Origin: Ferrovibrio terrae
GTDB taxonomy: Bacteria > Pseudomonadota > Alphaproteobacteria > Ferrovibrionales > Ferrovibrionaceae
Length of the DNA: 64,000 bases
Assembly: GCF_007197755.1 (NCBI RefSeq)
Contig: NZ_CP041636.1
Span: 2,764,001-2,828,000, forward strand
Direction of reading: 5' to 3'
The notes beneath the pieces were generated by a model. It ran no database searches. It saw only the letters and a program-made list of their open reading frames with translations, and had not been told where the DNA came from. Below, piece by piece: positions 1-64,000 of the stretch. Position numbers and translations under genes: made by a program. The first letter of the stretch is position 1. The number at the start of each line of letters is the position of its first letter.

Positions 1-819
1 GACGTTGGCCTTTCCGAGCAGGACCTGACGCATCTGACCGCCACTTCGCGCACGCTGGACGAATTGCTCAATCGCGCGCCGAACCGCCATGCGGCTTATG
101 TGGGCGCGGCCGCCTTTGCGCATAAGGGTGGCCTGCATGTCTCGGCGGTGATGAAAGACCCGCGCACCTACGAGCATGTGCCGCCGGAAACCGTCGGCAA
201 CAAGCGCCATATCCTGATGTCGGACCAGGCCGGGCGTTCGAATCTGCTGGTGCGCCTCACCGAGGCCGGCATCACCTATGATACGGCTGACAGCCGGCTC
301 AATGCGCTGCTGGACGACGTGAAGCAGCGTGAATCCGAGGGTTACAGCTACGACGGCGCCGAGGCGAGCTTCGAGGTGCTGGCACGCCGCGCGCTTGGCC
401 AGATGCCGGAGTATTTCAGGATCCGCAGCTTCCGCGTCCAGGTCGAGCGCCGCTTCAATGCAAAGGCCGAGCTGGTGACGATCTCGGAGGCCACCGTGAA
501 GCTGGATGTCGATGGCCAGACGCTGTTCTCGGTCGCCGAGGGCAACGGCCCGGTCAACGCGCTGGATCACGCGATCCGCAAGGATCTCGGCCGCTACCAG
601 AGCTATATCGACGACCTGCGCCTGGTCGATTTCAAGGTCCGCATCCTCAATGGCGGCACCGAGGCGACCACGCGCGTGATGATCGAGAGCGCTGATGGCC
701 AGGGCAATCGCTGGTTCACCGTCGGCGTGTCGCCCAACATCATCGACGCCGCCTTCATGGCGCTGATGGATTCGATCCAGTGGAAGCTGCTGCGCGACGG
801 GGCGCAGCCGAGCAAATAG
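1..819 (+). CDS. cimA: citramalate synthase, C-terminal part (5' end outside window)
   Basis: The reading frame is open from base 1 and ends in TAG at 817-819, so this is the last 272 residues of a protein that starts upstream. The segment holds the end of the HMGL-like catalytic domain (AAFAHKGGLHVSAVMKDP, metal-binding H-x-G-G-x-H type region) and a C-terminal LeuA-type dimerisation/regulatory domain. This family condenses acetyl-CoA with pyruvate (citramalate, for isoleucine) or with 2-oxoisovalerate (2-isopropylmalate, for leucine). The wording after the catalytic domain (PETVGNKRHILMSDQAGRSN) is typical of the CimA subfamily rather than LeuA. It is followed 4 bp later by the RNA methyltransferase gene, suggesting co-transcription. 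Confidence 0.85.
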   Translation, partial: DVGLSEQDLTHLTATSRTLDELLNRAPNRHAAYVGAAAFAHKGGLHVSAVMKDPRTYEHVPPETVGNKRHILMSDQAGRSNLLVRLTEAGITYDTADSRLNALLDDVKQRESEGYSYDGAEASFEVLARRALGQMPEYFRIRSFRVQVERRFNAKAELVTISEATVKLDVDGQTLFSVAEGNGPVNALDHAIRKDLGRYQSYIDDLRLVDFKVRILNGGTEATTRVMIESADGQGNRWFTVGVSPNIIDAAFMALMDSIQWKLLRDGAQPSK

Positions 820-823
820 TCGC

Positions 824-1639
824 ATGACCGGCACGAACAGACCGAAGCTCGGCAAGTATGCGCCGCCGGGTCCGCTGCGGCGCGGGCCGGTGATCGTGCT
901 GGTGCAGCCGCAGCTTGGCGAGAATATCGGCGCCGCCGCGCGCGCCATGCTGAATTGCGGCATCACGGAACTGCGCCTGGTCAATCCGCGCGACGGCTGG
1001 CCCAACCCGGCGGCGTATGTGCTGGCCAGCAAGGCCGATCCGGTGCTGGATGCGGTCAGCGTGTTCAGCAGCACGGCGGACGCCGTCGCCGACCTGCATC
1101 GCGTCTATGCCACCACGGCGCGGCTGCGCGACATGATGAAAGAGGTCGTGACGCCGCGCGAAGCCGCCGCCCGCATGCGGCAGGAGCAGACCGAAGGCCA
1201 TCGCGTCGGGATTCTGTTCGGGCCGGAACGCACCGGGCTCGACAACGAGGATGTCGCGCTGGCGCATATCGGGATTACGGTCCCGCTCAATCCCGGCTTC
1301 TCGTCGCTCAATCTGGCGCAGGCGGTGTTGCTGCTCGGCTATGAATGGTTCACCGCGACGGACGACACCGCGCCGAGCCGGCTCGACACGGTGCGCGGCG
1401 GTTTCGCCAGCCAGGAGGAGCTGCAGGGGCTCTTCGATCACCTGGTCGAGGAACTCAACCAGTCGGCCTTTTTCCACAATGTCGAGCCCAAGCGCGGCGC
1501 GATCCTGCGCAACCTGCGCTCGGCCCTGCAGCGCGTGCCGCTGGCCAGCCAGGAAGTGCACACGTTTCGCGGCATGCTGAAGGCGATCGCTCAAGGGCGG
1601 CCGTTGCGCGCGTCCTTGCGCAGGAAGAAGCCGGACTGA
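824..1639 (+). CDS. trmJ: TrmJ-type tRNA/rRNA 2'-O-methyltransferase (SpoU/TrmH superfamily)
   Basis: 271 aa SPOUT methyltransferase. The three SpoU motifs are visible: N-x-G-x-x-x-R (GENIGAAAR, residues 32-40), ILFGPERTGL (130-139) and PLNPGFSSLNLAQAV (154-168), the last forming the knotted SAM site. The family methylates ribose at tRNA position 32 (TrmJ); the exact target is inferred. A C-terminal extension (residues about 190-271) resembles the TrmJ tail. ATG at 824 lies 4 bp after the cimA stop, so the two are probably translated from one message. Confidence 0.85.
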   Translation: MTGTNRPKLGKYAPPGPLRRGPVIVLVQPQLGENIGAAARAMLNCGITELRLVNPRDGWPNPAAYVLASKADPVLDAVSVFSSTADAVADLHRVYATTARLRDMMKEVVTPREAAARMRQEQTEGHRVGILFGPERTGLDNEDVALAHIGITVPLNPGFSSLNLAQAVLLLGYEWFTATDDTAPSRLDTVRGGFASQEELQGLFDHLVEELNQSAFFHNVEPKRGAILRNLRSALQRVPLASQEVHTFRGMLKAIAQGRPLRASLRRKKPD

Positions 1640-1712
1640 TTGCCACCCGACAATTCCGCGCTTGTCGGGCGCCGTGGCATCGCTAGGATTGCCGCAGCAG
1701 AGGAGGCGCCCC

Positions 1713-2015
1713 ATGTGCCAGGCCACGGAATCCGCAGTCCCCACCACGCAGGCCGATGACGAGCGCGTGCGCGTCACGCGCTGGGATTTCGCACCCGGCG
1801 CCGCCACCGGCTTCCATGTCCACGAATATCCGTATGTCGTGACCTATCTGACCGATGCGAAGCTGAAGATCGTCGACCCGCAGGGCGCGGAGAGTTTCGT
1901 CGAGATGCAGGCCGGCGGCAGCTATTCGCGGCCCAAGGGCATCGCGCATGACGTGATCAACGCCGGCGCCGCGCCGATGGCCTTCGTCGAGGTCGAGATC
2001 AAGATCGGGGCCTAG
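1713..2015 (+). CDS. small cupin-domain protein
   Basis: 100 aa. ATG at 1713 is chosen because it follows a strong Shine-Dalgarno (AGGAGG at 1701-1706); an upstream in-frame start at 1662 has none. The sequence is a single conserved beta-barrel: the first cupin motif contains H35 and H37 (TGFHVHEYPYV) and the second contains H79 (PKGIAHDVINAG), which could hold a metal. Small stand-alone cupins bind or isomerise small molecules, but no substrate can be read from the sequence. It lies between trmJ and a convergent thioesterase gene. Confidence 0.7.
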   Translation: MCQATESAVPTTQADDERVRVTRWDFAPGAATGFHVHEYPYVVTYLTDAKLKIVDPQGAESFVEMQAGGSYSRPKGIAHDVINAGAAPMAFVEVEIKIGA

Positions 2016-2027
2016 GCCTCACGCCCG

Positions 2028-2546
2028 TCACTTCTTCCCCATGCCGATGCTCTTGCCGGCCTGCGGCGGCCTGGGCAGCTTGGCATGGCCGGCGATCATG
2101 CGTTCGAACAGCTGCTGATGCTCGGGCAGGAAGGGCGAGGAGCGCCGTGTCGCCAGATCGACATGCACCAGGATCTGCTCTGACGTGGCCGCCAGATAGC
2201 CATTTTCGGCGTGATACATGTTCATGAAGTAGTGAATCCGCTTGGCGTCGGCCCCGAGCAGCTGGAAGGTGAAGCGAAGCTGGTCGCCTTCCAGCACCTC
2301 CTGCAGATAGCAGACATGCGTTTCCAGCACGAAGGTGCTCAGGTTGGTGCGCTGCACATAATTCCAGTCGAGATCGAAGGGCGTGAAGAACCGGTCGAGT
2401 GCCTGGTCGAAAATCACGTTGTAGAAGCCGACGTTCATATGGCCGTTGGCATCGATATGCGCGGGCTCCACCACCATGCCGGTCAGTTCGAGCGGCGCCT
2501 CGAAGCTCTGTTGAGCGTAATCGAGCCGGTCTTGAGAAGAATTCAT
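2028..2546 (-). CDS. acyl-CoA thioesterase, hotdog fold (4-hydroxybenzoyl-CoA thioesterase-like)
   Basis: 172 aa from ATG at 2546 (a GTG codon directly before it, 2549, is an alternative). The hotdog signature is clear: the catalytic-type motif DANGHMNVGFYNVIFDQA near residues 32-49, in which the Asp and the following helix are those of the YbgC/FadM family. These enzymes hydrolyse acyl-CoA thioesters in the cytoplasm; chain specificity cannot be read here. The gene is divergent from the methyltransferase at 2592, sharing a 45-bp intergenic region. Confidence 0.75.
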   Translation of the reverse strand: MNSSQDRLDYAQQSFEAPLELTGMVVEPAHIDANGHMNVGFYNVIFDQALDRFFTPFDLDWNYVQRTNLSTFVLETHVCYLQEVLEGDQLRFTFQLLGADAKRIHYFMNMYHAENGYLAATSEQILVHVDLATRRSSPFLPEHQQLFERMIAGHAKLPRPPQAGKSIGMGKK

Positions 2547-2591
2547 CACTGCAGCCTTGTCGGATTCGTTTCCTCGGATAGGCTAGTGTCC

Positions 2592-3386
2592 ATGTCCTGG
2601 GACCCGACGCAATACCTGAAATTCGCAGGCGAACGCCTCCGCCCCGCCATCGACCTGCTCGATCGCGTGCCGCTGGTAGCCGAGGCGGATGCGGACATCG
2701 CCGTGGTCGATCTGGGCTGCGGTGCCGGCAATCTCACGCCGCTGATGCAGCTGCGCTGGCCGCAGGCCCGGCATATCGGCGTCGATGCTTCCGCCACCAT
2801 GCTGGCCAGGGCGAAGCAGGATTACCCGACGGCGGATTTCATCGAGGCCGATATCGCCACGTGGAAACCCCAGAAAGATTTAGGTGGGCCAGTCGATCTG
2901 ATCTACTCGAATGCGGCGCTGCAATGGCTCGATGGTCATGACACGCTGATTCCCGGCCTGCTGGACGGGCTGAAGCCCGGCGGCTGGCTGGCGATCCAGA
3001 TGCCGCGCAATCACGGCGCGCTGTCGCATACCAGCATCGTCGACACGATCGAGCTGGGGCCGTGGCGCGCGAAGCTGGAGCCGCATCTGCGCCGCCGCCC
3101 GGTCGCCGAGCCGCAGGCCTACTGGCGCATGCTGCACGAGCGCACGGCGGCGCTGGACATCTGGGAGAGCGAATACCTGCAGGTGCTGTCGGGCGCCAAT
3201 CCGGTGGCCGAATTCACCAAGGGCACGGCTCTGAAACCCTTCCTCGACCTGCTCGACGAGCCCGAGCGCAGCGCGTTTGAGGCCGACTACCGCAACCGCA
3301 TCGCCAACGCCTATCAGCGCGAAGCCGACGGCCGCACGCTGTTTCCCTTCCGCCGCCTGTTCATCCTGGCGCAGAAGCCGCTGTAG
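2592..3386 (+). CDS. tam: trans-aconitate 2-methyltransferase
   Basis: 264 aa class I SAM methyltransferase. ATG at 2592 is preferred over longer frames because the product then begins MSWDPTQYLKFAGERLRPA, which aligns with the start of Tam proteins. SAM motif I is VVDLGCGAGN (residues 38-47); NAALQWL follows near residue 115, another Tam hallmark. The enzyme methylates trans-aconitate, a toxic by-product of the TCA cycle, in the cytoplasm. A palindromic repeat follows the stop codon. Confidence 0.8.
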   Translation: MSWDPTQYLKFAGERLRPAIDLLDRVPLVAEADADIAVVDLGCGAGNLTPLMQLRWPQARHIGVDASATMLARAKQDYPTADFIEADIATWKPQKDLGGPVDLIYSNAALQWLDGHDTLIPGLLDGLKPGGWLAIQMPRNHGALSHTSIVDTIELGPWRAKLEPHLRRRPVAEPQAYWRMLHERTAALDIWESEYLQVLSGANPVAEFTKGTALKPFLDLLDEPERSAFEADYRNRIANAYQREADGRTLFPFRRLFILAQKPL

Positions 3387-3408
3387 GGCGGCTACATGAA
3401 AACACGTC

Positions 3409-3474
3409 GTCCTCGGGCTTGACCCGAGGACCTCGCGCAGTCCTGCCTGAGATGGTCGGGTCAAACCCGACCAT
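3409..3474. repeat. intergenic palindromic element (two hairpins)
   Basis: Two perfect hairpins lie in the gap between tam and the dehydratase gene. The first has 9-bp arms GTCCTCGGG (3409-3417) and CCCGAGGAC (3423-3431) around a 5-nt loop; the second has 10-bp arms ATGGTCGGGT (3452-3461) and ACCCGACCAT (3465-3474) around 3 nt. Both carry a CGGGYTTGACCCG-type core (one read on each strand). Such GC-rich elements are dispersed in many alphaproteobacterial genomes. No T-run follows, so a simple intrinsic terminator is not supported. Confidence 0.6.
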
Positions 3475-3552
3475 GACGCGTGGGGGGAGGGGGCGGCAAC
3501 GCTGGCACGCCCATCCCCAAAGCGCTAAAACTGCTCCAGCACCCCGGAGCAG

Positions 3553-5304
3553 ATGATGACCAGCAAGTCCACCGACAAGCCAGCCGCGCCCAATACTGCC
3601 AAGGGCATGAAGCGCAACCTCGCCAATTACGGCGACGCGGGCTTCTCCGTCTTCCTGCGCAAGGCCTTCATCAAGGCGCTGGGCTACACGGATGAGGCGC
3701 TGGAGCGCCCGATCATCGGCATCGTCGATACCGACAGCGGCTACAATGCCTGTCACCGCAATGTGCCCGACCTGATCGAGGCGGCGTCGCGCGGCGTGAT
3801 GCTGGCCGGCGGCATCCCGGTGCCGTTTCCGGTGATCTCGATCCAGGAAAGCTTCGCCAATCCCACCAGCATGTATCTGCGCAACCTGATGGCGATGGAC
3901 TCGGAAGAGATGATCCGCGCCCAGCCGATGGATGCGGTGATCCTGATGGGCGGCTGCGACAAGACCGTGCCGGCCCTGCTGATGGGCGCGGCCAGCGCCA
4001 ACGTGCCGGCCATCATGCTCGTGACCGGTCCGATGCTGGCCGGCTCCTGGCGCGGCGAAAAGCTCGGCGCCTGCACGGACTGCCGCCGCTTCTGGGCGCG
4101 CTACCGCGCCGGCGAAGTGAACGACCAGGAAATCAACGAGGTGAACAGCGAACTCGCGCCCACCATCGGCACCTGCGGCGTGATGGGCACGGCGTCCACC
4201 ATGGCGCTCACGGTCGAAGCGCTCGGCATGATGCTGCCGGGCGGCGCGGCGGTGCCGGCAGTCCACGCCGAACGCCGGCGGCTGGCCGAGCAGACCGGCA
4301 CCCGCGCCGTGGCGATGGCGGCCGAAGGCCTGACGCCCGATAAAATCCTGACGCCCGCCGCCTATCGCAACGCCTTGCGCGTGCTGCTTGCGGTCGGCGG
4401 CAGCACCAATGCGCTGATTCATCTCACCGCCATGGCGGGCCGCAGCGGCATCCAGGTCGATCTCGAAGGCTACGACAAGATGGGCCGCGAGACGCCGGTG
4501 CTGGTCGACCTCAAGCCGACCGGCCAGCATTACATGGAAGACCTGCACAAGGCCGGCGGGCTTACTCCTATCCTGCGCGAGTTGGGCGGCCTGATCGAGC
4601 GCGACTGCCTCACGGTCACCAGCAAGACGCTGGGCCAGAATATCGACGCCATGCCGCCGGGCTGGAAGCAGGATGTGATCAAGACGATGGCAGCACCCGT
4701 TTACAAAAACGGCGCGATGGCGGTGCTGCGCGGCAACCTCGCGCCCGATGGCGCCATCATCAAGCAGGCGGCAGCGACGCAAGAGTTACTGCAGCATGAA
4801 GGCCGCGCCGTGGTGTTCGACAGTCTGCCGGATATGGCGGCGCGCCTTGACTCTGCCGATCTCGATGTGAAGGCCGACGATATTCTGGTGCTGCGCAATG
4901 CGGGCCCCAAGGGCGCGCCGGGCATGCCGGAGGCGGGCTATATCCCGATCCCGAAAAAGCTGGCGCAACAGGGCGTGAAGGACATGGTGCGTATTTCCGA
5001 TGCGCGCATGAGCGGCACGGCCTATGGCACCATCGTGCTGCATATCGCACCCGAAGCCGCAGCGGGAGGCCCGCTGGCGCTGGTGAAGACCGGCGACCGC
5101 ATCAAACTCGACACCGAAGGCCGCCGCATTGATCTGCTGGTGGACGAGGCGGAACTGGCGAAACGCCGCGCCGCCTTGCCTCCGCTGCCCTCAGGCGAGG
5201 GGCGTCGCGGCTATGACAAGCTGTATTTCGACACGGTGACGCAGGCCGAACAGGGCTGCGACTTCGATTTCATGTTGCCGGAGATCACGAAGACAGTGCC
5301 GTAA
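3553..5304 (+). CDS. IlvD/Edd family dehydratase (sugar-acid or dihydroxy-acid dehydratase)
   Basis: 583 aa. ATG at 3553 (a second ATG at 3556) follows GGAGC. The three iron-sulfur ligand cysteines of the family are present: C67 (GYNACHRN), C135 (GGCDKTVPA) and C208 (GTCGVMGTAST). The C-terminal domain ends with DARMSGTAYGTIVLHIAPEA, the family's substrate-site motif. The overall wording (MRNLANYGDAGFSVFLRKAF type N-terminus, GPMLAGSWRGEKLGACTD) is closer to L-arabonate/D-xylonate dehydratases than to the housekeeping IlvD, so a sugar-acid role is inferred. It converts a 2,3-dihydroxy acid to a 2-keto-3-deoxy acid. The gene stands alone. Confidence 0.8.
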   Translation: MMTSKSTDKPAAPNTAKGMKRNLANYGDAGFSVFLRKAFIKALGYTDEALERPIIGIVDTDSGYNACHRNVPDLIEAASRGVMLAGGIPVPFPVISIQESFANPTSMYLRNLMAMDSEEMIRAQPMDAVILMGGCDKTVPALLMGAASANVPAIMLVTGPMLAGSWRGEKLGACTDCRRFWARYRAGEVNDQEINEVNSELAPTIGTCGVMGTASTMALTVEALGMMLPGGAAVPAVHAERRRLAEQTGTRAVAMAAEGLTPDKILTPAAYRNALRVLLAVGGSTNALIHLTAMAGRSGIQVDLEGYDKMGRETPVLVDLKPTGQHYMEDLHKAGGLTPILRELGGLIERDCLTVTSKTLGQNIDAMPPGWKQDVIKTMAAPVYKNGAMAVLRGNLAPDGAIIKQAAATQELLQHEGRAVVFDSLPDMAARLDSADLDVKADDILVLRNAGPKGAPGMPEAGYIPIPKKLAQQGVKDMVRISDARMSGTAYGTIVLHIAPEAAAGGPLALVKTGDRIKLDTEGRRIDLLVDEAELAKRRAALPPLPSGEGRRGYDKLYFDTVTQAEQGCDFDFMLPEITKTVP

Positions 5305-5347
5305 CGCCATTGTTATGGTGAAGCGCGATTAACCATGCGCTAGGTGA

Positions 5348-5367
5348 TTCCTGCCGTGCGGCAGGAA
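5348..5367. promoter_or_regulatory. inverted repeat upstream of the sigma-54-type promoter
   Basis: Nine-bp arms TTCCTGCCG (5348-5356) and CGGCAGGAA (5359-5367) separated by TG. The palindrome sits about 75-95 bp upstream of the -24/-12 element at 5440, where activators of sigma-54 commonly bind. No T-run follows, which argues against it being the dehydratase terminator, although that remains possible. Confidence 0.35.
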
Positions 5368-5439
5368 GCGCCGAGCGGGTGGCGTGATTACTCACGTATG
5401 AAATCGCGGAACACCAGCATCTTATCACTGCGGTGATGA

Positions 5440-5457
5440 TTGGCCCGCAGTTTGCTT
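5440..5457 (+). promoter_or_regulatory. sigma-54 (-24/-12) promoter of the five-gene array
   Basis: TTGGCCCGCAGTTTGCTT: GG at 5442-5443 and GC at 5454-5455 are separated by exactly 10 nt, and the flanks match TGGCNCG-N4-TTGC with a single deviation (C for A). The expected start of transcription lies near 5467, 36 bp before the first ATG at 5503. Called from sequence alone. Confidence 0.6.
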
Positions 5458-5502
5458 CTCTGGTTGCAGAAACCCTGCCACCGCACGCGAGAAGCTTCTG
5501 TC

Positions 5503-5931
5503 ATGACGGGCATCACGGTTAACGGAACTGGGTATCTGGGCGGCTACACCCGCGTCCAGCCCAAGCGGTTCGAAGATTTGTCTCCGGAGAAGCAGGCACG
5601 CGTTCTGTCCTATCGCGCCGAGCAGGCTGCGAAGATTTCTGCGTATCTTCAGAAGAGTGCAGCCATCGAGCGGCAGGCGGCGGCCGATGCCCGGGGGCAT
5701 GAGGTCTGGAACAGGCGTGCGCCGAATGTCAGCACGCTTACGCGCGAACAGGCGCTGGATCAGATCGATTTTATGAGCGAACTGATCCAGAGCGGCGAAG
5801 CAGACAAGTTGCCATTGGTTGCCGCGAGGGGCACGCAGACCACCTCGAATTACCGTCAGTATGTTTCCTGGGTGCAGCAGCATCTGAAGGAGCTGGAAGG
5901 CGCGGGCCAGTCCACGCTGGCGCAAGCCTGA
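5503..5931 (+). CDS. tandem-array paralogue 1, unknown function
   Basis: 142 aa, not recognised. ATG at 5503 is chosen because a longer TTG-started frame would begin inside the promoter. Layout: a variable N-terminus with RVQPKRFEDLSPEKQ (about residues 17-31), a helical Ala/Arg/Glu-rich middle, then a strongly conserved C-terminal module, APNVSTLTREQALDQIDFMS (73-92) followed by ELIQSGEADKLPL, TTSNYRQYV and QQHLKELEG. No signal peptide, membrane helix or known catalytic motif is visible. It is the first of five related genes on one strand behind a sigma-54-type promoter. Confidence 0.8.
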   Translation: MTGITVNGTGYLGGYTRVQPKRFEDLSPEKQARVLSYRAEQAAKISAYLQKSAAIERQAAADARGHEVWNRRAPNVSTLTREQALDQIDFMSELIQSGEADKLPLVAARGTQTTSNYRQYVSWVQQHLKELEGAGQSTLAQA

Positions 5932-5943
5932 GGGAGAGCGGCG

Positions 5944-6381
5944 ATGCAGATCACGGCAACTGCTTTAATCAACGGCGTGACGTATTCCGGAACCTTCACG
6001 CGTGTTCAGCCCAAACGGTTTGAGGATCTGTCGCCGGAAATGCAGGCAGATACGCTGGCGTCTCGTGCAAAATACGATGCGATCGAGGCCGAGCGTCGCG
6101 CGATAACAGATGCCGCAAACCGCGAGGCGGAATCTATCGCCAGAGGGCAGCCGGTCTGGTTTCGCAGCGCCCCGAATGTCAGCCTGCTGGACCGCGAACA
6201 GGCTTTGGTTCAGATCGAGGAGATGAGCGAGCTGATCCAGAGCGGTGAGGCAGACAAGTTGCCGCTGTATACAGCCAAGGGCACGCAGACCACATCAAAC
6301 TATCGCCAGTATGTCTACTGGCTGCAGCAGCATGTGAAGGAACTCGAAGGGGGGCATCCTGCGACGGATGTGAAAGTTTGA
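5944..6381 (+). CDS. tandem-array paralogue 2, unknown function
   Basis: 145 aa, closest by eye to paralogue 1: it shares TRVQPKRFEDLSPE near residues 19-32 and the C-terminal module APNVSLLDREQALVQIEEMS, ELIQSGEADKLPL and TTSNYRQYVYWLQQHVKELE. The extreme C-terminus differs (ATDVKV instead of STLAQ). ATG at 5944 follows GGGAGAG. It starts 12 bp after paralogue 1. No function can be assigned. Confidence 0.8.
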   Translation: MQITATALINGVTYSGTFTRVQPKRFEDLSPEMQADTLASRAKYDAIEAERRAITDAANREAESIARGQPVWFRSAPNVSLLDREQALVQIEEMSELIQSGEADKLPLYTAKGTQTTSNYRQYVYWLQQHVKELEGGHPATDVKV

Positions 6382-6382
6382 C

Positions 6383-6826
6383 ATGACGACGATCAACCCC
6401 CGAGCGATCTTTGGCACCCATACGACCGATTTTTCCAAGGCGGTGTTGCTGCCGAAACCTCAGCTTACGAAGATTACCGACCTTCCAGCCGAAAGGCAGT
6501 CCCAACTCAAACAGAGCTTGGCGGAGGTGGAAAATGCCTTCGCCGCCATACGGGAGACTCAGAAACGGACGCAGGAGCTGGAAAAAGGCTACGAGAGCAA
6601 TGAGTTCAGCCCTCGCAGCATCACGTTGCTTGATCGCGAAGAGACATTGCATCAGATCGGGTATGTGAGCGAGTTGATCCAGAGCGGTCAGTCTGAGAAC
6701 TACTCCCTCTCGACCAGTTACAATGGAAGAATCACGACCGACTTCCGCCAGTACGTTTACTGGCTCCAGCAGCATGCCAAGTCGCTGGAAGGCAGTGACG
6801 CGCCATCCACGCTGGCGCAAGTGTGA
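6383..6826 (+). CDS. tandem-array paralogue 3, unknown function (most divergent)
   Basis: 147 aa. ATG at 6383 is 1 nt after the stop codon of paralogue 2, indicating translational coupling. The N-terminal half is unlike the others (starts MTTINPRAIFGTHTTDF) but keeps a DLPAERQ version of the LSPExxA motif. In the C-terminal module APNVS is replaced by SPRSITLLDREETLHQIGYV, then SELIQSGQSENYSL, TTDFRQYVYWLQQHAKSLEG and STLAQV. This copy has drifted furthest but is intact. Confidence 0.8.
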   Translation: MTTINPRAIFGTHTTDFSKAVLLPKPQLTKITDLPAERQSQLKQSLAEVENAFAAIRETQKRTQELEKGYESNEFSPRSITLLDREETLHQIGYVSELIQSGQSENYSLSTSYNGRITTDFRQYVYWLQQHAKSLEGSDAPSTLAQV

Positions 6827-6834
6827 GGCCAGCG

Positions 6835-7281
6835 ATGATTGATGTAGTGATTTCGTCTCCCACGCCAGGTTTGGCCGAGGCCATGAAGCAGGGTAAGCCC
6901 GGCTATGTGCGCCTCCGGCAGGAAGAGCTGTCGCCGGAACGGCGGGCCGAGATCGCGGAACGGATGGCGCAGGCCTTCGCGCATCAGTCGGACGTACTGC
7001 AAAAATTCGCTGACATGGATGCGCAACGCGCGGCGCTGGCCAAGGGGCCTGAGAATCATGTCATCGTCGCCCCGAATGTTTCTGGCCTGTCGCGTGAGCA
7101 AGCTGAACAGCAGATTTACTTCATGAGCGAACTCATCCAGTCCGGGCAGAGCGAAACCATGGCGCTCTCAACGGGGTATGGCGACATGGTCACCTCGAAT
7201 TACCGGCAGTATGTCTACTGGCTGCAGCAGCATGTGAAGGAACTGGGCGGCGGCGGGCAATCTACGTTGGCGCAGGTGTAG
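6835..7281 (+). CDS. tandem-array paralogue 4, unknown function
   Basis: 148 aa. ATG at 6835 follows GAGG; a GTG at 6823 that overlaps the previous stop codon is an alternative start. It carries the EELSPERRAEI motif (residues 29-39), a predicted helical middle, and the C-terminal module APNVSGLSREQAEQQIYFMS, ELIQSGQSETMAL, TSNYRQYVYWLQQHVKELG and QSTLAQV. No known domain is recognised. Confidence 0.8.
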   Translation: MIDVVISSPTPGLAEAMKQGKPGYVRLRQEELSPERRAEIAERMAQAFAHQSDVLQKFADMDAQRAALAKGPENHVIVAPNVSGLSREQAEQQIYFMSELIQSGQSETMALSTGYGDMVTSNYRQYVYWLQQHVKELGGGGQSTLAQV

Positions 7282-7291
7282 GAGGGACGGC

Positions 7292-7732
7292 ATGTCGAAT
7301 ATCTCGCTTTCGGCATACCGGAACTGGATTCCGACTTTCGATCCGAATCAATCGAAGTCGCTCTCCTATACAAAATGGGAAGATCGTTCGCCTGAGGATC
7401 GGGCAGAATCAATAAAAGCAAGGGCAGACGTTGTTGCCACTTTCAAGCGCTGGGTCGAAGTGGATCGTCAGATGGCGGCTGACGCGAAAGGTCATGAATC
7501 TCATTACCGGGGTGCGCCGAATGTCAATAACCTGACTCGCGAACAGGCGCTGTACCAAATCGAATACATGAGCGAGCTGATCCAGAGCGGCGAGGCCGAG
7601 AAAACCGCACTCTCTGCCGCGAAAGGGACACAGACCACCTCAAACTACCGGCAGTATGTCTATTGGGTGCAGCAGCATTTGGAGGCGCTGGACAGCGAAG
7701 GCGCGGGCCAGTGCACGCTGGCGCAGGCGTGA
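7292..7732 (+). CDS. tandem-array paralogue 5, unknown function
   Basis: 146 aa, last of the five. It has the best Shine-Dalgarno of the set (AGGAGGG just before ATG 7292). N-terminus contains KWEDRSPEDRAESI; the middle matches paralogue 1 (RQMAADAKGHE); the C-terminal module is APNVNNLTREQALYQIEYMS, ELIQSGEAEKTAL, TTSNYRQYVYWVQQHLEALD, ending QCTLAQA. The similarity of copies 1 and 5 at the array ends suggests duplication by unequal exchange. Function unknown. Confidence 0.8.
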   Translation: MSNISLSAYRNWIPTFDPNQSKSLSYTKWEDRSPEDRAESIKARADVVATFKRWVEVDRQMAADAKGHESHYRGAPNVNNLTREQALYQIEYMSELIQSGEAEKTALSAAKGTQTTSNYRQYVYWVQQHLEALDSEGAGQCTLAQA

Positions 7733-7827
7733 ACGGGATCGAAATATTCCCCTTGCACTCTTTAAAACGGCATCCCGTTTCCTAGATCGTGATGCGCTGT
7801 TCATGCCCATCGTGAATCCCTCTGCCC

Positions 7828-7849
7828 ACTGCCAGTCTCTGGCAGTTTT
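7828..7849 (+). terminator. intrinsic terminator of the five-gene array
   Basis: Hairpin with arms ACTGCCAG (7828-7835) and CTGGCAGT (7839-7846), 3-nt loop, followed by TTT. It lies 95 bp after the last array stop codon. A weaker long-range inverted repeat (AACGGGAT at 7732-7739 with ATCCCGTT at 7772-7779) precedes it. Confidence 0.6.
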
Positions 7850-7891
7850 CATGTGTATGCAGGTTTGCGAAACCGCGCGGACCTCAATCGG

Positions 7892-7975
7892 CCTGACTCA
7901 GCACCTAATGGATATTACGCAGCATCAACCGGACCTGAGTCAGCACCGAATGGACCTGACTCAGCACTGAACCGA
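7892..7975. repeat. four 21-bp tandem repeats
   Basis: Four consecutive 21-bp units start at 7892, 7913, 7934 and 7955. Units 1, 3 and 4 begin CCTGASTCAGCAC; unit 2 is diverged (TATTACGCAGCATC). The core CTGAGTCAG is itself palindromic. In one frame the repeats read as a 7-residue period (TQHxxD-like), but there is no start codon with a Shine-Dalgarno, so a non-coding repeat is more likely. It lies in the 425-bp gap 7733-8157, which has no supported gene. Confidence 0.6.
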
Positions 7976-8064
7976 CCGCACTCGCGCGCGAACGTCCGCC
8001 GTCGGCGCAAAGTTAAGTGCGCGGAAAGGCTCGCCAATCAGGAATTAGTACGAAATAAGCCGGA

Positions 8065-8101
8065 ATAAGCGCCGATACGCCATGATAAGCGCCGATACGC
8101 C
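8065..8101. repeat. 20-bp direct repeat with degenerate ATAAGC-rich flanks
   Basis: ATAAGCGCCGATACGCC occurs at 8065-8081 and again at 8085-8101 (20-bp period). Further degenerate ATAAGCCG-like words surround it (8055-8145). Together with the 21-bp repeats it fills the gap between the array and the AbrB gene. No function is evident. Confidence 0.55.
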
Positions 8102-8157
8102 CGGATAAGAAAAATAAGCCGAAATAGCGTCAGAATAACGCCGGACTAAGCCCGCGT

Positions 8158-9213
8158 TCAGCTTTTCTGCTTCAGTCCCAGCAACCGGAACACCGGCGGC
8201 ACGGCGATCACCACCACGGCGATGCGGAAGATATGCATGGACGCCACGATGGCGACCTCGACGCCGAGGCCGAGCGCCACCAGGCTCATCTCGGCCATGC
8301 CGCCGGGCGCCAGCACCAGCATCATCGCCTCGGTCTTGATGCCGGCCCAGTCGGCAAAGCCCAGCGTCATGCCGAGCGCCACGCCCAGCATCACCAGGGT
8401 GGCGAGCGCCGCCCAGGTGGCGATGCGGCCGACCTCTTTCAGCGGCGTGCCGACGAAGCGGCAGCCCAGCGCCGCGCCCATCACCACCTGCGCGATGGCG
8501 ACGAGTTCGGGCGGCGGCGCGGCATGCGACCAGCCGAACAGATGCACCAGCGCCGAGACGATCATCGGACCGACCAGCTGCGCCGCCGGAATGCGCAGGA
8601 ATTTCGCCGCATACCAGCCGGCACCGCCACACAGGATCAGCAGCGCGCCTTCATGCCATGGCAGCTGCCAGAAATGCGGGCCCTGCGCCATCGGCGGCAC
8701 ATTCAGCCCCTCGATGAAGCGGAAATAGACCGGCACCGTCATCACGGTGATGAAGATGCGCAGGGCATGTGTCAGGATGATGCTGCGGCCGTCGCCGCCG
8801 AAAGCCTCGCCCACCAGCGTCATTTCCTGCAACCCGCCAGGCGCCGCCGAGAAATACGCTGTCACCGGGTCGAGCCGCGCCATGCGGCGGAACATCCAGT
8901 AGCAGATGGTCGTGACGATCGGGATATAGGCCAGCATCAGGATGATCAGCCCGAGCCATTCGCGCGCGCGGTCGATCATCTCGGGCTTGAAGGCCGAGCC
9001 CAGCATCACGCCGATGATCACGATCATCACGGTGCGCAGCCGCGGCTCGACGCGCAGGGTGACCTTGCGGTCCAGCCCGGCCAGCACCGTCACGCCGGTG
9101 AAGAACATCGCGCCCAGCATCCAGGCCAGCGGCATGCGCAAGTATAGAAACACCGCGCCGCCGACCGCGCCGATCAGCAGGGCGGGAATGCTGGAACTGA
9201 GGTTGCGCAGCAT
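8158..9213 (-). CDS. AbrB family membrane protein (putative transporter/regulator)
   Basis: 351 aa polytopic inner-membrane protein with about ten hydrophobic segments. It shows the internal duplication of the AbrB/'ammonia monooxygenase-like' family (Pfam AbrB, PF05145): SSIPALLIGAVGGAVFLYLR...PLAWMLGAMFFTG in the first half is echoed by LLILCGGAGWYAAKFLRIPAAQLVGPMIVSAL in the second, and the SAAPGGLQEMTLVGE / LAPGGMAEMSLVALGLG motifs occur once per half. The family is named after E. coli AbrB; its substrate is not established. The stop codon lies 16 bp before the end of the upstream deacylase gene at 9229, so both are likely co-transcribed. Confidence 0.75.
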   Translation of the reverse strand: MLRNLSSSIPALLIGAVGGAVFLYLRMPLAWMLGAMFFTGVTVLAGLDRKVTLRVEPRLRTVMIVIIGVMLGSAFKPEMIDRAREWLGLIILMLAYIPIVTTICYWMFRRMARLDPVTAYFSAAPGGLQEMTLVGEAFGGDGRSIILTHALRIFITVMTVPVYFRFIEGLNVPPMAQGPHFWQLPWHEGALLILCGGAGWYAAKFLRIPAAQLVGPMIVSALVHLFGWSHAAPPPELVAIAQVVMGAALGCRFVGTPLKEVGRIATWAALATLVMLGVALGMTLGFADWAGIKTEAMMLVLAPGGMAEMSLVALGLGVEVAIVASMHIFRIAVVVIAVPPVFRLLGLKQKS

Positions 9214-9228
9214 CGTCGCTGTCGCGCG

Positions 9229-10185
9229 TCAGGCCGCGATATAGCGGCCCAGGCGGACCGCGGTCTGTCCGGGCTTCAGCCGCTTGGTCGGCATGATCAG
9301 CACGCAGTTGTCATAGGGCGTGGTGATCGGCGTCGCGCCATCATGCGCGATCACGGTGCCGGCCTGCGGAATCGATTCCAGCCCCATGTAGCTCTGCGCG
9401 AAGCTGAAGGTCTCGGTGGCGATGGTGACGGCGTCAGTCACCTCGACGAATTTCTGCTGCGCCGCCGGCAGCAGTGCCAGGCCATGGCGCGCAAGGTCGG
9501 CTTCGGTCGCCTGGCCGGTGGCCAGCAGGAAGCGGAACATGGTCTCGATGGCAACGGCGCGGCTCGCCTGTTCCCAATGCTGGCCGCATTCCACCAGCAG
9601 CGCATTCTTCGGGCTGCTGGGGTCGCCGAAGCCGCCGTAGTCGCGCATGCGCAGGCCCGCCTTGTGGCCCTGGTCGGCCACGACAGTTGCCGGCACGCCG
9701 ACTTTCGCGGCGAACTCGCGGCCCTTCTGCAGCGGGCCAGCCAGCATCAGCGGCGGCGAGGGCTGCTGCATCGAATGCAGGTCGAGCAGCAGGTCGATCT
9801 CGGCCAGCAAAGGCTCGATCTCGCGCGCGCGGTCCAGTTCGATCGAGCGGCGGGTGCTGTCCAGCGCATTGGCGCCCCAGACGCGATTCATGTCCTCGTC
9901 GACAAAGCGCGAGGCGGTCGGCTCGTTCGGATCGAAGCGGGTGTAGGCCGCGACATTGCAGAAGATCAGCGTGAGTTTGCCGCGGGCCGGCCTGAATTTC
10001 TCGCGCAGCAGCAGGTCGAGCGCATGCGCGCCGCAGACCTCGTTGCCATGGATCAGCGCGGTGATCGCCACCTGCGGCCCCGGCCTGCCGGAGTCCAGCA
10101 CATGCGCATAGGGAATGCCGGCATTGCCTTCGCGGTACTGGGTGATCGGAATGGGCAGCAGCGGATTGGCGGGCAGCGCGGACAT
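9229..10185 (-). CDS. succinylglutamate desuccinylase/aspartoacylase-family (M14-like) zinc deacylase
   Basis: 318 aa. ATG at 10185 is preferred to the longer frame because the family alignment begins around it. Zinc ligands are visible: HGNEVCG (H and E, residues about 46-52) and LLDLHSM (H near 140); the catalytic-type Glu is in LLVECGQHWE. The family removes an acyl group from N-acyl amino acids or similar amides in the cytoplasm; AstE, aspartoacylase and uncharacterised branches share this fold, and the substrate cannot be told. Likely the first gene of an operon with the AbrB-family gene. Confidence 0.7.
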   Translation of the reverse strand: MSALPANPLLPIPITQYREGNAGIPYAHVLDSGRPGPQVAITALIHGNEVCGAHALDLLLREKFRPARGKLTLIFCNVAAYTRFDPNEPTASRFVDEDMNRVWGANALDSTRRSIELDRAREIEPLLAEIDLLLDLHSMQQPSPPLMLAGPLQKGREFAAKVGVPATVVADQGHKAGLRMRDYGGFGDPSSPKNALLVECGQHWEQASRAVAIETMFRFLLATGQATEADLARHGLALLPAAQQKFVEVTDAVTIATETFSFAQSYMGLESIPQAGTVIAHDGATPITTPYDNCVLIMPTKRLKPGQTAVRLGRYIAA

Positions 10186-10309
10186 AGGCGGCTCTGTATG
10201 ATTCTGGTGAGGTGCTGTTGTTATACGCGTTAACCATGATGCGGCCCAGTCACAGGGAGATGACTTCAGGCGGGTTGAGGAAAATTCCACCCTCGGCTAA
10301 GCTGCAGAC

Positions 10310-10543
10310 ATGACCTCGATCTCTGGTACCTCCACGATCTCCAACGCGCTGAGCGGCCTCTCCAAGGCCGACCAGATGCTGATGGGTGCCGTGCAGGCGA
10401 TGGCCGGCGGCAGCACCGATGTGGTCGAGCTTGGCGAAGTCGCCATGCAGCTGCAGATGGCCAAGGTCCAGTCCGCCATCAGCATCGAAGTCCTGCGCAC
10501 CAGCCTCGAACTGGAAAAGCACTTCGTCGACCTGCTGGCCTAA
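10310..10543 (+). CDS. small protein, possible YjfB-like putative motility protein
   Basis: 77 aa with no signal peptide. The second half (AMQLQMAKVQSAISIEVLRTSLELEKHFVDLL) is one amphipathic helix resembling the small YjfB-type proteins annotated as putative motility proteins; the first half is Ser/Gly/Thr-rich. Similarity is judged by eye only. ATG at 10310 has a weak ribosome binding site. Its stop overlaps the end of the convergent GNAT gene by 4 bp. Confidence 0.5.
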   Translation: MTSISGTSTISNALSGLSKADQMLMGAVQAMAGGSTDVVELGEVAMQLQMAKVQSAISIEVLRTSLELEKHFVDLLA

Positions 10544-11058
10544 GCCGGAAGATAGCGCCTCATCGCCACGCGATTGGCGGTGTCGAGCCCGGATGCCGCC
10601 TGCCGTGCGATGATGAAGCGCAGGCTGGGCCCGATCTGGTCGTCCGGCATCACATGAAATCCGAGCCGCGCATAATAGGGTGCATTCCATGGCACGCTGC
10701 GAAAGGTCGTGAGACAGAGCGCCGGCAGGCCGAGGCTGCGCGCCAGTGTTTCGGCGGCCGCGAGCAGCGGCACGGCGAGGCGATGCCCGGCATGATCGGG
10801 ATGCACGGCCAGCTCCTGCACATAGAGGTCGCCGTCGATCTCGGTGCACAGGAGGAAACCGACCGGGTCGTCTGACGGCGCGGCCGCGACGAACAGCGCG
10901 CCATCGGTGATGCCATCGCGCAAGGCCGCCGCCGATGTCGGCTCATGCTGCGCCACTTCCGGATAGCCGACGGCGGCAAAGCTCTGTCCGGCGGCGCGCT
11001 CGATCTCGCGTAAGGCTTCGGCCTCAGAGGCGCGGGCAGGGCGGATGCGGTAGCTCAT
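10540..11058 (-). CDS. GNAT family N-acetyltransferase
   Basis: 172 aa. The acetyl-CoA site of the GNAT fold is seen in LYVQELAVHPDHAGHRLAVPLLAAAE (about residues 79-104, a variant of the Q/R-x-x-G-x-G/A loop: HAGHRLA). The C-terminal half has YYARLGFHVM, typical of the end of the fold. It transfers an acetyl group from acetyl-CoA to an amine; the acceptor is unknown. It lies between a convergent small gene and the nrdB terminator. Confidence 0.75.
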   Translation of the reverse strand: MSYRIRPARASEAEALREIERAAGQSFAAVGYPEVAQHEPTSAAALRDGITDGALFVAAAPSDDPVGFLLCTEIDGDLYVQELAVHPDHAGHRLAVPLLAAAETLARSLGLPALCLTTFRSVPWNAPYYARLGFHVMPDDQIGPSLRFIIARQAASGLDTANRVAMRRYLPA

Positions 11059-11072
11059 GGTCTGAGACTAAC

Positions 11073-11101
11073 AAAAAAGGCCGGAGCAAGCTCCGGCCTT
11101 T
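11073..11101 (-). terminator. intrinsic terminator of nrdB
   Basis: On the minus strand, an 11-bp stem (AAAGGCCGGAG with CTCCGGCCTTT, loop CAAG) is followed by a run of six T residues (A-run at 11073-11078 on the plus strand). It starts 23 bp after the nrdB stop codon. Confidence 0.8.
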
Positions 11102-11123
11102 GATGCTGCAGATGCGCCATGTT

Positions 11124-12083
11124 TCAGGCGAAAGCGTCTTCCCAGGACCCTTGCGTCGAGGCCTTGGAATATTCGGTGGCGCGGTTTTCGAAGAAGTTGG
11201 TGTGTTCCACGCCGTTCAGGATCGCATCCAGCCAGGGCAGCGGATTCTTCTCGATCCGGTACATCGGCTGCAGCTTGAGCTGCAGCAGGCGGCGGTCGGC
11301 GGTCCAGCGGATATAGTCCTTCACTTCCTGCGCGGTCAGGCCCTGAACGCCCTCGATCTCGAAGGCGAGATCGATGAAGGCATCTTCATGCTCCACGATG
11401 GTGGAGCAGGCGACATAGAGATCGCGCTGGAATTGCTCGGTCCAGACTTCCGGGTTTTCCTCCAGGAAGGTGTGGAACAGCTTGATGATCGAGTTGGTGT
11501 GCAGGCTTTCGTCGCGCACCGACCAGCTGACGATCTGGCCCATGCCCTTCATCTTGTTCCAGCGCGGGAAGTTCATCAGGATCGCGAAACTGGCGAACAG
11601 CTGCAGGCCTTCGGTGAAGGCGCCGAACACCGCCAGCGTCTTGGCGATGTCGGTCTTGGTGCTGACGCCGAACTGCTGCATGTAGTCGTATTTGTCCTTC
11701 ATCTCCTTGTAGCGGAGGAAGGCCGAATACTCTTCTTCGGGCATGCCGATGGTGTCGAGCAGGTGGCTGTAGGCGGCGATATGCACGGTCTCGATATTCG
11801 AGAAGGCCGACAGCATCATCTGCACTTCGGTGGGTTTGAACACCTGCGCATAATGCTTCATGTAGCAGTTGTTCACTTCCACATCGGCCTGGGTGAAGAA
11901 ACGGAAGATCTGCGTCAGCAGGTTCTTCTCGCCCGGCGTCAGCTTCTTCTGCCAGTCCTTCACGTCGTCGGCGAGCGGCACTTCTTCCGGCAGCCAGTGC
12001 AGGCGCTGCTGGGTCATCCAGGCTTCGTAGGCCCAAGGATATTTGAAGGGCTTGTAGACGGGCTTGGAGTCCAGAAGCGACAT
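11124..12083 (-). CDS. nrdB: class Ia ribonucleoside-diphosphate reductase, beta subunit
   Basis: 319 aa. ATG at 12083 is used because GAGGAA lies just upstream; a longer frame to 12119 lacks a site. The di-iron and radical residues are present: [10 protein letters not shown] carries Glu, His and the radical Tyr (E-x2-H-x3-Y, as in E. coli Y122), and RDESLHTNS carries the second Glu/His pair. The C-terminus (SWEDAFA) is the tail that docks on the alpha subunit. It reduces ribonucleotides together with NrdA, encoded at 23959-25887. No N-terminal ATP-cone is seen. The gene is monocistronic and ends at a terminator. Confidence 0.93.
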
Positions 12084-12116
12084 GTTTTCCTCACTGATTC
12101 TGAGGGGGCAATATCG

Positions 12117-12159
12117 CAATATCTGGTGGGGGCAGGCAAGCGTAAACCCCTACATCTGG
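12117..12159. promoter_or_regulatory. two weak NrdR-box-like sites upstream of nrdB
   Basis: CAATATCTGG (12117-12126) and CTACATCTGG (12150-12159) resemble the NrdR-box core CWATATATWG and are 33 bp apart, close to the three helical turns typical of tandem NrdR boxes. They lie 34-76 bp upstream of the nrdB start. The match is modest (8 and 7 of 10). A DnaA-box-like TGTGGATAT follows at about 12170. Confidence 0.3.
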
Positions 12160-12221
12160 GGTCTCAAACTGTGGATATTTCGTCCCGCCAGCCAGCCTGA
12201 GCTGTGGATGACTCGGCCGGG

Positions 12222-12668
12222 TCAGTCTTTTTGGGCCGCGATCAGCCCGTCGGCCAGGCTGCGGATCTCGACCTGCAGCCGGGCGATGTCGGCCGCCGGC
12301 ACCGGCAGCAGGCAGCCCAGTTCGGCCCGCACGCGGCGGATTTCGGCCTTCAGCGCCTCGCCGGCGGGGGTGAGGGCGATGTCGACCTGGCGTTCGTCGG
12401 CGCGGCTGCGGCGGCGCAGCACCAGTCCGGCCTGTTCCATGCGCTTGAGCATGGGGGTGAGCGTGCCGGAATCGAGATGCAGGCGTTGGCCGATCTCCTT
12501 CACGGCGATGCCATCCTGCTCCCACAGCACCAGCATGACCAGATATTGCGGATAGGTGAGGCCGAGCGGTTCCAGCTTGTCGCGATAGAGTCGCGTCATC
12601 GCATTCGACGCGGCATACAGCGCGAAGCAGAGCTGGGTGTCGAGTTTCAGCGTGGTATCGGCGGACAT
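12222..12668 (-). CDS. ohrR: OhrR, MarR-family organic peroxide sensor
   Basis: 148 aa winged-helix regulator. [17 protein letters not shown] at the N-terminus contains the peroxide-reactive Cys (C14) of OhrR; the recognition region is [21 protein letters not shown] (about residues 66-86). Reduced OhrR represses ohr; oxidation of the Cys releases it. It follows ohr on the same strand, 59 bp downstream, an arrangement common in proteobacteria. A candidate operator lies upstream of ohr at 13225-13246. Confidence 0.88.
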
Positions 12669-12686
12669 GAGGTTCTGCAGCGTTAG

Positions 12687-12717
12687 GCGACGCCGGAGTA
12701 AGACACCCCGGCGTCGC
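12687..12717. promoter_or_regulatory. hairpin between ohr and ohrR
   Basis: Arms GCGACGCCGG (12687-12696) and CCGGCGTCGC (12708-12717), perfect 10 bp with an 11-nt loop. It lies between the ohr stop and the ohrR start but lacks a T-run, so it may lower ohrR expression or stabilise the ohr message rather than terminate fully. Confidence 0.45.
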
Positions 12718-12727
12718 GAGTCGCAGT

Positions 12728-13150
12728 TTACACGGTGGTTTCGAGCGTGGCTTCGATATTGCCGCGGGTCGCCTTCGAATACGGACAGACTTGGTGCGCC
12801 GCAGCGGTGAGTGCCTCGGCCTGGGCCTTGTCCATGCCCGGCAGGTTGACGGCGATCTTGGCGTTCAGGCCGAAGCTGGTTTCGTCCTTGCCGATACCGA
12901 TCGTCACCGTGACGGTGTTCCCGGCGGGCAGCGTGATCTTCTGGTTGCGGGCGACAAGCCCCAGCGCGCCCTGGAAGCAGGCGGCGTAACCCGACGCGAA
13001 GAAGGTCTCCGGATTTGCGGCATTGCCGGGGCCACCGAGTTCCTTCGGCATGGCGAGCGTCATGTCGATGATGCCGTCGGCGGACTTCACCTGGCCGGCG
13101 CGGCCGCCGGTGGCAGTGGCGGTGGTGGTGTAGAGCGGGGTGATGGACAT
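12728..13150 (-). CDS. ohr: organic hydroperoxide resistance protein
   Basis: 140 aa OsmC/Ohr-family peroxidase. Both redox cysteines are in place: C58 (GYAACFQGAL) and C122 (HQVCPYSKATRGN), and the catalytic Arg/Glu pair is at R17 (GGRAGQ) and E48. It reduces organic and fatty-acid hydroperoxides using lipoylated proteins as reductant, in the cytoplasm. It is the first gene of an ohr-ohrR unit and sits behind a candidate OhrR operator. Confidence 0.92.
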   Translation of the reverse strand: MSITPLYTTTATATGGRAGQVKSADGIIDMTLAMPKELGGPGNAANPETFFASGYAACFQGALGLVARNQKITLPAGNTVTVTIGIGKDETSFGLNAKIAVNLPGMDKAQAEALTAAAHQVCPYSKATRGNIEATLETTV

Positions 13151-13224
13151 GGTGGTCTCCTCATTTGGTTCTTATGTCAGCGGCGGGGTGATCGGTGTGC
13201 CGTGGGATGGAAATGTATCGAAGA

Positions 13225-13246
13225 ATTAAATTGTGCACAAGTTAAT
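13225..13246. promoter_or_regulatory. OhrR operator upstream of ohr
   Basis: A 22-bp imperfect palindrome (20 of 22 positions) centred on TTGTGCACAA, flanked by ATTAAA and GTTAAT. This resembles the A/T-rich, TTGTGCACAA-centred sites reported upstream of ohr in alphaproteobacteria. It lies 75-96 bp upstream of the ohr start, in the promoter region. Confidence 0.6.
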
Positions 13247-13272
13247 AGTGTGTGATGAATGGCACAGGCTGG

Positions 13273-14586
13273 CTATCTCCTGGAATCTACGGGGCCAGCC
13301 TCCACGGGGCTGAACAGCCGGATCGGCGCCTTCAGGCCGCGCAAGGCGTGCAGGCCGAGATCGTCCAGTCCGCCAGCTCCTGAATATTGGGTGATGCGTG
13401 CCGCGACCGGCTCGGTCAGCAGGATGTCGCGACCCAGCTCCTTGCTCAGGCCTTCCACGCGGGCGGTGGTGTTCACCGCGCGGCCGATCACAGTGAAATC
13501 CAGGCGTTGCGCCGCCCCGACATTGCCGAAGAAGACATCGCCTTCATGCAGGCCGATGCCGCTGCGCAAAGGCCGCCAGTACGGCAGCGCGGCCAGTTCT
13601 GGCGGCGGGTCGTCGTTGAGCGCGCGGATGCTGGCCAGCGCCGTCTGTGCCGCCGCCAGTGCCGCCTGTGAGGCCGCGGCTTCATCGCTGAAGGCAGAGT
13701 AGGGGAAGACGGCGAGCAGGCCGTCGCCGATGAATTTCAGCACCTCGCCGCCCTGCGCCAGGATCGCGGCCACCATGCGTTCGAAATACGCGTTCAGGAC
13801 CACGATCATGTCGTCGCCCGAGAGGCGATCGGACAGATCGGTGAAACCGCGCAGGTCGGATGACCAGATGATGGCGCGGATCGCGGTGCCAGAACCGCGC
13901 TGGATATTGCCGCGCAGCACGCGTTCGCCGGCCGCAGGGCCCAGATAGGTGTCCAGCACATTGGTGGTGATCTGCTGCGCAATATGCCGCTGCACATGGC
14001 CCGAGACCAGCCGCAGGATGCGTTCAAGCTGCACATATTCAGAGTCGGAGAAGCCGTCCGGCGCCGCCGAGGCCACCGTGACGGCATTGTGATAGGCCAC
14101 GCCGGTGAACAGCGGCAGCGCGCTGTAATCGACGATGCCCTGCGCAGCGAGGTCGGCCATCAGCGGATAGCGTGCGCGCAGTTCGGCATCGTCGGTGCGA
14201 CCACGAAAGCTCTTGCCGTATTCGATCACCTGGAAGATCGGATTGCGGCGATAGGCGTCGGTCTTCAGCGCCGCCTCGGCCACCACCGTCTCGTCGCACA
14301 GGCCATCGGCGCGGTTCCAGTTCCAGGCATAGCCATAGAGCTGCGGATGCAATGTGCCGGCATGCAGGCTGGCGCGATCCAGCGGCAGGCCGGCGGCCAC
14401 GATGCCCCAGACCAGCCGCTCGAAAAAGCCGAGCATGTCCTCTTCGGCCAGTGCATCGCCCAATAGCCAGTCTTCGAGCTGTGCAGGATCGGACACCGCA
14501 GGTGCCGCGGCTGGTCCGCGCGCGCCGCGTCGCAGCAGCGTGACAGCCGGCGGATAGCGGCGAGGGGCGGAATCTGGCATGCACAT
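13273..14586 (-). CDS. adenylate/guanylate cyclase domain protein (class III)
   Basis: 437 aa, no membrane segment. ATG at 14586 has a GGAGAC site and is preferred to a start at 14628. N-terminal two thirds form an uncharacterised sensory-like region; the C-terminal part (about 225-415) is a class III cyclase catalytic domain with IIWSSDLRGFTDLSDRL (metal-binding Asp), KFIGDGLLAVFPY (second metal Asp) and FGNVGAAQRLDFTVIGRAVNTTARVE. It should make cAMP (or cGMP). Adenylate cyclases with soluble N-terminal sensory modules are common in this group. The gene stands alone, convergent to none. Confidence 0.8.
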   Translation of the reverse strand: MCMPDSAPRRYPPAVTLLRRGARGPAAAPAVSDPAQLEDWLLGDALAEEDMLGFFERLVWGIVAAGLPLDRASLHAGTLHPQLYGYAWNWNRADGLCDETVVAEAALKTDAYRRNPIFQVIEYGKSFRGRTDDAELRARYPLMADLAAQGIVDYSALPLFTGVAYHNAVTVASAAPDGFSDSEYVQLERILRLVSGHVQRHIAQQITTNVLDTYLGPAAGERVLRGNIQRGSGTAIRAIIWSSDLRGFTDLSDRLSGDDMIVVLNAYFERMVAAILAQGGEVLKFIGDGLLAVFPYSAFSDEAAASQAALAAAQTALASIRALNDDPPPELAALPYWRPLRSGIGLHEGDVFFGNVGAAQRLDFTVIGRAVNTTARVEGLSKELGRDILLTEPVAARITQYSGAGGLDDLGLHALRGLKAPIRLFSPVEAGPVDSRR

Positions 14587-14682
14587 GTCTCCAGGGGCTG
14601 TCGAAATGCATAAGCCCGCAGTCATCAACTATGGCAGAAGCTGCCTGCTAACGCATTGAGACCCGGTAGAACTTTCCCTAGC

Positions 14683-14704
14683 AGGGTTAAGTCGCATTAA
14701 CCCT
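14683..14704. promoter_or_regulatory. inverted repeat upstream of the flagellar hook-family promoter
   Basis: Arms AGGGTTAA (14683-14690) and TTAACCCT (14697-14704) with a 6-nt centre, about 50-70 bp upstream of the sigma-54 promoter at 14751. A binding site for an enhancer-type activator is a reasonable guess. The spacing between TTAA halves is 6, not the 7 of a CtrA box. Confidence 0.35.
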
Positions 14705-14750
14705 TCGGTAATTTGTCTTAACATTCAACGAAGCGTCAGAATCACAACCT

Positions 14751-14767
14751 TTGGCACCCCGATTGCA
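14751..14767 (+). promoter_or_regulatory. sigma-54 promoter of the flagellar hook-family gene
   Basis: TTGGCACCCCGATTGCA matches the consensus TGGCAC-N5-TTGCA, with GG and GC separated by 10 nt. It lies 36 bp upstream of the ATG at 14803. Alphaproteobacterial class III flagellar genes are typically read by sigma-54. Confidence 0.75.
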
Positions 14768-14802
14768 CTGCGCTATCCCGAATAACGAGAGGGATATTCC
14801 AC

Positions 14803-16137
14803 ATGTCGATCAGCGGTGCGATCAACGCGGCCATCTCCGGCCTGAAAGCGCAGGCTGCGGCCATCGCCATGATCGCCGACAATGTCGCCAATGCCAGCAC
14901 GCCTGGCTACAAGGCGACGGAGTCAAGATTCCAGACCATGGTGACGCAGTCGAGCGCGCAGGCGAACATGCATTCGCCAGGCGGCGTGATCAACCAGCCC
15001 TATTTCGCCAACCAGGCGCAGGGCGGCATCACACAGACGGGATCCCCAACGTCGGTGGCGATCGCGGGGGCCGGCTTTCTCACTGTCTCCAAGGCGATCG
15101 GGGAAAATTCCGCGACGGGCGAGCCGATCTTCGAAGCGACCGACTACTTCACGCGCGTTGGCGATTTCACCCAGAATGCACAGGGCTATCTGGTCAACTC
15201 GGCGGGATATTACCTGCAGGCCTGGCCGATCGATCAACGCACCGGTGAAATCGATACGTCGCGCCTGACGGAAGTGCGTGTCAGCGATCTGCTGGAGGCG
15301 CCGGTGCCCACCAGTCTGGTCGACTATGCCGCAAACCTGCCATCCGAGGTGCTCGGCACCAACGGCAGCCTGCCGGCCGAACTGCCGGCCAGTTCCATCC
15401 AGGTCTATGACGCGCTGGGCAACGAACGCACGCTCAGCCTGAGCTGGACCAGGATCGGTGTGGGCAGCTGGACGCTCGAAGTCGAAGCTCCCGGCAGCAC
15501 GCCGGCAACACTGGGCCCTGCGACGGTGGAATTCGGCGGATCGCTCGGCCTGGGCCCGGTTGCCGCCGGCACGATTTCGGCGCTGGCGACAGCGGGCGGA
15601 CTGACGGGCGCGCCGGCTGGCGTGAACAACGATGCCTCCTTCAGCTTCAACCTGAATTTCGGCTCTGGCAACCAGGCGATCCGGCTGGACCTTGGCGCCT
15701 ACGGCAACACCGCAGGCACCACACAATTCGCCAGCGACACGCTGACGCTGAATGACTTCAAGCAGAATGGCGCGCCACAGGGTGATTTCAAAAGCCTGGC
15801 CATCGATGAGAGCGGCGCGGTCGTGGTCACCTACGACAACGGCAATGTCAGGAAGCTCTATCAGCTTCCGATTGCCACCTTTGCCAACCCCGATGAACTG
15901 GACCGCGTGGACGGCAATGCCTTTGTCGCGACACCCGGTTCCGGCGCGGCAGTGTTCAAGTTTCCCGGCGGCAGCGGGGCCGGCGATCTCGTTTCAGCGG
16001 CCATCGAGGGCTCCAACGTGGATATCGCCGCGGAATTCGCCAAGCTGATCGTGGCGCAGCGCGTTTATTCGGCCAATGCGAGGATTCTCACAGCCGCCGA
16101 TGAGCTGCTGCAGGAGATCATCAATATCCGGCGCTGA
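14803..16137 (+). CDS. flgE: flagellar hook protein FlgE (or FlgE/F/G family)
   Basis: 444 aa. N-terminus (SGAINAAISGLKAQAAAIAM, then IADNVANASTPGYKATESRF) is the flagellar rod/hook domain; the middle (DALGNERTLSLSWTRIG near 200) is the hook domain; the C-terminus (FAKLIVAQRVYSANARILTA and DELLQEIINIRR) is the coiled-coil assembly end. Length fits FlgE better than FlgF or FlgG. It would form the hook joining motor to filament, exported by the flagellar type III apparatus. It stands alone, without other flagellar genes nearby, behind a sigma-54 promoter. GAGAGGG upstream of the ATG serves as ribosome binding site. Confidence 0.85.
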   Translation: MSISGAINAAISGLKAQAAAIAMIADNVANASTPGYKATESRFQTMVTQSSAQANMHSPGGVINQPYFANQAQGGITQTGSPTSVAIAGAGFLTVSKAIGENSATGEPIFEATDYFTRVGDFTQNAQGYLVNSAGYYLQAWPIDQRTGEIDTSRLTEVRVSDLLEAPVPTSLVDYAANLPSEVLGTNGSLPAELPASSIQVYDALGNERTLSLSWTRIGVGSWTLEVEAPGSTPATLGPATVEFGGSLGLGPVAAGTISALATAGGLTGAPAGVNNDASFSFNLNFGSGNQAIRLDLGAYGNTAGTTQFASDTLTLNDFKQNGAPQGDFKSLAIDESGAVVVTYDNGNVRKLYQLPIATFANPDELDRVDGNAFVATPGSGAAVFKFPGGSGAGDLVSAAIEGSNVDIAAEFAKLIVAQRVYSANARILTAADELLQEIINIRR

Positions 16138-16215
16138 TGGCGTCACGCCACGAGCAAGTTGGCGCCGGTGACGTGGCCGCACGTCAGGGTGGTGGCAATC
16201 CGCTGGAGAGGTCAG

Positions 16216-16250
16216 GGGTTATCAATACGTAACTCTGTTCTCCGGCTGCG
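16216..16250. repeat. duplicated leader, copy 1 (upstream of first PAS_5-type gene)
   Basis: GTTATCAATACGTAACTCTG... followed by GCGATCCG resembles the leader at about 16861-16895 (CTTATCAAGTCGTAACTCTT... CGATCCG) before the second paralogue. The shared words TTATCAA, CGTAACTCT and CGATCCG occur in the same order, indicating that the promoter region was duplicated with the gene. Confidence 0.45.
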
Positions 16251-16268
16251 ATCCGCTACACCGGCAGG

Positions 16269-16808
16269 ATGAATGCCGCCCTCATGCCATCCGTTCTGCC
16301 GCAGCGGAATATCGCCGCATTGCACGAATATCTTGCGAAGGTGCAGTCGGCACGGCTGGCCGAGTTTATTCGCTACATGCTGTCGATCCATCCGGCTGAC
16401 CGGCTGCCATCGCGGTGCGACTTCGATCCGCTGCAAATCCCCAAGCTGCTGTCAGGCGTGGTGCTGGTCACGGTTCATCGCGAAGACATGCGCACGCGAT
16501 TCAGGATGAAGGTTGTCGGACAGGATGTGATTGATGCCTCGCCGGTGAAAATCGGTCAGCGCTATCTCGATGAGATCATCACAGAACTGCCCAACGGATC
16601 GGTGATCATCGACACGCGGCAGGCGGTGCTGGAGACCGGCGTCGCCTATCTGCGTCAGGGTCCGCCCACCATGCCCTTCACCTTCAAGATGACGGTGCTG
16701 GAATACGTGCATTGCCCGCTGGCCGAGGATGGCGAGACCATCGACCAGATCGTTTCCTTCTTCAGCTATCGCGGTCACAAAGGGACGCCGAATCTGCCCA
16801 CGCCATAG
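16269..16808 (+). CDS. PAS_5-type domain protein, copy 1
   Basis: 179 aa. Typical order for the PAS_5-type family (Pfam PF07310, widespread in Rhodospirillales and relatives): LPSRCDFDPLQIPKLLSGVV (about residues 48-67), then FRMKVVGQDVIDASPVKIGQRY and a C-terminal MPFTFKMTVLEYVHCPLAEDGETIDQIVSFF. No output domain is attached, so the protein may only sense or bind. It is a close paralogue of the next gene. ATG at 16269 is used. Function in the cell is unknown. Confidence 0.7.
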   Translation: MNAALMPSVLPQRNIAALHEYLAKVQSARLAEFIRYMLSIHPADRLPSRCDFDPLQIPKLLSGVVLVTVHREDMRTRFRMKVVGQDVIDASPVKIGQRYLDEIITELPNGSVIIDTRQAVLETGVAYLRQGPPTMPFTFKMTVLEYVHCPLAEDGETIDQIVSFFSYRGHKGTPNLPTP

Positions 16809-16906
16809 GGTGTGCTGCACTTGTATGCAAACCTCGGTCCCCAAAGGGATTTGCTGTCACCTTATCAAGTCGTAACTCTTCGGCGATCCGGCGATGGGTT
16901 ATAACC

Positions 16907-17443
16907 ATGGGCATGAAAGCCGCCCCGAAATCTCTCGTCCTGGCACAGCGAAACATCGCGACGCTGCAGGACTTCCTGCCGAAGGTGCAGCAGCACGGCG
17001 TGGCGCAGTTCATCCATCATGTGCTTTCGATCCATCCGGCCGAACGCCTGCCGTCGCGCAGGGATTTCGATCCGCTCGCCATTCCCGGCCTGCTGTCGGG
17101 CATCGCGCTGGCGACCGTGGAACGTGAGAACGGGCAGATTCGTCTGCGCATGAAAGTGGTGGGGCAGGACCTGGTCGATGCCTCGCCGGTGCGGCTGTCG
17201 CAGCGCTATCTCGATGAGGTTCTGATCGATCTGCCGGGTGCGGACATCATCCTGCGCAGCCGGCTGCAGGTGGTTGAAACCGGTTGCGCTTACTTGCGCA
17301 AGGGTGCGCCGTCGATGCCCTTCACCTACCGCATGATGGCGCTGGAATATGTGCACTGCCCGCTGTCGGACGATGGCGAAACAGTTGATCATATCCTGTC
17401 GTTTTTCAGCTACAGGCGCGTTCCCAGGAACGAATCTTTCTAG
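16907..17443 (+). CDS. PAS_5-type domain protein, copy 2
   Basis: 178 aa paralogue of the preceding gene, with the same motifs (SIHPAERLPSRRDFDPLAIP, LRMKVVGQDLVDASPVRLSQ, MPFTYRMMALEYVHCPLSDD, ILSFFSYR). ATG at 16907 gives the family start; an internal ATG at 16913 is possible. Its leader resembles that of copy 1, so this is a tandem duplication that carried its promoter along. The two proteins have diverged moderately, suggesting both are maintained. Confidence 0.7.
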   Translation: MGMKAAPKSLVLAQRNIATLQDFLPKVQQHGVAQFIHHVLSIHPAERLPSRRDFDPLAIPGLLSGIALATVERENGQIRLRMKVVGQDLVDASPVRLSQRYLDEVLIDLPGADIILRSRLQVVETGCAYLRKGAPSMPFTYRMMALEYVHCPLSDDGETVDHILSFFSYRRVPRNESF

Positions 17444-17571
17444 ATCTGCTGCCCGCTGCGCTGCGGCAAAAAGCTGTCATGCGTTCTTTAAAAAATAATC
17501 ACGGAACAGGGAGCCGCCATGCCCCGTTAGTGGCGCCAATCCAATGCGGTGCCTGACCGGGGAGGCTGACC

Positions 17572-17841
17572 ATGGCGACCTATTACTTCGTCGTTGCCGA
17601 AGACGATATGTGGTGGGTTCGCGTGCGTGGCAGGGCTTACGGTGGTTTCCTGCTGCGCAGTCATGCCGTGAAGCAGGCGGTTCACTCCGCGCGCAAATGC
17701 CGTGGTGAAGCGCATGTCGTCGTACAGGAGCCGCAATTCCGCTGGCGCATCGAATGGTCGAGCCAGGCTGAGCCGCTCGCGGTGGATGCGGCGGGTATCG
17801 CTGCGGACGTGACTGTGCAGGACGGCCTGGCCGCCGGTTGA
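17572..17841 (+). CDS. small protein, DUF2188-like
   Basis: 89 aa. Pattern: a short strand pair (YYFVVAEDDMWWVRVRGRAY), a helix (RSHAVKQAVHSARKCRG) and a final strand (AHVVVQEPQFRWRIEWS), as in small DUF2188-type proteins; recognition is by eye and weak. The last 20 residues are Ala/Gly-rich. No partner gene is evident. ATG at 17572 follows GGGGAGG. Confidence 0.5.
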   Translation: MATYYFVVAEDDMWWVRVRGRAYGGFLLRSHAVKQAVHSARKCRGEAHVVVQEPQFRWRIEWSSQAEPLAVDAAGIAADVTVQDGLAAG

Positions 17842-17915
17842 TCGGTCAAGCTGCGCTGCCAGTAGTCAGGTGCCGGCTTCGTCGTTAGGCTGCTGCTGTC
17901 CTTCCGCGATGGCAG

Positions 17916-18902
17916 ATGCAGAGCATGACCGATCACCGGCTTGAACCAACTCCTGAAAATGTTCACTGGGGCTTCTTCGACGCGACGCTGAAGCCTGCAC
18001 TGAGTGTGGCTTCAGGCAGCAGCGTCACCATCCGCACGGTGTCCGGCGGCGCCGACATCCTGCCGTCCGACAGCAGCGGCCTTGCCGTGCTGTCTGAACA
18101 TCGCCGCATCGTCGAGACGCTGAAGCCGGTGCTGCCCGGCCATATCCTGACCGGTCCGGTGGCGATCGAAGGCGCCGAGCCGGGCGACGTGCTGGAGGTG
18201 TGCATCGACGATGTGCGCCTGATCCAGGACTGGGGCTGGAACGCCAACCGCCCGCTGCGCGGCTCGCTGCCGCATCGTTTTCCGGAACAGCGCATTCTGC
18301 AGATTCCGATCAATCGCAATGCGATGACGGCGGCCTGTCCCTGGGGCACCACCATGCCGCTGCGGCCGTTCTTCGGCGTGATGGGGGTGGCGCCGCCGGC
18401 CAATTATGGCCGCGTCTCCACCATCGAGCCGCGCGAATACGGCGGCAATATCGACAATCGCGAACTGATCCCCGGCACCAAGCTGTATCTGCCAGTCTTC
18501 GTGCCCGGTGCGCTGTTCTCCACCGGCGACGGGCATGCCTGCCAGGGCGACGGCGAAGTGAACCTGACAGCGCTGGAAACCGCGCTGGAAGGCGACTTCA
18601 CCTTCGTACTGCACAAGGGCCGCAAGCTGCCGCGCCCGCGCGCGGTGACGCCGACGCATCTGATCACCATGGCCTTCGATCCCGATCTGGACGATGCGGC
18701 AACACGCGCGCTGGAAGACATGATCGATGCGATGGTCAGCATCGCGGGCATGGCCGCCAATGATGCCTATGCGCTCTGCAGCCTGGGTTGCGACCTGCGC
18801 ATCACCCAGCTGGTCGATGGCAATAAGGGCGTGCATGCCATGCTGCCCTTCGACCTGCTGCCGCAGGTGAAGCGGGACAATATCCCCGGTTTCCAGGTGT
18901 GA
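17916..18902 (+). CDS. acetamidase/formamidase family protein
   Basis: 328 aa FmdA/AmdA-family hydrolase of short amides. Conserved family features: GHILTGPVAIEGAEPGDVLEV (about residues 72-92), the PFFGVMGVAP stretch (about 150) and FVPGALFSTGDGHACQGDGEV (about 204-224) with the residues of the amidase active-site region. Cytoplasmic, no signal peptide. ATG at 17916; a second ATG at 17925 is possible. It lies alone just before the iron uptake cluster. Confidence 0.8.
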   Translation: MQSMTDHRLEPTPENVHWGFFDATLKPALSVASGSSVTIRTVSGGADILPSDSSGLAVLSEHRRIVETLKPVLPGHILTGPVAIEGAEPGDVLEVCIDDVRLIQDWGWNANRPLRGSLPHRFPEQRILQIPINRNAMTAACPWGTTMPLRPFFGVMGVAPPANYGRVSTIEPREYGGNIDNRELIPGTKLYLPVFVPGALFSTGDGHACQGDGEVNLTALETALEGDFTFVLHKGRKLPRPRAVTPTHLITMAFDPDLDDAATRALEDMIDAMVSIAGMAANDAYALCSLGCDLRITQLVDGNKGVHAMLPFDLLPQVKRDNIPGFQV

Positions 18903-18940
18903 TGGCCCGGCAGGCGGGAATGCTCACCCCATCGGATTAT

Positions 18941-18955
18941 TGCGAATAGTTCGCA
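18941..18955. promoter_or_regulatory. Fur-like box upstream of fecI
   Basis: Perfect inverted repeat TGCGAA-TAG-TTCGCA. It lies 49 bp upstream of the fecI GTG start and resembles the TGCRAA-N3-TTYGCA type sites bound by Fur/Mur proteins in alphaproteobacteria. Iron-repressed expression of the sigma factor is inferred. Confidence 0.45.
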
Positions 18956-19003
18956 TGTGCAGTATGGTCGGTTCAGTCGTGGAAACCGAGCGAGCCATTT
19001 GCC

Positions 19004-19501
19004 GTGTCCGGCAGGAATCTGAAGCAGTTGTTTCTGAGCTACCGGGCGGAAATCCACACCTACCTGGTCAAGCAGTTGCAGGATATCGAGCTTGCCGCTG
19101 ACCTGACCCAGGAAACTTTCCTCCGCTACGCGCAGCAGCCGGACGACGGTGCCATCCTGCAGGAACGCGCCTATCTGTATCGCACGGCGCGCAACCTTGC
19201 GATCGACCACCTGCGCGCCAGACAGCGTCAGCAGACCAGAAGCACGCCGAATGAGGTATTGGCCGGCATCGCCGAGGATCGGCCGTCGCTGGAAGATGCC
19301 ACCGATGCGAAGGAGCGCCTGGCCTTGCTGGAAGGCATTGTCGAAGAACTGCCGCTGCGCACGCGGCAGGTCCTCATCCTGATCCGGATCGAGGGGCGAT
19401 CCTATTCCGAAACCGCCGAACTGATGCAGGTATCGATCAGCGCGGTGCAGAAGCACATGAATTTCGCGATCCGGTACATGACAAGCCGGTTGCGCAGATA
19501 G
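19004..19501 (+). CDS. fecI: FecI-type ECF sigma factor
   Basis: 165 aa; start is GTG at 19004. Sigma region 2 (LAADLTQETFLRYAQ, AYLYRTARNLAIDHLRA, about residues 30-70) and region 4 (LPLRTRQVLILIRIEGRSYS and AVQKHMNFAI) are both present. It directs RNA polymerase to the promoter of iron-siderophore receptor genes once released by FecR. It is followed by fecR and the STN-domain receptor, the classic cell-surface signalling order. Confidence 0.88.
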   Translation: MSGRNLKQLFLSYRAEIHTYLVKQLQDIELAADLTQETFLRYAQQPDDGAILQERAYLYRTARNLAIDHLRARQRQQTRSTPNEVLAGIAEDRPSLEDATDAKERLALLEGIVEELPLRTRQVLILIRIEGRSYSETAELMQVSISAVQKHMNFAIRYMTSRLRR

Positions 19502-19596
19502 GGAGTGGGTAAATTTTTTGCGACGGACGACAAATAATCGGCCGTCTCGTTCGTCTTATAAGGAAGGCAAAGTACCAGCCGGGGAATGGACGTTCC

Positions 19597-20595
19597 GTGA
19601 CCAGCAACGACCAGCAGCGTGGCAGGATAGAGAGTGAAGCGACCGACTGGCTGGTCTTGCAGACCGCCGGCAGGCTGGATACATGTGCCGAATCCGCCTT
19701 CGAGACCTGGATCGGACGCAGTCCGCTGCATCGCGCCGTCTATGACGAACTGCGCAACACCTGGGACAGCCTGGCAGAGCTGCAACGCAATCCCGGCCAC
19801 CTGCTGCGCCATACCGCACTGTTGCATCGCAGGGCGCAGACCATGCCGCCGCCGCGCAGGCTGACGGCTGCGCTTGCCGCATTGGCGGCGAGCCTGCTGC
19901 TGATGGTCGCGCTGGGCGCCTCGATCTGGTTCGGCGATCTGGCCACACTTCTGACCGCCGACCACCGCAGCGCACGCGGCGAAGTCCGTTCCGTATTTCT
20001 GGCGGATGGCAGTCAAGTGGATCTTGGGCCCGCCAGCGCGATCAGGCTGCATTTCAATGCAGACGAACGGCGCATCGAGCTTCTGAGCGGCAGCGCTTTC
20101 TTCCATGCCGCGCCGCAGACGCTGGCAAACGGGCGACCTTTCATTGTCGAGACCGCAAACCTGTCGGTGCGTGCGCTCGGAACCCAGTTCGCCGTCGAGC
20201 GGCTGGCGGAGCGCGACATTGTGGCGGTGGCCGAGCATGATGTGGAAGTGACATTGCATGGCGCCGGCGAGCAGCGGATGGTGCTGTCGCCGGGACAGTC
20301 GATGCGATACCGCCATGGTGCGCCGCAGGGGAGTGTCGGCAGCATCGATCCACGTGAGATCGCCGCCTGGCGTTCGGGCAATCTCGTCTTCTACCAGGCT
20401 CCGCTGGGCGAGGTGGTGGCCGAACTCAATCGCTACCGCCGCAGCCGCATCGTGATCATGGACGACGAGCTTTCGGCGCGTGTCGTCTCGGGTGTGGTGC
20501 GGGCGGACGACCCCGACGGTGCCCTCAAGGTGGTGACCGACGAGCTGCGGGTGCGGAAGACGGAAGTGCCGCTCTTCGCAATAATTCATAAATAA
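19597..20595 (+). CDS. fecR: FecR-type anti-sigma factor/sensor
   Basis: 332 aa inner-membrane protein; start is GTG at 19597. DUF4880-type N-terminus (EATDWLVLQTAGRLD), one transmembrane helix near residues 88-110 (LTAALAALAASLLLMVALGASIW), then the periplasmic FecR domain (FLADGSQVDLGPASAIRLHF). The N-terminal cytoplasmic end holds FecI; the C-terminal part contacts the STN domain of the receptor. The C-terminus (LVFYQAPLGEVVAELNRYRR) is typical. Confidence 0.87.
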   Translation: MTSNDQQRGRIESEATDWLVLQTAGRLDTCAESAFETWIGRSPLHRAVYDELRNTWDSLAELQRNPGHLLRHTALLHRRAQTMPPPRRLTAALAALAASLLLMVALGASIWFGDLATLLTADHRSARGEVRSVFLADGSQVDLGPASAIRLHFNADERRIELLSGSAFFHAAPQTLANGRPFIVETANLSVRALGTQFAVERLAERDIVAVAEHDVEVTLHGAGEQRMVLSPGQSMRYRHGAPQGSVGSIDPREIAAWRSGNLVFYQAPLGEVVAELNRYRRSRIVIMDDELSARVVSGVVRADDPDGALKVVTDELRVRKTEVPLFAIIHK

Positions 20596-20737
20596 ATCAA
20601 TAGTTTATATATAAAACGTACTTTTCCTGCCGGGAAATTTATCAAAACCGCCGGGTGCCGCGTCCTACAGGCAGGACTCGCAAGTGATAGGCATTTGCAG
20701 TCCATGCCTTATCGGCATTTCAGGGGGATTTCCAGGT

Positions 20738-23227
20738 ATGGACGTGAAGTTGGCCGCACAGCAGGTGTTGGCAGACGGGAAACGCTATTCGGCGGGTCGT
20801 GGCCATTCGGTTCGCAGTCTGAGTGGTTTGGCGCCTTTGGCCGTCGGCACGATGATGATAGGCGCGGCCATCGCAGTGGTCCCACCCGCTTCGGCGCAGT
20901 CCGCAGCACCGGCGCAGGCGGTCGCGCAGCAGCGCCTGTCCTTCGACATTCCGGCACAGGATCTCAGTCGCGCCGTGCTGGCACTGGCTAACCGCGCATC
21001 GCTGCAGATCCTGTTCGATGGCGCGCAACTGCAGAATCTGCGCAGCACCACCGTCAGCGGCAACATGACCACGCAGGACGCGCTGGTGCGCATGCTGGAA
21101 GGCACCGGCATGACCTATCGCTTCACCGGTCCGACGACGGTGCGACTGGTGGAAATACCAAAGAGCAGCAGCGGCGCGGCGGTATTGCCGCCGCTGACGA
21201 TCGAAGGCCAGGGCGGCTATGTCGAGACCGCGACCGGCCCGGTCGATGGCTACGTGGCGACGCGTTCGGCGACCGGCACCAAGACGGATACCCCGCTGAT
21301 CGAAACACCGCAGTCGATCTCGGTGATTTCGCGCGAGCAGATCGCCGACCAGAATGCGCAAAGCCTGAACCAGGTGCTGCGCTACACCGCCGGTGTGACG
21401 CCGGAGACGCGCGGCGCAGTTGCCACGCGCTACGACATGTTTACCATCCGCGGTTTCGATGCGCAGCGCTACTGGAACGGCCTGAAGCAGCAGGGGCTGT
21501 ATTACATCGAACCGCAGCTCGATCCGTATCTGATGGAGCGCGTCGAGGTGCTGAAGGGCCCGAGCTCGACGCTCTATGGCCAGGCGCCGGCCGGCGGCAT
21601 TGCCAACCAGGTCAGCAAGCGTCCGGGCGAGACGGCGCTGAATGAGGTCGGTATTGAGGCCGGCAGCAACAATCACATGCGACTGACCGGCGACTTCTCC
21701 GGCAAGATCGATCCGGAGGGCAAGCTCCTCTATCGCTTCACGGGTGTCGGCATCAGTGAAGACGGCCAGATCAACATGACGGAAAACGAGAGGATCGCGA
21801 TCGCACCGTCGGTCACCTGGCGGCCGGATGTCGATACCAGTCTCACGCTGCTGGGCCTGGTGCAGAGCGATCCGAAGGGCAATTCGTATGGCGGCATCCC
21901 GCCGCAGGGCACCGTGCTGCCCAGCCAGTTCGGCACCATCCCGGTCGACTTCTACGACGGCGATCCGAATTACGAGAAGATGGTCCGCCAGCAGCAGGCC
22001 CTGGGCTACGAATTCGACAAGCGCTTCACCGATGTGTGGAGCTTCCGCTCGAACGGCCGCGTGCACCACACCACGATGGCATATGACAGCATCTATGCCG
22101 ACGGCATGCAGGCGGATGGCATCAACCTCAAGCGCGGCACCGCCAGTTCGCGCGAAAGCCTGATGACCTACGCCATCGACAACCAGGTCGAAACGCGCTT
22201 CGGCACTGGGCCTGTGAACCATACGATGGTGACCGGCTTCGACTACCAGCATCTCAACGGCAGCTATGCCACCGGCTTTGGCAGCGCGCCGGATCTGAAT
22301 GTGTGGAATCCGATTTATTATCAGACGATCACGGCACCGGCGCGCAGCCGCAAGGAAAGCCGGGCCGAGCAGGTTGGCGTCTACACGCAGGACCAGATGC
22401 GCCTGGGCGGCTTCACCCTGACACTCGGTCTGCGCCATGATGACTCGCAGATCGACACCACGGATGAAACCGGCAAGGTCGTCAGACAGGACGACAGCGC
22501 CTGGACCGGCAAAGCCGGCCTGATGTACAACTTCGCCAACGGTATGGCGCCCTATATCAGTTATTCCGAGGCCTTCACGCCGCAGGGCGGCACCACTTTT
22601 GCCGGCGCGCCATTCAAGCCCGAGGAAGCGAAGCAGTATGAGGCGGGCCTGAAGTATCAGCCGCCCGGCACCCGCAGCCTCTACACGGTCGCAGTCTTCG
22701 ATCTGACCCGCACCAATGTGAAGTCTGCCGATCCGGTCAACGCCTTCTATTCCCTCCAGACCGGTGAAGTGAAATCGCGCGGCCTGGAAATGGAGGCGCG
22801 CTTTGGTGTGACCGAGCAGCTTGACCTGATCGGTGCCTATACACTGCTGGATACCGAAGTGACCAAGGATACCGAGAACCAGGGCAACCGCCTTGCTGCG
22901 GTGCCGGAGCATCAGGCCTCGGCCTGGGCCGTGTATCGCATGCCCGCCGGATCCTACAAGGGACTGAGTCTCGGTGCCGGCGTGCGTTACACCGGTGAGA
23001 CGGTCAACACCTCGAACAAGATCAGCGTTTCACCCGTGACGCTGGTCGATGCGATGGTCAGCTACGATCTTGGCGCGCTGTCGAACAACTTCGCCGGCAT
23101 GGAACTGACCCTGAACGCGAAGAACCTGTTCGACACGACCTATGTCGCCTCCTGCTATTACGGCGACAGCTGGTGCGCCTATGGCTATGAGCGCACGATC
23201 ACGGCGGGCCTGCGCTACCGCTGGTAA
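20738..23227 (+). CDS. TonB-dependent siderophore receptor with STN signalling domain
   Basis: 829 aa outer-membrane receptor. ATG at 20738 is preferred to a GTG at 20684; a signal peptide follows (hydrophobic segment ending ASAQS). Domains: STN (RLSFDIPAQDLSRAVLALA to about residue 140), plug (ETPQSISVISREQIADQ, about 215-330) and 22-strand barrel ending in aromatic W (AGLRYRW). It belongs to the ferric-siderophore group. The STN domain contacts FecR. An unusual YGDSWCAYGYER segment near the end contains Cys residues, as in several FoxA/FpvA-like receptors. A terminator follows. Confidence 0.9.
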   Translation: MDVKLAAQQVLADGKRYSAGRGHSVRSLSGLAPLAVGTMMIGAAIAVVPPASAQSAAPAQAVAQQRLSFDIPAQDLSRAVLALANRASLQILFDGAQLQNLRSTTVSGNMTTQDALVRMLEGTGMTYRFTGPTTVRLVEIPKSSSGAAVLPPLTIEGQGGYVETATGPVDGYVATRSATGTKTDTPLIETPQSISVISREQIADQNAQSLNQVLRYTAGVTPETRGAVATRYDMFTIRGFDAQRYWNGLKQQGLYYIEPQLDPYLMERVEVLKGPSSTLYGQAPAGGIANQVSKRPGETALNEVGIEAGSNNHMRLTGDFSGKIDPEGKLLYRFTGVGISEDGQINMTENERIAIAPSVTWRPDVDTSLTLLGLVQSDPKGNSYGGIPPQGTVLPSQFGTIPVDFYDGDPNYEKMVRQQQALGYEFDKRFTDVWSFRSNGRVHHTTMAYDSIYADGMQADGINLKRGTASSRESLMTYAIDNQVETRFGTGPVNHTMVTGFDYQHLNGSYATGFGSAPDLNVWNPIYYQTITAPARSRKESRAEQVGVYTQDQMRLGGFTLTLGLRHDDSQIDTTDETGKVVRQDDSAWTGKAGLMYNFANGMAPYISYSEAFTPQGGTTFAGAPFKPEEAKQYEAGLKYQPPGTRSLYTVAVFDLTRTNVKSADPVNAFYSLQTGEVKSRGLEMEARFGVTEQLDLIGAYTLLDTEVTKDTENQGNRLAAVPEHQASAWAVYRMPAGSYKGLSLGAGVRYTGETVNTSNKISVSPVTLVDAMVSYDLGALSNNFAGMELTLNAKNLFDTTYVASCYYGDSWCAYGYERTITAGLRYRW

Positions 23228-23236
23228 AACGTCTGT

Positions 23237-23270
23237 CTCCCTGCCGCTGCAAAGGCGGCAGGGAGTTTTT
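23237..23270 (+). terminator. intrinsic terminator after the TonB receptor
   Basis: Perfect 11-bp stem CTCCCTGCCGC (23237-23247) and GCGGCAGGGAG (23255-23265), then TTTTT (23266-23270). Confidence 0.85.
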
Positions 23271-23434
23271 GCCGGTTTCATCCGGATATTCAGGCTTCCG
23301 CCGGGCATAAATTTGCCACACTGCGGCGCCACGCTGATGCGGAATCAGAAACTGAGCCGTGCACCGCAGGGGGGACCGCTGCATGCCTCTACGCAACGCA
23401 TCGATCCTTCGATGCCGTGCGAAGGAGACGCACC

Positions 23435-23869
23435 ATGGCGCATGTGACACAGGATCATTCATCGGACCATCGCCGGCCCAGGGCTGCTGCGGGAAGTGTT
23501 GCGCGCAGCTGGGAAGCCAGGCGCTGGGAAGCTAGGCGCTGGGAAGACTGGGGCAACATGGTCCTCGGCCTGCTGCTCGCGCTGTCGCCCTGGCTTCTGC
23601 GATTCACCGGCCTTGAGGGCGCCACGCTGAATGCGGTGATCATCGGCGGGCTGGTCTGTGCGCTGTCGGCGCTGGCGCTCACGCTGCTGGATCGCTGGGA
23701 AGCCTATATCAGCGGCCTGCTGGGCGTCTGGGCGATGCTGTCGCCCTGGCTGCTCGGCTTCACCGCCTATGACGTGGCGATGCTGGCCCATATCGGGCTT
23801 GGCGGGCTGGTCGTGGTGGTGGCCGCGATAGAAATCTGGCAGGGCGGTAAGCCCGATACCGCCGTATAA
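23435..23869 (+). CDS. SPW repeat membrane protein
   Basis: 144 aa. ATG at 23435 follows AAGGAG. Four hydrophobic segments, with the two SPW motifs of the SPW family: LALSPWLLRFTGLEG (about 54-68) and AMLSPWLLGFTAYD (about 105-118). Role in the cell is unknown; it is often near stress genes. The N-terminal region contains a short internal repeat, WEARRWEARRWEDW, encoded by a 15-bp tandem repeat. Confidence 0.75.
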   Translation: MAHVTQDHSSDHRRPRAAAGSVARSWEARRWEARRWEDWGNMVLGLLLALSPWLLRFTGLEGATLNAVIIGGLVCALSALALTLLDRWEAYISGLLGVWAMLSPWLLGFTAYDVAMLAHIGLGGLVVVVAAIEIWQGGKPDTAV

Positions 23870-23879
23870 GATTCACTCA

Positions 23880-23911
23880 AAAGAAAACGGCCCGGAATGT
23901 CTCCCGGGCCG
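23880..23911 (-). terminator. intrinsic terminator of nrdA
   Basis: On the minus strand, stem CGGCCCGG with CCGGGCCG (23888-23895/23904-23911) is followed by a T-rich tract (AAAAGAAAA on the plus strand at about 23879-23887). It lies 48 bp after the nrdA stop. Confidence 0.75.
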
Positions 23912-23958
23912 CTGATCTTCACCCCAACTCGCTGTCAGTGATTACTGGCAGGCCGATC

Positions 23959-25887
23959 TTACTGGCAGGAGAGGCACTCGTCGTAATCGACTGCTTCGCG
24001 CGGACCGCCGCCCGCAGCTGCAGCGGCCGCCATTGCGGCGAGCGGCAGTTCCACCTGCGGCGGCACGCCCATCGGACGTTCGCCCTCGTTGACCTTGCCG
24101 TTCAGCGGGATCGAAACCACGTTGGTCACAGCCTTTTCCGCCACGCCCTTGCCCGACACCGTCTCGGCGCGCTGGATCGACAGCGAGCGGCAGTAGTAGA
24201 GGCTCTTCACGCCCTTCTTCCAGGCCTGGAAGTGGATCTGGTGCAGGTCGCGCTTGTGCACGTTGGCCGGCAGGAAGATGTTCAGGCTCTGCGCCTGGCA
24301 GATGTAGGGCGTGCGGTCGGCCGCGAGATCGATCAGCCAGCGCTGGTCAATCTCGAAGGCGGTCTTGAACACGGCCTTCTCGTCATCCGACAGGAAGTCG
24401 AGATGCTGCACCGAGCCACCGTTGGTGGTGATCGACGACCAGGTGTCGACATCGTTCTTCTCATACTGCTCCAGCGTCTTCTCGAGATAGCGGTTGCGCA
24501 CCGAGAAGGAGCCCGACAGCGTCTTGTGCGTGAAGGCATTGGCCACGTTCGGCTCGATGCCTGGCGAGGCGCCACCGGCGATGATCGAGATCGAGGCGGT
24601 CGGCGCAATCGCGATCTTGTGCGAGAAGCGCTCCATGATGCCGTATTCGGCGGCATCCAGGCAGGCGCCGCGTTCTTCGGCCAGCTTGCGCGAAGCAGTG
24701 TCGGACTGTTCCTTCACATGCTTGAAGATGGTGCGGTTCCACACCTTGGCCATCACGCTTTCCCACGGCACGCCATTGGCCTGCAGGAAGGAGTGGAAGC
24801 CCATCACGCCCAGGCCGATCGAACGCTCGCGCTCGGCGGCATAGCGCGCCTTGCTCATGCTGTCGGGCGCATTGGCGATGAAGTCGCTCAGCACGTTGTC
24901 GAGGAAGCGCAGGCAGTCCTCGATGAACAGCGGATGCTCTTTCCACTCGTGGAAGTATTCGAGGTTGAGCGACGACAGGCAGCACACGGCCGTGCGCTGC
25001 TGGCCATGGTGATCGATGCCGGTCGGCAGCGTGATTTCGCTGCACAGGTTCGAGGTCTTGACGCGCAGGCCGGCCAGCTTGTGATGCTCGGGCAGGGCGC
25101 GGTTCACATGGTCGATATAGACCAGGTAGGGCTCGCCGGTCTCGATCCGGGCGGTGAGGATGCGGATCCACAGCGCGCGGGCCGAGACAGTGCGCTGCAC
25201 GGTCTGGTCATGCGGGCTCAGCAGGGCCCACTGCTCGTCGGCTTCCACGGCCCGCATGAAGGCGTCCGAGATCAGGATGCCGTTATGCAGGTTCAGCGCC
25301 TTGCGGTTCGGGTCGCCGCCGGTCGGGCGGCGGATTTCGATGAATTCCTCGATTTCCGGATGGTCGACGGGCAGGTAGCAGGCGGCCGAGCCACGGCGCA
25401 GCGAACCCTGGCTGATCGCCAGCGTCAGGCTGTCCATGACGCGGATGAAGGGGATGATGCCCGAGGTCTTGCCGTTCTGACCGACCTTTTCGCCGATCGA
25501 ACGCAGGTTGCCCCAGTAGCTGCCGATGCCGCCGCCGCGCGCCGCCAGCCAGACATTCTCGTTCCACAGGCCGAGGATGCCGTCGAGGCTGTCGTTGGCT
25601 TCGTTCAGGAAGCAGCTGATCGGCAGGCCGCGGTTGGTGCCGCCATTCGACAGCACCGGCGTCGCCGGCATGAACCAGAGCTTGCTGATGTAGCTGTACA
25701 TGCGCTGGGCATGCGCCGTGTCGTCGGCATAGTGACCGGCCACGCGGGCGAACAGGTCCTGGTAGGACTCGCCGGGCAGCAGATAACGGTCATCCAGGGT
25801 GGCCTTGCCGAAATCGGTGAGGAGGCGGTCGCGGCTGCGGTCAACGTCGATACGAATGCCGCGTTCGGTCTGCAGAGTATTGAGCAC
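23959..25887 (-). CDS. nrdA: class Ia ribonucleoside-diphosphate reductase, alpha subunit
   Basis: 642 aa; GTG at 25887 is chosen because AAGGGGA precedes it and the product then begins VLNTLQTERGIRID, the usual start of alphaproteobacterial NrdA. Active-site features: SNLCSEITLPTG (thiyl-radical region), PTASISIIAGGASPGIEPN, the flexible loop FSVRNRYLEKTLEQYE, and the C-terminal redox pair YDECLSCQ. It binds and reduces ribonucleoside diphosphates; NrdB (11124-12083) supplies the radical. No N-terminal ATP-cone is seen, so dATP feedback through that domain is probably absent. It lies about 12 kb from nrdB. Confidence 0.92.
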   Translation of the reverse strand: MLNTLQTERGIRIDVDRSRDRLLTDFGKATLDDRYLLPGESYQDLFARVAGHYADDTAHAQRMYSYISKLWFMPATPVLSNGGTNRGLPISCFLNEANDSLDGILGLWNENVWLAARGGGIGSYWGNLRSIGEKVGQNGKTSGIIPFIRVMDSLTLAISQGSLRRGSAACYLPVDHPEIEEFIEIRRPTGGDPNRKALNLHNGILISDAFMRAVEADEQWALLSPHDQTVQRTVSARALWIRILTARIETGEPYLVYIDHVNRALPEHHKLAGLRVKTSNLCSEITLPTGIDHHGQQRTAVCCLSSLNLEYFHEWKEHPLFIEDCLRFLDNVLSDFIANAPDSMSKARYAAERERSIGLGVMGFHSFLQANGVPWESVMAKVWNRTIFKHVKEQSDTASRKLAEERGACLDAAEYGIMERFSHKIAIAPTASISIIAGGASPGIEPNVANAFTHKTLSGSFSVRNRYLEKTLEQYEKNDVDTWSSITTNGGSVQHLDFLSDDEKAVFKTAFEIDQRWLIDLAADRTPYICQAQSLNIFLPANVHKRDLHQIHFQAWKKGVKSLYYCRSLSIQRAETVSGKGVAEKAVTNVVSIPLNGKVNEGERPMGVPPQVELPLAAMAAAAAAGGGPREAVDYDECLSCQ

Positions 25888-26093
25888 GGATTGTGTCCCC
25901 TTATTTATCGCGGTCGGGGTTTCGCCATTGCGGGGCCCGACCGGCCGTAGATCATGAATCTCAAGGTTCCGTCCGTTGCTCTGTCCCGGCGGCCGCGCAC
26001 CCCGCCCTTTCACCCTCGAAATCCCACAAAAAAGGCCCCAGATCGGGCTTTCGAGAGCGGCGCAGCGTCGTCACGAAACAGGTCCAACGAACA

Positions 26094-26134
26094 CAACATA
26101 TGGTACTCACGGTTAAGGGAGGGTCAATACAGTG
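26094..26134. promoter_or_regulatory. tandem NrdR boxes upstream of nrdA
   Basis: Two cores, CAACATATGG (26094-26103) and CAATACAGTG (26125-26134), match the NrdR core CWATATATWG at 8 positions each and are spaced exactly 31 bp start to start, the three-helical-turn spacing expected for tandem NrdR boxes. The pair is about 210-250 bp upstream of the GTG at 25887. The intergenic region 25888-26460 otherwise shows DnaA-box-like words (TTATCCCCG and CTATCCACA near 26244-26262) and the start of the coiled-coil gene. Confidence 0.45.
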
Positions 26135-26460
26135 TATGTGACACGACTGTAAAAAAACTTATTGACGGACTCAGCGCAGCGTGAACCCCCTGATTTTATG
26201 CCGTGTCGCGCACGGAGGGCATTTTTCGGGGGTCGCGAAAATCTTATCCCCGCTATCCACAGGGGCCGATTCACGGCTCGGATGCAGTGGATATAGAGGC
26301 CGCAGGCAAGGCTGCGTTAACCATTGGGACCCTAAATATTGTGTGCTACCGGCGCGCGTTTTCCGTCGCGGGCCGGTCGTTGTGTGTTTCAATGCGTGAA
26401 GATGACGCGATCCGACCGGGCCTGGACACCGATTCCTGAGCCCCGACGGGGGAGGTTGCG

Positions 26461-29400
26461 ATGCTGATCAAACATCCGCGTGCCGATATGGCCGCCAATG
26501 CCGCGAAATCGGCGAGCGAACAGGCGATTGGCGAGGCCGAGGGCCGGGCCGCCGCCCTGGTCGGTACGCCCATGCTGGAGCGTCGCCGCCAGATCATGGT
26601 TGGCGTGGGTGCGGGCATCAGCCTGCTCTGGATCATCTTCTGTGTCAGCTACATCAACAGCTCGATCGGCTGGACCAACCTGTGGCATGCGCTGCCGCAC
26701 GAGATCGGCGCCTTCATCGCCGGTGTCGCCGCGCCGCTCGCCTTCCTCTGGCTGATGCTGCTCAACATGTGGCGTGGCATGGCGATCAAGCGCCAGTCCG
26801 CCGCCCTGCATGAGCTGCTGCTCGACCTGAGCTATCCCACCCCGGAAGCCGAACGCCGCGTCTCGGCGCTGGCCGGCGCACTGCGTCGTCAGGCGCGCGA
26901 GATGGAAGAGGCCGCGCAGTCGGCCACCGCGCAGATCGCCACCCTGGGTGAAACCATGGCCGGCCAGCAGCAGGAACTGCTGGCTGCGGCCAGCGGCGCC
27001 CGTGAGCAGGTCGCCCAGCAGGCGCGCCAGATTACCGGCACGCTGCACCAGTCCTCGCAGTCGCTGCTGTCGGCTGCCGAACAGGTCAACCGCGATCTCG
27101 ACAATACCGTGAAGGGCCTCGCCGGCCGCTTCGAGGAGCAGAGTCGCGCGCTGGTCGATGCCGCCGACAAGGTCGGCACCGAAATGAATTCCAAGGTCAC
27201 CGGTCTGGGCCAGACCGTCTCGACCCAGGCGCAGGTGCTGCTGCAGGCTGCCGATGTGATCGTGCGCGAGGTGGAAACCGCCCGCGGCATCTTCCAGGGC
27301 AAGGCCACCGAGATCGCCCGCATTACATCTGCCATCCAGTTCCAGAATGATCGCGTCGACGAACTGTCGCGCCGCCATGGCGAGCTGATGGACCAGGCCG
27401 TGACCCGCGCCGCCGAAGTGGCGCAGCAGATCACCGAGCAGCTCGAACACAAGATCGTTGCGCTCGAACAGGCTGTCACCCGCGCCGGCGGCGAAGCCGG
27501 CCGCATCGGCCTTGGCTTTGCCGAAAGCGCCCAGATCATCACCACGGCTGCCGAAGTCACGGTGGCGCGCGCCACTGCAGCCAGCGAAAGCTTCGGCCGC
27601 GAGACCCTGGTGTTCAGCAATGCCAGCCAGAAGGTGATCGACACCGCCGAGGCCGCCGGCACCGTGTTGCGCGAGCGCGTGCGCGAGATCGAGCATGCCA
27701 CCGGCACCACGATCAGCCGCATCCGCGACATCGGCGAAACCATTCGCTCGGAAGTCGGCGCGCTCGACGACCAGGGCGCTCGCGTGGCCGAACGGCTGCG
27801 CGTTTCCAGTGACGACATGCGCACCCGCACCAGCGCGCTGGAACAGGCAGGCGCCGGCGCGACGCGCCAGGCCGATGCCTTTGCCGAGGCCGCAACCCAG
27901 GCCGAACAGCGCCTCAAGCTCACCGGCGACCTCGTGCGCCATCAGGCCGACCAGCTCGGCTCTGCCGCCGAACTGGCCGACCAGCGTCTGGCCCAGGCCG
28001 GCGATGCGCTGCGCCGCGAAGGCGCCAGCATGACGCAGACCCTGCAGCAGATTGCCGACCGAGCCATGCGCACCGGCGACGAGCTGAAGCAGCGCGCCGA
28101 CACGCTGGATGAAACCGCAGGCCGTGCGCTGTCCAAGATCGGTGAGGCCGATGACAGCATCCGTTCGCGCATCGAGACGCTGGCCCAGTCGGGCCGTGAT
28201 GCCACCGCCATGGCGGCGCAGGTGCAGGACACCATGCAGCAGGCCAATGCATTGCTGGCGCAGGCCGCCCAGCGCACCGACGACCAGATCGGCGCCGCCG
28301 GCGCATTGCTGCGCGGCCATGCCGAGCAGTTCGGCATCACCATCGATGGCGTTGCCAGGCGCATCACCGAAACCGGCACTGCCGTGCGCGATCAGGTGGA
28401 CGGTCTCGACCAGGCCGCCGCCCGCACGGCCCAGCGCCTGCGTTCGGCCGGCGAGAGCGCCGGTCAGGATGCCGTGCAATTGCAGTCCGCCGCCGAACGC
28501 GCCTCGCAGCGCCTGCATCAGGTCAGCGAGACCGCGCAGATTCAGGCTCATGCTTTGAGCGCCGCGTCGGAACGTGCGGCGATGGAATCCCAGCTTGCCG
28601 GCAGCGCCGCACAGGCGCGCGCCAAGGATCTGCAGGATCTGGCCCTGAAGGTGGCCGAGGCGATGGCGACGCTGGCTGAACGGGCCACGGCGCAGACCTC
28701 GGCACTGCTGGCCATGAGCGACAAGGCGCAGATCGAGACGCAGGCGCTCAATGCCGCCGCGGAGAAGGCGACCGGCAGTATCAACACCGCTGGCGACACC
28801 GCGCGCATCCGTTCCGTCGAACTGGGCGATGCGGCGCAGAGCGTGGTCGATCGCACGCTGGAACTGCGCAGCACCATCCACGAACAGGCCGGCGCGCTCA
28901 CCTCGCTGTCGTCCGAACTCACCCGTCAGGCCGAAAGCATCCGCGAGAACTTCCGCGGCCGTGTGCAGGAACTGGCCGAGGCGTCGGATGCGGCAATCCT
29001 CAAGACCGCCAATATCGGCGACAGCTTCCGCCGCCAGGCGACGGAAGTCGCCCGCGTGTCGGACGAAGCCGTTACCCGCGTCGAGCAGGTCGGCGCGACC
29101 TTCGATGCGCGCGCCCGCGAGATCAACCTCGCGGTGGGCAACGCCTCGGGCCGCATCGACGATGCCAGCGAAGTGCTGCGCAACCGTACGCGCGAACTGG
29201 CCAATATCGTTGAAGACGCGATGAAGCAGACCGACCGGATGAGCGACGGTTTCCGCCGCCAGGCCGACGAGGTCGATACGCGCGCCGCACGCCTGTCGGA
29301 AAAGGTCACCGAGATCGGCGAACGCATGGCGCGCACCGGCACCGAGTTCGGCGCCGTGACCGACCGCGCCAGCGCACGCGCCGCCGAAACCGCCGAGACG

Positions 29401-29931
29401 CTGGGCCAGCGCGCGCAGGAACTGGCCTCGGCCGCAGCACGCGCCGCCAGCGAGGCAGCCTCTGCCGAAGCCAGCCTCAAGGCCGATGCCAAGGCGCTGG
29501 CCGAAGCCGCCCGCACCGCGAGCGTGGAAGCCGAATCCTTGCGCAAGGCGACGCAGGCGCTGCGCGGCGAGCAGTTCCTCAAGACGGCAGCGTTTATCAC
29601 CGGGCACCTCAACTCGATGGCCATCGACATTTCGCGCCTGCTGAATCGCGACCTGTCGGAAGAACTGTGGCGCCGCTACTACAAGGGCGAGCGCGGCCTG
29701 TTCACCCGCAAGCTGATCGACCAGCGCGACCTCGACAAGATCCGTGGCAAGTATCAGGAGAACGGCGAGTTCCGCGACTTCACGGATCGTTACGTGGCCG
29801 AATTCGAGCGCGTGCTGGCCGGCGCCAAGGGCGTGGAACACGAGGAATTGCTGACCTCGGCCTTCGTCACCGCCGATATCGGCAAGGTCTATCTGCTGCT
29901 GCGCGAGGCGGTGGGCAAGTCGAGGCAGTAG
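26461..29931 (+). CDS. TipN-like giant coiled-coil membrane protein
   Basis: 1156 aa. Two transmembrane helices near residues 45-65 (IMVGVGAGISLLWIIFCVSYI) and 83-100, followed by about 950 residues of Ala/Gln/Glu-rich heptad repeats (apolipoprotein/MukB-like composition). The last 130 residues form a distinct domain (EQFLKTAAFITGHLNSMAID, RYYKGERGLFTRKL) found at the end of alphaproteobacterial polarity proteins such as TipN. A role in pole marking or membrane-anchored scaffolding is inferred, not shown. ATG at 26461 follows GGGGGAGG. A terminator-like hairpin follows immediately inside the next gene. Confidence 0.7.
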   Translation: MLIKHPRADMAANAAKSASEQAIGEAEGRAAALVGTPMLERRRQIMVGVGAGISLLWIIFCVSYINSSIGWTNLWHALPHEIGAFIAGVAAPLAFLWLMLLNMWRGMAIKRQSAALHELLLDLSYPTPEAERRVSALAGALRRQAREMEEAAQSATAQIATLGETMAGQQQELLAAASGAREQVAQQARQITGTLHQSSQSLLSAAEQVNRDLDNTVKGLAGRFEEQSRALVDAADKVGTEMNSKVTGLGQTVSTQAQVLLQAADVIVREVETARGIFQGKATEIARITSAIQFQNDRVDELSRRHGELMDQAVTRAAEVAQQITEQLEHKIVALEQAVTRAGGEAGRIGLGFAESAQIITTAAEVTVARATAASESFGRETLVFSNASQKVIDTAEAAGTVLRERVREIEHATGTTISRIRDIGETIRSEVGALDDQGARVAERLRVSSDDMRTRTSALEQAGAGATRQADAFAEAATQAEQRLKLTGDLVRHQADQLGSAAELADQRLAQAGDALRREGASMTQTLQQIADRAMRTGDELKQRADTLDETAGRALSKIGEADDSIRSRIETLAQSGRDATAMAAQVQDTMQQANALLAQAAQRTDDQIGAAGALLRGHAEQFGITIDGVARRITETGTAVRDQVDGLDQAAARTAQRLRSAGESAGQDAVQLQSAAERASQRLHQVSETAQIQAHALSAASERAAMESQLAGSAAQARAKDLQDLALKVAEAMATLAERATAQTSALLAMSDKAQIETQALNAAAEKATGSINTAGDTARIRSVELGDAAQSVVDRTLELRSTIHEQAGALTSLSSELTRQAESIRENFRGRVQELAEASDAAILKTANIGDSFRRQATEVARVSDEAVTRVEQVGATFDARAREINLAVGNASGRIDDASEVLRNRTRELANIVEDAMKQTDRMSDGFRRQADEVDTRAARLSEKVTEIGERMARTGTEFGAVTDRASARAAETAETLGQRAQELASAAARAASEAASAEASLKADAKALAEAARTASVEAESLRKATQALRGEQFLKTAAFITGHLNSMAIDISRLLNRDLSEELWRRYYKGERGLFTRKLIDQRDLDKIRGKYQENGEFRDFTDRYVAEFERVLAGAKGVEHEELLTSAFVTADIGKVYLLLREAVGKSRQ

Positions 29932-29946
29932 GGTTATGCTTCGCTC

Positions 29947-30810
29947 ATGAGCGAGAAAACCTCTCTGAAAGATTGGATCGGCGGCCAGGAAGAGGCCGCC
30001 GATCTTTTTTTGCCCGAACGCAGCCAGGCCCTGGCGCGCGCGCTGGATCAGCCCGACGACGCGCTGGCCGACGGCGCGCCGCTGCCGCCGCTGCGTCACT
30101 GGCTGCATTTCTGGCAGCCGCTGCCGCGCGCCAAACTTGGCCGCGACGGGCATCCGGCTTTGGGCGGCTTCCTGCCCGATGTGAGCAAATTCTGGGGCGG
30201 CAGCCAGACGCGGCGCATGTGGGCCGGCAGCCGGCTGGAGTTTCATCGCCCGCTGTCGCTCGGCATGCCGACGCGGCGGTTGTCGACGATTGAGTCGGTG
30301 GAAGAGAAAAACGGCCGCAGCGGCCGGCTGGTCTTTGTCACCGTGCGGCACGACATCTTCGATGCCGATACCGTGGCCGTCACGGACCGTCATGACATCG
30401 TCTATCGCGAAGAACTGCCCGGCACCGCGCTGCCCGAACCGGACACGGCGTCAGGAGACTATCAGTGGGTGTCGCGTTTCACCGCCGATCCGGTGCTGCT
30501 GTTCCGCTACTCGGCGCTGACCTATAACGGCCACCGCATCCATTACGACCGCGACTATGCGCGAGATGTCGAAGGCTATCGCGGCCTGGTCGTGCATGGC
30601 CCGCTGCTGGCGACCCTGCTGGTCGATTTCGCCGCCAGCCTGCGGCCGGGACAGGTACTGCAGAAATTCAAATTCCGCGGCCGGCGCCCGGTGATCGACG
30701 GCCAGCCGTTCCAGCTGCGCGCGAACACGGCCCATGATGGCGCGCTTAACCTGTGGATCGCCGATGCCGATGATGCGCTGGCGATGACGGCGGAGGCGGA
30801 ATTCGCCTGA
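29947..30810 (+). CDS. MaoC-like hydratase (HTD2 / mesaconyl-C4-CoA hydratase-like)
   Basis: 287 aa double-hotdog protein. N-terminus (LKDWIGGQEEAADLFLP...PLPPLRHWLHFW) and the C-terminal hotdog (YNGHRIHYDRDYARDVEGYR, with the hydratase catalytic Asp/His region; GLVVHGPLLATLLV) match the family of mesaconyl-C4-CoA hydratases and HTD2 3-hydroxyacyl dehydratases. Cytoplasmic. It lies 15 bp after the coiled-coil gene. A perfect terminator-like hairpin overlaps its codons about 10-22. Confidence 0.75.
   Translation: MSEKTSLKDWIGGQEEAADLFLPERSQALARALDQPDDALADGAPLPPLRHWLHFWQPLPRAKLGRDGHPALGGFLPDVSKFWGGSQTRRMWAGSRLEFHRPLSLGMPTRRLSTIESVEEKNGRSGRLVFVTVRHDIFDADTVAVTDRHDIVYREELPGTALPEPDTASGDYQWVSRFTADPVLLFRYSALTYNGHRIHYDRDYARDVEGYRGLVVHGPLLATLLVDFAASLRPGQVLQKFKFRGRRPVIDGQPFQLRANTAHDGALNLWIADADDALAMTAEAEFA
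29976..30011 (+). terminator. intrinsic terminator embedded in the start of the hydratase gene
   Basis: Perfect 11-bp stem GATCGGCGGCC (29976-29986) and GGCCGCCGATC (29994-30004), loop of 7, followed by TTTTTTT (30005-30011). It is 45 bp past the stop of the coiled-coil gene, where its own terminator would be expected, yet it lies inside the coding frame of the next gene, whose encoded residues are family-conserved. Confidence 0.7.
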
Positions 30811-30813
30811 TGC

Positions 30814-32490
30814 TTACGGCACCACGCACTCGAAGCTGGCCGCAGCGTTGACGTCGCCGCTGCGATAGCGCGGGAACATCGGATAGCGGCACATCGGACG
30901 CGACGCGGTGATGGCAAAGGGCGGCGCCGTCTGGTGCGACGACTGCACCAGATCGCCCGGCGCCTGGCCCCGCTCGACCCAGTTGCTCACCACCTCCAGC
31001 ATGTCGACCGCCGAGGGCGCGCCGACGCCGACATGGTCGGCGCCCGGCGTGACGTACAGGCGCATGAAGCGATCTGTTGCCGGCTGGCCCATCTTGCTGA
31101 CGACGGACTGGTAATACTGGATGCCGGCATAAGGGCTCTGGGCATAGTCGGCCATCTGCTCGGCCACCACCAGCCTGCCGCCACGACCGGCAAACGCGCT
31201 CAGGTCGGGATTGGTGGAATCCATCAGGCTGGAAATCGCCTGCGCCCGCTCGGGGAAACTGGCGGGCGTATACTGGCGCGGATCGTAATTCGGATCGCGC
31301 GCCAGGAAATACTGGATGGCGCCGCTGCCATAGAGCCAGGCGCGGCTGCTCGCATTGGTGGCGGGCACGGTGGGCGGCGCCGTGCCGGTCTGCCAGCTGA
31401 CCCAGCCGCCGACCGGGCCGGTGCCGGTAGCGTCTTCGCCGCCGATGCCGAAGCCCGGATAGCTGCGCAAACCATTGGCAAGATCGAAGTTGAAGTTCAC
31501 CGAGCTGTGCAGCGTCTGCACGGCGCGGATTTCCGCGTCCGTCAGGCACATCGGATTGGCCGGGCCGGGACAGCGCAGCGAACTGACATTGAAGACGCGC
31601 TTGCAGCCCTCATGATCGCTGATGATGCCGTCCTTCAGGCCATCGCGGTCGTCGCAGGCATTGAGCGCGGCGCCGGCGATCTGCTTCACCTTGTCGGGGC
31701 TGATCCAGCCTTGCGTCAGCGCGATGCCCATGCGGGTGCCGGCAGCCTGGAGTCCGACCCAGTTGATCACCGGCACGCGGCTGAAGATGCCGTCAAAATC
31801 ACGCGGGTAGCGCTGCGCCATGGTCAGGCCTTCGCGGCCGCCTTCGGAACTGCCGAAGAAATACAGCTTCTCGGGTGCCTTGCCGTAGCGTCGCTTCATC
31901 AGCTCGACGGCGACATCGCGCACCTTCTTGTAGGAAGCATGCGAGAAGTTGACCAGTGCCTCGTCGTTCAGGGCAAAGGCCTGCAGCGGCACATTGGGCG
32001 CATTCTGGTGGCCGGAATCCGTACCATAGGTGACATAGCCGCGTGCCAGGGGATGCGGCCGGTCGGGCCGCGCGGCCGGCGGCATGCTCAAGCCGGTGAT
32101 CAGCGTGCCGTTGAAGCCGCCGCCGCCATATTGCAGCGAACGGCCATTCCAGTCGCTCGGCAGGTTGACCTGGAAGCGGATCGGCGGCGCCTGGGGATCG
32201 ACCGAGGCGATTGCGCCGATCACGCGGCAATGTTCGGGCATCGCCGGCACGATCATTTCGGGCGGCGTCGGGCGGAAGGGTGGATTGGTGATGGCAGCAG
32301 CGGGTGAGGCCGGCGTCAGCGTCGCGGACTCAATCGTCGCGCCGCGTGTCGGCAGGCCGATCAGCGCGGCATCGAGCGGAATGGCCATCGCGGCGCAGGC
32401 AGCAGTGGGATCGCGTGGCGTGGCGGCGCAACCAGTCAGGGCAATGGCGATGACAGACGCGGCCATGGCCGCTGTAAGGCGGGACGACAT
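30814..32490 (-). CDS. tannase/feruloyl-esterase family lipoprotein
   Basis: 558 aa. ATG at 32490 with GGAGG upstream. Lipoprotein signal peptide with lipobox ALTGC near residue 20. The alpha/beta-hydrolase nucleophile is in YFFGSSEGGREGL (about residue 190), and GADHVGVGAPSAVDML carries the catalytic His; the Asp is in the C-terminal third. The family cleaves ester bonds of gallates or ferulates; the substrate is unknown. Paired cysteines (CDDRDG...C) are typical of the family. Divergent from the MFS gene. Confidence 0.8.
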   Translation of the reverse strand: MSSRLTAAMAASVIAIALTGCAATPRDPTAACAAMAIPLDAALIGLPTRGATIESATLTPASPAAAITNPPFRPTPPEMIVPAMPEHCRVIGAIASVDPQAPPIRFQVNLPSDWNGRSLQYGGGGFNGTLITGLSMPPAARPDRPHPLARGYVTYGTDSGHQNAPNVPLQAFALNDEALVNFSHASYKKVRDVAVELMKRRYGKAPEKLYFFGSSEGGREGLTMAQRYPRDFDGIFSRVPVINWVGLQAAGTRMGIALTQGWISPDKVKQIAGAALNACDDRDGLKDGIISDHEGCKRVFNVSSLRCPGPANPMCLTDAEIRAVQTLHSSVNFNFDLANGLRSYPGFGIGGEDATGTGPVGGWVSWQTGTAPPTVPATNASSRAWLYGSGAIQYFLARDPNYDPRQYTPASFPERAQAISSLMDSTNPDLSAFAGRGGRLVVAEQMADYAQSPYAGIQYYQSVVSKMGQPATDRFMRLYVTPGADHVGVGAPSAVDMLEVVSNWVERGQAPGDLVQSSHQTAPPFAITASRPMCRYPMFPRYRSGDVNAAASFECVVP

Positions 32491-32611
32491 GAGTTCCTCC
32501 GCTGGTGCTCCGGTGGCGACCGCTTGCATGCGGCTTGACGATGAAGGCTAGGCGCAAGTCTGCCACGCGTCAAAACGAATACATGCTGCAGCACAGCAAT
32601 ATCATGCGAGA

Positions 32612-32624
32612 TGCGAATATCGCA
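32612..32624. promoter_or_regulatory. palindrome between tannase and MFS genes
   Basis: TGCGA-ATA-TCGCA, perfect 5-bp arms. It lies in the 214-bp gap between two divergent genes (tannase at 32490 and MFS at 32705), a likely place for a shared operator. The regulator is not identified. Confidence 0.3.
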
Positions 32625-32704
32625 CGCGGTGCGCAAGAAACTCATGCTAGCCTGCAACACCCGTTGTGGTTTGATTCGTTTCCTTTCTTCGCTCCCGTTT
32701 CACC

Positions 32705-33952
32705 ATGTCCCCGCTGTCTCCGCCGTCGCGTCCCAGGCCCGAGATCCGGCCCCATCTGCTGATCTGGGGTCTGGCTCTGGGTCAGATGGTGTCCTGGGGT
32801 TCGCTGTATTATTCGCTGGCAGTGGTCGCCCTGCCGATGGAGCAGGAGCTTGGCTGGTCGAAGGTGGAGATCAATGCCGGCCTGACTGTCAATCTGCTGG
32901 TCGCCAGCGTCATGGCGTTGCCGGTCGGCGCGCTGATCGACCGCTTCGGCGGCTACTGGTTCATGGTGCTGGGCGCTGCCGGCGGAGCTATCCTGCTGGC
33001 GATCTGGTCGATGACCGCTTCGCTGCCGATCTTCTACATCGTCTGGGCTGGGCTTGGCCTCGTGCATGCCTGCACCCTGAGCGAGAGTGCCTACAATATC
33101 GTGGTGTCGAACCTGGCCGATCACCGCCGCGGTATCACCATGATTTCTCTGCTCAGTGGCTTTTCCTCCTCGACCGCGATTCCCTTCATCACGCTATTCA
33201 GCGAAACCCTTGGCTGGCGCCCGGCGATCATGATCGTCGCCGTCATCCATTTCATGGTGCCGGGCCTGGTCAGCGCCTGGGTGCTGCGCGGCATCCGGAG
33301 CGCCAGTCGGAAGCCGGGCGCCGACGAAACCGCTGCGGCGCCTTTGCGCCTGCCGCTGCGGGAGATTCTCGGCGACCGCATTTTCTGGGCGCTGGTCGCG
33401 GCGTTCAGCGTGCACACTTTTGTCGGCAACGGCATCACCTTCCATACCATTCCGCTGCTGCTGGAGAACGGGTATGCGATGAGCCTGATTGTCGGCGTCA
33501 TGGCATTGCATGGTCCGAGCCAGGTGCTGGCGCGCTTTACGCTGCTGATGGTCGGCACGCGTATTTCCACGGCGGGTTTCGGCCGTGCCGCCTTCGGCCT
33601 CGCCGCGCTGGGTGTGCTGATGCTGATCGTCAGCGTGTGGTGGGGTGTTTCGGTGTTGGTGATCTTCGCCCTGCTCTATGGAATGGCGACCGGGATGCTG
33701 ACGCTGGTGCGCGCCAACAGCGTGATCGAATATCTCGGAGCTTATGGATATGGCGCCGCGACCGGTGCATTGACCATGGCCGTGGCCGTGCCGCGCACCA
33801 CGGCCGCCGTGGCCTTCGCCCTGCTGTGGGAAATGACCGACAGCTATGGCCCCGTGTTATGGATCGCGCTGACGGCCAGTTGCAGCGGCCTGGCGGCCTT
33901 CTGGCTGGCGACGGTGTGGAACAGTCGCCGCACGCCGATCCAGGGACTCTAG
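32705..33952 (+). CDS. MFS transporter
   Basis: 415 aa with 12 predicted transmembrane helices. The loop between helices 2 and 3 is GALIDRFGGYW, the family signature (D-R-F/Y-G). Architecture is that of the MFS_1 group; substrate unknown. Divergent to the esterase gene, so an aromatic or ester-derived compound is possible but only by context. ATG at 32705 with a weak ribosome binding site. Confidence 0.75.
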   Translation: MSPLSPPSRPRPEIRPHLLIWGLALGQMVSWGSLYYSLAVVALPMEQELGWSKVEINAGLTVNLLVASVMALPVGALIDRFGGYWFMVLGAAGGAILLAIWSMTASLPIFYIVWAGLGLVHACTLSESAYNIVVSNLADHRRGITMISLLSGFSSSTAIPFITLFSETLGWRPAIMIVAVIHFMVPGLVSAWVLRGIRSASRKPGADETAAAPLRLPLREILGDRIFWALVAAFSVHTFVGNGITFHTIPLLLENGYAMSLIVGVMALHGPSQVLARFTLLMVGTRISTAGFGRAAFGLAALGVLMLIVSVWWGVSVLVIFALLYGMATGMLTLVRANSVIEYLGAYGYGAATGALTMAVAVPRTTAAVAFALLWEMTDSYGPVLWIALTASCSGLAAFWLATVWNSRRTPIQGL

Positions 33953-33958
33953 CGTCGA

Positions 33959-35395
33959 CTACTGAGACGGTGCGACGATCTTGCGGCCGCGACGACGCGG
34001 CGCCGTCAGCTTGGCGACATCGAGGATGTCGTCAAGCTGGGCTTCGGTGAGCCATTCCTTCTCGATGCAGAGTTCGCGCACGGTGCGGCCTGATTTCAGC
34101 GCTTCCTTGGCGAGCCAGGCCGACTTCTCATAACCGATATAGGGATTGAGCGCGGTGACGATGCCCACGCTGGCCTCCACATGGCGCTTCGCCTGTTCGA
34201 CATTCGCCTGAATCCCCGAGACGCATTTCTCGGCCAGGGTCCGTGCCGCGCGCGCCAGTAGCTGCATCGATGACAGTGTGTTGTAGACGATCAGCGGCTC
34301 CATCACGTTCAACTGCAACTGACCCGCTTCGGCCGCCATGGTGATGGCCATATCCTTGCCGATTACCTGGAAGCAGACCTGATTCACCACTTCTGGGATC
34401 ACCGGATTGACCTTGCCCGGCATGATGGATGAGCCCGGCTGCATCGGCGGCAGCGAGATTTCGTTCAGGCCGCCGCGCGGGCCCGAGGAGAGCAGGCGCA
34501 GATCGTTGGCGATCTTGCTGAGTTTCACGGCGATGCGCTTCAGCATGCCGGAATAGAGCACGAAGGCGCCCATATCCCAGCTGGCTTCGATCAGATTGGC
34601 GGCGCGCACCATCTCGATGCCGCTGATGCGGCCGAGTTCCTCGATGGCCAGGTTGGAGTATTCCGGCTCGGTATTGATGCCGGTGCCGACCGCCGTGCCG
34701 CCCAGGTTGATCTCGCGGAACAGCTTGATGAGTTCGTCGCCGCGCGCGACATCTTCCTTGATGTTGATGGCAAAGGCCTCGAATTCCTGGCCCAGCGTCA
34801 TGGGCACGGCATCCTGCAGCTGGGTGCGGCCCAGCTTGATGACGTCGGCAAATTCAACGCCGCGCTGGCGGAATTCATAGGCCAGGCCATCCAGCGCCTT
34901 CATCAGCTCGGTATGGCTCAGGATCACACTCAGACGCACGGCGGTGGGATAAACGTCGTTGGTCGACTGCGACAGGTTGACATCGTCGTTCGGATGCAGG
35001 TGCTGGTATTCGCCTTTGTGGAAGCCCATCAGCTCCAGGCCGCGATTGGCCACCACCTCGTTCACATTCATGTTGGTCGAAGTGCCGGCGCCGCCCTGAA
35101 ACACGTCGATGGTGAACCATTCATGCAGCTTGCCCTCGATCAGTTCGTCGCAGGCTTTCGAGATGCCCTTGTATTTCTCTGGCTCGAGATAGCCGAGTTT
35201 CTTGTTGGCGGCCGCGCAGGCCTTCTTCACCATGCCAAACGCGCGGATCAGGTTCGGATAGTGATTGATGCCGATCCCGGAGATATGGAAGTTGTCGATC
35301 GCCCGCTGCGTCTGGATGCCGATATAGGTGCCCGCAGGCAGTGTCATCTCGCCCAGCGAGTCATGCTCAATGCGGGTTGCCGGATCGCTGCTCAT
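33959..35395 (-). CDS. aspA: aspartate ammonia-lyase
   Basis: 478 aa. It begins TRIEHDSLGEMTLPAGTYIGIQTQRA, close to E. coli AspA, and the lyase signature GSSIMPGKVNPVIPE lies near residues 322-336. Active-site words: TSTNMNVNEV and NDDVNLSQSTNDVYPTA. It interconverts aspartate with fumarate and ammonia in the cytoplasm. Length fits the family. Near-identical fumarase C lacks the GIQTQRA wording at the start, so aspartase is favoured. It stands as a single gene. Confidence 0.9.
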   Translation of the reverse strand: MSSDPATRIEHDSLGEMTLPAGTYIGIQTQRAIDNFHISGIGINHYPNLIRAFGMVKKACAAANKKLGYLEPEKYKGISKACDELIEGKLHEWFTIDVFQGGAGTSTNMNVNEVVANRGLELMGFHKGEYQHLHPNDDVNLSQSTNDVYPTAVRLSVILSHTELMKALDGLAYEFRQRGVEFADVIKLGRTQLQDAVPMTLGQEFEAFAINIKEDVARGDELIKLFREINLGGTAVGTGINTEPEYSNLAIEELGRISGIEMVRAANLIEASWDMGAFVLYSGMLKRIAVKLSKIANDLRLLSSGPRGGLNEISLPPMQPGSSIMPGKVNPVIPEVVNQVCFQVIGKDMAITMAAEAGQLQLNVMEPLIVYNTLSSMQLLARAARTLAEKCVSGIQANVEQAKRHVEASVGIVTALNPYIGYEKSAWLAKEALKSGRTVRELCIEKEWLTEAQLDDILDVAKLTAPRRRGRKIVAPSQ

Positions 35396-35592
35396 TGTTG
35401 CCTCTGCATTGCGTGAATGGGCGATAATCGAACAGCGCCATTCTGCCCTGCCGCTACGTCACTGCGAAGGCTTCGGCAAAGTATATTTCATTGAAATACT
35501 TACAGTTTCGCATGCAACTAATGCCCCATGCGCAAGAGGCATGAGGACATATCATTGCGGTTTATCGGCGCGACGGGATCGGATGCTGCGCT

Positions 35593-36471
35593 TCACACCG
35601 TCCGTTGCGCCTTATCCTTCGCGTTGGTGGCCGCGATGTTGGCGCGGATCTCCTGCCACTCGTCATCGCTGAGATCGGTGAGTGCGCCGAAGCCCCCGGC
35701 GGTATTGAGCCACTGGCCGCCATCGATGGCGATCACTTCGCCGGTGACATAACCGACCTCGTCGGCCAGCAGGAAGGCGGCGAGGTTGGCAAGTTCGGGC
35801 AGGTCGCCGACGCGGCGCATCGGGATCGCGCCGATCATGCGCTTCTCCAATGCCTCGGTGGGCGCCAGCCGCTTGGTCATGCCTTCGGTGGGGAAGGGCC
35901 CGGGTGCGATGGCGTTGAGACGGATGCCCTTCGGTCCCCATTCCACCGCCAGCGACTGCGTCATCGCGGCAATACCAGCTTTAGACATGGCGGATGGCAC
36001 AACAAAGGCCGAGCCGGTCCACACCCAGGTGGTGACGATCGACACCACGCTGCCGCTGCGCTTTGTCGCGATCCAGCGTTTGCCGACGGCCTGCGTCACA
36101 TAGAAGCTGCCATGCAGCACGATATTGGCGATGGCATCGAAGCCGCGCGGGCTGAGGTCCTCGCTGCGCGAAATGAAATTGCCGGCCGCGTTGTTCACCA
36201 GGCCATCCAGCGGGCCATGCGTCTGCCAGATGGTTTCCACCATCTCGTCCACCGCCTGCGCCACGCGGATGTCGCAAGGATGGGCATGGATCGCGCCGCC
36301 GGTTTCGGCAGCCAGCTCTTTTGCGGTGTCCTGCAGCACGCCTTCGCGCCGGCCGCAGATATGCAGCTCGGCGCCCAGTTCCATCAGGCGACGGGCCATG
36401 GCTTTGCCCAGGCCGGTGCCGCCGCCGGTGATCAGGATGCGTTTGCCCTTGAACAGGTCATTGCGAAACAT
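35593..36471 (-). CDS. SDR family 2,4-dienoyl-CoA reductase-like
   Basis: 292 aa. NADP site ITGGGTGLGKAMARRL (residues 14-29), then NNAAGNFI (about 92) and SIVTTWVWTGSAF...SAMSKAG. The usual Tyr of YxxxK is Ser here (SAMSK), as in the peroxisomal-type 2,4-dienoyl-CoA reductases, which use other residues. It would reduce 2,4-dienoyl-CoA in the breakdown of unsaturated fatty acids. Divergent from the SDR at 36542. Confidence 0.75.
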   Translation of the reverse strand: MFRNDLFKGKRILITGGGTGLGKAMARRLMELGAELHICGRREGVLQDTAKELAAETGGAIHAHPCDIRVAQAVDEMVETIWQTHGPLDGLVNNAAGNFISRSEDLSPRGFDAIANIVLHGSFYVTQAVGKRWIATKRSGSVVSIVTTWVWTGSAFVVPSAMSKAGIAAMTQSLAVEWGPKGIRLNAIAPGPFPTEGMTKRLAPTEALEKRMIGAIPMRRVGDLPELANLAAFLLADEVGYVTGEVIAIDGGQWLNTAGGFGALTDLSDDEWQEIRANIAATNAKDKAQRTV

Positions 36472-36541
36472 GCTGCCTCCCTTATCTTGTTGCCCGGAAT
36501 GTTAGCGCAAGCTGCGCAGGCAGCGCCATCTGGAGGAACCC

Positions 36542-37315
36542 ATGGATTTGCAGCTCAAGGGCAGGGTCGCCATCGTTACCGGCGCCAGCAAGGGCATCGG
36601 CCGCGCGATTGCCGAGACTCTCGCGGCGGAAGGCATGAAACTGGTGCTGGTGGCCCGTTCGACCGATCTGCTGAAGGACCTTGCGAAAGCCCTGCCGACC
36701 GAGAGTCTGGTGCAGGCCGTCGACCTGCGCGATACGGCGGTGCCGGCACAGGTGGTGGCGGCGGCCATGCAGGCATTCGGCGGCATCGATCTGGTCGTGA
36801 ACAATGCCGGCGCCACCAAGCGCGGCGATTTCCTTCAGCTGACCGATGAGGACTGGGCCGACGGCTATGCGCTGAAATTCTTTGGCGCCATGCGGCTGAG
36901 CCGTGCGGCCTGGCCGCATCTGGCGGTCCGGCAGGGCAGTATCGTCAGCATCATCGGCATCGGCGGTCGCACCGGCCAGGCGGAATTCGCCATCGGCGGG
37001 TCGGTCAATGCGGCGGCGATGAATCTCACCAAGGTGCTGGCCGATCGCGGCGTCACCGATGGTGTGCGCGTCAACGCGATCAATCCCGGCGCCATCGCCA
37101 CCGAGCGCCTGCAGCTGCGCATCCGCAACTTTGCCAAAGAGCAGGGGATATCCGAGGCCGATGCCGCCGTGAAGCTGCCGCGCAGCATGGCGATCGCCCG
37201 GTTCGGTGAACCCGCAGAGATTGCCCGGGTGGTGGCTTTCCTCGCCTCGCCCCAGGCGGGCTATCTGCAGGGCGCGGTGATCGACGTCGATGGCGGGCAG
37301 ACCCGCACATTATAG
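36542..37315 (+). CDS. SDR family protein lacking the catalytic YxxxK motif
   Basis: 257 aa. The Rossmann NAD(P) site is intact (VTGASKGIGRAIAETLA, residues 12-28; NNAG at 87-90). The Ser of the triad is present (SIIGIGGRTGQAEF), but the expected Tyr and Lys are Phe and Gly (FAIGGSVNAAAM). C-terminal IDVDGG motif is normal. It therefore belongs to an atypical SDR branch whose activity cannot be predicted. ATG at 36542 with AGGAACCC before it. Divergent from the dienoyl-CoA reductase gene; a lipid or aromatic role is possible. Confidence 0.75.
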   Translation: MDLQLKGRVAIVTGASKGIGRAIAETLAAEGMKLVLVARSTDLLKDLAKALPTESLVQAVDLRDTAVPAQVVAAAMQAFGGIDLVVNNAGATKRGDFLQLTDEDWADGYALKFFGAMRLSRAAWPHLAVRQGSIVSIIGIGGRTGQAEFAIGGSVNAAAMNLTKVLADRGVTDGVRVNAINPGAIATERLQLRIRNFAKEQGISEADAAVKLPRSMAIARFGEPAEIARVVAFLASPQAGYLQGAVIDVDGGQTRTL

Positions 37316-37469
37316 CGGCAGATGGCTCGACCCGGGCAGATGCAGTCGGCCAGAGCGATAGAATGCCCATTGATTTTTGCCGGCGGGAATGCCACTCCGG
37401 ATGGCGTGATACATGTGTAAACATGACGCTGTACCGGACGGGGGTTGGGTGTTGCAGGGTTGGAGACAG

Positions 37470-38006
37470 GTGAAGCGGGCGCGGCTGTGGCTGACGCTGC
37501 TCTTGGCACTTGGCGGTCTGGTTGTTTCGATACGGGACGGCCATGCGGCAGAACCGCTGCCGGCACCCCGCGGCGAGGTTCTGCTCACCGTGAGCGGGGC
37601 CATCGGCCGCGGCAATGCACAGGATTCCGCCGGCGGGCTGGAGGCGCGCTTCGATCGCGCCATGCTGGAACAGATCGGCTTCACCGAGGTGAATACTGCA
37701 ACGCCGTGGCATAGCGGCGTCATGCGTTTCGAAGGCGTGCTGCTCAGAGCGGTGCTCGGTATGGTGGAGGCACGCGGCAATAACCTGCTTGCAAGCGCCC
37801 ATAATGAATATTCCGCGACGCTGCCGGCCTCGGATGCCGCGCATTACAATGTGATACTGGCCATGAAGCTGAATGGCGAGACCATGACCTTCCGCGACAA
37901 GGGGCCGCTGTTCATCATCTATCCGTTCGACAGCGACAAGGCCCTGCAGACCGACATGACCTATATCCGGTCGGTCTGGCAGCTCCGGCGCATAGACGTT
38001 CGCTGA
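37470..38006 (+). CDS. periplasmic molybdopterin-domain-like protein, partner of the sensor kinase
   Basis: 178 aa. GTG at 37470 is preferred (GGAG upstream; signal peptide VKRARLWLTLLLALGGLVVS then cleavage after GHA); ATG at 37413 would add a polar leader. The domain (PRGEVLLTVSGAIGRGN...FDRAMLEQIG, then LLRAVLGMVEARGNN) resembles the 'oxidoreductase molybdopterin-binding' fold seen beside sensor kinases; no catalytic Cys is seen, so it is probably a binding or sensing protein. Its stop (TGA 38004-38006) overlaps the kinase ATG by 1 nt. Confidence 0.6.
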   Translation: MKRARLWLTLLLALGGLVVSIRDGHAAEPLPAPRGEVLLTVSGAIGRGNAQDSAGGLEARFDRAMLEQIGFTEVNTATPWHSGVMRFEGVLLRAVLGMVEARGNNLLASAHNEYSATLPASDAAHYNVILAMKLNGETMTFRDKGPLFIIYPFDSDKALQTDMTYIRSVWQLRRIDVR

Positions 38007-39448
38007 TGCCGCGCCGTTTCAAGCCACGGGAATTATCGACCCATCCAGACGCATTGGCCGGTGCCGGCCGGCGTTTCGTGCTCGTGCTGGTCGGTACGGT
38101 GGTGGCGCTGTCTGTGGTGCTGACCAGCTATTTCTATATCCAGCAGCGCGAGAACAGCAGCTTCTCCTTCCAGAATGTGGTCTGGGACGGCGTGCAGTTC
38201 CGCAACGAGCACCAGGTCTTCCGCGTCACGCTGCTGGAGCGCATGGCCGAGGCGCCAGGCATCAGCAGCGATGATGTGCAGCGCCGCTACGATATCCTGT
38301 TCAGCCGCCTGCACCTGATGCGCGACGGCCAAACCGCCGGCATCTATCGCAGCGACCCCGAACTGCAGGTCCTGCTGCAGCGGATCGAGCCGATGATCCG
38401 CGGCTGGGACAGGCTGCTGACCGCGTTTCTGGCCGGCGATCGTTCGGCCGGCTTAACCATCGTCGAGCAATCCCGCGGACTGGACGCCGATTTCAGCACC
38501 TTCACCGCCGGTGTGAATACGATCGGCGTCAAGCGGATGGAACTGTCGCGCGAAAGACTGGGCAGCCTGAATTCCGTGCTGATCGGGGCCGCCGTCGTCA
38601 CCTGGCTGCTGGTGATCGGCTTTGCCGTGGCCCTGATGCGGCAGTTGCGCGCCACCGAACGCACCCATGCCGAGATGCAGGCGATGACCGCCGATCTCGA
38701 ACAGGCGCGGCGCGAGGCGGAAGAGGCCAGCCGGGCGAAATCCAACTTCCTCGCCGCGATGAGCCATGAACTGCGCACGCCGCTGAATGCCGTGCTCGGC
38801 TTTGCCGACATCATGCGGCAGGGTCTGTTCGGGCCGGTCGGCCATCCGCGTTATGCCGAGTATGTCGATGGCATCGTGAAGAGCGGTCAACATTTGCTGT
38901 CGCTGATCAACGACGTACTGGACATGTCGCGCGTCGAGGCCGGCAAGCTGGAACTGAGCGAAGACGAACTCGATCTGCGCAAGTCCATCGATGAAGCCTT
39001 CGATCTTGTCATCGTCACCGCCGACGGCAAGGGCGTGAGCCTGACGCGCGCGCTGCCGGCGATCCTGCCGCAGTTGCATGCGGATCCCCGCCTGCTGCGC
39101 CAGATGCTGCTCAACCTGCTCAGCAACGCGATCAAGTTCACCCCGGAAGGTGGCAGCGTCGAGGTTGCCGCCGCGATCCTGACCGATGGCGGTCTGGCGA
39201 TCCGCGTGCGCGATTCCGGCGTCGGCATGACCGACCATCAGCTCAAGCGCGTGTTCGAGCCGTTTTCGCAGGGCGATTCGCAGCGCGCCCGCGAAGCGGG
39301 CGGCAGCGGCCTTGGCCTGCCGATCACACGCCGCCTGATCGAACTGCATGATGGTCAGATCCATCTGTCCAGCCGCAAAAGCGCCGGCACCACGGCAACG
39401 CTGATCTTCCCGGCGAGTCGCGTGCGGCTTATGGCCGGTGTTGCCTAA
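38006..39448 (+). CDS. sensor histidine kinase
   Basis: 480 aa. TM helices at about 23-45 and 190-211 bracket a periplasmic sensor region of about 140 residues. HisKA follows with H254 in NFLAAMSHELRTPLNAVLGF, then HATPase_c with N-box LLNLLSNAIKF, DSGVGM and GGSGLGL. The coiled coil before the H-box (LEQARREAEEASRAK) is typical. No response regulator is encoded next to it. It probably reads a signal with the periplasmic protein encoded immediately upstream. Confidence 0.88.
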   Translation: MPRRFKPRELSTHPDALAGAGRRFVLVLVGTVVALSVVLTSYFYIQQRENSSFSFQNVVWDGVQFRNEHQVFRVTLLERMAEAPGISSDDVQRRYDILFSRLHLMRDGQTAGIYRSDPELQVLLQRIEPMIRGWDRLLTAFLAGDRSAGLTIVEQSRGLDADFSTFTAGVNTIGVKRMELSRERLGSLNSVLIGAAVVTWLLVIGFAVALMRQLRATERTHAEMQAMTADLEQARREAEEASRAKSNFLAAMSHELRTPLNAVLGFADIMRQGLFGPVGHPRYAEYVDGIVKSGQHLLSLINDVLDMSRVEAGKLELSEDELDLRKSIDEAFDLVIVTADGKGVSLTRALPAILPQLHADPRLLRQMLLNLLSNAIKFTPEGGSVEVAAAILTDGGLAIRVRDSGVGMTDHQLKRVFEPFSQGDSQRAREAGGSGLGLPITRRLIELHDGQIHLSSRKSAGTTATLIFPASRVRLMAGVA

Positions 39449-39452
39449 CCGC

Positions 39453-40463
39453 ATGCATATCCTGCGGCTGGTCGCCCTGCTTTCGCTGGTGGGGCTCGCC
39501 GCCTGCGCGCCGCGTCTGCAGCCAACGGGCGAGCAGATCGCCGTGCCAGCCATCGCAGCCAATGAAAGCACCTGGCAGGCTGGCGACGGGCGCATCCTGC
39601 CACTGCGGCGCTGGCTGCCGGCGCAGCAACCGAAGACCGTCGTGCTCGCCATGCACGGTTTCAATGACTACAGCAATGCCTTTACCGAAGCTGCCGAATG
39701 GTGGGCCGGGCAGGGCATCGCGACCTATGCACCGGATCAGCGCGGCTTCGGTCGGGCGCCGTTCACCGGCTACTGGTCAGGCGAAGACCGCATGGCCGAC
39801 GACCTTGCCGAACTGCATGCGCTGCTGCGCCGGCAACATCCGGGTGTGCCGGTCTACTGGCTGGGCGAAAGCATGGGCGGCGCGGTGGTGCTGCATGGCC
39901 TGACGCGGCATCCGAACCTACGGCCAGCCGGCACAGTGCTGGTGGCGCCGGCGGTGTGGGGGCGCAGCAGCATGCCGCTGCTGTACCGCACCGCGCTGTT
40001 CGTCAGCAGCTACACCATTCCGTGGAAGACCTTCACAGGCAGCGGGCTGAAGATTCAGGCTTCCGACAATATCGAAATGCTGCGCCGGCTGTCGCGCGAT
40101 CCGCTGTTCATCAAGGCGACGCGTGTCGATGCCATCCATGGCCTGGTCAACCTGATGGACGAGGCCGCGCTGGCGCGGCCGGCCGGCACGCCGCTGCTGC
40201 TGCTCTACGGCGTCAAGGACGAGGTGATCCCGAAAAAACCGGTCGAGCGCTTTGTCGAAGCACTGAAGATGACGCCGGGCGTCGATATGCGGGTCGCGGT
40301 TTATCCGCAGGGCTGGCACATGCTGCTGCGCGACCTGCAGGCCGAAGTGGTCTGGCGCGACATCGCCGCCTGGATCGGCAACACGCGCGCCGTCCTGCCA
40401 TCCGGGGCGCAGCGCGATACATTGCCGCTGTTCAGCGAATCCGAAAAGCAGGAGGGAAGATGA
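39453..40463 (+). CDS. alpha/beta-hydrolase lipoprotein (monoacylglycerol-lipase-like)
   Basis: 336 aa. ATG at 39453 gives a lipoprotein signal ending LVGLAAC; a GTG at 39438 inside the kinase stop region is less likely. Features of the Hydrolase_4 (lysophospholipase/monoacylglycerol lipase) family: MHGFNDYSNAFTEAAEWW (oxyanion region), nucleophile elbow WLGESMGGAV, and the catalytic Asp/His near YGVKDEVIP and PQGWHMLLRD. Anchored in the inner or outer membrane. Stop overlaps the next start (ATGA). Confidence 0.75.
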   Translation: MHILRLVALLSLVGLAACAPRLQPTGEQIAVPAIAANESTWQAGDGRILPLRRWLPAQQPKTVVLAMHGFNDYSNAFTEAAEWWAGQGIATYAPDQRGFGRAPFTGYWSGEDRMADDLAELHALLRRQHPGVPVYWLGESMGGAVVLHGLTRHPNLRPAGTVLVAPAVWGRSSMPLLYRTALFVSSYTIPWKTFTGSGLKIQASDNIEMLRRLSRDPLFIKATRVDAIHGLVNLMDEAALARPAGTPLLLLYGVKDEVIPKKPVERFVEALKMTPGVDMRVAVYPQGWHMLLRDLQAEVVWRDIAAWIGNTRAVLPSGAQRDTLPLFSESEKQEGR

Positions 40464-40933
40464 GCAGTTTCAACCGTGCCGGATTGCTCGAATTGCTCTG
40501 GATCGCCGCAGGCATCGTGCCCTGCCTGGCGCTGGTGCTGTGGCTGATCGATGCCGAACACGGCCTGGCGCTCACGTCGCTGGGCAGCACGGCGATTCTG
40601 CTGTTCTGTTTCCCGACCCATGAAGGATCGCGGCCGGTGGCCGTGCTGGTTTCGCATCTGCTGGGCGCTGCGCTCGGCATTGCGCTGCTCAAGCTGTTTG
40701 GCAGCAATATCTGGGCAATGGGCGCGGGCGTGGCGCTGATCGCCATTGCCATGAAGCTGCTGAACATCATGCATCCACCGGCCGGCGCCAATCCGCTGAT
40801 CGTTCTGAACCTGAAAAGCGACTGGCTGTTTATCGCCTATCCGCTGCTGCCCGCGCTGCTGATCATGCTGGTGGCGGTGTTGGTATGGAGCCGGCTGCGG
40901 CCCGGTCCGCGCTGGCCGCTCAGGTGGATATGA
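40460..40933 (+). CDS. HPP family membrane protein
   Basis: 157 aa; ATG at 40460 overlaps the previous stop by 4 bp and follows GGAGGG. Four transmembrane helices with the signature IMHPPAGANPLI (about residue 110), the name-giving HPP motif. Members are implicated in anion (nitrite) transport in some bacteria; here the substrate is unknown. Translationally coupled to the lipase-like gene. Confidence 0.75.
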   Translation: MSSFNRAGLLELLWIAAGIVPCLALVLWLIDAEHGLALTSLGSTAILLFCFPTHEGSRPVAVLVSHLLGAALGIALLKLFGSNIWAMGAGVALIAIAMKLLNIMHPPAGANPLIVLNLKSDWLFIAYPLLPALLIMLVAVLVWSRLRPGPRWPLRWI

Positions 40934-41854
40934 TCAGGCCTGTCTGACAGGCGGCAGCGCGGCGATCACATCTTCGAGGCCGACATCCTGCAGGCTCGGC
41001 CGCTGCAGCAGCCGCACCCAGTCACCGCGCGGCGATATTTTGCGCGGATCGGACTCGGCGGAATAGAGCACCAGCGAGGGGCAGCGCGCGGCGGCGATGA
41101 TGTGCATCGGGCCGGTATCGTTGCCGACGCAAAGCGCAGCAGCGCGGCCCAGCGCCGCCAGGTCGGCGATCGAGGTCTTGTCGCACAGGCTGATTGCCTC
41201 CGGGCAGAGCGCCCGGATGGCAGCGATTTCGGTCTGTTCCGCGGCACGGCCGATCAGGACCGGCGTGATGCCCTGCGCCAACAGCTGGCGCGCCAATGCG
41301 GCGAAGCGTTCGGCCGGCCAGCGCTTTGCCGGCCGATGCGGTGCGCCGCCCGGCACCAGCAGCGCGAAGCGTGCCGGCAGAGTGTAGCGGGCAATGTCGC
41401 CGGTCAGGAAATCGAGATCGGGCAGGCCGGGATCGGGGATGCCGACCAGTGCGAGCTGGCGTCGACGCAGTTCGGTGATGTGCATCGGCTCGGTCGGATC
41501 TGGGATGTGGTAGCGGCAACCCGGCGCGTTGCCGACCCAGGCCTCGGCCGGTTTGCCGAGCAGGCGGTAATAGCTTTTCGTGCGCTGGCTGCCTTGCAGA
41601 TCATAGATGCGGCTGAAGCGGCCGTTGCGGATGCGGCTCAGCAGGGCGAGGAGCTTGAGCGGCTGCCAGAATTTCGGACGCGGGTCGGTCCAGATCTCAT
41701 CGGCCAGACCGGAGCGCTGCAGCAGGTCGACGTAAGGCGCGGTGGTCAGCAGTACGATCCGTTCGCCGGCATGATGCTGGCGGATGGCGCGCAGCAGTGG
41801 CAGGGCGAGGATCATGTCGCCGAGCGCGGAATGCTTGATGACGAGGATCGCCAT
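40934..41854 (-). CDS. glycosyltransferase family 9 (heptosyltransferase-like)
   Basis: 306 aa. N-terminal VIKHSALGDMILALPLLRA (residues 4-22) and C-terminal AALCVGNDTGPMHIIAAARCP (about 240-260) are GT9 signatures. It would transfer a heptose or similar sugar to lipid A-core in LPS synthesis on the cytoplasmic side. It is third in a three-gene cluster (GT2, O-antigen ligase, GT9), ending adjacent to the convergent HPP gene. Confidence 0.8.
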   Translation of the reverse strand: MAILVIKHSALGDMILALPLLRAIRQHHAGERIVLLTTAPYVDLLQRSGLADEIWTDPRPKFWQPLKLLALLSRIRNGRFSRIYDLQGSQRTKSYYRLLGKPAEAWVGNAPGCRYHIPDPTEPMHITELRRRQLALVGIPDPGLPDLDFLTGDIARYTLPARFALLVPGGAPHRPAKRWPAERFAALARQLLAQGITPVLIGRAAEQTEIAAIRALCPEAISLCDKTSIADLAALGRAAALCVGNDTGPMHIIAAARCPSLVLYSAESDPRKISPRGDWVRLLQRPSLQDVGLEDVIAALPPVRQA

Positions 41855-41860
41855 GAGCGC

Positions 41861-43135
41861 TTAGCTGTGTTCCTTGAGCGCCAGCCGTGCGATCGCCATG
41901 GTCAGGGCCAGGCTGGTCCAGAAGACCAGCGCCGGCCAGTTGCTGAACTGGCTCTGGGTGGCGATGAGCGGGAACAGCAGTACGACGAAGCATCCGGCGA
42001 CCAGCAGGCCGGTCAATCGCGCGGTCGTGCTGCCGCGCAGCAACGGCCAGGCAGCGGCCAGCACCAGCACCAAGAATGCCAGATAGAAGACCAGGCCGAC
42101 AGTGCCGGTTTCCGCCAGCCATTCGATATAGATGTTGTGCGGATGAGTCGGGCAGCCATCGGTAACCTGCGGCGCCGAAATCGCCCAGCAGGAGGCCTGG
42201 AAATTCTTCATGCCGGCGCCGAACACTGGATAATTGTACCAGATATCGAAGCCGATGCCGAACAGTTCGGCATAATGCGAGTCGGCAAAATGCTTCAGTA
42301 CAGTGCCGAACTGTAGCACGCGATACCAGATGCGCTCGCTCATCGCCGCGACGACGCCACCGATACTGCCAGTCACGAGGAGAGTCGCCAGCACCTGCAG
42401 CCGATAACGCGGGAAGGTCAATATCCCGCCCAGGCCGGCAGCGCCAAGGGCTGCCGCGCACAGCAAGGCTGCCGATCGTTCGCCGGTGAGCAGGATGAAG
42501 ACGAAACCGACCACCGCCGCAACGGCAACGGCCGCGATATGGATGCCGCGCCCACGCAGACCGAGCAGCAGGGGGGCAGCTGCCAGCAGAGGGAAACCTA
42601 ACCGGGCGACGAACATGCCAATGTTGGGACGGTCCAGCGGTCCGGTAAGGCGGGTTGTGTTGTACATCGGATTGCCGGTCAGCGACGTGCCGCTGATCAA
42701 CTGCACCAGCCCGTCGACGATAGAGACGGCGAGTGTTGCGCTCCAGATGACGACAACAAGTTTCAGGTCGCGGCGCGACTGGATGAGCCAGCAGGTGGCG
42801 GCCGCGAACAGCAGTGCGAAGCGCAGCCAGACGACGCTGCGCGAGAATGACGCGGCCGGATCGACGGCCAGCGGCGAAACCAGCAGGTTGAGCAGCAGCC
42901 AGATCGCCAGCAGAGCTGCGAACAGAGGATGCGTGGCCAGGCCCCACTGCCGGCGCGCGATGACGACGGCCAGGAAGCTGATGCCAATGACGCTGGCAGC
43001 GGCATCCGCCCCGCCGCGCCAGAACAGCAGCAGCAGCGGGAGCAGGGCGAACAGATACAGGTTGATCCGCCGCAACACATCGGTCCAGCCGGATCCAGCA
43101 GTCAGTTCCAGGGATGCAATATCGGTTCTGATCAT
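41861..43135 (-). CDS. O-antigen ligase family (WaaL-like) membrane protein
   Basis: 424 aa. ATG at 43135 overlaps the stop of the glycosyltransferase gene by 4 bp. About 11 hydrophobic segments; the large loop before the last helices carries GTVLKHFADSHYAEL and THPHNIYIEWLAETG, the H-N-x-Y-x-E/x-A-x-G pattern typical of the Wzy_C/O-antigen ligase family. It joins the O-chain to core lipid A at the periplasmic face. Centre of an LPS cluster. Confidence 0.78.
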   Translation of the reverse strand: MIRTDIASLELTAGSGWTDVLRRINLYLFALLPLLLLFWRGGADAAASVIGISFLAVVIARRQWGLATHPLFAALLAIWLLLNLLVSPLAVDPAASFSRSVVWLRFALLFAAATCWLIQSRRDLKLVVVIWSATLAVSIVDGLVQLISGTSLTGNPMYNTTRLTGPLDRPNIGMFVARLGFPLLAAAPLLLGLRGRGIHIAAVAVAAVVGFVFILLTGERSAALLCAAALGAAGLGGILTFPRYRLQVLATLLVTGSIGGVVAAMSERIWYRVLQFGTVLKHFADSHYAELFGIGFDIWYNYPVFGAGMKNFQASCWAISAPQVTDGCPTHPHNIYIEWLAETGTVGLVFYLAFLVLVLAAAWPLLRGSTTARLTGLLVAGCFVVLLFPLIATQSQFSNWPALVFWTSLALTMAIARLALKEHS

Positions 43136-44079
43136 GATGCGGGCAATTTGGGCACGGAAGCGGGAGTGTGGCGGATGCCGGGCAGGCTGCGAAATGCGTC
43201 GGCGGCCCGATCCAGGATGTCTGCCGGCACGGAAAATCCGGCCTTGCCCCGCAGATATGCGACAAGGGCATCGACCTGTGCAAGGGGCAGGCTGCTGCGC
43301 CGCACGGCTTTCCATGTGATTGCGGCGCAGATGGCCGCGATCCTGCGGCGATCTTCGGCCGGCAATGCCGGCACGTCACGCAGCAGGTAATAATAGGCAA
43401 AGAAGCGGTCGTGATGCTGCTGGCGCTTGTCGGCGGACAGATGCGAGTCCGCGCGTGGTGCGTAGGTGACACCGCCACGAAAATCGATCATGCGGCGCGC
43501 CCTGGTGGCCAGGCGCAGCGGCAGGGATTCATCCTGGATGAACAGCCGTTCGTCGCAGCCGCCGACAGCGCGGAACAATGTGGCTTCCACCAGCCAGGCC
43601 ATGCGCACAAAACCGCGACCGGTCAGGATCATGTGCAGTGGCCGGTCGCCCACGGCGCAGTCCGGCATCGCACCAAGCGGAGCGCGCGTCAGGTTGTCTG
43701 CCGCCTGTTCGCTGCGGATCACCTTGCCATGCACCATATCCGCGTCATGCTGTCGCATCGCCTGTTGCATCAGGGCGACGGCGTCGGGAACAATCAGCTC
43801 GTCGGCGTCGATCAGACAGAGCAGCTGGCCGCGCGCCTGTGCGGCGCCCTGGTTCAGCCGGATGCTTGGCCCGGCATTGGCCGGATTGCGCAGAATCGTG
43901 ACGGCAGGCAGGGCAGCAGCAGCCTGCTCCAGCACGGCCACGGACGCATCCGAGGAAGCATCGTCGACAAAGATGTATTCGGCATCCGGTTGCGGCTGCT
44001 GCTCCGCCAGCGCACGGATCAGGTGCGGCAGGATATCGGCCTTGTTGTAGACTGGAATGACGAAACTGATTTCAGGCAA
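43132..44079 (-). CDS. glycosyltransferase family 2
   Basis: 315 aa GT-A enzyme: SFVIPVYNKADILPHLIRALAEQQ (residues 5-28), YIFVDDASSDASVAVLE (D-D-x-S nucleotide-sugar site) and LLCLIDADELIVPDA (DxD-like, about 92). Donor sugar unknown. First gene of the LPS cluster, upstream of the ligase. Confidence 0.82.
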   Translation of the reverse strand: MPEISFVIPVYNKADILPHLIRALAEQQPQPDAEYIFVDDASSDASVAVLEQAAAALPAVTILRNPANAGPSIRLNQGAAQARGQLLCLIDADELIVPDAVALMQQAMRQHDADMVHGKVIRSEQAADNLTRAPLGAMPDCAVGDRPLHMILTGRGFVRMAWLVEATLFRAVGGCDERLFIQDESLPLRLATRARRMIDFRGGVTYAPRADSHLSADKRQQHHDRFFAYYYLLRDVPALPAEDRRRIAAICAAITWKAVRRSSLPLAQVDALVAYLRGKAGFSVPADILDRAADAFRSLPGIRHTPASVPKLPAS

Positions 44080-44178
44080 GGCAGGTACCGGCTATGCCGC
44101 AGGATGGACGAATGACAGAAGCGTCCGCCGAATACCGGCTTTCGTGCGGGGGTACAAGCGTGACCTGCGATCCGGCGA

Positions 44179-44463
44179 TCAGGCGAGGATATAGACCGAC
44201 ATCGCCGGCGGCGTCCGGGCGACGCCATAGCCGTCGTAGGTGATCGGCGCGGCATGGAATTCCCGCACCACCGCCTCCCGTTCCGCCTTGGCCTTTTCCG
44301 GGCCACCGATCTCGGCGCGGACGCGCAGCAGCACCTGCAGCATGGTTTCTACGCCGGCCACGCCATTGATCTGGCCAACCAGCTCGGAGCGCGACATCGC
44401 GGCGAGCGGCTTCAGCGCAATCGTCGCGGCCTGGGCCGAGCGTTGTGGGGCGAGGCTTTGCAT
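44179..44463 (-). CDS. hypothetical protein
   Basis: 94 aa from ATG 44463 (a GTG at 44493 would add 10 residues but would overlap a perfect DnaA-box-like TTATCCACA). The protein is helical with a variable N-terminus, then REFHAAPITYDGYGVARTPP near the end. No family is recognised. It stands alone between the GT2 gene and the DUF1194 gene. Confidence 0.4.
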   Translation of the reverse strand: MQSLAPQRSAQAATIALKPLAAMSRSELVGQINGVAGVETMLQVLLRVRAEIGGPEKAKAEREAVVREFHAAPITYDGYGVARTPPAMSVYILA

Positions 44464-44485
44464 GCGGATAAGGTTACCAAATGGT

Positions 44486-44494
44486 TTATCCACA
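44486..44494. promoter_or_regulatory. DnaA-box-like TTATCCACA
   Basis: Perfect match to the consensus DnaA box TTATCCACA on the plus strand, in the gap between the hypothetical gene and the DUF1194 gene. One isolated box; it could be a chance match. Confidence 0.3.
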
Positions 44495-44599
44495 GGAAAG
44501 TGGTCGATTTCCTTATGATAATCAGTTGGTTATGAGGGGTGTTTCGGACCCGTTGGTTCTTCTGGCCCGGCTGGCGGGATTTTTTGCTATCGTTGCTCC

Positions 44600-45355
44600 A
44601 TGCCGAGGGGCGAGATCGCAAGCACGGCCAATGGCAGACCAAACCGCCGATCCTTGCTGATCGGCGCGGGCGCCTCTCTCATTGCCCTGCCATTCCTGCC
44701 GCCCGCCTGGGGCCAGCAGCGCCGGCCCGTCGACCTGGCCCTGGCCTTGGCGGCCGACTGTTCCGGCAGCGTGCATGCGCAGCATTACACCTTGCAGCAG
44801 CGTGGTTACGCCGAAGCCTTCCGCAGCAAGGAGGTGAAGCAGGCGATCCGCTCCGGCATCCACGGCGCCATTGCAGTCGCCTATTACCAGTGGTCCGGCT
44901 ACAGGCTGCAGAACCTGATCCTGCCCTGGACGGTGCTGGCCAGCGAAGCCGACGTCATGCGTTTCGCCACGCAGATGGAAAATGCCGAACGCACGATCTT
45001 CGGCGGCGGCACTTCGCCCAGCGGCGCCATCGAATTCGGCCACAAGCTGTTGTCGGATCTGCCGGTGCAGGCGCCGCGGCGTGTCATCGATATCTCAGGC
45101 GATGGCCGCAACAATACCGGGCCGCCGCCGGCCGAAGCTCGCAGCGCCGCGATCGAGGCCGGCATCGTGATCAACGGCCTGCCGATCCTGCATATGGAAC
45201 TGGATATCGACGAGTACTACGAGAAATTCATCATCGGAGGGCCAGGCGCTTTCATGGTGCCGGCCCGCGATTATGAAAGCTTCGCTGCCGCCGTGCGACG
45301 CAAGCTGGTGCTGGAAATCGCCGACCGCAAGGGGCCGGCGATTCTCAAGGGCTGA
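44600..45355 (+). CDS. DUF1194 (von Willebrand A-like) periplasmic protein
   Basis: 251 aa. Twin-arginine-like signal (NRRSLLIGAGASLIALPFLPPAWG). MIDAS motif DCSGSV (about residue 53) and SGDGRNNTGPPPAEARS identify the DUF1194 family, which has the vWA fold. Probably a periplasmic metal-dependent binding protein; function unknown. Convergent to the homospermidine synthase gene with 3 bp between stops. Confidence 0.75.
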   Translation: MPRGEIASTANGRPNRRSLLIGAGASLIALPFLPPAWGQQRRPVDLALALAADCSGSVHAQHYTLQQRGYAEAFRSKEVKQAIRSGIHGAIAVAYYQWSGYRLQNLILPWTVLASEADVMRFATQMENAERTIFGGGTSPSGAIEFGHKLLSDLPVQAPRRVIDISGDGRNNTGPPPAEARSAAIEAGIVINGLPILHMELDIDEYYEKFIIGGPGAFMVPARDYESFAAAVRRKLVLEIADRKGPAILKG

Positions 45356-45358
45356 TAG

Positions 45359-46765
45359 TCAGACAACCCGGAAATTCTTGAACTGCCACGGATCGTCGCG
45401 GTCGATGTCTTCCGGGAACAGATTTTCGCGATCCTGCAGCGGCGTCCAGTCACTGTATTCACCGGCCATCTCGCCCAGATAGGGACGGCACACGTCCATG
45501 ATACGGGCGTGATCGAGTTCGTCGGCTTCGATCAGGCCGCGGTTCGGGTTTTCCATCGCCCAGACCAGGCCAGCCAGCACCGCCACCGTCACCTGCAGCG
45601 AGGTGGCGTTGTTGTGTGGCGCCAGTTTGCGGGCCTGTTCGATGGTCAGGCGCGAGCCATACCAGTAGGCGCCCTTCTTGTGGCCCATCAGCAGCACGCC
45701 GAGTTCATCCATGCCGCTGGTGATCTCGTCCATCATCAGGCGCTTGCGCGACTGCATGTCCCAGTTCTTGCCGGCCACTTCATGCACCGACAGCACGGCG
45801 TCGTCGCAGGGATGATAGGCGTAATGCACGGTGGGACGGTAGGCCACCTTGTCGCCCTGCGTCACGCTGTAATAGTCGGCGATCGAGATCGCTTCGTTAT
45901 GCGTGATCAGGAAACCGTGGAAGGGACCCTCCAGCGGAGTCCAGGTGCGCACCTTGGTGCTGGCGCCCGGACGCAGCAGGTAGATCGCCGCATCGCAGCC
46001 GAAATCGTGGCGACGGCCATCTTCCGGCAACTGCTTCTCATGGCTGCCCCAGCCGAGTTCGGCCGGCTGGCAGCCTTCGCCGACGAAGCCGTCGATCGAC
46101 CAGGTGTTGACGAATTCATCGCGTGCCTTGGGCGTGTTCGACACCTGGGTGTCGCGTTCGGCGATGTGGATCACCTTGACGCCCAGCTCTTTCGCCAGCG
46201 CGCCCCAGCCGGTGCGGTCCTTCGGAACAGTTGCAGTCACGCCGGTATCCCTGGCGATCTGCAGCATCGCGTCCTTGACGAAATGCGACACCAGGCCCGG
46301 ATTGGCGCCATGCGTCAGCACGGCGGTCGGGCCGCCCTTGTATTTTTCGATCAGCGTGCGGGCAGAATCGCGCAGCGCGTAGTTCGACCGCTGCGACGGA
46401 GTCTTGCCCGGATCGGTATAGCCGCCGGCCCAGGGCTCGATGCAGGTATCGAGATACATGGCGCCCAGCTCCTGCGCCAGTTCGATCAGGGCCACGGAGG
46501 AGACATCGACCGAGAGGTTCAGCAGGTAATCGCCCTTGCCCAGCATCGGCTGCAGCACCTGGCGATAGTTGTCGCGGGTCAGCGCGATCTTCTCGAACCG
46601 GATCTTGTATTCGTCGGCCACGTCATGGCCGCGCTCTTCCGCCGTCACAATCGTGATCTTGTCCGACGGCATGTCGATATGGCGCAGGATCAGGGGCAGA
46701 ACGCCCTGGCCGATGCTGCCAAAGCCGACCATCACCAGGCGGCCGGAAAACGACACATGCTTCAT
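45359..46765 (-). CDS. hss: homospermidine synthase
   Basis: 468 aa. NAD site GRLVMVGFGSIGQG (residues 8-21) and a C-terminal catalytic domain typical of Hss (VDVSSVALIELAQELGAMYLD, HGANPGLVSHFVKDAML). It makes sym-homospermidine from two putrescines with NAD. ATG at 46765 (GTG just before it at 46768) is preceded by GAGGAG. It is downstream of the decarboxylase in the same orientation (71 bp apart), the natural pathway order. Confidence 0.9.
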   Translation of the reverse strand: MKHVSFSGRLVMVGFGSIGQGVLPLILRHIDMPSDKITIVTAEERGHDVADEYKIRFEKIALTRDNYRQVLQPMLGKGDYLLNLSVDVSSVALIELAQELGAMYLDTCIEPWAGGYTDPGKTPSQRSNYALRDSARTLIEKYKGGPTAVLTHGANPGLVSHFVKDAMLQIARDTGVTATVPKDRTGWGALAKELGVKVIHIAERDTQVSNTPKARDEFVNTWSIDGFVGEGCQPAELGWGSHEKQLPEDGRRHDFGCDAAIYLLRPGASTKVRTWTPLEGPFHGFLITHNEAISIADYYSVTQGDKVAYRPTVHYAYHPCDDAVLSVHEVAGKNWDMQSRKRLMMDEITSGMDELGVLLMGHKKGAYWYGSRLTIEQARKLAPHNNATSLQVTVAVLAGLVWAMENPNRGLIEADELDHARIMDVCRPYLGEMAGEYSDWTPLQDRENLFPEDIDRDDPWQFKNFRVV

Positions 46766-46836
46766 CACGTCACTCCTCAGGGTCCTTGCGGCGGGGGCGG
46801 TTTCGGCCCCCGCCGGCCAGGCAGGCGAAATTGGGG

Positions 46837-48069
46837 CTAGGCGATAGCGTAACCCGGGGTTTCGAGCAATGGTGCGTCGGCCACTTCCACCAGTTGTCCA
46901 CGGTCGAATCCGTTAAAAGCCGTGCGCAGGGTTGCCCCATAGGCGCCCAGCTGCCCGATTTCGATCCAGTCGCCCTCGGCAATATCCTCCGGCAGCCAGA
47001 AACCGCCGTCCATGCGGTCCAGGCTGTCGCAGGTCGGACCGAACAGGGTGAAGCGTCGCAGTCTCGCGTCGGTCCGGCGCACCGGGCGCAGCGGGAACCG
47101 CCAGTTCAGGCTGCCGGCATCGGCCAGGCTGCCGTAGACGCCGTCGTTTATGTAGAGCGCATCGCCCTTGCGGGCCTGCACCTGCACCACGACAGACGCG
47201 CCCTGCGCCACCAGCGCACGGCCCGGCTCGGCCCAGATTTCGGCCGGCGCCAGATCGCCCAGACGCTCGCACAGCGCAGCCGCGCCGGCATCGATCTCGG
47301 CCATGAAGGCACCAAGCTGCGGCAGGTCGTCCTCCGGCGCATAGGCAACCGGGAAGCCGCCGCCGACATCCAGCATATCCAGCTTCACGCCGGCCGCGAC
47401 GGCCACGTCGCCGGCCAGCGCGATAGCGGCCGACCAGCGGGCGGGATCGGCACATTGCGAACCGACATGGAAGGAGATGCCCAGCCGAGCAGTCACGCCG
47501 CGCGCACGGCGCAGCAGGGCCGGCGCGTCTTCCGGCGCGATGCCGAACTTGCCCGACAGGTCGAGCGCGGCGTTGCCCTTGGGCAGCGCGAGGCGCACGA
47601 TCAGGCCAAGTTCTTCCGTCGGGCCGGTTTCGGCCAGGATTTTGTCCAGCTCGGCTTCGCTGTCGATGGCGAAGTCGCGCACGCCATGCTGATGCCAGGC
47701 CGTGCGGATGGCCGAGCGCGCCTTGACCGGGTGCATGTAATGGATGGTCGCGTCCGGCAGCACCTGGCGCACCAGCGCGACCTCGGCCGGAGAGGCGCAG
47801 TCGAAGGCGCGCACGCCGCCGCGCCACAGCGCGGCCAGCACGCGTGGGTCCGGATTGCACTTCACGGCATAGAGCGTGCGGCCCTCGAAGGCCTCCACGA
47901 ATGACCGTGCAGCAGCCGTGATCGCCGCCGGCCGCAGGCAGTGCAGCGGCTCTTCCGGGCGCAGTACTGCAACCACGGCATCGACCATGGGCAGGGCATC
48001 GGCGGAACGTCGTCGCGAAACGTCGCGACGCAACGGGGAAACGGCAACGCGCAGGCGGGACGCGGTCAT
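46837..48069 (-). CDS. ornithine decarboxylase (group IV PLP-dependent)
   Basis: 410 aa; ATG at 48069 with GGAGG 8 nt before. PLP lysine motif TLYAVKCNPDPRVL (about 65-78), SFHVGSQC (about 205), GGGFPVAY, EPGRALVA and the substrate-site GPTCDSLDRM near 345. It decarboxylates ornithine (perhaps lysine or arginine) to putrescine for homospermidine synthase. A leader with a small ORF and hairpins precedes it (48091-48385), suggesting attenuation by polyamine or ornithine. Confidence 0.86.
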   Translation of the reverse strand: MTASRLRVAVSPLRRDVSRRRSADALPMVDAVVAVLRPEEPLHCLRPAAITAAARSFVEAFEGRTLYAVKCNPDPRVLAALWRGGVRAFDCASPAEVALVRQVLPDATIHYMHPVKARSAIRTAWHQHGVRDFAIDSEAELDKILAETGPTEELGLIVRLALPKGNAALDLSGKFGIAPEDAPALLRRARGVTARLGISFHVGSQCADPARWSAAIALAGDVAVAAGVKLDMLDVGGGFPVAYAPEDDLPQLGAFMAEIDAGAAALCERLGDLAPAEIWAEPGRALVAQGASVVVQVQARKGDALYINDGVYGSLADAGSLNWRFPLRPVRRTDARLRRFTLFGPTCDSLDRMDGGFWLPEDIAEGDWIEIGQLGAYGATLRTAFNGFDRGQLVEVADAPLLETPGYAIA

Positions 48070-48090
48070 CCGCAAATCCTCCAAGACGTC

Positions 48091-48114
48091 AAAACACACC
48101 GCTCGAAAGCGGCG
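48091..48114 (-). terminator. terminator-like hairpin just before the decarboxylase
   Basis: On the minus strand, CCGCU-UUCG-AGCGG (48099-48112) extended by two pairs, a UUCG tetraloop hairpin, followed by UGUUUU (A-run 48091-48094 on the plus strand). It lies in the 5' leader about 22 nt before the decarboxylase start, so readthrough would be needed for expression. Confidence 0.5.
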
Positions 48115-48208
48115 GTTAAAAGCGAATTTTGGTGGAATGCTGCCGGTCTGGCTCGCCGCCCATGCAAAGATTGCCGGGGCGGGTCGTCACCTGAGGCCGA
48201 CAGGTCGG

Positions 48209-48226
48209 GGAGCTAAACCAAGCTCC
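48209..48226 (-). promoter_or_regulatory. hairpin over the leader ORF stop codon
   Basis: Arms GGAGCT (48209-48214) and AGCTCC (48221-48226) with a 6-nt loop, perfect. The TAG stop codon of the 10-codon leader ORF falls inside this hairpin, so a ribosome reading the leader would melt it. Confidence 0.4.
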
Positions 48227-48245
48227 GTGTATGCCTGAACAACAT
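48213..48245 (-). CDS. 10-residue leader peptide of the decarboxylase
   Basis: ATG at 48245, TAG at 48213-48215; product MLFRHTRSLV. A perfect Shine-Dalgarno (AAGGAG at 48252-48257 read on minus) lies 6 nt before the ATG. Such a strong site before a short ORF, inside a structured leader, suggests a regulatory peptide whose translation controls downstream expression, as for SpeFL in enterobacteria. Confidence 0.5.
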   Translation of the reverse strand: MLFRHTRSLV

Positions 48246-48358
48246 CGTCAGCTCCTTCAAGGCACCAACCCACGAGGCTGGCTCTCCGAAAAGGACGCGT
48301 GCGTCGTTGCTTGACCGGAATGGCCCTGGGCACGTGCGACCTGCGTCTTGAGATGTGC
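48230..48358 (-). ncRNA. speF-like leader RNA of the decarboxylase
   Basis: The leader from about 48358 (predicted start of transcription) contains a hairpin AGCCAGCC...GGTTGGT (about 48262-48282), CTCAAGACGCAGG near the 5' end, and GCCTTGAAGGAGCTGACGATG at the leader ORF. These words and their order recall the alphaproteobacterial speF RNA element reported before ornithine decarboxylase genes; the match is from memory. A predicted promoter lies directly upstream. Most likely the regulatory leader of the decarboxylase message. Confidence 0.5.
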
Positions 48359-48385
48359 ATTTAAAGCAAATGCGCCGCTGTGCAA
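48358..48385 (-). promoter_or_regulatory. predicted sigma-70 promoter of the leader
   Basis: On the minus strand, -35 TTGCAC (48380-48385) and -10 TTAAAT or TAAATG (48358-48364) with a 15-16-nt spacer. Transcription from here would begin near 48355 and include the whole leader. Modest match. Confidence 0.35.
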
Positions 48386-48412
48386 GTGATAATTCGGCCG
48401 TCGCCGAAAATG

Positions 48413-49303
48413 TCACATTTCAGATGGCAGCAGCGCGAGATACTCGTAGACCAGTGTGGCGGCGGCGAGTGCGGTGATCTCCGACTGATCGTAGGCCGGC
48501 GCGACTTCCACCATATCCATGCCGGCGAAGTTCAGGCCGCCGCAACTGCGCAGCAGCGCCTGCGCCTGCCAGGTGGCGAGGCCGCCGATTTCCGGCGTGC
48601 CGGTGCCGGGCGCAAAGGCCGGATCGAGTGCGTCGATGTCAAACGTGAGATAGGCCGCCTGCGCACCGACGACGGCGCGGATACGTTCGGCGATAGCCGC
48701 CACGCCCTGCTGATGCACATCCTGCGCGCTCAGTACGGTGACGCCGTGGCCCAGCGTCCAGTCCATCACCTCGCGCTGCACCGGCGAGCGGATGCCGATC
48801 TGGATCATGCGCTGCGGATCGACGATGCCTTCGTTGATCGCATGATAGAAGCAGGAGCCATGGCCGTAGGGCTGGCCGAAACTGTCGGGCCAGGTGTCGA
48901 CATGCGCGTCGAAATGCACCAGCCCGACCGGGCCGTGGCGTTTGGCCAGCGCGCGCAGCAGCGGCAGGGCGATGGAATGGTCGCCGCCCAGCGTGATCAG
49001 GTGGCGGAACCGCGCCGCCTGCTGCTCGATCAGCGCCATGCTGGCGGGAATATCGCCCAGCGCGATCTCGAAGTCGCCGACATCCGAAACCATTGCGCTG
49101 ACCGCGCGACGGGTCAGCGGGTGATCGCCATCGACCAGCATCTTGCTGGCGCGGCGGATCGCCTCCGGGCCAAAGCGGGCGCCGGGCCGGTTGGTGGTGG
49201 CGATATCGAGGGCAATGCCGGCGATGGCGACCGCCGGATCGGCGTCGCGTCGCGTGATGCCGAGAAAGCCGCCGGGCAGGGCGAAGGTGGGGATGCCGGT
49301 CAT
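48413..49303 (-). CDS. speB: agmatinase/ureohydrolase
   Basis: 296 aa; ATG at 49303 is preferred over ATG 49345 because the product then begins MTGIPTFALP, as in agmatinases. Mn2+ ligand motifs: LGGDHSIALP (about 116), VHFDAHVDTW (about 138) and FDIDALDPAFAPGTGTPE (about 217). It removes urea from agmatine (giving putrescine) or a related guanidino acid. It is divergent from a second ureohydrolase and upstream of the decarboxylase region. Confidence 0.8.
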   Translation of the reverse strand: MTGIPTFALPGGFLGITRRDADPAVAIAGIALDIATTNRPGARFGPEAIRRASKMLVDGDHPLTRRAVSAMVSDVGDFEIALGDIPASMALIEQQAARFRHLITLGGDHSIALPLLRALAKRHGPVGLVHFDAHVDTWPDSFGQPYGHGSCFYHAINEGIVDPQRMIQIGIRSPVQREVMDWTLGHGVTVLSAQDVHQQGVAAIAERIRAVVGAQAAYLTFDIDALDPAFAPGTGTPEIGGLATWQAQALLRSCGGLNFAGMDMVEVAPAYDQSEITALAAATLVYEYLALLPSEM

Positions 49304-49422
49304 GGTCCCTACTTGAGGGGCGGCAGGGCGAACGTCAAGGGTCATCAACCGGGTGACAACGTGCTTGTCTAGCAGAGGCGGTGTGACGCAAAGTCGTCAC
49401 ATGGCAGCCAGAGGTAGGTAAC

Positions 49423-50460
49423 ATGGACAAGGCAAAGCTGGACGCGCTACGGCAGAAATATGCGGCGGCCAAGGGCGGCGATATTTTCGACCCGCATTTC
49501 GCCAAGGTAGCGGCGCAGGTTTTCGTCGATCCCGAACAGCGCAAATGGCCGTTCGCCGATGTCGCCACCTTCGTCGGCGCACCGTATCGCCCGGTGAAGG
49601 CCGATGCCGATTTCGCCGGACTGGATTGCGCGCTGGTTGGCGTGCCGATGGATCTGGGCGTCACCAATCGCGCCGGCGCGCGACTGGGTCCGCGCGCGGT
49701 GCGCGATGTCGAACGCATCGGGCCGTATGAGCATGTTCTGAAACGCGCGCCGCTTGGCGAAATCAGCGTGGCCGATATCGGCGATGTGCCGATGCGCAGC
49801 CGGTTCGATCTGGCCTCCTGCCACGCCGATATCGAGGCCTATTACAAACGCATCCGTGCGGCAGGCGTGATCCCGCTGTCGGTCGGCGGCGATCATTCCG
49901 TCACGCTGCCGATCATGCGGGCACTCGGCGCCGGCCGGCCGCTTGGCATGGTGCATATTGATGCCCATTGCGACACCAGCGGCGAATATGAAGGCACCAA
50001 GTTCCATCACGGCGGCCCGTTCCGGCAGGCGGTGCTGGATGGCGTGCTGGATCCGGAACGCTGCATCCAGATCGGCATTCGTGGTGCTGCCGAATATCTG
50101 TGGGAATTCTCGCTCGACAGCGGCATGACCGTGATCCATGCCGAAGAGATCGACGGTATGGGCATTCCGGCCGTGATCGAAAAGGCGCGCCGTGTCGTGG
50201 GCGACGGCCCGGTCTATGTCACCTTCGATGTCGATGGCCTCGATCCGGCCTTTGCGCCGGGCACCGGCACGCCGGAAGTGGGCGGGCTGACGCCGCGCGA
50301 GGCGCAGGCGATCCTGCGCGGCCTGGCCGGTCTCGATATCGTCGGCGGCGATGTGGTGGAAGTGGCGCCGCAGTATGACGCCAGCACGGTGACGGCGCAG
50401 GCTGCCGCGCAGATGCTGTTCACGCTGCTCTGCCTGGTGGCGATCCGCAAGATCAGCTAG
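49423..50460 (+). CDS. second agmatinase/guanidino-acid ureohydrolase
   Basis: 345 aa. It has an N-terminal extension of about 60 residues (MDKAKLDALRQKYAAAKGGD) before the ureohydrolase core. Mn ligands in SVGGDHSVTLP, VHIDAHCDTSG and FDVDGLDPAFAPGTGTPE. Related to but distinct from the protein encoded by 48413-49303; guanidinobutyrase or guanidinopropionase are possible alternatives. ATG at 49423 follows AGGTAG. The stop overlaps the convergent dehydrogenase stop. Confidence 0.8.
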   Translation: MDKAKLDALRQKYAAAKGGDIFDPHFAKVAAQVFVDPEQRKWPFADVATFVGAPYRPVKADADFAGLDCALVGVPMDLGVTNRAGARLGPRAVRDVERIGPYEHVLKRAPLGEISVADIGDVPMRSRFDLASCHADIEAYYKRIRAAGVIPLSVGGDHSVTLPIMRALGAGRPLGMVHIDAHCDTSGEYEGTKFHHGGPFRQAVLDGVLDPERCIQIGIRGAAEYLWEFSLDSGMTVIHAEEIDGMGIPAVIEKARRVVGDGPVYVTFDVDGLDPAFAPGTGTPEVGGLTPREAQAILRGLAGLDIVGGDVVEVAPQYDASTVTAQAAAQMLFTLLCLVAIRKIS

Positions 50461-51452
50461 ACGGCCACGCCCAGCCGCGCCAGCCGCTTGGCTGCTTCCG
50501 GGTTCACCGCGCCGGGCGGCAGGCGAGCCTGACTGAGCGCCTCGACCTGCTTCACCGTATCGAAGGCCTGGTGCGACACGGCTTCCGGCGTCAGGCCGCC
50601 GATATGCGGTGTGGCGATCACGTCCGGGCGCCTGGCCAGGAACGGCGAGGGCATCTGGTCGGGCGCACGGCCGACATCCATGGCAGCACCCGCCAGATGG
50701 CCGCTGTCCAGCGCCTCGGCCAAGGCTGGCTCGTCGACCAGTTCGCCGCGGGCGAGGTTGATGAAGTAGCTGCCCTTCTGCATGGCGGCAAAGGCGCGCG
50801 CATCCATCAGCTTTTCGGTCTGCGGATTGGCGGGCGCCAGGCAGACAACGAATTTCGCGTCATGCAGCAGATGGTTCAGCGCCACCTGCTTCACATGCTG
50901 GTCATCGATCTGCACGACCGGGTCGCTGGCCAGCACGGTCATGCCCAGTGCATGGGCCAGTTCGCCCAGCCGGCGGCCGATGGCGCCGTAGCCGATGATG
51001 CCGATGCTGGAATACGACAGCTGGATGCCCATGCGGACCGGCGGCGCCCGGCCGGAACGATAGGCCTGTACACCGATGCTGACGCCGCGCGCCAGATCGA
51101 CCAGCATGCCGATGGCGAGTTCAGCAACCGAGTCCATGAAGCCCGCCGTGGCGCGGGTGACCAGCACGCCGGCGCGGTCGGCGGCCGCGCAGTCGATATT
51201 GCGAATATCCATGGCGCAGCGCAGGAAGGCAGCGAGATCGGGCAACTGCTCGAATACGGCGGCCTCGCCGGGCGTCTGGCGGTCCGAGACGATCACATCG
51301 CAGCCGCGCGCCTGCCTGATCAGTTCTGCGGTGGTCAGCGGCGCATTGCCCTGATGCAGTCTGACCTCGCCCAGCTTGCGCAATGCGGCCAGGGCCTCGG
51401 CGCCGTAATAGTTGCGCAGGGCGTCAGGGGTATGGGTCAGCAGGATACGCAT
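50457..51452 (-). CDS. D-isomer-specific 2-hydroxyacid dehydrogenase
   Basis: 331 aa. NAD site GIIGYGAIGRRLGELAHALG (about 151-170), catalytic Arg/Glu/His set: NLARGELVDE (about 236) and TPHIGGLT (about 290). It oxidises or reduces a D-2-hydroxyacid with NAD(P). ATG at 51452 (TTG at 51455 also possible). Last gene of a TRAP-transporter operon, so the substrate is probably an imported acid. Confidence 0.82.
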   Translation of the reverse strand: MRILLTHTPDALRNYYGAEALAALRKLGEVRLHQGNAPLTTAELIRQARGCDVIVSDRQTPGEAAVFEQLPDLAAFLRCAMDIRNIDCAAADRAGVLVTRATAGFMDSVAELAIGMLVDLARGVSIGVQAYRSGRAPPVRMGIQLSYSSIGIIGYGAIGRRLGELAHALGMTVLASDPVVQIDDQHVKQVALNHLLHDAKFVVCLAPANPQTEKLMDARAFAAMQKGSYFINLARGELVDEPALAEALDSGHLAGAAMDVGRAPDQMPSPFLARRPDVIATPHIGGLTPEAVSHQAFDTVKQVEALSQARLPPGAVNPEAAKRLARLGVAV

Positions 51453-51458
51453 CAAAAC

Positions 51459-52496
51459 TCAACGTAAAGGCGGCGGCGCGACGGATTGCCGCTGCAGCAG
51501 CGTGGAGGAAAACCGGAACTCGTCCGGCGCGGTGCTGGGTTCCTTCAGGCGCAGCATGATGCGGTCCACCATGGTGCGCGCCAGATCCGGCAATGGCAGC
51601 CGGATGGTGGTGAGCGGCGGTGCCGTATAGGCGCCGAGCGGAATGCCGTCCATGCCGACCACCGACATGTCGCGCGGCAGTTCAAGCCCCTGTTCGCGCA
51701 GGCCGGCCATAAGTCCGATGGCCATCATGTCGTTGATCGCCACGGCCGCCGTCGGCCGGTCGGCATGCTGCACCAACGGTGTGGCCAGGCTCTGGCCCAG
51801 TTCGGCCATCTCTTCGTCGGCATAGTTCGACGCCGTGCTGCCGGAAATCACCACGCCCTTGAGGCCGGCTTTCTCTGCGGCCTGCAGGAAGCCTTCACGC
51901 TTTTCGGCGCGGCTGAAGGTCCAGCCCGACGGCGTCAGGAAAGCAATGGTGCGGTGGCCCTGTTCGGCCAGATGCTGGACCGCAAGACTGGCGCCGGCGA
52001 CATTGTCGGCCGAGACATAATCCAGGATCGGCTGGCGGTCGCGCCGCGCATGGCTGTCGTAGCTCACCGCCACCAGGCCGCGCGAGACCGGATCCTCGAA
52101 ATGCGCTTCGTCGGCCAGCGAGGAAATCACGATCACGCCGCGCACACCCTGCGACCACATGTCTTCGAGGAAGGCGCGTTCCTGCTGCGGATCGCGATAG
52201 GTATTGGCGACGATGACGCGATAGCCATGCCGCGCGCGGGCGACGATCTCGATCTCACGCGCCAGCAGGCCGTAAGACGGATTGCCCATCGAGGGCACCA
52301 GCAGGCCCAGCATCTCGATCTGGCCGGTCTTGAGCTGGCGCGCGGTGCGATTGGGCTGGAAGCCGAGTTCGGCCACCGCCTGCTGCACGCGCCCCAGCGT
52401 TTCCCGGCTCATCTTGTCGACGCGGCCGTTCAGGACGTTCGACACCGTCGAAGTCGAGACCCGGGCCAGTTTGGCGACGTCGGTGATGGTGGACAT
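51459..52496 (-). CDS. LacI family regulator
   Basis: 345 aa. HTH VAKLARVSTSTVSNVLNGRV (residues 7-26), hinge, then a periplasmic-binding-like sensor domain (VPSMGNPSYGLLAREIE). It lies within its own operon downstream of the transporter; the perfect palindrome upstream of the dctP gene is its likely operator. Inducer unknown. Confidence 0.85.
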   Translation of the reverse strand: MSTITDVAKLARVSTSTVSNVLNGRVDKMSRETLGRVQQAVAELGFQPNRTARQLKTGQIEMLGLLVPSMGNPSYGLLAREIEIVARARHGYRVIVANTYRDPQQERAFLEDMWSQGVRGVIVISSLADEAHFEDPVSRGLVAVSYDSHARRDRQPILDYVSADNVAGASLAVQHLAEQGHRTIAFLTPSGWTFSRAEKREGFLQAAEKAGLKGVVISGSTASNYADEEMAELGQSLATPLVQHADRPTAAVAINDMMAIGLMAGLREQGLELPRDMSVVGMDGIPLGAYTAPPLTTIRLPLPDLARTMVDRIMLRLKEPSTAPDEFRFSSTLLQRQSVAPPPLR

Positions 52497-52515
52497 GGAT
52501 CAGTGTACCGAGGCG

Positions 52516-54399
52516 TCAGTTCATGCCGAAGCGGGAAGGCAGCCACAGCGAGAAGCTGGGGACCAGCACGAGTATAACGAGGCCGATTGCCAGGATGGCA
52601 AGGTATTTCATCATCGGCTTCGCCACGTCCTGCACGCGGGTGCCGGTCATGGTGCAGGTGGCGAAAAGCCCGAGACCGACCGGCGGTGCAAACAGCCCGA
52701 AGCCCATGGCGATCACCATCACGGTGCCGAAATGCAGCGGATTGATGCCGAGCTGCGCGGCGATCGGCGTCAGCAGCGGACCGAAGATGATCAGTGCCGG
52801 CGCACCTTCCAGCACGGCGCCGAAGAAGATCATCACCACGGTGGCGAGCAGCAGGAACATGATGCTGCCGTAAGACTTGCCGAAGTCGATCATGGTGCCG
52901 GTGATCAGCGAGGGGATCTGCTCGATGGTCAGCGCATAGGCAAAGCCCGAGGCGGCAGCCACGATGAACAGGATGCTGCCCGACATCGCGGCCGACTGCA
53001 CGAACAGACGCACCGTCACCTTTGTGGTCAGTTCGCGGAAAGCCAGGCCGCCGACCACCAGGGCGTAGACCACGGCGAAGGCGGAAATCTCGGTGGAGGT
53101 GGCAAGACCGGCCATCACGCCGCGACCGATCATCAGGATCATGAGCAGCGCCACCAGCGAACCGACGATCAGCTGGGTCAGCGAACGATCGCTGGCCTTC
53201 AGATGCTCGGGATCGACCTTGCCGCCCTTCCAGACGGCGACCACCGCCAGCAGCAGCGCCAGGAAGGCGGCCGGCACCAGGCCCGCCACGAACAAGCCAC
53301 CGACCGACACATTAGCGACGAAGGCGAAGATGATCATGTTGACGCAGGGCGGGATGGTTTCCGCCATCACGGCGGTACAGGCCAGCAGGCCGGCGGTTTC
53401 ATTGGGGTCCTGCCGGCTGCGGCGCACGGCGGGCATGATGATGCCGCCCACGGCCGCGATATCGGCCAGCTTGGAGCCGGAAATGCCGGAGAAGACGGCG
53501 GTGGCGACAATGGTGATCAGGTTGATGCCACCGCGCAGGCGGCCCATCATGCGCAGCAGCAGTTCGATCAGCCGCGACGACATGCCGTTGGCTTCCATGG
53601 CGAGGCCGGCCAGCACGAAGAAGGGGATCGCCAGCAGCACGAAGTGATCGGCGCCGGCCGCCACCTGCTGCGAATAGATCACCATCGGCAGCGACGGATC
53701 GGCGAGGAAATAGACCAGCGAGGCAAAGGCCAGGGCAAAGGCGATCGGCACGCCGATCACGATGCTGCCGAGGAAGCCGACCAGCAGCAGCAGCAGCGGT
53801 GAAGGCGCGCTCTCCCAGGCATAGGAATGCCAGGCGGCGATGACGGCGAAGACGATGAGCACGCCAGCGAGAGTCCCGAAGGCGAGCGGACGCGGTGCCT
53901 CGAAGGCATTGGCCAGTGCGAAGATCGCCATGCACAGGCTGCCGACCACCACCGGCCAGGCATAGATGCCGTGCGGCAGGCCGAGCGGCGTGGTCTGGCC
54001 CGCTGTATCCTCCAGCAGCATGTAGGAGGTGACCAGCAGGGCCAGCGAAACGGCGGCGACCACCCACTGGGCGACCTGCACCAGGGCGCGTTGCCAATGC
54101 GGCGGGAAGAAGCCGCGGAACACGTCAATTCCGGCATGGTGGTTGCGGCCCAGCGCCGTGGCGGCGCCAAGGAAGACCAGCATCACCATCAGCGCGCGGG
54201 CCACTTCCTCGGCCCAGTCGACCGGATCGTGCAGGAAGTAGCGATAGATCACCGAGGCGAAGACCACGGCGACATCGACAGCGAGCGCAATGCCCGCGGC
54301 ATGTTCGATCACGGTGAGGCCGGTGCGCAGTCCGCCGCCAACCCGGCCGAACCGCTCATACAGAACCGGTACACCCGGTATCGCCGCGCTACTGTTCAT
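52516..54399 (-). CDS. dctM: TRAP transporter, fused DctQ-DctM permease
   Basis: 627 aa with about 16 hydrophobic segments. First 170 residues are DctQ (small subunit, with DWAEEVARALMVMLVFLGAA), the remaining 450 are DctM (large subunit, with SGISGSKLADIAAVGG, and VNMIIFAFVAN). The fusion of both subunits in one gene is common in TRAP families. Inner-membrane, Na+-driven uptake of a small organic acid. It is 19 bp after lacI in the operon direction's reverse order and 83 bp from dctP. Confidence 0.85.
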   Translation of the reverse strand: MNSSAAIPGVPVLYERFGRVGGGLRTGLTVIEHAAGIALAVDVAVVFASVIYRYFLHDPVDWAEEVARALMVMLVFLGAATALGRNHHAGIDVFRGFFPPHWQRALVQVAQWVVAAVSLALLVTSYMLLEDTAGQTTPLGLPHGIYAWPVVVGSLCMAIFALANAFEAPRPLAFGTLAGVLIVFAVIAAWHSYAWESAPSPLLLLLVGFLGSIVIGVPIAFALAFASLVYFLADPSLPMVIYSQQVAAGADHFVLLAIPFFVLAGLAMEANGMSSRLIELLLRMMGRLRGGINLITIVATAVFSGISGSKLADIAAVGGIIMPAVRRSRQDPNETAGLLACTAVMAETIPPCVNMIIFAFVANVSVGGLFVAGLVPAAFLALLLAVVAVWKGGKVDPEHLKASDRSLTQLIVGSLVALLMILMIGRGVMAGLATSTEISAFAVVYALVVGGLAFRELTTKVTVRLFVQSAAMSGSILFIVAAASGFAYALTIEQIPSLITGTMIDFGKSYGSIMFLLLATVVMIFFGAVLEGAPALIIFGPLLTPIAAQLGINPLHFGTVMVIAMGFGLFAPPVGLGLFATCTMTGTRVQDVAKPMMKYLAILAIGLVILVLVPSFSLWLPSRFGMN

Positions 54400-54482
54400 T
54401 CTGATGCGTCTCCCTGCGGCCGGTACGCCTGCCGGGATGTCGGTCCCGGCAGGAATACTGGCATCCGTTCTTCGGTGTTTAA

Positions 54483-55520
54483 TTAGCCACGCGCCTTGGC
54501 GATGGCGTCGAAGACCGGCTTGGTGGCGGGATACTGCGTCATGAACTGCGCATAGAGCGTGTCCGAGATCGGCTTGGCGATCGCGGCACGGTCGGCAGCC
54601 GGGAAGGCGGTGAAGGTGACGCCGAGCTTTTCGAGTTCCTTCATCGCTTCGGTTGCCTTGGTATCGGCGATGGCGCGTTCGGCGATGGTGGCCTCGCGGG
54701 CTGCCGCCAGGAAGTCGGTCTTCAAGTTGGCCGGGACTTTCGCCAGGCCGCGTTTGCCGATGGCGCAGATCATCGGGCTGAACAGATGGTCGGTGCGCAG
54801 GCAGAATTTCGACACTTCATAGAAGCGGTTCGACAGCACAGTGGCGGGATCGTGTTCGAAACCGTCCACCACGCCGGTCTGCAGCGCGGTGTAGAGCTCG
54901 TTCACCGGGATTGGCACCGGCACGGCGCCCATGATCTTGAAGGTCTCGATGAAAGCGGGCGCCGGCAGCACGCGCAGCTTCACGCTCTTCAGGCCGGCGA
55001 GGTTTTCCACCTTGCTGCGGGTGTAGACGCTGCGGGCGCCGAAATGGAAGCCCCAGCCGAGCACATTGATGCCTTTGCGTTCATCCAGCATGGCCTCGAA
55101 GGTCTTGCCGACGCCAGCATCCAGCGCCTTGGCGCCATGTGCATAGTTGTCGAACAGGAAGCCGAGATCGAGCGCGCCGAGTTCCGGCACGGCGGTGGCC
55201 CAGATCGACGAGCCGGTGATCATCATGTCGACCGAGCCGATAATGACCTGCTGCACCACATCGGCTTCCTTGCCGAGCTGGCCGTTGGGGAAGTAGTCGA
55301 GGCGGATGCGCTCGCCGACCTTGGCCTTCAGCGCCTTCTGGAACAGGTCGAACCAGATGTAATGTGCGGCATTCGGATCGACCGGCATCGAAGACGAGAC
55401 GCGGAAGGTGATCGGCGCGCCCTGGGCCAGTACGGCCGGGGCGGGGAACAGGCCGGCAGCCGCGGCGCCGGCAGCAACAGTGGCACCCGTGCCGAGAAAA
55501 CGGCGGCGAGAGATCGTCAT
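54483..55520 (-). CDS. dctP: TRAP transporter, solute-binding protein DctP
   Basis: 345 aa periplasmic protein. Twin-arginine-type signal SRRRFLGTGATVAAGAAAAG. DctP motifs ITFRVSSSMPVDPNAA, LKSVKLRVLPAPAFIET and VPIPVNELYTALQTGVVDGFE. First gene of a minus-strand operon (dctP, dctQM, lacI, dehydrogenase), with a promoter and operator upstream. Confidence 0.87.
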   Translation of the reverse strand: MTISRRRFLGTGATVAAGAAAAGLFPAPAVLAQGAPITFRVSSSMPVDPNAAHYIWFDLFQKALKAKVGERIRLDYFPNGQLGKEADVVQQVIIGSVDMMITGSSIWATAVPELGALDLGFLFDNYAHGAKALDAGVGKTFEAMLDERKGINVLGWGFHFGARSVYTRSKVENLAGLKSVKLRVLPAPAFIETFKIMGAVPVPIPVNELYTALQTGVVDGFEHDPATVLSNRFYEVSKFCLRTDHLFSPMICAIGKRGLAKVPANLKTDFLAAAREATIAERAIADTKATEAMKELEKLGVTFTAFPAADRAAIAKPISDTLYAQFMTQYPATKPVFDAIAKARG

Positions 55521-55557
55521 GTGATGGTTTCCTTTCCCTAGTTTTTCATTTTTGTGT

Positions 55558-55576
55558 ATCGATTTACTAAATCGAT
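55558..55576. promoter_or_regulatory. perfect 19-bp palindrome, likely LacI operator
   Basis: ATCGATTTACTAAATCGAT, a perfect palindrome around a central C. It lies 38-56 bp before the dctP start, and a candidate -35 TTGACA (55598-55603) with a -10 overlapping the palindrome sits just upstream, so binding would block transcription. Confidence 0.65.
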
Positions 55577-55640
55577 TTACCTATAAGGTGGCGAGTCTGT
55601 CAATCCCAATTCGACGCGCCTTGGCCGGACCGCGCCATTC

Positions 55641-55654
55641 TGTGCAGTTGCACA
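55641..55654. promoter_or_regulatory. palindrome in the dctP-iorA intergenic region
   Basis: TGTGCA-GT-TGCACA, perfect 6-bp arms, between divergent dctP and iorA. Possible operator of iorAB. The 299-bp gap holds no gene. Confidence 0.3.
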
Positions 55655-55819
55655 CAGACGCGGCGGCTTTGATCGCGCTCACAAACACGTGTCTCGGAGA
55701 GAGCACCGCGGCTGGATGTATACTTCGCTCGCCCCCGAGGCCCAGGGAATCACAAGGCCAGAGAATCACTCGAGCGCAGCAGACGCTTCCCATGCGGGGA
55801 GCGGACCAGGAGGACGACA

Positions 55820-56293
55820 ATGCCCAAGCTCAACGTCAATGGACGCGTGCGTGAATTCCAGGCCGAGGAGGACACCCCGCTGCTGTGGGTGCTGCGCGAG
55901 CAGCTGAAGCTGACCGGCACGAAATACGGCTGCGGCGTGGCACAGTGCGGCGCCTGCACCGTGCATGTCGACGGCGAAGCGGTGCGCTCCTGCGCCATGC
56001 CGGCCTCGGCCATCGACGAGAAGCAGAAGATCGTCACCATCGAGGGCCTGTCGCCCAACGGCTCGCATCCGGTGCAGAAGGCCTGGCTCGACCAGGACGT
56101 GCCGCAATGCGGCTATTGCCAGGTCGGCATGATCATGGCGGTGGCGGCGATGCTGAAAAAGACGCCGAAGCCGACCGATGCCGATATCGACAACGAGATC
56201 ACCAATATCTGTCGCTGCGGCACCTACAACCGCGTGCGCAGCGCGATTCATCAGGCCGCCGGCGCTGTGCCGGCCGGTCGCACGCGCACCTGA
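55820..56293 (+). CDS. iorA: isoquinoline 1-oxidoreductase-type small subunit ([2Fe-2S])
   Basis: 157 aa. First [2Fe-2S] cluster: YGCGVAQCGACTVHVDG (about 35-51); second: QCGYCQVGMIMA (about 95-106) and CRCGTYNRVRSAI. Typical of molybdenum hydroxylase small subunits. Electrons pass from the Mo subunit to these clusters. It starts the unit, 17 bp before iorB. ATG at 55820 follows AGGAGG. Confidence 0.85.
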   Translation: MPKLNVNGRVREFQAEEDTPLLWVLREQLKLTGTKYGCGVAQCGACTVHVDGEAVRSCAMPASAIDEKQKIVTIEGLSPNGSHPVQKAWLDQDVPQCGYCQVGMIMAVAAMLKKTPKPTDADIDNEITNICRCGTYNRVRSAIHQAAGAVPAGRTRT

Positions 56294-56310
56294 GCGGGGA
56301 GGGAACAGCC

Positions 56311-58491
56311 ATGACCATCATGCAGAAACTCTCGCGCCGCGCCTTCATCACGACATCGGCCGCCGCGGCCGGCGGGCTGACCGTGGGCTTCCATATTCCC
56401 GCGTTGGCGCAGCAAAAAGCCGCTGCGGCGGTGAACCCGGAGATCAATGCCTGGGTGCTGATCAAGCCCGACGACACCGTGGTGATCCGCATCGCCCGCT
56501 CCGAGATGGGACAGGGCTCGCTCACCGGCCTCGCGCAGCTGGTGGCCGAAGAACTGGACTGCAACTGGTCGAAGGTGACCACCGAATATCCCACGCCGGG
56601 CCAGAACCTCGCGCGCAACCGCGCCTGGGGTAATATGTCTACCGGCGGCAGCCGCGGCATCCGTGAGTCGCATGACTATGTGCGCAAGGGCGGCGCGGCG
56701 GCGCGCATCCTGCTGGTGCAGGCCGCGGCCGGGCAATGGAAAGTGCCGGCGGCGGAATGCTCTGCCGCCAACAGCGTGATCACGCACAAGCCGAGCAACC
56801 GCACGGTCAGTTACGGCAAGGTGGCGAGTGCGGCGGCGAAACTGACCCCGCCGACCGACATCCCGCTGAAGGATCCGAAGGACTGGAAGGTGGCCGGCAA
56901 ATCGGTCAAGCGGCTCGATACCGCCGAGAAGCTGACCGGCAAGCAGATCTACGGCGTCGATCTGCAATTGCCCGGCATGCTGAATGCCGCGATCAAGGAC
57001 TGCCCGGTCTTCGGCGGCAAGGTGAAGAGCTTTGATGCCGCTGGCGCGATGAAAATGCCCGGCGTGAAGAAGGTGGTGCAGGTCGGCGACACGGCGGTGG
57101 CCGTGGTGGCCGATACCTGGTGGCGCGCGAACAGCGCGCTCAACGCCATGAAGATCGAGTGGGATGAAGGCCCGAATGCCAAGGTCTCCAGCGCCACCAT
57201 CGCGGCGGTGCTGAAAGAAGGCCTGGATGCCAAGGAGGCTGCTGTCGGCAACAAGGTGGGCGATATTGAAGCCGCGATGGCGGGTGCCGCAAAGAAAGTG
57301 ACCGCCACCTATGGCTATCCGTTCCAGAATCACGCGACGATGGAACCGATGAACGCCACGGCGAAATACACGCCGGAGCTCTGCGAGGTGTGGACGCCGA
57401 CACAGAATGGCGAGGCGGCTTTGGCTGCGGCCTCGGAAGCGTCGGGCCTGCCGCCGGCGAAATGCGAGGTCTACAAGCTGCATCTGGGCGGCGGCTTCGG
57501 TCGGCGCGGCGCGGTGCATGACTGGGTGCGTCAGGCTGTGGTCATCGCGAAGGAGATGCCCGGCACGCCCATCAAGCTGATCTGGTCGCGCGAAGAAGAC
57601 ATGCTGCATGGCCGCTATCATCCGATCACGCAATGCAAGCTGACCGCAGCGCTGAACGACAAGAATGAAGTGACCGGACTGCATATGCGCATTTCCGGCC
57701 AGTCGATCCTCGCCGGCATCTTCCCGCAGAACATCCGCAACGGGCTCGACCCTGTCGTCTTCCAGGGCCTCAATCCGCCCGGACCGGAAGCCTCGATCGG
57801 TTATACCTTCCCCAACCTGCTGATCGACCATGCCATGCGCAATCCGCATGTGCCACCGGGCTTCTGGCGCGGGGTGAACCTGAACCAGAACACGATCTAT
57901 CTCGAATGCTTCCTCGATGAGGTGGCGCATGAGATCAAGGCCGATCCGCTGGAGCTGCGCCGCAAGCTGATGGCCAATCACCCCAAGCATCTCGCCGTGC
58001 TGAATGCGGCGGCCGAGAAAGCCGGCTGGGGCAAGCCGGCGCCGGCCGGTGTGTTCCGCGGCCTGGCGCAATGCATGGGCTTCGGCTCATACGTCGCGGC
58101 GGTCGCCGAGGTCTCGGTGGCAAAGGACGGCAAGATCAAGGTACACCGCATCGTCGCCGCCACCGATCCGGGCCATGCCGTCAATCCGCAGCAGATCGAG
58201 GCGCAGGTGGAAGGCTCCTTCGTCTATGGCCTGACGGCGGCGCTCTATGGCGAATGCACGGTGGCGAACGGCCGCATTGAGCAGGAGAATTTCGACACCT
58301 ACCAGATGATGCGGATCGACGAGATGCCGAAGGTGGAGACCGTGATCGTGGCGTCGGGTGGTTTCTGGGGCGGTGTGGGCGAACCCACCATCGCCGTGGC
58401 GGCACCGGCGGTACTGAACGCGATCTTCGCCGCCACCGGCAAGCGCATCCGTGATCTGCCGATGAAGAACACCGATCTCAAGTCGGCGTAA
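56311..58491 (+). CDS. iorB: isoquinoline 1-oxidoreductase-type molybdenum subunit
   Basis: 726 aa; ATG at 56311 after GGGGAGGG. Twin-arginine-type signal SRRAFITTSAAAAGGLT, as in IorB proteins exported with cofactor. Mo-hydroxylase domains: IARSEMGQGSLTGLAQLVAEEL, GGGFGRRGA (cofactor binding) and GVGEPTIAVAAPAVLNAI near the end. It would hydroxylate an aldehyde or N-heterocycle. Acceptor may be a cytochrome. Downstream lies a repeat element, then the sox genes. Confidence 0.82.
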   Translation: MTIMQKLSRRAFITTSAAAAGGLTVGFHIPALAQQKAAAAVNPEINAWVLIKPDDTVVIRIARSEMGQGSLTGLAQLVAEELDCNWSKVTTEYPTPGQNLARNRAWGNMSTGGSRGIRESHDYVRKGGAAARILLVQAAAGQWKVPAAECSAANSVITHKPSNRTVSYGKVASAAAKLTPPTDIPLKDPKDWKVAGKSVKRLDTAEKLTGKQIYGVDLQLPGMLNAAIKDCPVFGGKVKSFDAAGAMKMPGVKKVVQVGDTAVAVVADTWWRANSALNAMKIEWDEGPNAKVSSATIAAVLKEGLDAKEAAVGNKVGDIEAAMAGAAKKVTATYGYPFQNHATMEPMNATAKYTPELCEVWTPTQNGEAALAAASEASGLPPAKCEVYKLHLGGGFGRRGAVHDWVRQAVVIAKEMPGTPIKLIWSREEDMLHGRYHPITQCKLTAALNDKNEVTGLHMRISGQSILAGIFPQNIRNGLDPVVFQGLNPPGPEASIGYTFPNLLIDHAMRNPHVPPGFWRGVNLNQNTIYLECFLDEVAHEIKADPLELRRKLMANHPKHLAVLNAAAEKAGWGKPAPAGVFRGLAQCMGFGSYVAAVAEVSVAKDGKIKVHRIVAATDPGHAVNPQQIEAQVEGSFVYGLTAALYGECTVANGRIEQENFDTYQMMRIDEMPKVETVIVASGGFWGGVGEPTIAVAAPAVLNAIFAATGKRIRDLPMKNTDLKSA

Positions 58492-58509
58492 GAGTGTTGC
58501 TAAGACTAC

Positions 58510-58618
58510 GTCATCCCGGGCGAGCGGCAGCGAGACCCGGGATCCCATTTCCTTTTACTTCGGCTTCAAATGGGATCCCGGCTCGCGCGCCACAACTGTG
58601 GCGCTTGGCCGGGATGAC
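58510..58618. repeat. intergenic palindromic repeat element between iorB and soxX
   Basis: Outer arms GTCATCCCGG (58510-58519) and CCGGGATGAC (58609-58618) enclose a second inverted repeat GGGATCCCATTT (58540-58551 region) with AAATGGGATCCC (58568-58580 region). This is the GTCATCCCGGG...GGGATGAC type of dispersed alphaproteobacterial element. Its right arm contains the probable soxX start codon. Confidence 0.6.
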
Positions 58619-59042
58619 GGCGTTGATCGTGGTGATGTGGGTATCGACGGGAGCGGCACAGACCCTCGTCTCCTACAGTCCGGTCGGCGATGCAATCCCG
58701 ACGTCGCTCACCGGACAGCCGGGCGATGCCTTGCGTGGCCGGGCCATCGTGGTCAACCGGCAGAAGGGACTCTGCCTGCTCTGTCATACCGGGCCGTTCG
58801 CCGAGGAACGCTTCCAGGGCGATCTGGCGCCGACACTGGCAGGTGCCGGCAGCCGCTGGAACGCGGGACAGTTGCGGCTGCGGCTGGTCGACTCACGGCG
58901 CGTGAATGCCGACACGATCATGCCATCTTATTATCGTATCGACAGCCTCAACCGCGTCGGTGCGGCCTGGCAGGGCAAGCCGGTGCTGACGGCGGCCGAG
59001 ATCGAAGACGTGGTGGCGTTTCTGCTGACCCTGAAGGAGTAG
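58614..59042 (+). CDS. soxX: SoxX, c-type cytochrome of thiosulfate oxidation
   Basis: 142 aa from ATG 58614. Signal peptide MTALIVVMWVSTGAAQ, then heme-binding GLCLLCHTGPF (CxxCH), and the SoxX ending DIVAFLL-type (EIEDVVAFLLTLKE). SoxX pairs with SoxA to take electrons from thiosulfate bound to SoxY, in the periplasm. The ATG lies in the right arm of the palindromic repeat, and no Shine-Dalgarno is seen; start is uncertain. Confidence 0.8.
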   Translation: MTALIVVMWVSTGAAQTLVSYSPVGDAIPTSLTGQPGDALRGRAIVVNRQKGLCLLCHTGPFAEERFQGDLAPTLAGAGSRWNAGQLRLRLVDSRRVNADTIMPSYYRIDSLNRVGAAWQGKPVLTAAEIEDVVAFLLTLKE

Positions 59043-59045
59043 CGT

Positions 59046-59516
59046 ATGAGCCAGGGATCTATGAATCGGGGGCTGATCACACGACGGAGCGCATTGGCAA
59101 GCGGCATTGGTGCCGCCAGCCTGCTGGCGCTGCGCGCACCGGCTTTCGCGACGCCCACGGAACTGGCCGGCGCGATCGCGGAATTCACCGGCAACGCACC
59201 CGTGCAGCGCGGTCGCGTCAAACTTGATCTGTCGCCGCTGGTCGAAAACGGCAATTCGGTGTCCGTCTCGGTGAAGGCTGACAGCCCGATGACGGTGCAG
59301 GACCATGTCCGCGCCATCGCCATCTTCACCGAACAGAATCCGCAGCCCAATGTGATCACCGTGCGGCTGGGGCCGCGCGCCGGCCGCGCCTTCGTCAATA
59401 CCCGCATGCGGCTGGCCACCTCGCAGAAGGTGATTGCGGTGGCAGGGTTCAGCGATGGCAGCTTCTGGTCCGATCAGGTCGACGTGATCGTGACGCTCGC
59501 GGCCTGTGTGGAGTAA
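59046..59516 (+). CDS. soxY: SoxY, sulfur-carrier protein with unusual C-terminus
   Basis: 156 aa. Twin-arginine signal (TRRSALASGIGAASLLALRAP). The domain matches SoxY (SVSVKADSPMTVQDHVRAIA, NVITVRLGPRAGRA), but the C-terminus is LAACVE instead of the conserved GGCGG: one Cys remains, without flanking glycines. SoxY carries the sulfur substrate on its C-terminal Cys with SoxZ as partner. It starts 3 bp after soxX. Confidence 0.8.
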   Translation: MSQGSMNRGLITRRSALASGIGAASLLALRAPAFATPTELAGAIAEFTGNAPVQRGRVKLDLSPLVENGNSVSVSVKADSPMTVQDHVRAIAIFTEQNPQPNVITVRLGPRAGRAFVNTRMRLATSQKVIAVAGFSDGSFWSDQVDVIVTLAACVE

Positions 59517-59521
59517 CGATC

Positions 59522-59842
59522 ATGGTGCGCGCACTGATCAGTGTTCCGAAGACGGCGAAAAAAGGCGAGGTCATCGAGATCAAGACGCTGATCTCGCATG
59601 TGATGGAAACCGGCTATCGCCCGGATGCCACCGGCAAGGTGGCGCCGCGCGACATCCTGCGGCGCTTCACCTGCCGCTATAACGACGAGGAAGTGTTCAG
59701 CGCCGACCTCTGGCAGGCGGTTGCCGCCAATCCCTTCATCAGCTTCACGACCGTGGCCACCGCCAGCGGTACGCTCAGCTTCACCTGGACCGGCGACAAC
59801 GGCTTCTCGCAGACCGAGACGGCGGCGATCACGGTTACATGA
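59522..59842 (+). CDS. soxZ: SoxZ, SoxY partner protein
   Basis: 106 aa. The family motif PKTAKKGEVIEIKTLISHVMETGY (residues 9-31) and the Ig-like fold with FTCRYNDEEVFSADLWQAV and FTWTGDNGFSQ are clear. It lies 5 bp after soxY and overlaps the soxA start by 4 bp. Confidence 0.87.
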   Translation: MVRALISVPKTAKKGEVIEIKTLISHVMETGYRPDATGKVAPRDILRRFTCRYNDEEVFSADLWQAVAANPFISFTTVATASGTLSFTWTGDNGFSQTETAAITVT

Positions 59843-60591
59843 GTCGTCTCGTCGCCATTCTCCTGCTGCTGTGCCTGCCTGCCGTCGCCGCCGAGCGCCG
59901 CTCGGGTTTCGACTTCATGAGTCCGGCGACGCAGGAGATGCAGCGCGAGGATGCGCTCAATCCCGCCATGCTCTGGGTGGCGGAGGGCGAAGCGCAGTGG
60001 AATGAAACCCCCGCCAATGGCAAATCCTGTGCCGGCTGTCATGGCGACGCGACCGCCAGCATGCGCGGCGTCGCCGCCCGCTATCCCGCTTACGACGAGC
60101 GCAGCGGCAAGGCGATCGACCTGCAGGGCCGCATCAATGCCTGCCGCGCGACGCACCAGCACCAGCCGGCGGCTTTTGATGCCGAAAGCCGGCCGCTGCT
60201 TGGTCTGGCGGCATATCTGGGCCTGCAGTCGCGCGGCCTGCCGGTGCGGGCGCCGGACGATCCCCGGCTGGCGCCAGCGCTCCGGAAGGGCGAGGCGCTG
60301 TTCCACACGGCGATGGGTCAGCTGAATTTCTCCTGCACGCAATGCCACGATGCCAACTGGGGCAAACGGCTGGCCGGTAGTCCGATTCCGCAGGCGCATC
60401 CCACCGGCTATCCGATCTATCGCCTGGAATGGCAGGACATGGGATCGCTGCAGCGCCGCCTGCGCAACTGCATGACCGGCGTGCGGGCCGAGCCATTCCC
60501 TTACGGTGCCGATGAACTGGTGGAGCTGGAGCTCTATCTCAACAGCCGGGCCGCCGGCATGGCGATGGAAACGCCAGCCGTTCGGCCTTAG
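59839..60591 (+). CDS. soxA: SoxA, diheme c-type cytochrome
   Basis: 250 aa, signal peptide ending VAA. Two CxxCH motifs (SCAGCHGD about 62; SCTQCHDA about 168) and the SoxA Cys ligand in RRLRNCMTGVRAEPF (about 217). It binds SoxX and accepts thiosulfate-derived electrons. Closes the soxXYZA set; no soxB or soxCD gene follows in the window. Confidence 0.88.
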   Translation: MSRLVAILLLLCLPAVAAERRSGFDFMSPATQEMQREDALNPAMLWVAEGEAQWNETPANGKSCAGCHGDATASMRGVAARYPAYDERSGKAIDLQGRINACRATHQHQPAAFDAESRPLLGLAAYLGLQSRGLPVRAPDDPRLAPALRKGEALFHTAMGQLNFSCTQCHDANWGKRLAGSPIPQAHPTGYPIYRLEWQDMGSLQRRLRNCMTGVRAEPFPYGADELVELELYLNSRAAGMAMETPAVRP

Positions 60592-60689
60592 GCGTTCGGC
60601 CCTGAACTGGCCACAGCCGCGGCCATTGCGTCTGCACAGGCAAACGTCGATATTCCGTCGCGCGGGCATCTCGCCCATCCGCAGGTTAA

Positions 60690-61394
60690 ATGTCCACCCC
60701 GATCAAGCCTTTGAAGACGTCGCTGCAGGCCGGTCTGCCCGATCGCCTGAACATTGCGCTGCTGTGGCGCGCCGAACAGGCGAAAGTCAGTCTGGATGAT
60801 GTCGCGGCCGCGGTCGGAATCCCGCCGGCGGCGCTGACCGCCAAATGCAGCGGCGGCGCCGATATCCTGTTCCAGGATGTCGAGGCGCTGGAGGACTATT
60901 TCACCGCCATCGGCTTTCCCGGCCTGATCGATGAAGTGCGCCGGCCGCATGGCTGGGCGACTTATCCGCTGCCGATCAGCGTCGCGCGCGACAATCCCAT
61001 CGCCAGCAAGCTGCTCGACCTTGCCGCTGATATCCGAGGCGCCGGGCTGTCGCTGCCGGAATTCCTCGGCGAATGCGGGCTGCTGCCGTATGTGCATATC
61101 ATGGTGAAGACCGATGATGCGATCCGAACCGTGCATTGCGGCGGCTCGGCGGCGGCCAGCGCGGTGAGCGTTGACCGCAGCATCCTCGGCCGCGACCTGC
61201 GCATGCTGAATGATCGCTCCTATGGTTACTTCCTGCACAACCACATTTCGGAACTGCTGCGGCGCGGGCAACCCGATCTGTGCCGGATCACCTCGCCGAC
61301 GCTGCACTATTCGCGGCTCAGCGTGCCGGCCGGCCTGACCGTGGTCAGCTATTCCTTCGACGTCGAGGCCGCCGCGTCCTTCACGTTGCGGTAA
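60690..61394 (+). CDS. unknown protein with helix-turn-helix-like N-terminus
   Basis: 234 aa, not recognised. N-terminal region (RAEQAKVSLDDVAAAVGIPP, about residues 27-46) resembles a short helix-turn-helix; the C-terminal half (LPEFLGECGLLPYVHIMVKT, RSYGYFLHNHISELLRRGQP, SPTLHYSRLSVPAGLTVVSY) is probably a ligand-binding fold. Its end overlaps the convergent LysR gene by 14 bp. Possibly regulates the sox genes, by context only. Confidence 0.55.
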   Translation: MSTPIKPLKTSLQAGLPDRLNIALLWRAEQAKVSLDDVAAAVGIPPAALTAKCSGGADILFQDVEALEDYFTAIGFPGLIDEVRRPHGWATYPLPISVARDNPIASKLLDLAADIRGAGLSLPEFLGECGLLPYVHIMVKTDDAIRTVHCGGSAAASAVSVDRSILGRDLRMLNDRSYGYFLHNHISELLRRGQPDLCRITSPTLHYSRLSVPAGLTVVSYSFDVEAAASFTLR

Positions 61395-62268
61395 GCGCCG
61401 GAACCTCCTCCAGCAGAACGTCCAGCGACGGATTGGTGTTGCTGCGGCGCCAGGCCATATGCAGTTCGGCCACGCGCGCGCCGATATCGATCGGCCGCAG
61501 CACCACGCCACGGAAGCGCAGGTTGATCGCCGCCTGCGGCACCAGCGCCAGACCGAGCCCGGCTTTCACCAGGCCCAGGATCGAATGGATCTGGCTGATA
61601 TGCTGCACATATTGCGGCGCGACGCCGGCTTCGGTGAAAATCGTCGCGAGCAGGTCGTAGAAATAGCGCGCCTCGTAAGGCGAATAGGTGACCAGCGGCT
61701 CGCGGTCGAGATCGGCCAGCGTCACCTCGCGCACCTTGGCCAGCCAGTGGCCTGTGGGTGCTGCCAGCAGCAGCGGCTCGCGCACCACGCAACGCGAGTG
61801 CAGTTCGACCCGGCTGAAGGGCGGACGGATCAGGCCGATATCGATGCGGCCGGCGGTCAGCGCCTCCAGCTGGTCGGCCGACACCATCTCGCGAAGAACG
61901 AGATCAATGTCAGGCGCCGTCTTGCGGAAATGGGCGATCAGGCGCGGCAGGAAATCGTAACCCGACACCGCCGTGAACCCGATGGTGACCGAACCGGCAT
62001 CGCCGCGTGCGGTGCGTTTGGCCGAGAGTGCTGCTGCCTCAGCCAGGCGCAGCAGGCGACGCGCCTCCGGCAGGAAACCCGCCCCGGCCCGCGTGAGAAC
62101 GACCGAGCGGCTGGTGCGTTCGAATAACCGGACCTCAAGCGCATGTTCGAGCAGCTGGATCTGCCGGCTGAGTGGCGGCTGCGTGAGGTTCAGGCGCTTC
62201 GCCGCCCGGCCGAAATGCAATTCCTCGGCGACGGCGACGAAACAGCGGAGTTGGCTCAGTTCAAACAT
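61381..62268 (-). CDS. LysR-family transcriptional regulator
   Basis: 295 aa. HTH LHFGRAAKRLNLTQPPLSRQ (about residues 17-36), and a LysR substrate-binding domain (VTIGFTAVSGYDFLPRLIA). It is divergent from tctC and very likely controls that transporter; three ATYGATC repeats lie in the shared gap. Typical of regulators of organic-acid transport. Confidence 0.87.
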   Translation of the reverse strand: MFELSQLRCFVAVAEELHFGRAAKRLNLTQPPLSRQIQLLEHALEVRLFERTSRSVVLTRAGAGFLPEARRLLRLAEAAALSAKRTARGDAGSVTIGFTAVSGYDFLPRLIAHFRKTAPDIDLVLREMVSADQLEALTAGRIDIGLIRPPFSRVELHSRCVVREPLLLAAPTGHWLAKVREVTLADLDREPLVTYSPYEARYFYDLLATIFTEAGVAPQYVQHISQIHSILGLVKAGLGLALVPQAAINLRFRGVVLRPIDIGARVAELHMAWRRSNTNPSLDVLLEEVPALTAT

Positions 62269-62306
62269 CGATCAAAAGTGGCATCGATCCAAAAAAGGTA
62301 TTGATC
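62267..62306. promoter_or_regulatory. three ATYGATC half-sites for the LysR regulator
   Basis: ATCGATC (62267-62273), ATCGATC (62283-62289) and ATTGATC (62300-62306), spaced 16-17 bp, in the gap between lysR and tctC. Direct repeats with helical-turn spacing are typical of LysR control regions. The first overlaps the lysR start codon. Confidence 0.45.
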
Positions 62307-62401
62307 CATCCCCAAATTAACTCACCAGCGCATAGAATGTCCAATACGATGATCGTTACCAGACGGCTGCAGACCGTCGAAACCACTTGGAGGAACGTCA
62401 G

Positions 62402-63394
62402 ATGAAGACCCGCATGATCCGGGCTGTCGCCCTGTCGGCGCTTGCCGCCGCCGCTGTCATCGCCGCACCGCTCACCGCCGCCAATGCGCAGGACTTCAAG
62501 GGTCCGGTGCGTATCGTCGTGCCGTTTGCGCCGGGCGGCACGTCGGACATTCTCGCCCGCATGATCGGGCCGAAGCTGTCGGATGCGATCAAGACCAGCG
62601 TGGTGATCGAGAACAAGCCCGGCGCCGCCGGCAATCTCGGCGCCGAAGCCGTCGCCAAGGCCAAACCCGATGGCCATACCCTGCTGCTGATGGATGTCGG
62701 CAATCTGTCCACGGCGCCCAGCCTGTTCCCCGACCTCAACTTCAATATCCAGAAGGATCTCGCGCCGGTCGGCATGGTGATGTTCGGCCCCTATGTGCTG
62801 GCCGTGCATCCGTCGGTCGGCGTCTCGACGCCGAAGGAGCTGATCGCCTATGCCAAGGCCAATCCGGGCAAGCTGGCGGTGGCCAATTCCGGCGTCGGCG
62901 CGGTGAACCACATCACCGCCATCCAGATCGCCAAGGGCCTCGGCATCGAATGGAAGAACGTGCCCTACAAGGGCGGTGCGGCGGCCTCGCGCGCGGTGAT
63001 CAGCGGCGAGAGCAACACCATCATCAACGGCACGACCGCGACGCTGCCCTTCGTGGTCAACAAGCAGCTGGTCGGCATTGCCGTCAGCGGCGACGAGCGC
63101 CTGCCGACCGCCAAGGACCTGCCGACCTTCAAGGAAGCCGGGCTCGCCGCGGGCGATGCTGGCACCTGGCAGGGCCTGCTGACCACCGGGGGTAGCCCGG
63201 CGCCGGTGGTGAAGAAGCTGAATGAGGAACTGAAGAAGATCCTCGCGCAGCCCGACGTGCAGGCGAAGATCGCCGAACAGGGCGGCGTGGTGAAGGCCGG
63301 TTCGCCGGAGGACTTCGCCAAGTGGCTCGACACCAGCATCAAGACCTGGGGCGGCGTGATCAAGGAAAACGGCCTGAAGCCGGACGCCAGCTGA
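62402..63394 (+). CDS. tctC: tripartite tricarboxylate transporter, solute-binding protein TctC
   Basis: 330 aa. ATG at 62402 follows GGAGG; signal peptide ends NAQ. Bug/TctC signatures: PFAPGGTSDILARMIGPKL (about 41-59) and VIENKPGAAGNLGAEAVAKA (about 67-86), plus the C-terminal NEELKKILAQPDVQAK. It binds a carboxylate in the periplasm and hands it to TctAB. First gene of the tct unit. Confidence 0.88.
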   Translation: MKTRMIRAVALSALAAAAVIAAPLTAANAQDFKGPVRIVVPFAPGGTSDILARMIGPKLSDAIKTSVVIENKPGAAGNLGAEAVAKAKPDGHTLLLMDVGNLSTAPSLFPDLNFNIQKDLAPVGMVMFGPYVLAVHPSVGVSTPKELIAYAKANPGKLAVANSGVGAVNHITAIQIAKGLGIEWKNVPYKGGAAASRAVISGESNTIINGTTATLPFVVNKQLVGIAVSGDERLPTAKDLPTFKEAGLAAGDAGTWQGLLTTGGSPAPVVKKLNEELKKILAQPDVQAKIAEQGGVVKAGSPEDFAKWLDTSIKTWGGVIKENGLKPDAS

Positions 63395-63404
63395 TCTGTC
63401 GCCA

Positions 63405-63860
63405 ATGCCTAAGCGGATAGACTGGCCGGATCTTCTGCTCGGCCTGTTCCTGCTCCTGGTCGCGACGCTCACTCTTGTCGCGACCAGGAAGCTTGGTATC
63501 GGCACGGCCGCCAATATGGGGCCGGGCTACATGCCGCGCGTGATCGCGATTGCCGTGATGCTGTTCGGTGCATTCTTCACCGGGCGCGGCCTGCTGCGCA
63601 GCCATCTCGGCATCGCCCGCGTGCAGCTGCGGTCGCTGATCGCCATTCCGCTGGCGGTCGCGCTGTTCTCGCTGCTGGTGGAATTCGCCGGTCTGGCGAT
63701 CGCCTCGCTCGTCACCATTATCGTGGCGGCTTATGCCACGCATGAATTCCGCGCCAGGGAAGCCGTGATCTTCGGCGTCGCCATCGCCGCGCTGTCGGTG
63801 CTGCTGTTCGTCCAGGTGCTGTCGCTGCCGCTGCCGATCTGGCCAGACGTGTTCGGGTAA
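63405..63860 (+). CDS. tctB: tripartite tricarboxylate transporter, small membrane subunit TctB
   Basis: 151 aa with four hydrophobic segments (DLLLGLFLLLVATLTLVATR; VIAIAVMLFGAFFTGRGLL; LVEFAGLAIASLVTIIVAAY; VAIAALSVLLFVQVLSLPLP). Weakly conserved small subunit of the TTT family. Lies 10 bp after tctC and 6 bp before tctA. Confidence 0.85.
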   Translation: MPKRIDWPDLLLGLFLLLVATLTLVATRKLGIGTAANMGPGYMPRVIAIAVMLFGAFFTGRGLLRSHLGIARVQLRSLIAIPLAVALFSLLVEFAGLAIASLVTIIVAAYATHEFRAREAVIFGVAIAALSVLLFVQVLSLPLPIWPDVFG

Positions 63861-63866
63861 CGTGCG

Positions 63867-64000
63867 ATGGAACTGCTCGACAACCTGATGCTGGGCCTCT
63901 CGACGGCCTTCCAGCTCAAGAATCTGATGTTCTGCCTGATCGGCGCGCTGATCGGCACCGCCATCGGCGTGCTGCCTGGCATCGGCCCGATCCCGACGAT
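63867..64000 (+). CDS. tctA: tripartite tricarboxylate transporter, large membrane subunit TctA (5' part)
   Basis: ATG at 63867; the reading frame remains open to the window end. The translation includes LIGALIGTAIGVLPGIGP, a hallmark of TctA. The rest of the gene is outside the window. Confidence 0.85.
   Translation, partial: MELLDNLMLGLSTAFQLKNLMFCLIGALIGTAIGVLPGIGPIPT

Follow-up and report, generated by a model that had tools for sequence, protein, structure and literature searches.

Genes and leader features of the ornithine decarboxylase locus

The window, i.e. the whole stretch of 64,000 nucleotides that was analysed, belongs to a genome of 4.26 Mb in one contig and includes an ornithine decarboxylase-like gene (ODC) followed on the same strand by a homospermidine synthase gene (hss; Table 1). 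The top PDB match of the ODC protein is lysine/ornithine decarboxylase 2plj, and no NCBIfam model matched it at its cut-off. Related proteins carry titles such as Acetobacteraceae, Rhodospirillales and Alphaproteobacteria. A gap of 343 nt separates ODC from an agmatinase-family gene upstream. Near ODC and hss there is also a second agmatinase-family gene at 49423-50460 on the plus strand, divergent from the first (48413-49348, minus strand); this second gene scores below the cut-off of PRK02190 and above that of TIGR01230. Elsewhere in the genome lies a second ODC paralog (G000:C1:3855103-3856206), ~34% identical to the window ODC.

Table 1. Genes, RNA helices and sequence signals at the ODC locus, with positions in the window.
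Feature	Position	Strand	Basis
Homospermidine synthase (hss) gene	45359..46765	-	PDB homospermidine synthase match, E 2.4e-171
Ornithine decarboxylase-like gene (ODC), fold type III	46837..48069	-	Pfam PF02784, PF00278
ODC Shine-Dalgarno UUGGAGGA	48077..48084	-	sequence
UUCG-loop hairpin	about 48096..48116	-	hairpin here in window, L002 and L003, stems changed
UCCACCAA, candidate partner of ODC Shine-Dalgarno	48129..48136	-	minimum-energy folds
Further conserved block, possible stem CUGUCGG / CCGGCAG	48140..48203	-	alignment of 4 sequences
Hairpin with leader-ORF stop codon, GGAGCT-UGGUUU-AGCUCC	48209..48226	-	
Leader ORF MLFRHTRSLV, ATG..TAG	48213..48245	-	sequence; 3/3 genus genomes with this gene
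Whole element: P1, core, P2, P3, SD, first leader-ORF codons	48228..48347	-	covariance model R1, 104.5 bits
Shine-Dalgarno GAAGGAG = P3 3' strand	48252..48258	-	sequence
Hairpin within P3, GCCAGCC..GGGUUGG	48265..48282	-	fold; A4 double changes
P3 5' strand CUUUUCGG, anti-Shine-Dalgarno	48286..48293	-	fold; SD pairing
P1 3' strand GCGUC	48294..48298	-	
Core 3' side GCAACGACG	48302..48310	-	
P2 hairpin GGCC-AUUCC-GGUC	48313..48325	-	fold; partner permutation 0/300
Core 5' side CGCACGUGCC	48329..48338	-	near-invariant
P1 5' strand GACGC	48343..48347	-	pairs 48294-48298
Sigma-70-like promoter, TTGCAC ... TTTAAATG	48358..48385	-	sequence
Agmatinase-family gene	48413-49348	-	

A preliminary description of this leader had listed a promoter, a 10-codon ORF preceded by AAGGAG, a hairpin at the stop codon of the ORF and a UUCG hairpin, all of which are present where it placed them. 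It missed the conserved RNA that lies upstream of the ORF and the pairing of the ORF's Shine-Dalgarno sequence (SD). The promoter elements TTGCAC (48380-48385) and TTTAAAT (48359-48365), both on the minus strand, recur in the same arrangement in L002 and L003. A promoter-like arrangement was found upstream of 43 of 131 unique elements as compared with 3.6 in shuffles, by a strict pattern that leaves the window's own promoter unscored. From this promoter the RNA would start at or just 5' of helix P1.

The AAGGAG motif lies 6 nt upstream of the leader-ORF ATG. The ORF, its SD and the stem of the stop-codon hairpin are kept in all three genomes of the genus that carry this gene (window, L002 and L003), where the peptides read MLFRHTRSLV, MLFRHIWSLG and MLFRHIRSLV. 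The stem letters are invariant among the three, and hence indicate conservation rather than covariation. In a set of 29 short leader ORFs, the mean energy of the stop-codon hairpin was -4.9 kcal/mol vs -2.35 kcal/mol for shuffled sequences (z -5.7), with 11 of the 29 rows no better than 30% of their own shuffles. Segments offset downstream gave -4.27 at 20 nt, -3.71 at 25 nt and -1.7 to -3.3 beyond. Stop codons of short leader ORFs thus tend to lie in a hairpin as judged by the shuffle control, the offset control being less clear. Pairing of the 3' arm of this hairpin with the leader SD was rejected (mean -10.6 vs -10.5 kcal/mol shuffled). The whole leader folded alone is weakly unusual (z -1.65; 11 of 200 shuffles equally good).

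Between the leader ORF and ODC, the block 48140-48203 can be aligned in the window, L002, L003 and L068. Our reading of this alignment suggests a possible stem, which in L002 would be formed by GCCGAUCC and GGAUCGGC. Further downstream, the UUCG hairpin is present in all three genomes of the genus and is followed by UGUGUUUU, UGAUUU and UGUGGUUU; in the window, the UGUUUU after it ends at 48091. A scan of 2.2 kb for terminator-like sites found 2 vs 1.2 expected, with the UUCG hairpin no better than chance, and the U-run is not conserved, so that the hairpin is a weak candidate for an intrinsic terminator. When the window and L003 are folded at minimum energy, the ODC SD pairs with UCCACCAA and the UUCG hairpin is enclosed; the fold of L002 is different. 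The hairpin may therefore be part of a fold that pairs the ODC SD rather than a terminator.

A conserved RNA element upstream of polyamine genes

In related genomes, ODC orthologs are preceded by a block of the form GACGC..CGCACGUGCC..GGCC..GGUC..GCAACGACG..GCGUCCUUUU..hairpin..GAAGGAG, located 5' of the leader-ORF site. Covariance model R1 was built from 15 ODC-linked sequences, including that of the window, and the genome search with it was open to all neighbourhoods. It gave matches in 67 of 385 genomes of the class, under 32 family labels. An extension of this model, R2, gave 26 matches in the 18 of 18 family genomes, and matched 35 genomes, all of the window's class, in a phylum sample of 398 whose non-class share is not stated. 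For titled relatives of the window ODC, which include those of Acidocella aminolytica, A. facilis and A. aromatica, R1 matched at 17 of 21 loci; two of the four missed loci start within the gene, and the other two are from deltaproteobacteria.

Of 86 loci drawn from the class search, 80 have ODC or hss within 700 nt downstream (ODC of the paralog type, 49; ODC of the window type, 24; hss, 7). In L120 the element lies upstream of a SAM decarboxylase gene followed by a spermidine synthase gene, and three loci (L088, L096 and L125) are cut by a contig end. L082 and L107 have a good element match with no polyamine gene seen downstream; as read by eye, the element in L082 precedes a glutamine-amidotransferase-like frame. 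In the genome under study the element precedes both ODC paralogs, and at the second its SD is followed directly by that gene's own ATG. The element has the layout of a riboswitch, i.e. a conserved structured domain directly 5' of pathway genes together with a plausible expression platform.

The proposed helices were examined in alignment A4, which has 100 distinct rows and, being fitted by the covariance model, leans towards that model. There, 96.0% of cells are standard pairs, 17 of 24 pairs carry double changes, and not one of the five covariation measures was reached in 500 shuffles. The inner hairpin helix of P3 has double changes in 6 of 6 pairs. An anchor parse of the hits, in which the pairs of the model were not used, reduced 160 hits to 129 unique elements after identical ones were merged and four (L104, L124, L126 and L127) with an incomplete or unrecognised core were dropped. 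Among these, P1 occurs as GACGC/GCGUC (68), GCCC/GGGC (13) and AGACG/CGUCU (12), with rarer types such as GACGU/ACGUC and CCGUC/GACGG found once each and some elements lacking a convincing P1. The core sides CGCACGUGCC and GCAACGACG are identical in 94 of the 129; among the remaining elements, pairs change from U-A to C-G and from G-C to A-U in a compensatory manner.

When pairing partners were permuted, the scores fell modestly, from 6.52 to 6.23 for P1 and from 6.90 to 6.28 for P2, and in either case none of 300 permutations reached the observed value. For 92 unique pairs of the U-rich strand of P3 with the next downstream SD, the mean energy was -14.3 kcal/mol, as compared with -12.8 kcal/mol after permutation of partners (0/300) and -9.8 kcal/mol after shuffling of bases (0/100). 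Kinship of the sequences weakens all these permutation and shuffle tests, for P1, P2 and P3 as for A4. Eight elements folded singly were little better than shuffles (z +0.26 to -1.74), and most of them gave similar P1 and P3 helices. The strand CUUUUCGG also sits after P1 in the manner of a short U-tract. The window leader is read as a conserved RNA whose predicted P3 can hide the SD of the leader ORF, not that of ODC.

Relation to speF and ar45

The leader lies where speF is located, upstream of a COG0019-type ornithine decarboxylase gene in an alphaproteobacterium, and the preliminary description had pointed to speF, for which a search with RF00518 was the check. This model had no match in the window at gathering (37 bits), none in 48000-48450 at E up to 10 and none across the genome at E up to 0.001. 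Hence, membership of the window leader in the Rfam family was rejected. In place of the conserved 3' bulged stem-loop of speF (~80 nt), the window has the leader ORF. Likewise, the ar45 model (RF02347) finds nothing in the leader, whether at gathering (40 bits) or at E up to 10. Searched at gathering, the window has no match to any Rfam family, and 20 short-type loci gave no match to RF00518 or RF02347.

The kinship itself was recovered through the 5' domain. RF00518 is found in 11 of 289 genomes of the class. R1, which contains no RF00518 loci, was run on ten fetched loci of that family (L031-L040): nine were detected at E of about 0.01 or lower, and one at E 0.27. The window element has the core domain of ar45, and in 5 of 20 loci (L167, L168, L169, L160 and L161) Rfam calls ar45 over P1, core and P2 in addition to speF; in all five, ar45 ends 7-8 nt 5' of the RF00518 start. 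The other 15 have neither ar45 nor speF at E up to 0.01. As judged by these overlaps, the core of the element is the 5' portion of the speF leader of rhizobial type, a region filed in Rfam as the 'sRNA' ar45. The Rfam small RNA family and the Rfam leader family would then be neighbouring halves of one leader. We take ar45 to be the SmrC45/SmelC706 RNA of S. meliloti, given the name and a length of 148 nt.

The speF RNAs of RF00518 and the window leader share the 5' core, the COG0019-type gene downstream, the alphaproteobacterial hosts and, after the core, a U-rich strand, a hairpin and a GAAGAGG-like strand. The window differs in three respects: no match to the 153-position Rfam model, a P1 of GACGC/GCGUC in place of GCCC/GGGC, and an SD that serves a short ORF. 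With ar45 the element shares the P1-core-P2 domain, as covered in the five rhizobial-type loci; in contrast to it, ar45 is filed as an 'Alphaproteobacterial sRNA', a small RNA, and its model does not match the window leader. The 'extended' speF element has a conserved sequence and stem in its 5' part, and both are represented in the window, by the R1 matches and the compensatory P1 types; Corbino et al. 2005 (PMC1273637) describe that element as having a stem of this kind at its beginning, close to where transcription starts. From these comparisons, the window leader is a divergent relative within the speF kind, which has been an orphan riboswitch candidate since 2005.

In the literature searched there is no report of the short form before hss and speD/speE, of SD gating of leader ORFs or of ar45 and speF being united with these two; part of the core is possibly in print (Greenlee et al. 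2018, an update of speF as cited by PMC7266159). It likewise gave no description of a leader ORF in alphaproteobacterial ODC or hss leaders, and the text of PMC13293326, on homospermidine in S. meliloti, does not contain 'leader' or 'riboswitch'.

Predicted gating of start codons and a possible polyamine switch

The start codon that follows the element SD was surveyed in 134 elements, among which near-duplicates remain (132 are distinct by their first 90 nt, and L038 is counted twice). In 35 of them (31 paralog-type, 4 window-type) it belongs to the gene itself, and in 80 to a separate ORF. These 80 leader ORFs precede ODC of the paralog type (42), ODC of the window type (26), hss (7), speD (1) or no assigned gene (4). 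Of the others, one has an ORF running off the sequence and 18 have no ATG by the rule used. The start gated by this one RNA thus appears to be that of an enzyme in some cases and that of a tiny ORF in others.

SpeFL of enterobacteria is an ornithine-sensing leader peptide encoded by a short ORF before an ornithine decarboxylase gene. The position of the window ORF is similar, and a like role for its 10-residue peptide, sensing ornithine, had been put forward. In the genus g165, the closest by ODC identity outside the window's own genus among the genomes examined, L068 has an 11-codon ORF after the element SD, and L070 and L085 start ODC directly. Within the window's genus, retention of the ORF together with its SD and the stem of the stop hairpin was borne out, whereas residues vary even there and two of the three g165 genomes lack the ORF. 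No SpeFL-like conserved peptide was found in the window group, and other branches differ. Sensing by the peptide was accordingly not supported, and the constant part is the RNA with its SD; unlike in the SpeFL system, what is conserved lies 5' of a poorly conserved peptide.

Other branches have regular features towards the end of the leader ORF. All 21 occurrences of AGTA[TCG] within the final 60 nt of 39 leader ORFs that precede paralog-type ODC are in frame 0, and there is none in the 60-nt stretches past the stop of the same 39. Several of these ORFs (e.g. L170, L176, L081 and L075) end in ..RKNPLSSI or ..SSM. In 15 of 16 Acetobacteraceae-type leaders the ORF includes ATG CGA AGT. The ORFs of L191-L204 and L208, before Acidocella-type ODC, encode peptides whose N-terminus varies and most of which share an end like MRSPRITA. 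In the Acetobacteraceae group, with L204 and L208 left out, codon positions 1, 2 and 3 have 174, 220 and 185 differences. As position 3 is not more variable, the constraint appears to be on nucleotides rather than on the peptide, and conservation at the peptide level was rejected for this group. A 14-codon leader ORF associated with hss occurs in L087, L088, L090, L076, L096, L097 and L126 (in L088 and L096 the sequence ends before the gene is reached). All 7 peptides have G3, A7 and R14, and H4, P8, P10 and R11 occur in 6 of 7. Synonymous differences there are 46/162 vs 10/126 in the stretch past the stop. L071 and L103 were left out of this count, as their register or length differs, and the control past the stop further leaves out L088 and L096, which are cut by contig ends.

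Comparison establishes the homology of the 5' domain to speF/ar45, the helices, the SD pairing, the association with polyamine genes and the leader ORF. On this basis, the element is probably a cis-regulatory RNA of the polyamine pathway, an orphan riboswitch candidate that gates translation of the leader ORF. Switching, a metabolite signal, its sign and coupling of the leader ORF to ODC may be inferred, with a pathway metabolite, i.e. putrescine, homospermidine or spermidine, as the favoured candidate signal. The occurrence of the core under 32 family labels, and of hss and SAM decarboxylase/spermidine synthase among the genes, points to such a signal and not to ornithine alone. The 5' domain (P1, the near-invariant core and P2) resembles a ligand-binding aptamer, begins near the putative transcription start, and would respond to the signal by setting whether P3 covers the SD. 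Since P3 directly follows this domain and pairs the next SD, the state of the leader would decide whether ribosomes start. In some genomes the gated start codon would be the enzyme's own; in the window, it would open the 10-codon ORF with its stop codon inside a hairpin. Translation of that ORF may let RNA polymerase and ribosomes proceed to ODC, or may open the ODC start, the SD of ODC itself possibly being paired as well. P1 and P3 barely overlap in the window, and thus a switch between them is not evident.

The main rival is transcription attenuation, in which P1, core and P2 with the U-tract act as an intrinsic terminator, so that transcription stops short of the gene when the 5' domain folds. 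It appears unlikely and is strongest for speF-type loci. The leader RNA of S. meliloti is known as a discrete species, SmrC45/SmelC706 (PMC2780559, PMC2873474, PMC2573895, PMC7143759), reported as 181 nt for SmrC45, with its 3' end put at a U-run after a hairpin (PMC2780559), and 148 nt for SmelC706, listed with RF00518 (PMC2873474). The ar45 match ends within a U-run in the two loci read (L167 and L168), and 12 of 13 paralog-type leaders without an ATG by the rule used, mostly of the speF type, have a run of six T no more than 22 nt from the core. However, in L167, where both ar45 and speF are complete, the run at that place is just UUU. The window has no more than CCUUUU after P1, and T runs in nearly all other groups are 1-5 long, apart from two paralog-type uORF leaders with 6; what is conserved instead is the pairing of the SD by P3.

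A nascent peptide that senses ornithine or another metabolite, stalls the ribosome and controls access to a terminator or Rho, as in the preliminary description, could account for a leader ORF after 80 of 134 elements, the in-frame AGTA[TCG] and ATG CGA AGT codons, the constant residues of the hss peptide and its excess of synonymous differences. Given the variability of the window peptide within its genus, the lack of a leader ORF at this place in two of three g165 genomes and the roughly equal variability of codon positions in the Acetobacteraceae group, such sensing is rather improbable. Binding of the core by a protein, for instance an RNA-binding regulator or Hfq together with an sRNA, without direct ligand binding, is least probable of all and would be surprising, as the core is strictly conserved between varying helices in the manner of aptamers. 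It would accommodate the co-precipitation of SmrC45 with Hfq in S. meliloti (PMC2848018) and the report of Corbino et al. 2005 (PMC1273637) that A. tumefaciens speF RNA did not bind any of six metabolites (ornithine, lysine, diaminopimelate, putrescine, cadaverine and spermidine), a result that also counts against the favoured reading.

The favoured reading, a polyamine-responsive RNA that gates the leader ORF, can be extended to a two-step switch, which is possible though doubtful. One aptamer-like class, common to two ODC families, hss and SAM decarboxylase/spermidine synthase, would gate leader ORFs whose decoding adds a second, ribosome-based check by way of the in-frame AGU codon or the hairpin that holds the stop codon. 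If so, speF would have stayed unsolved in part because Rfam splits off the sensor as an 'sRNA' and because the gated start is often not that of the enzyme. Control of polyamine biosynthesis genes would be shared with the spermidine riboswitch, a SAM-I variant (PMC10853860), from which the window leader differs in that the window gave no Rfam match at gathering; the text of that paper makes no mention of 'speF' or 'homospermidine'. The element offers compact test constructs of about 95 nt that include its SD.
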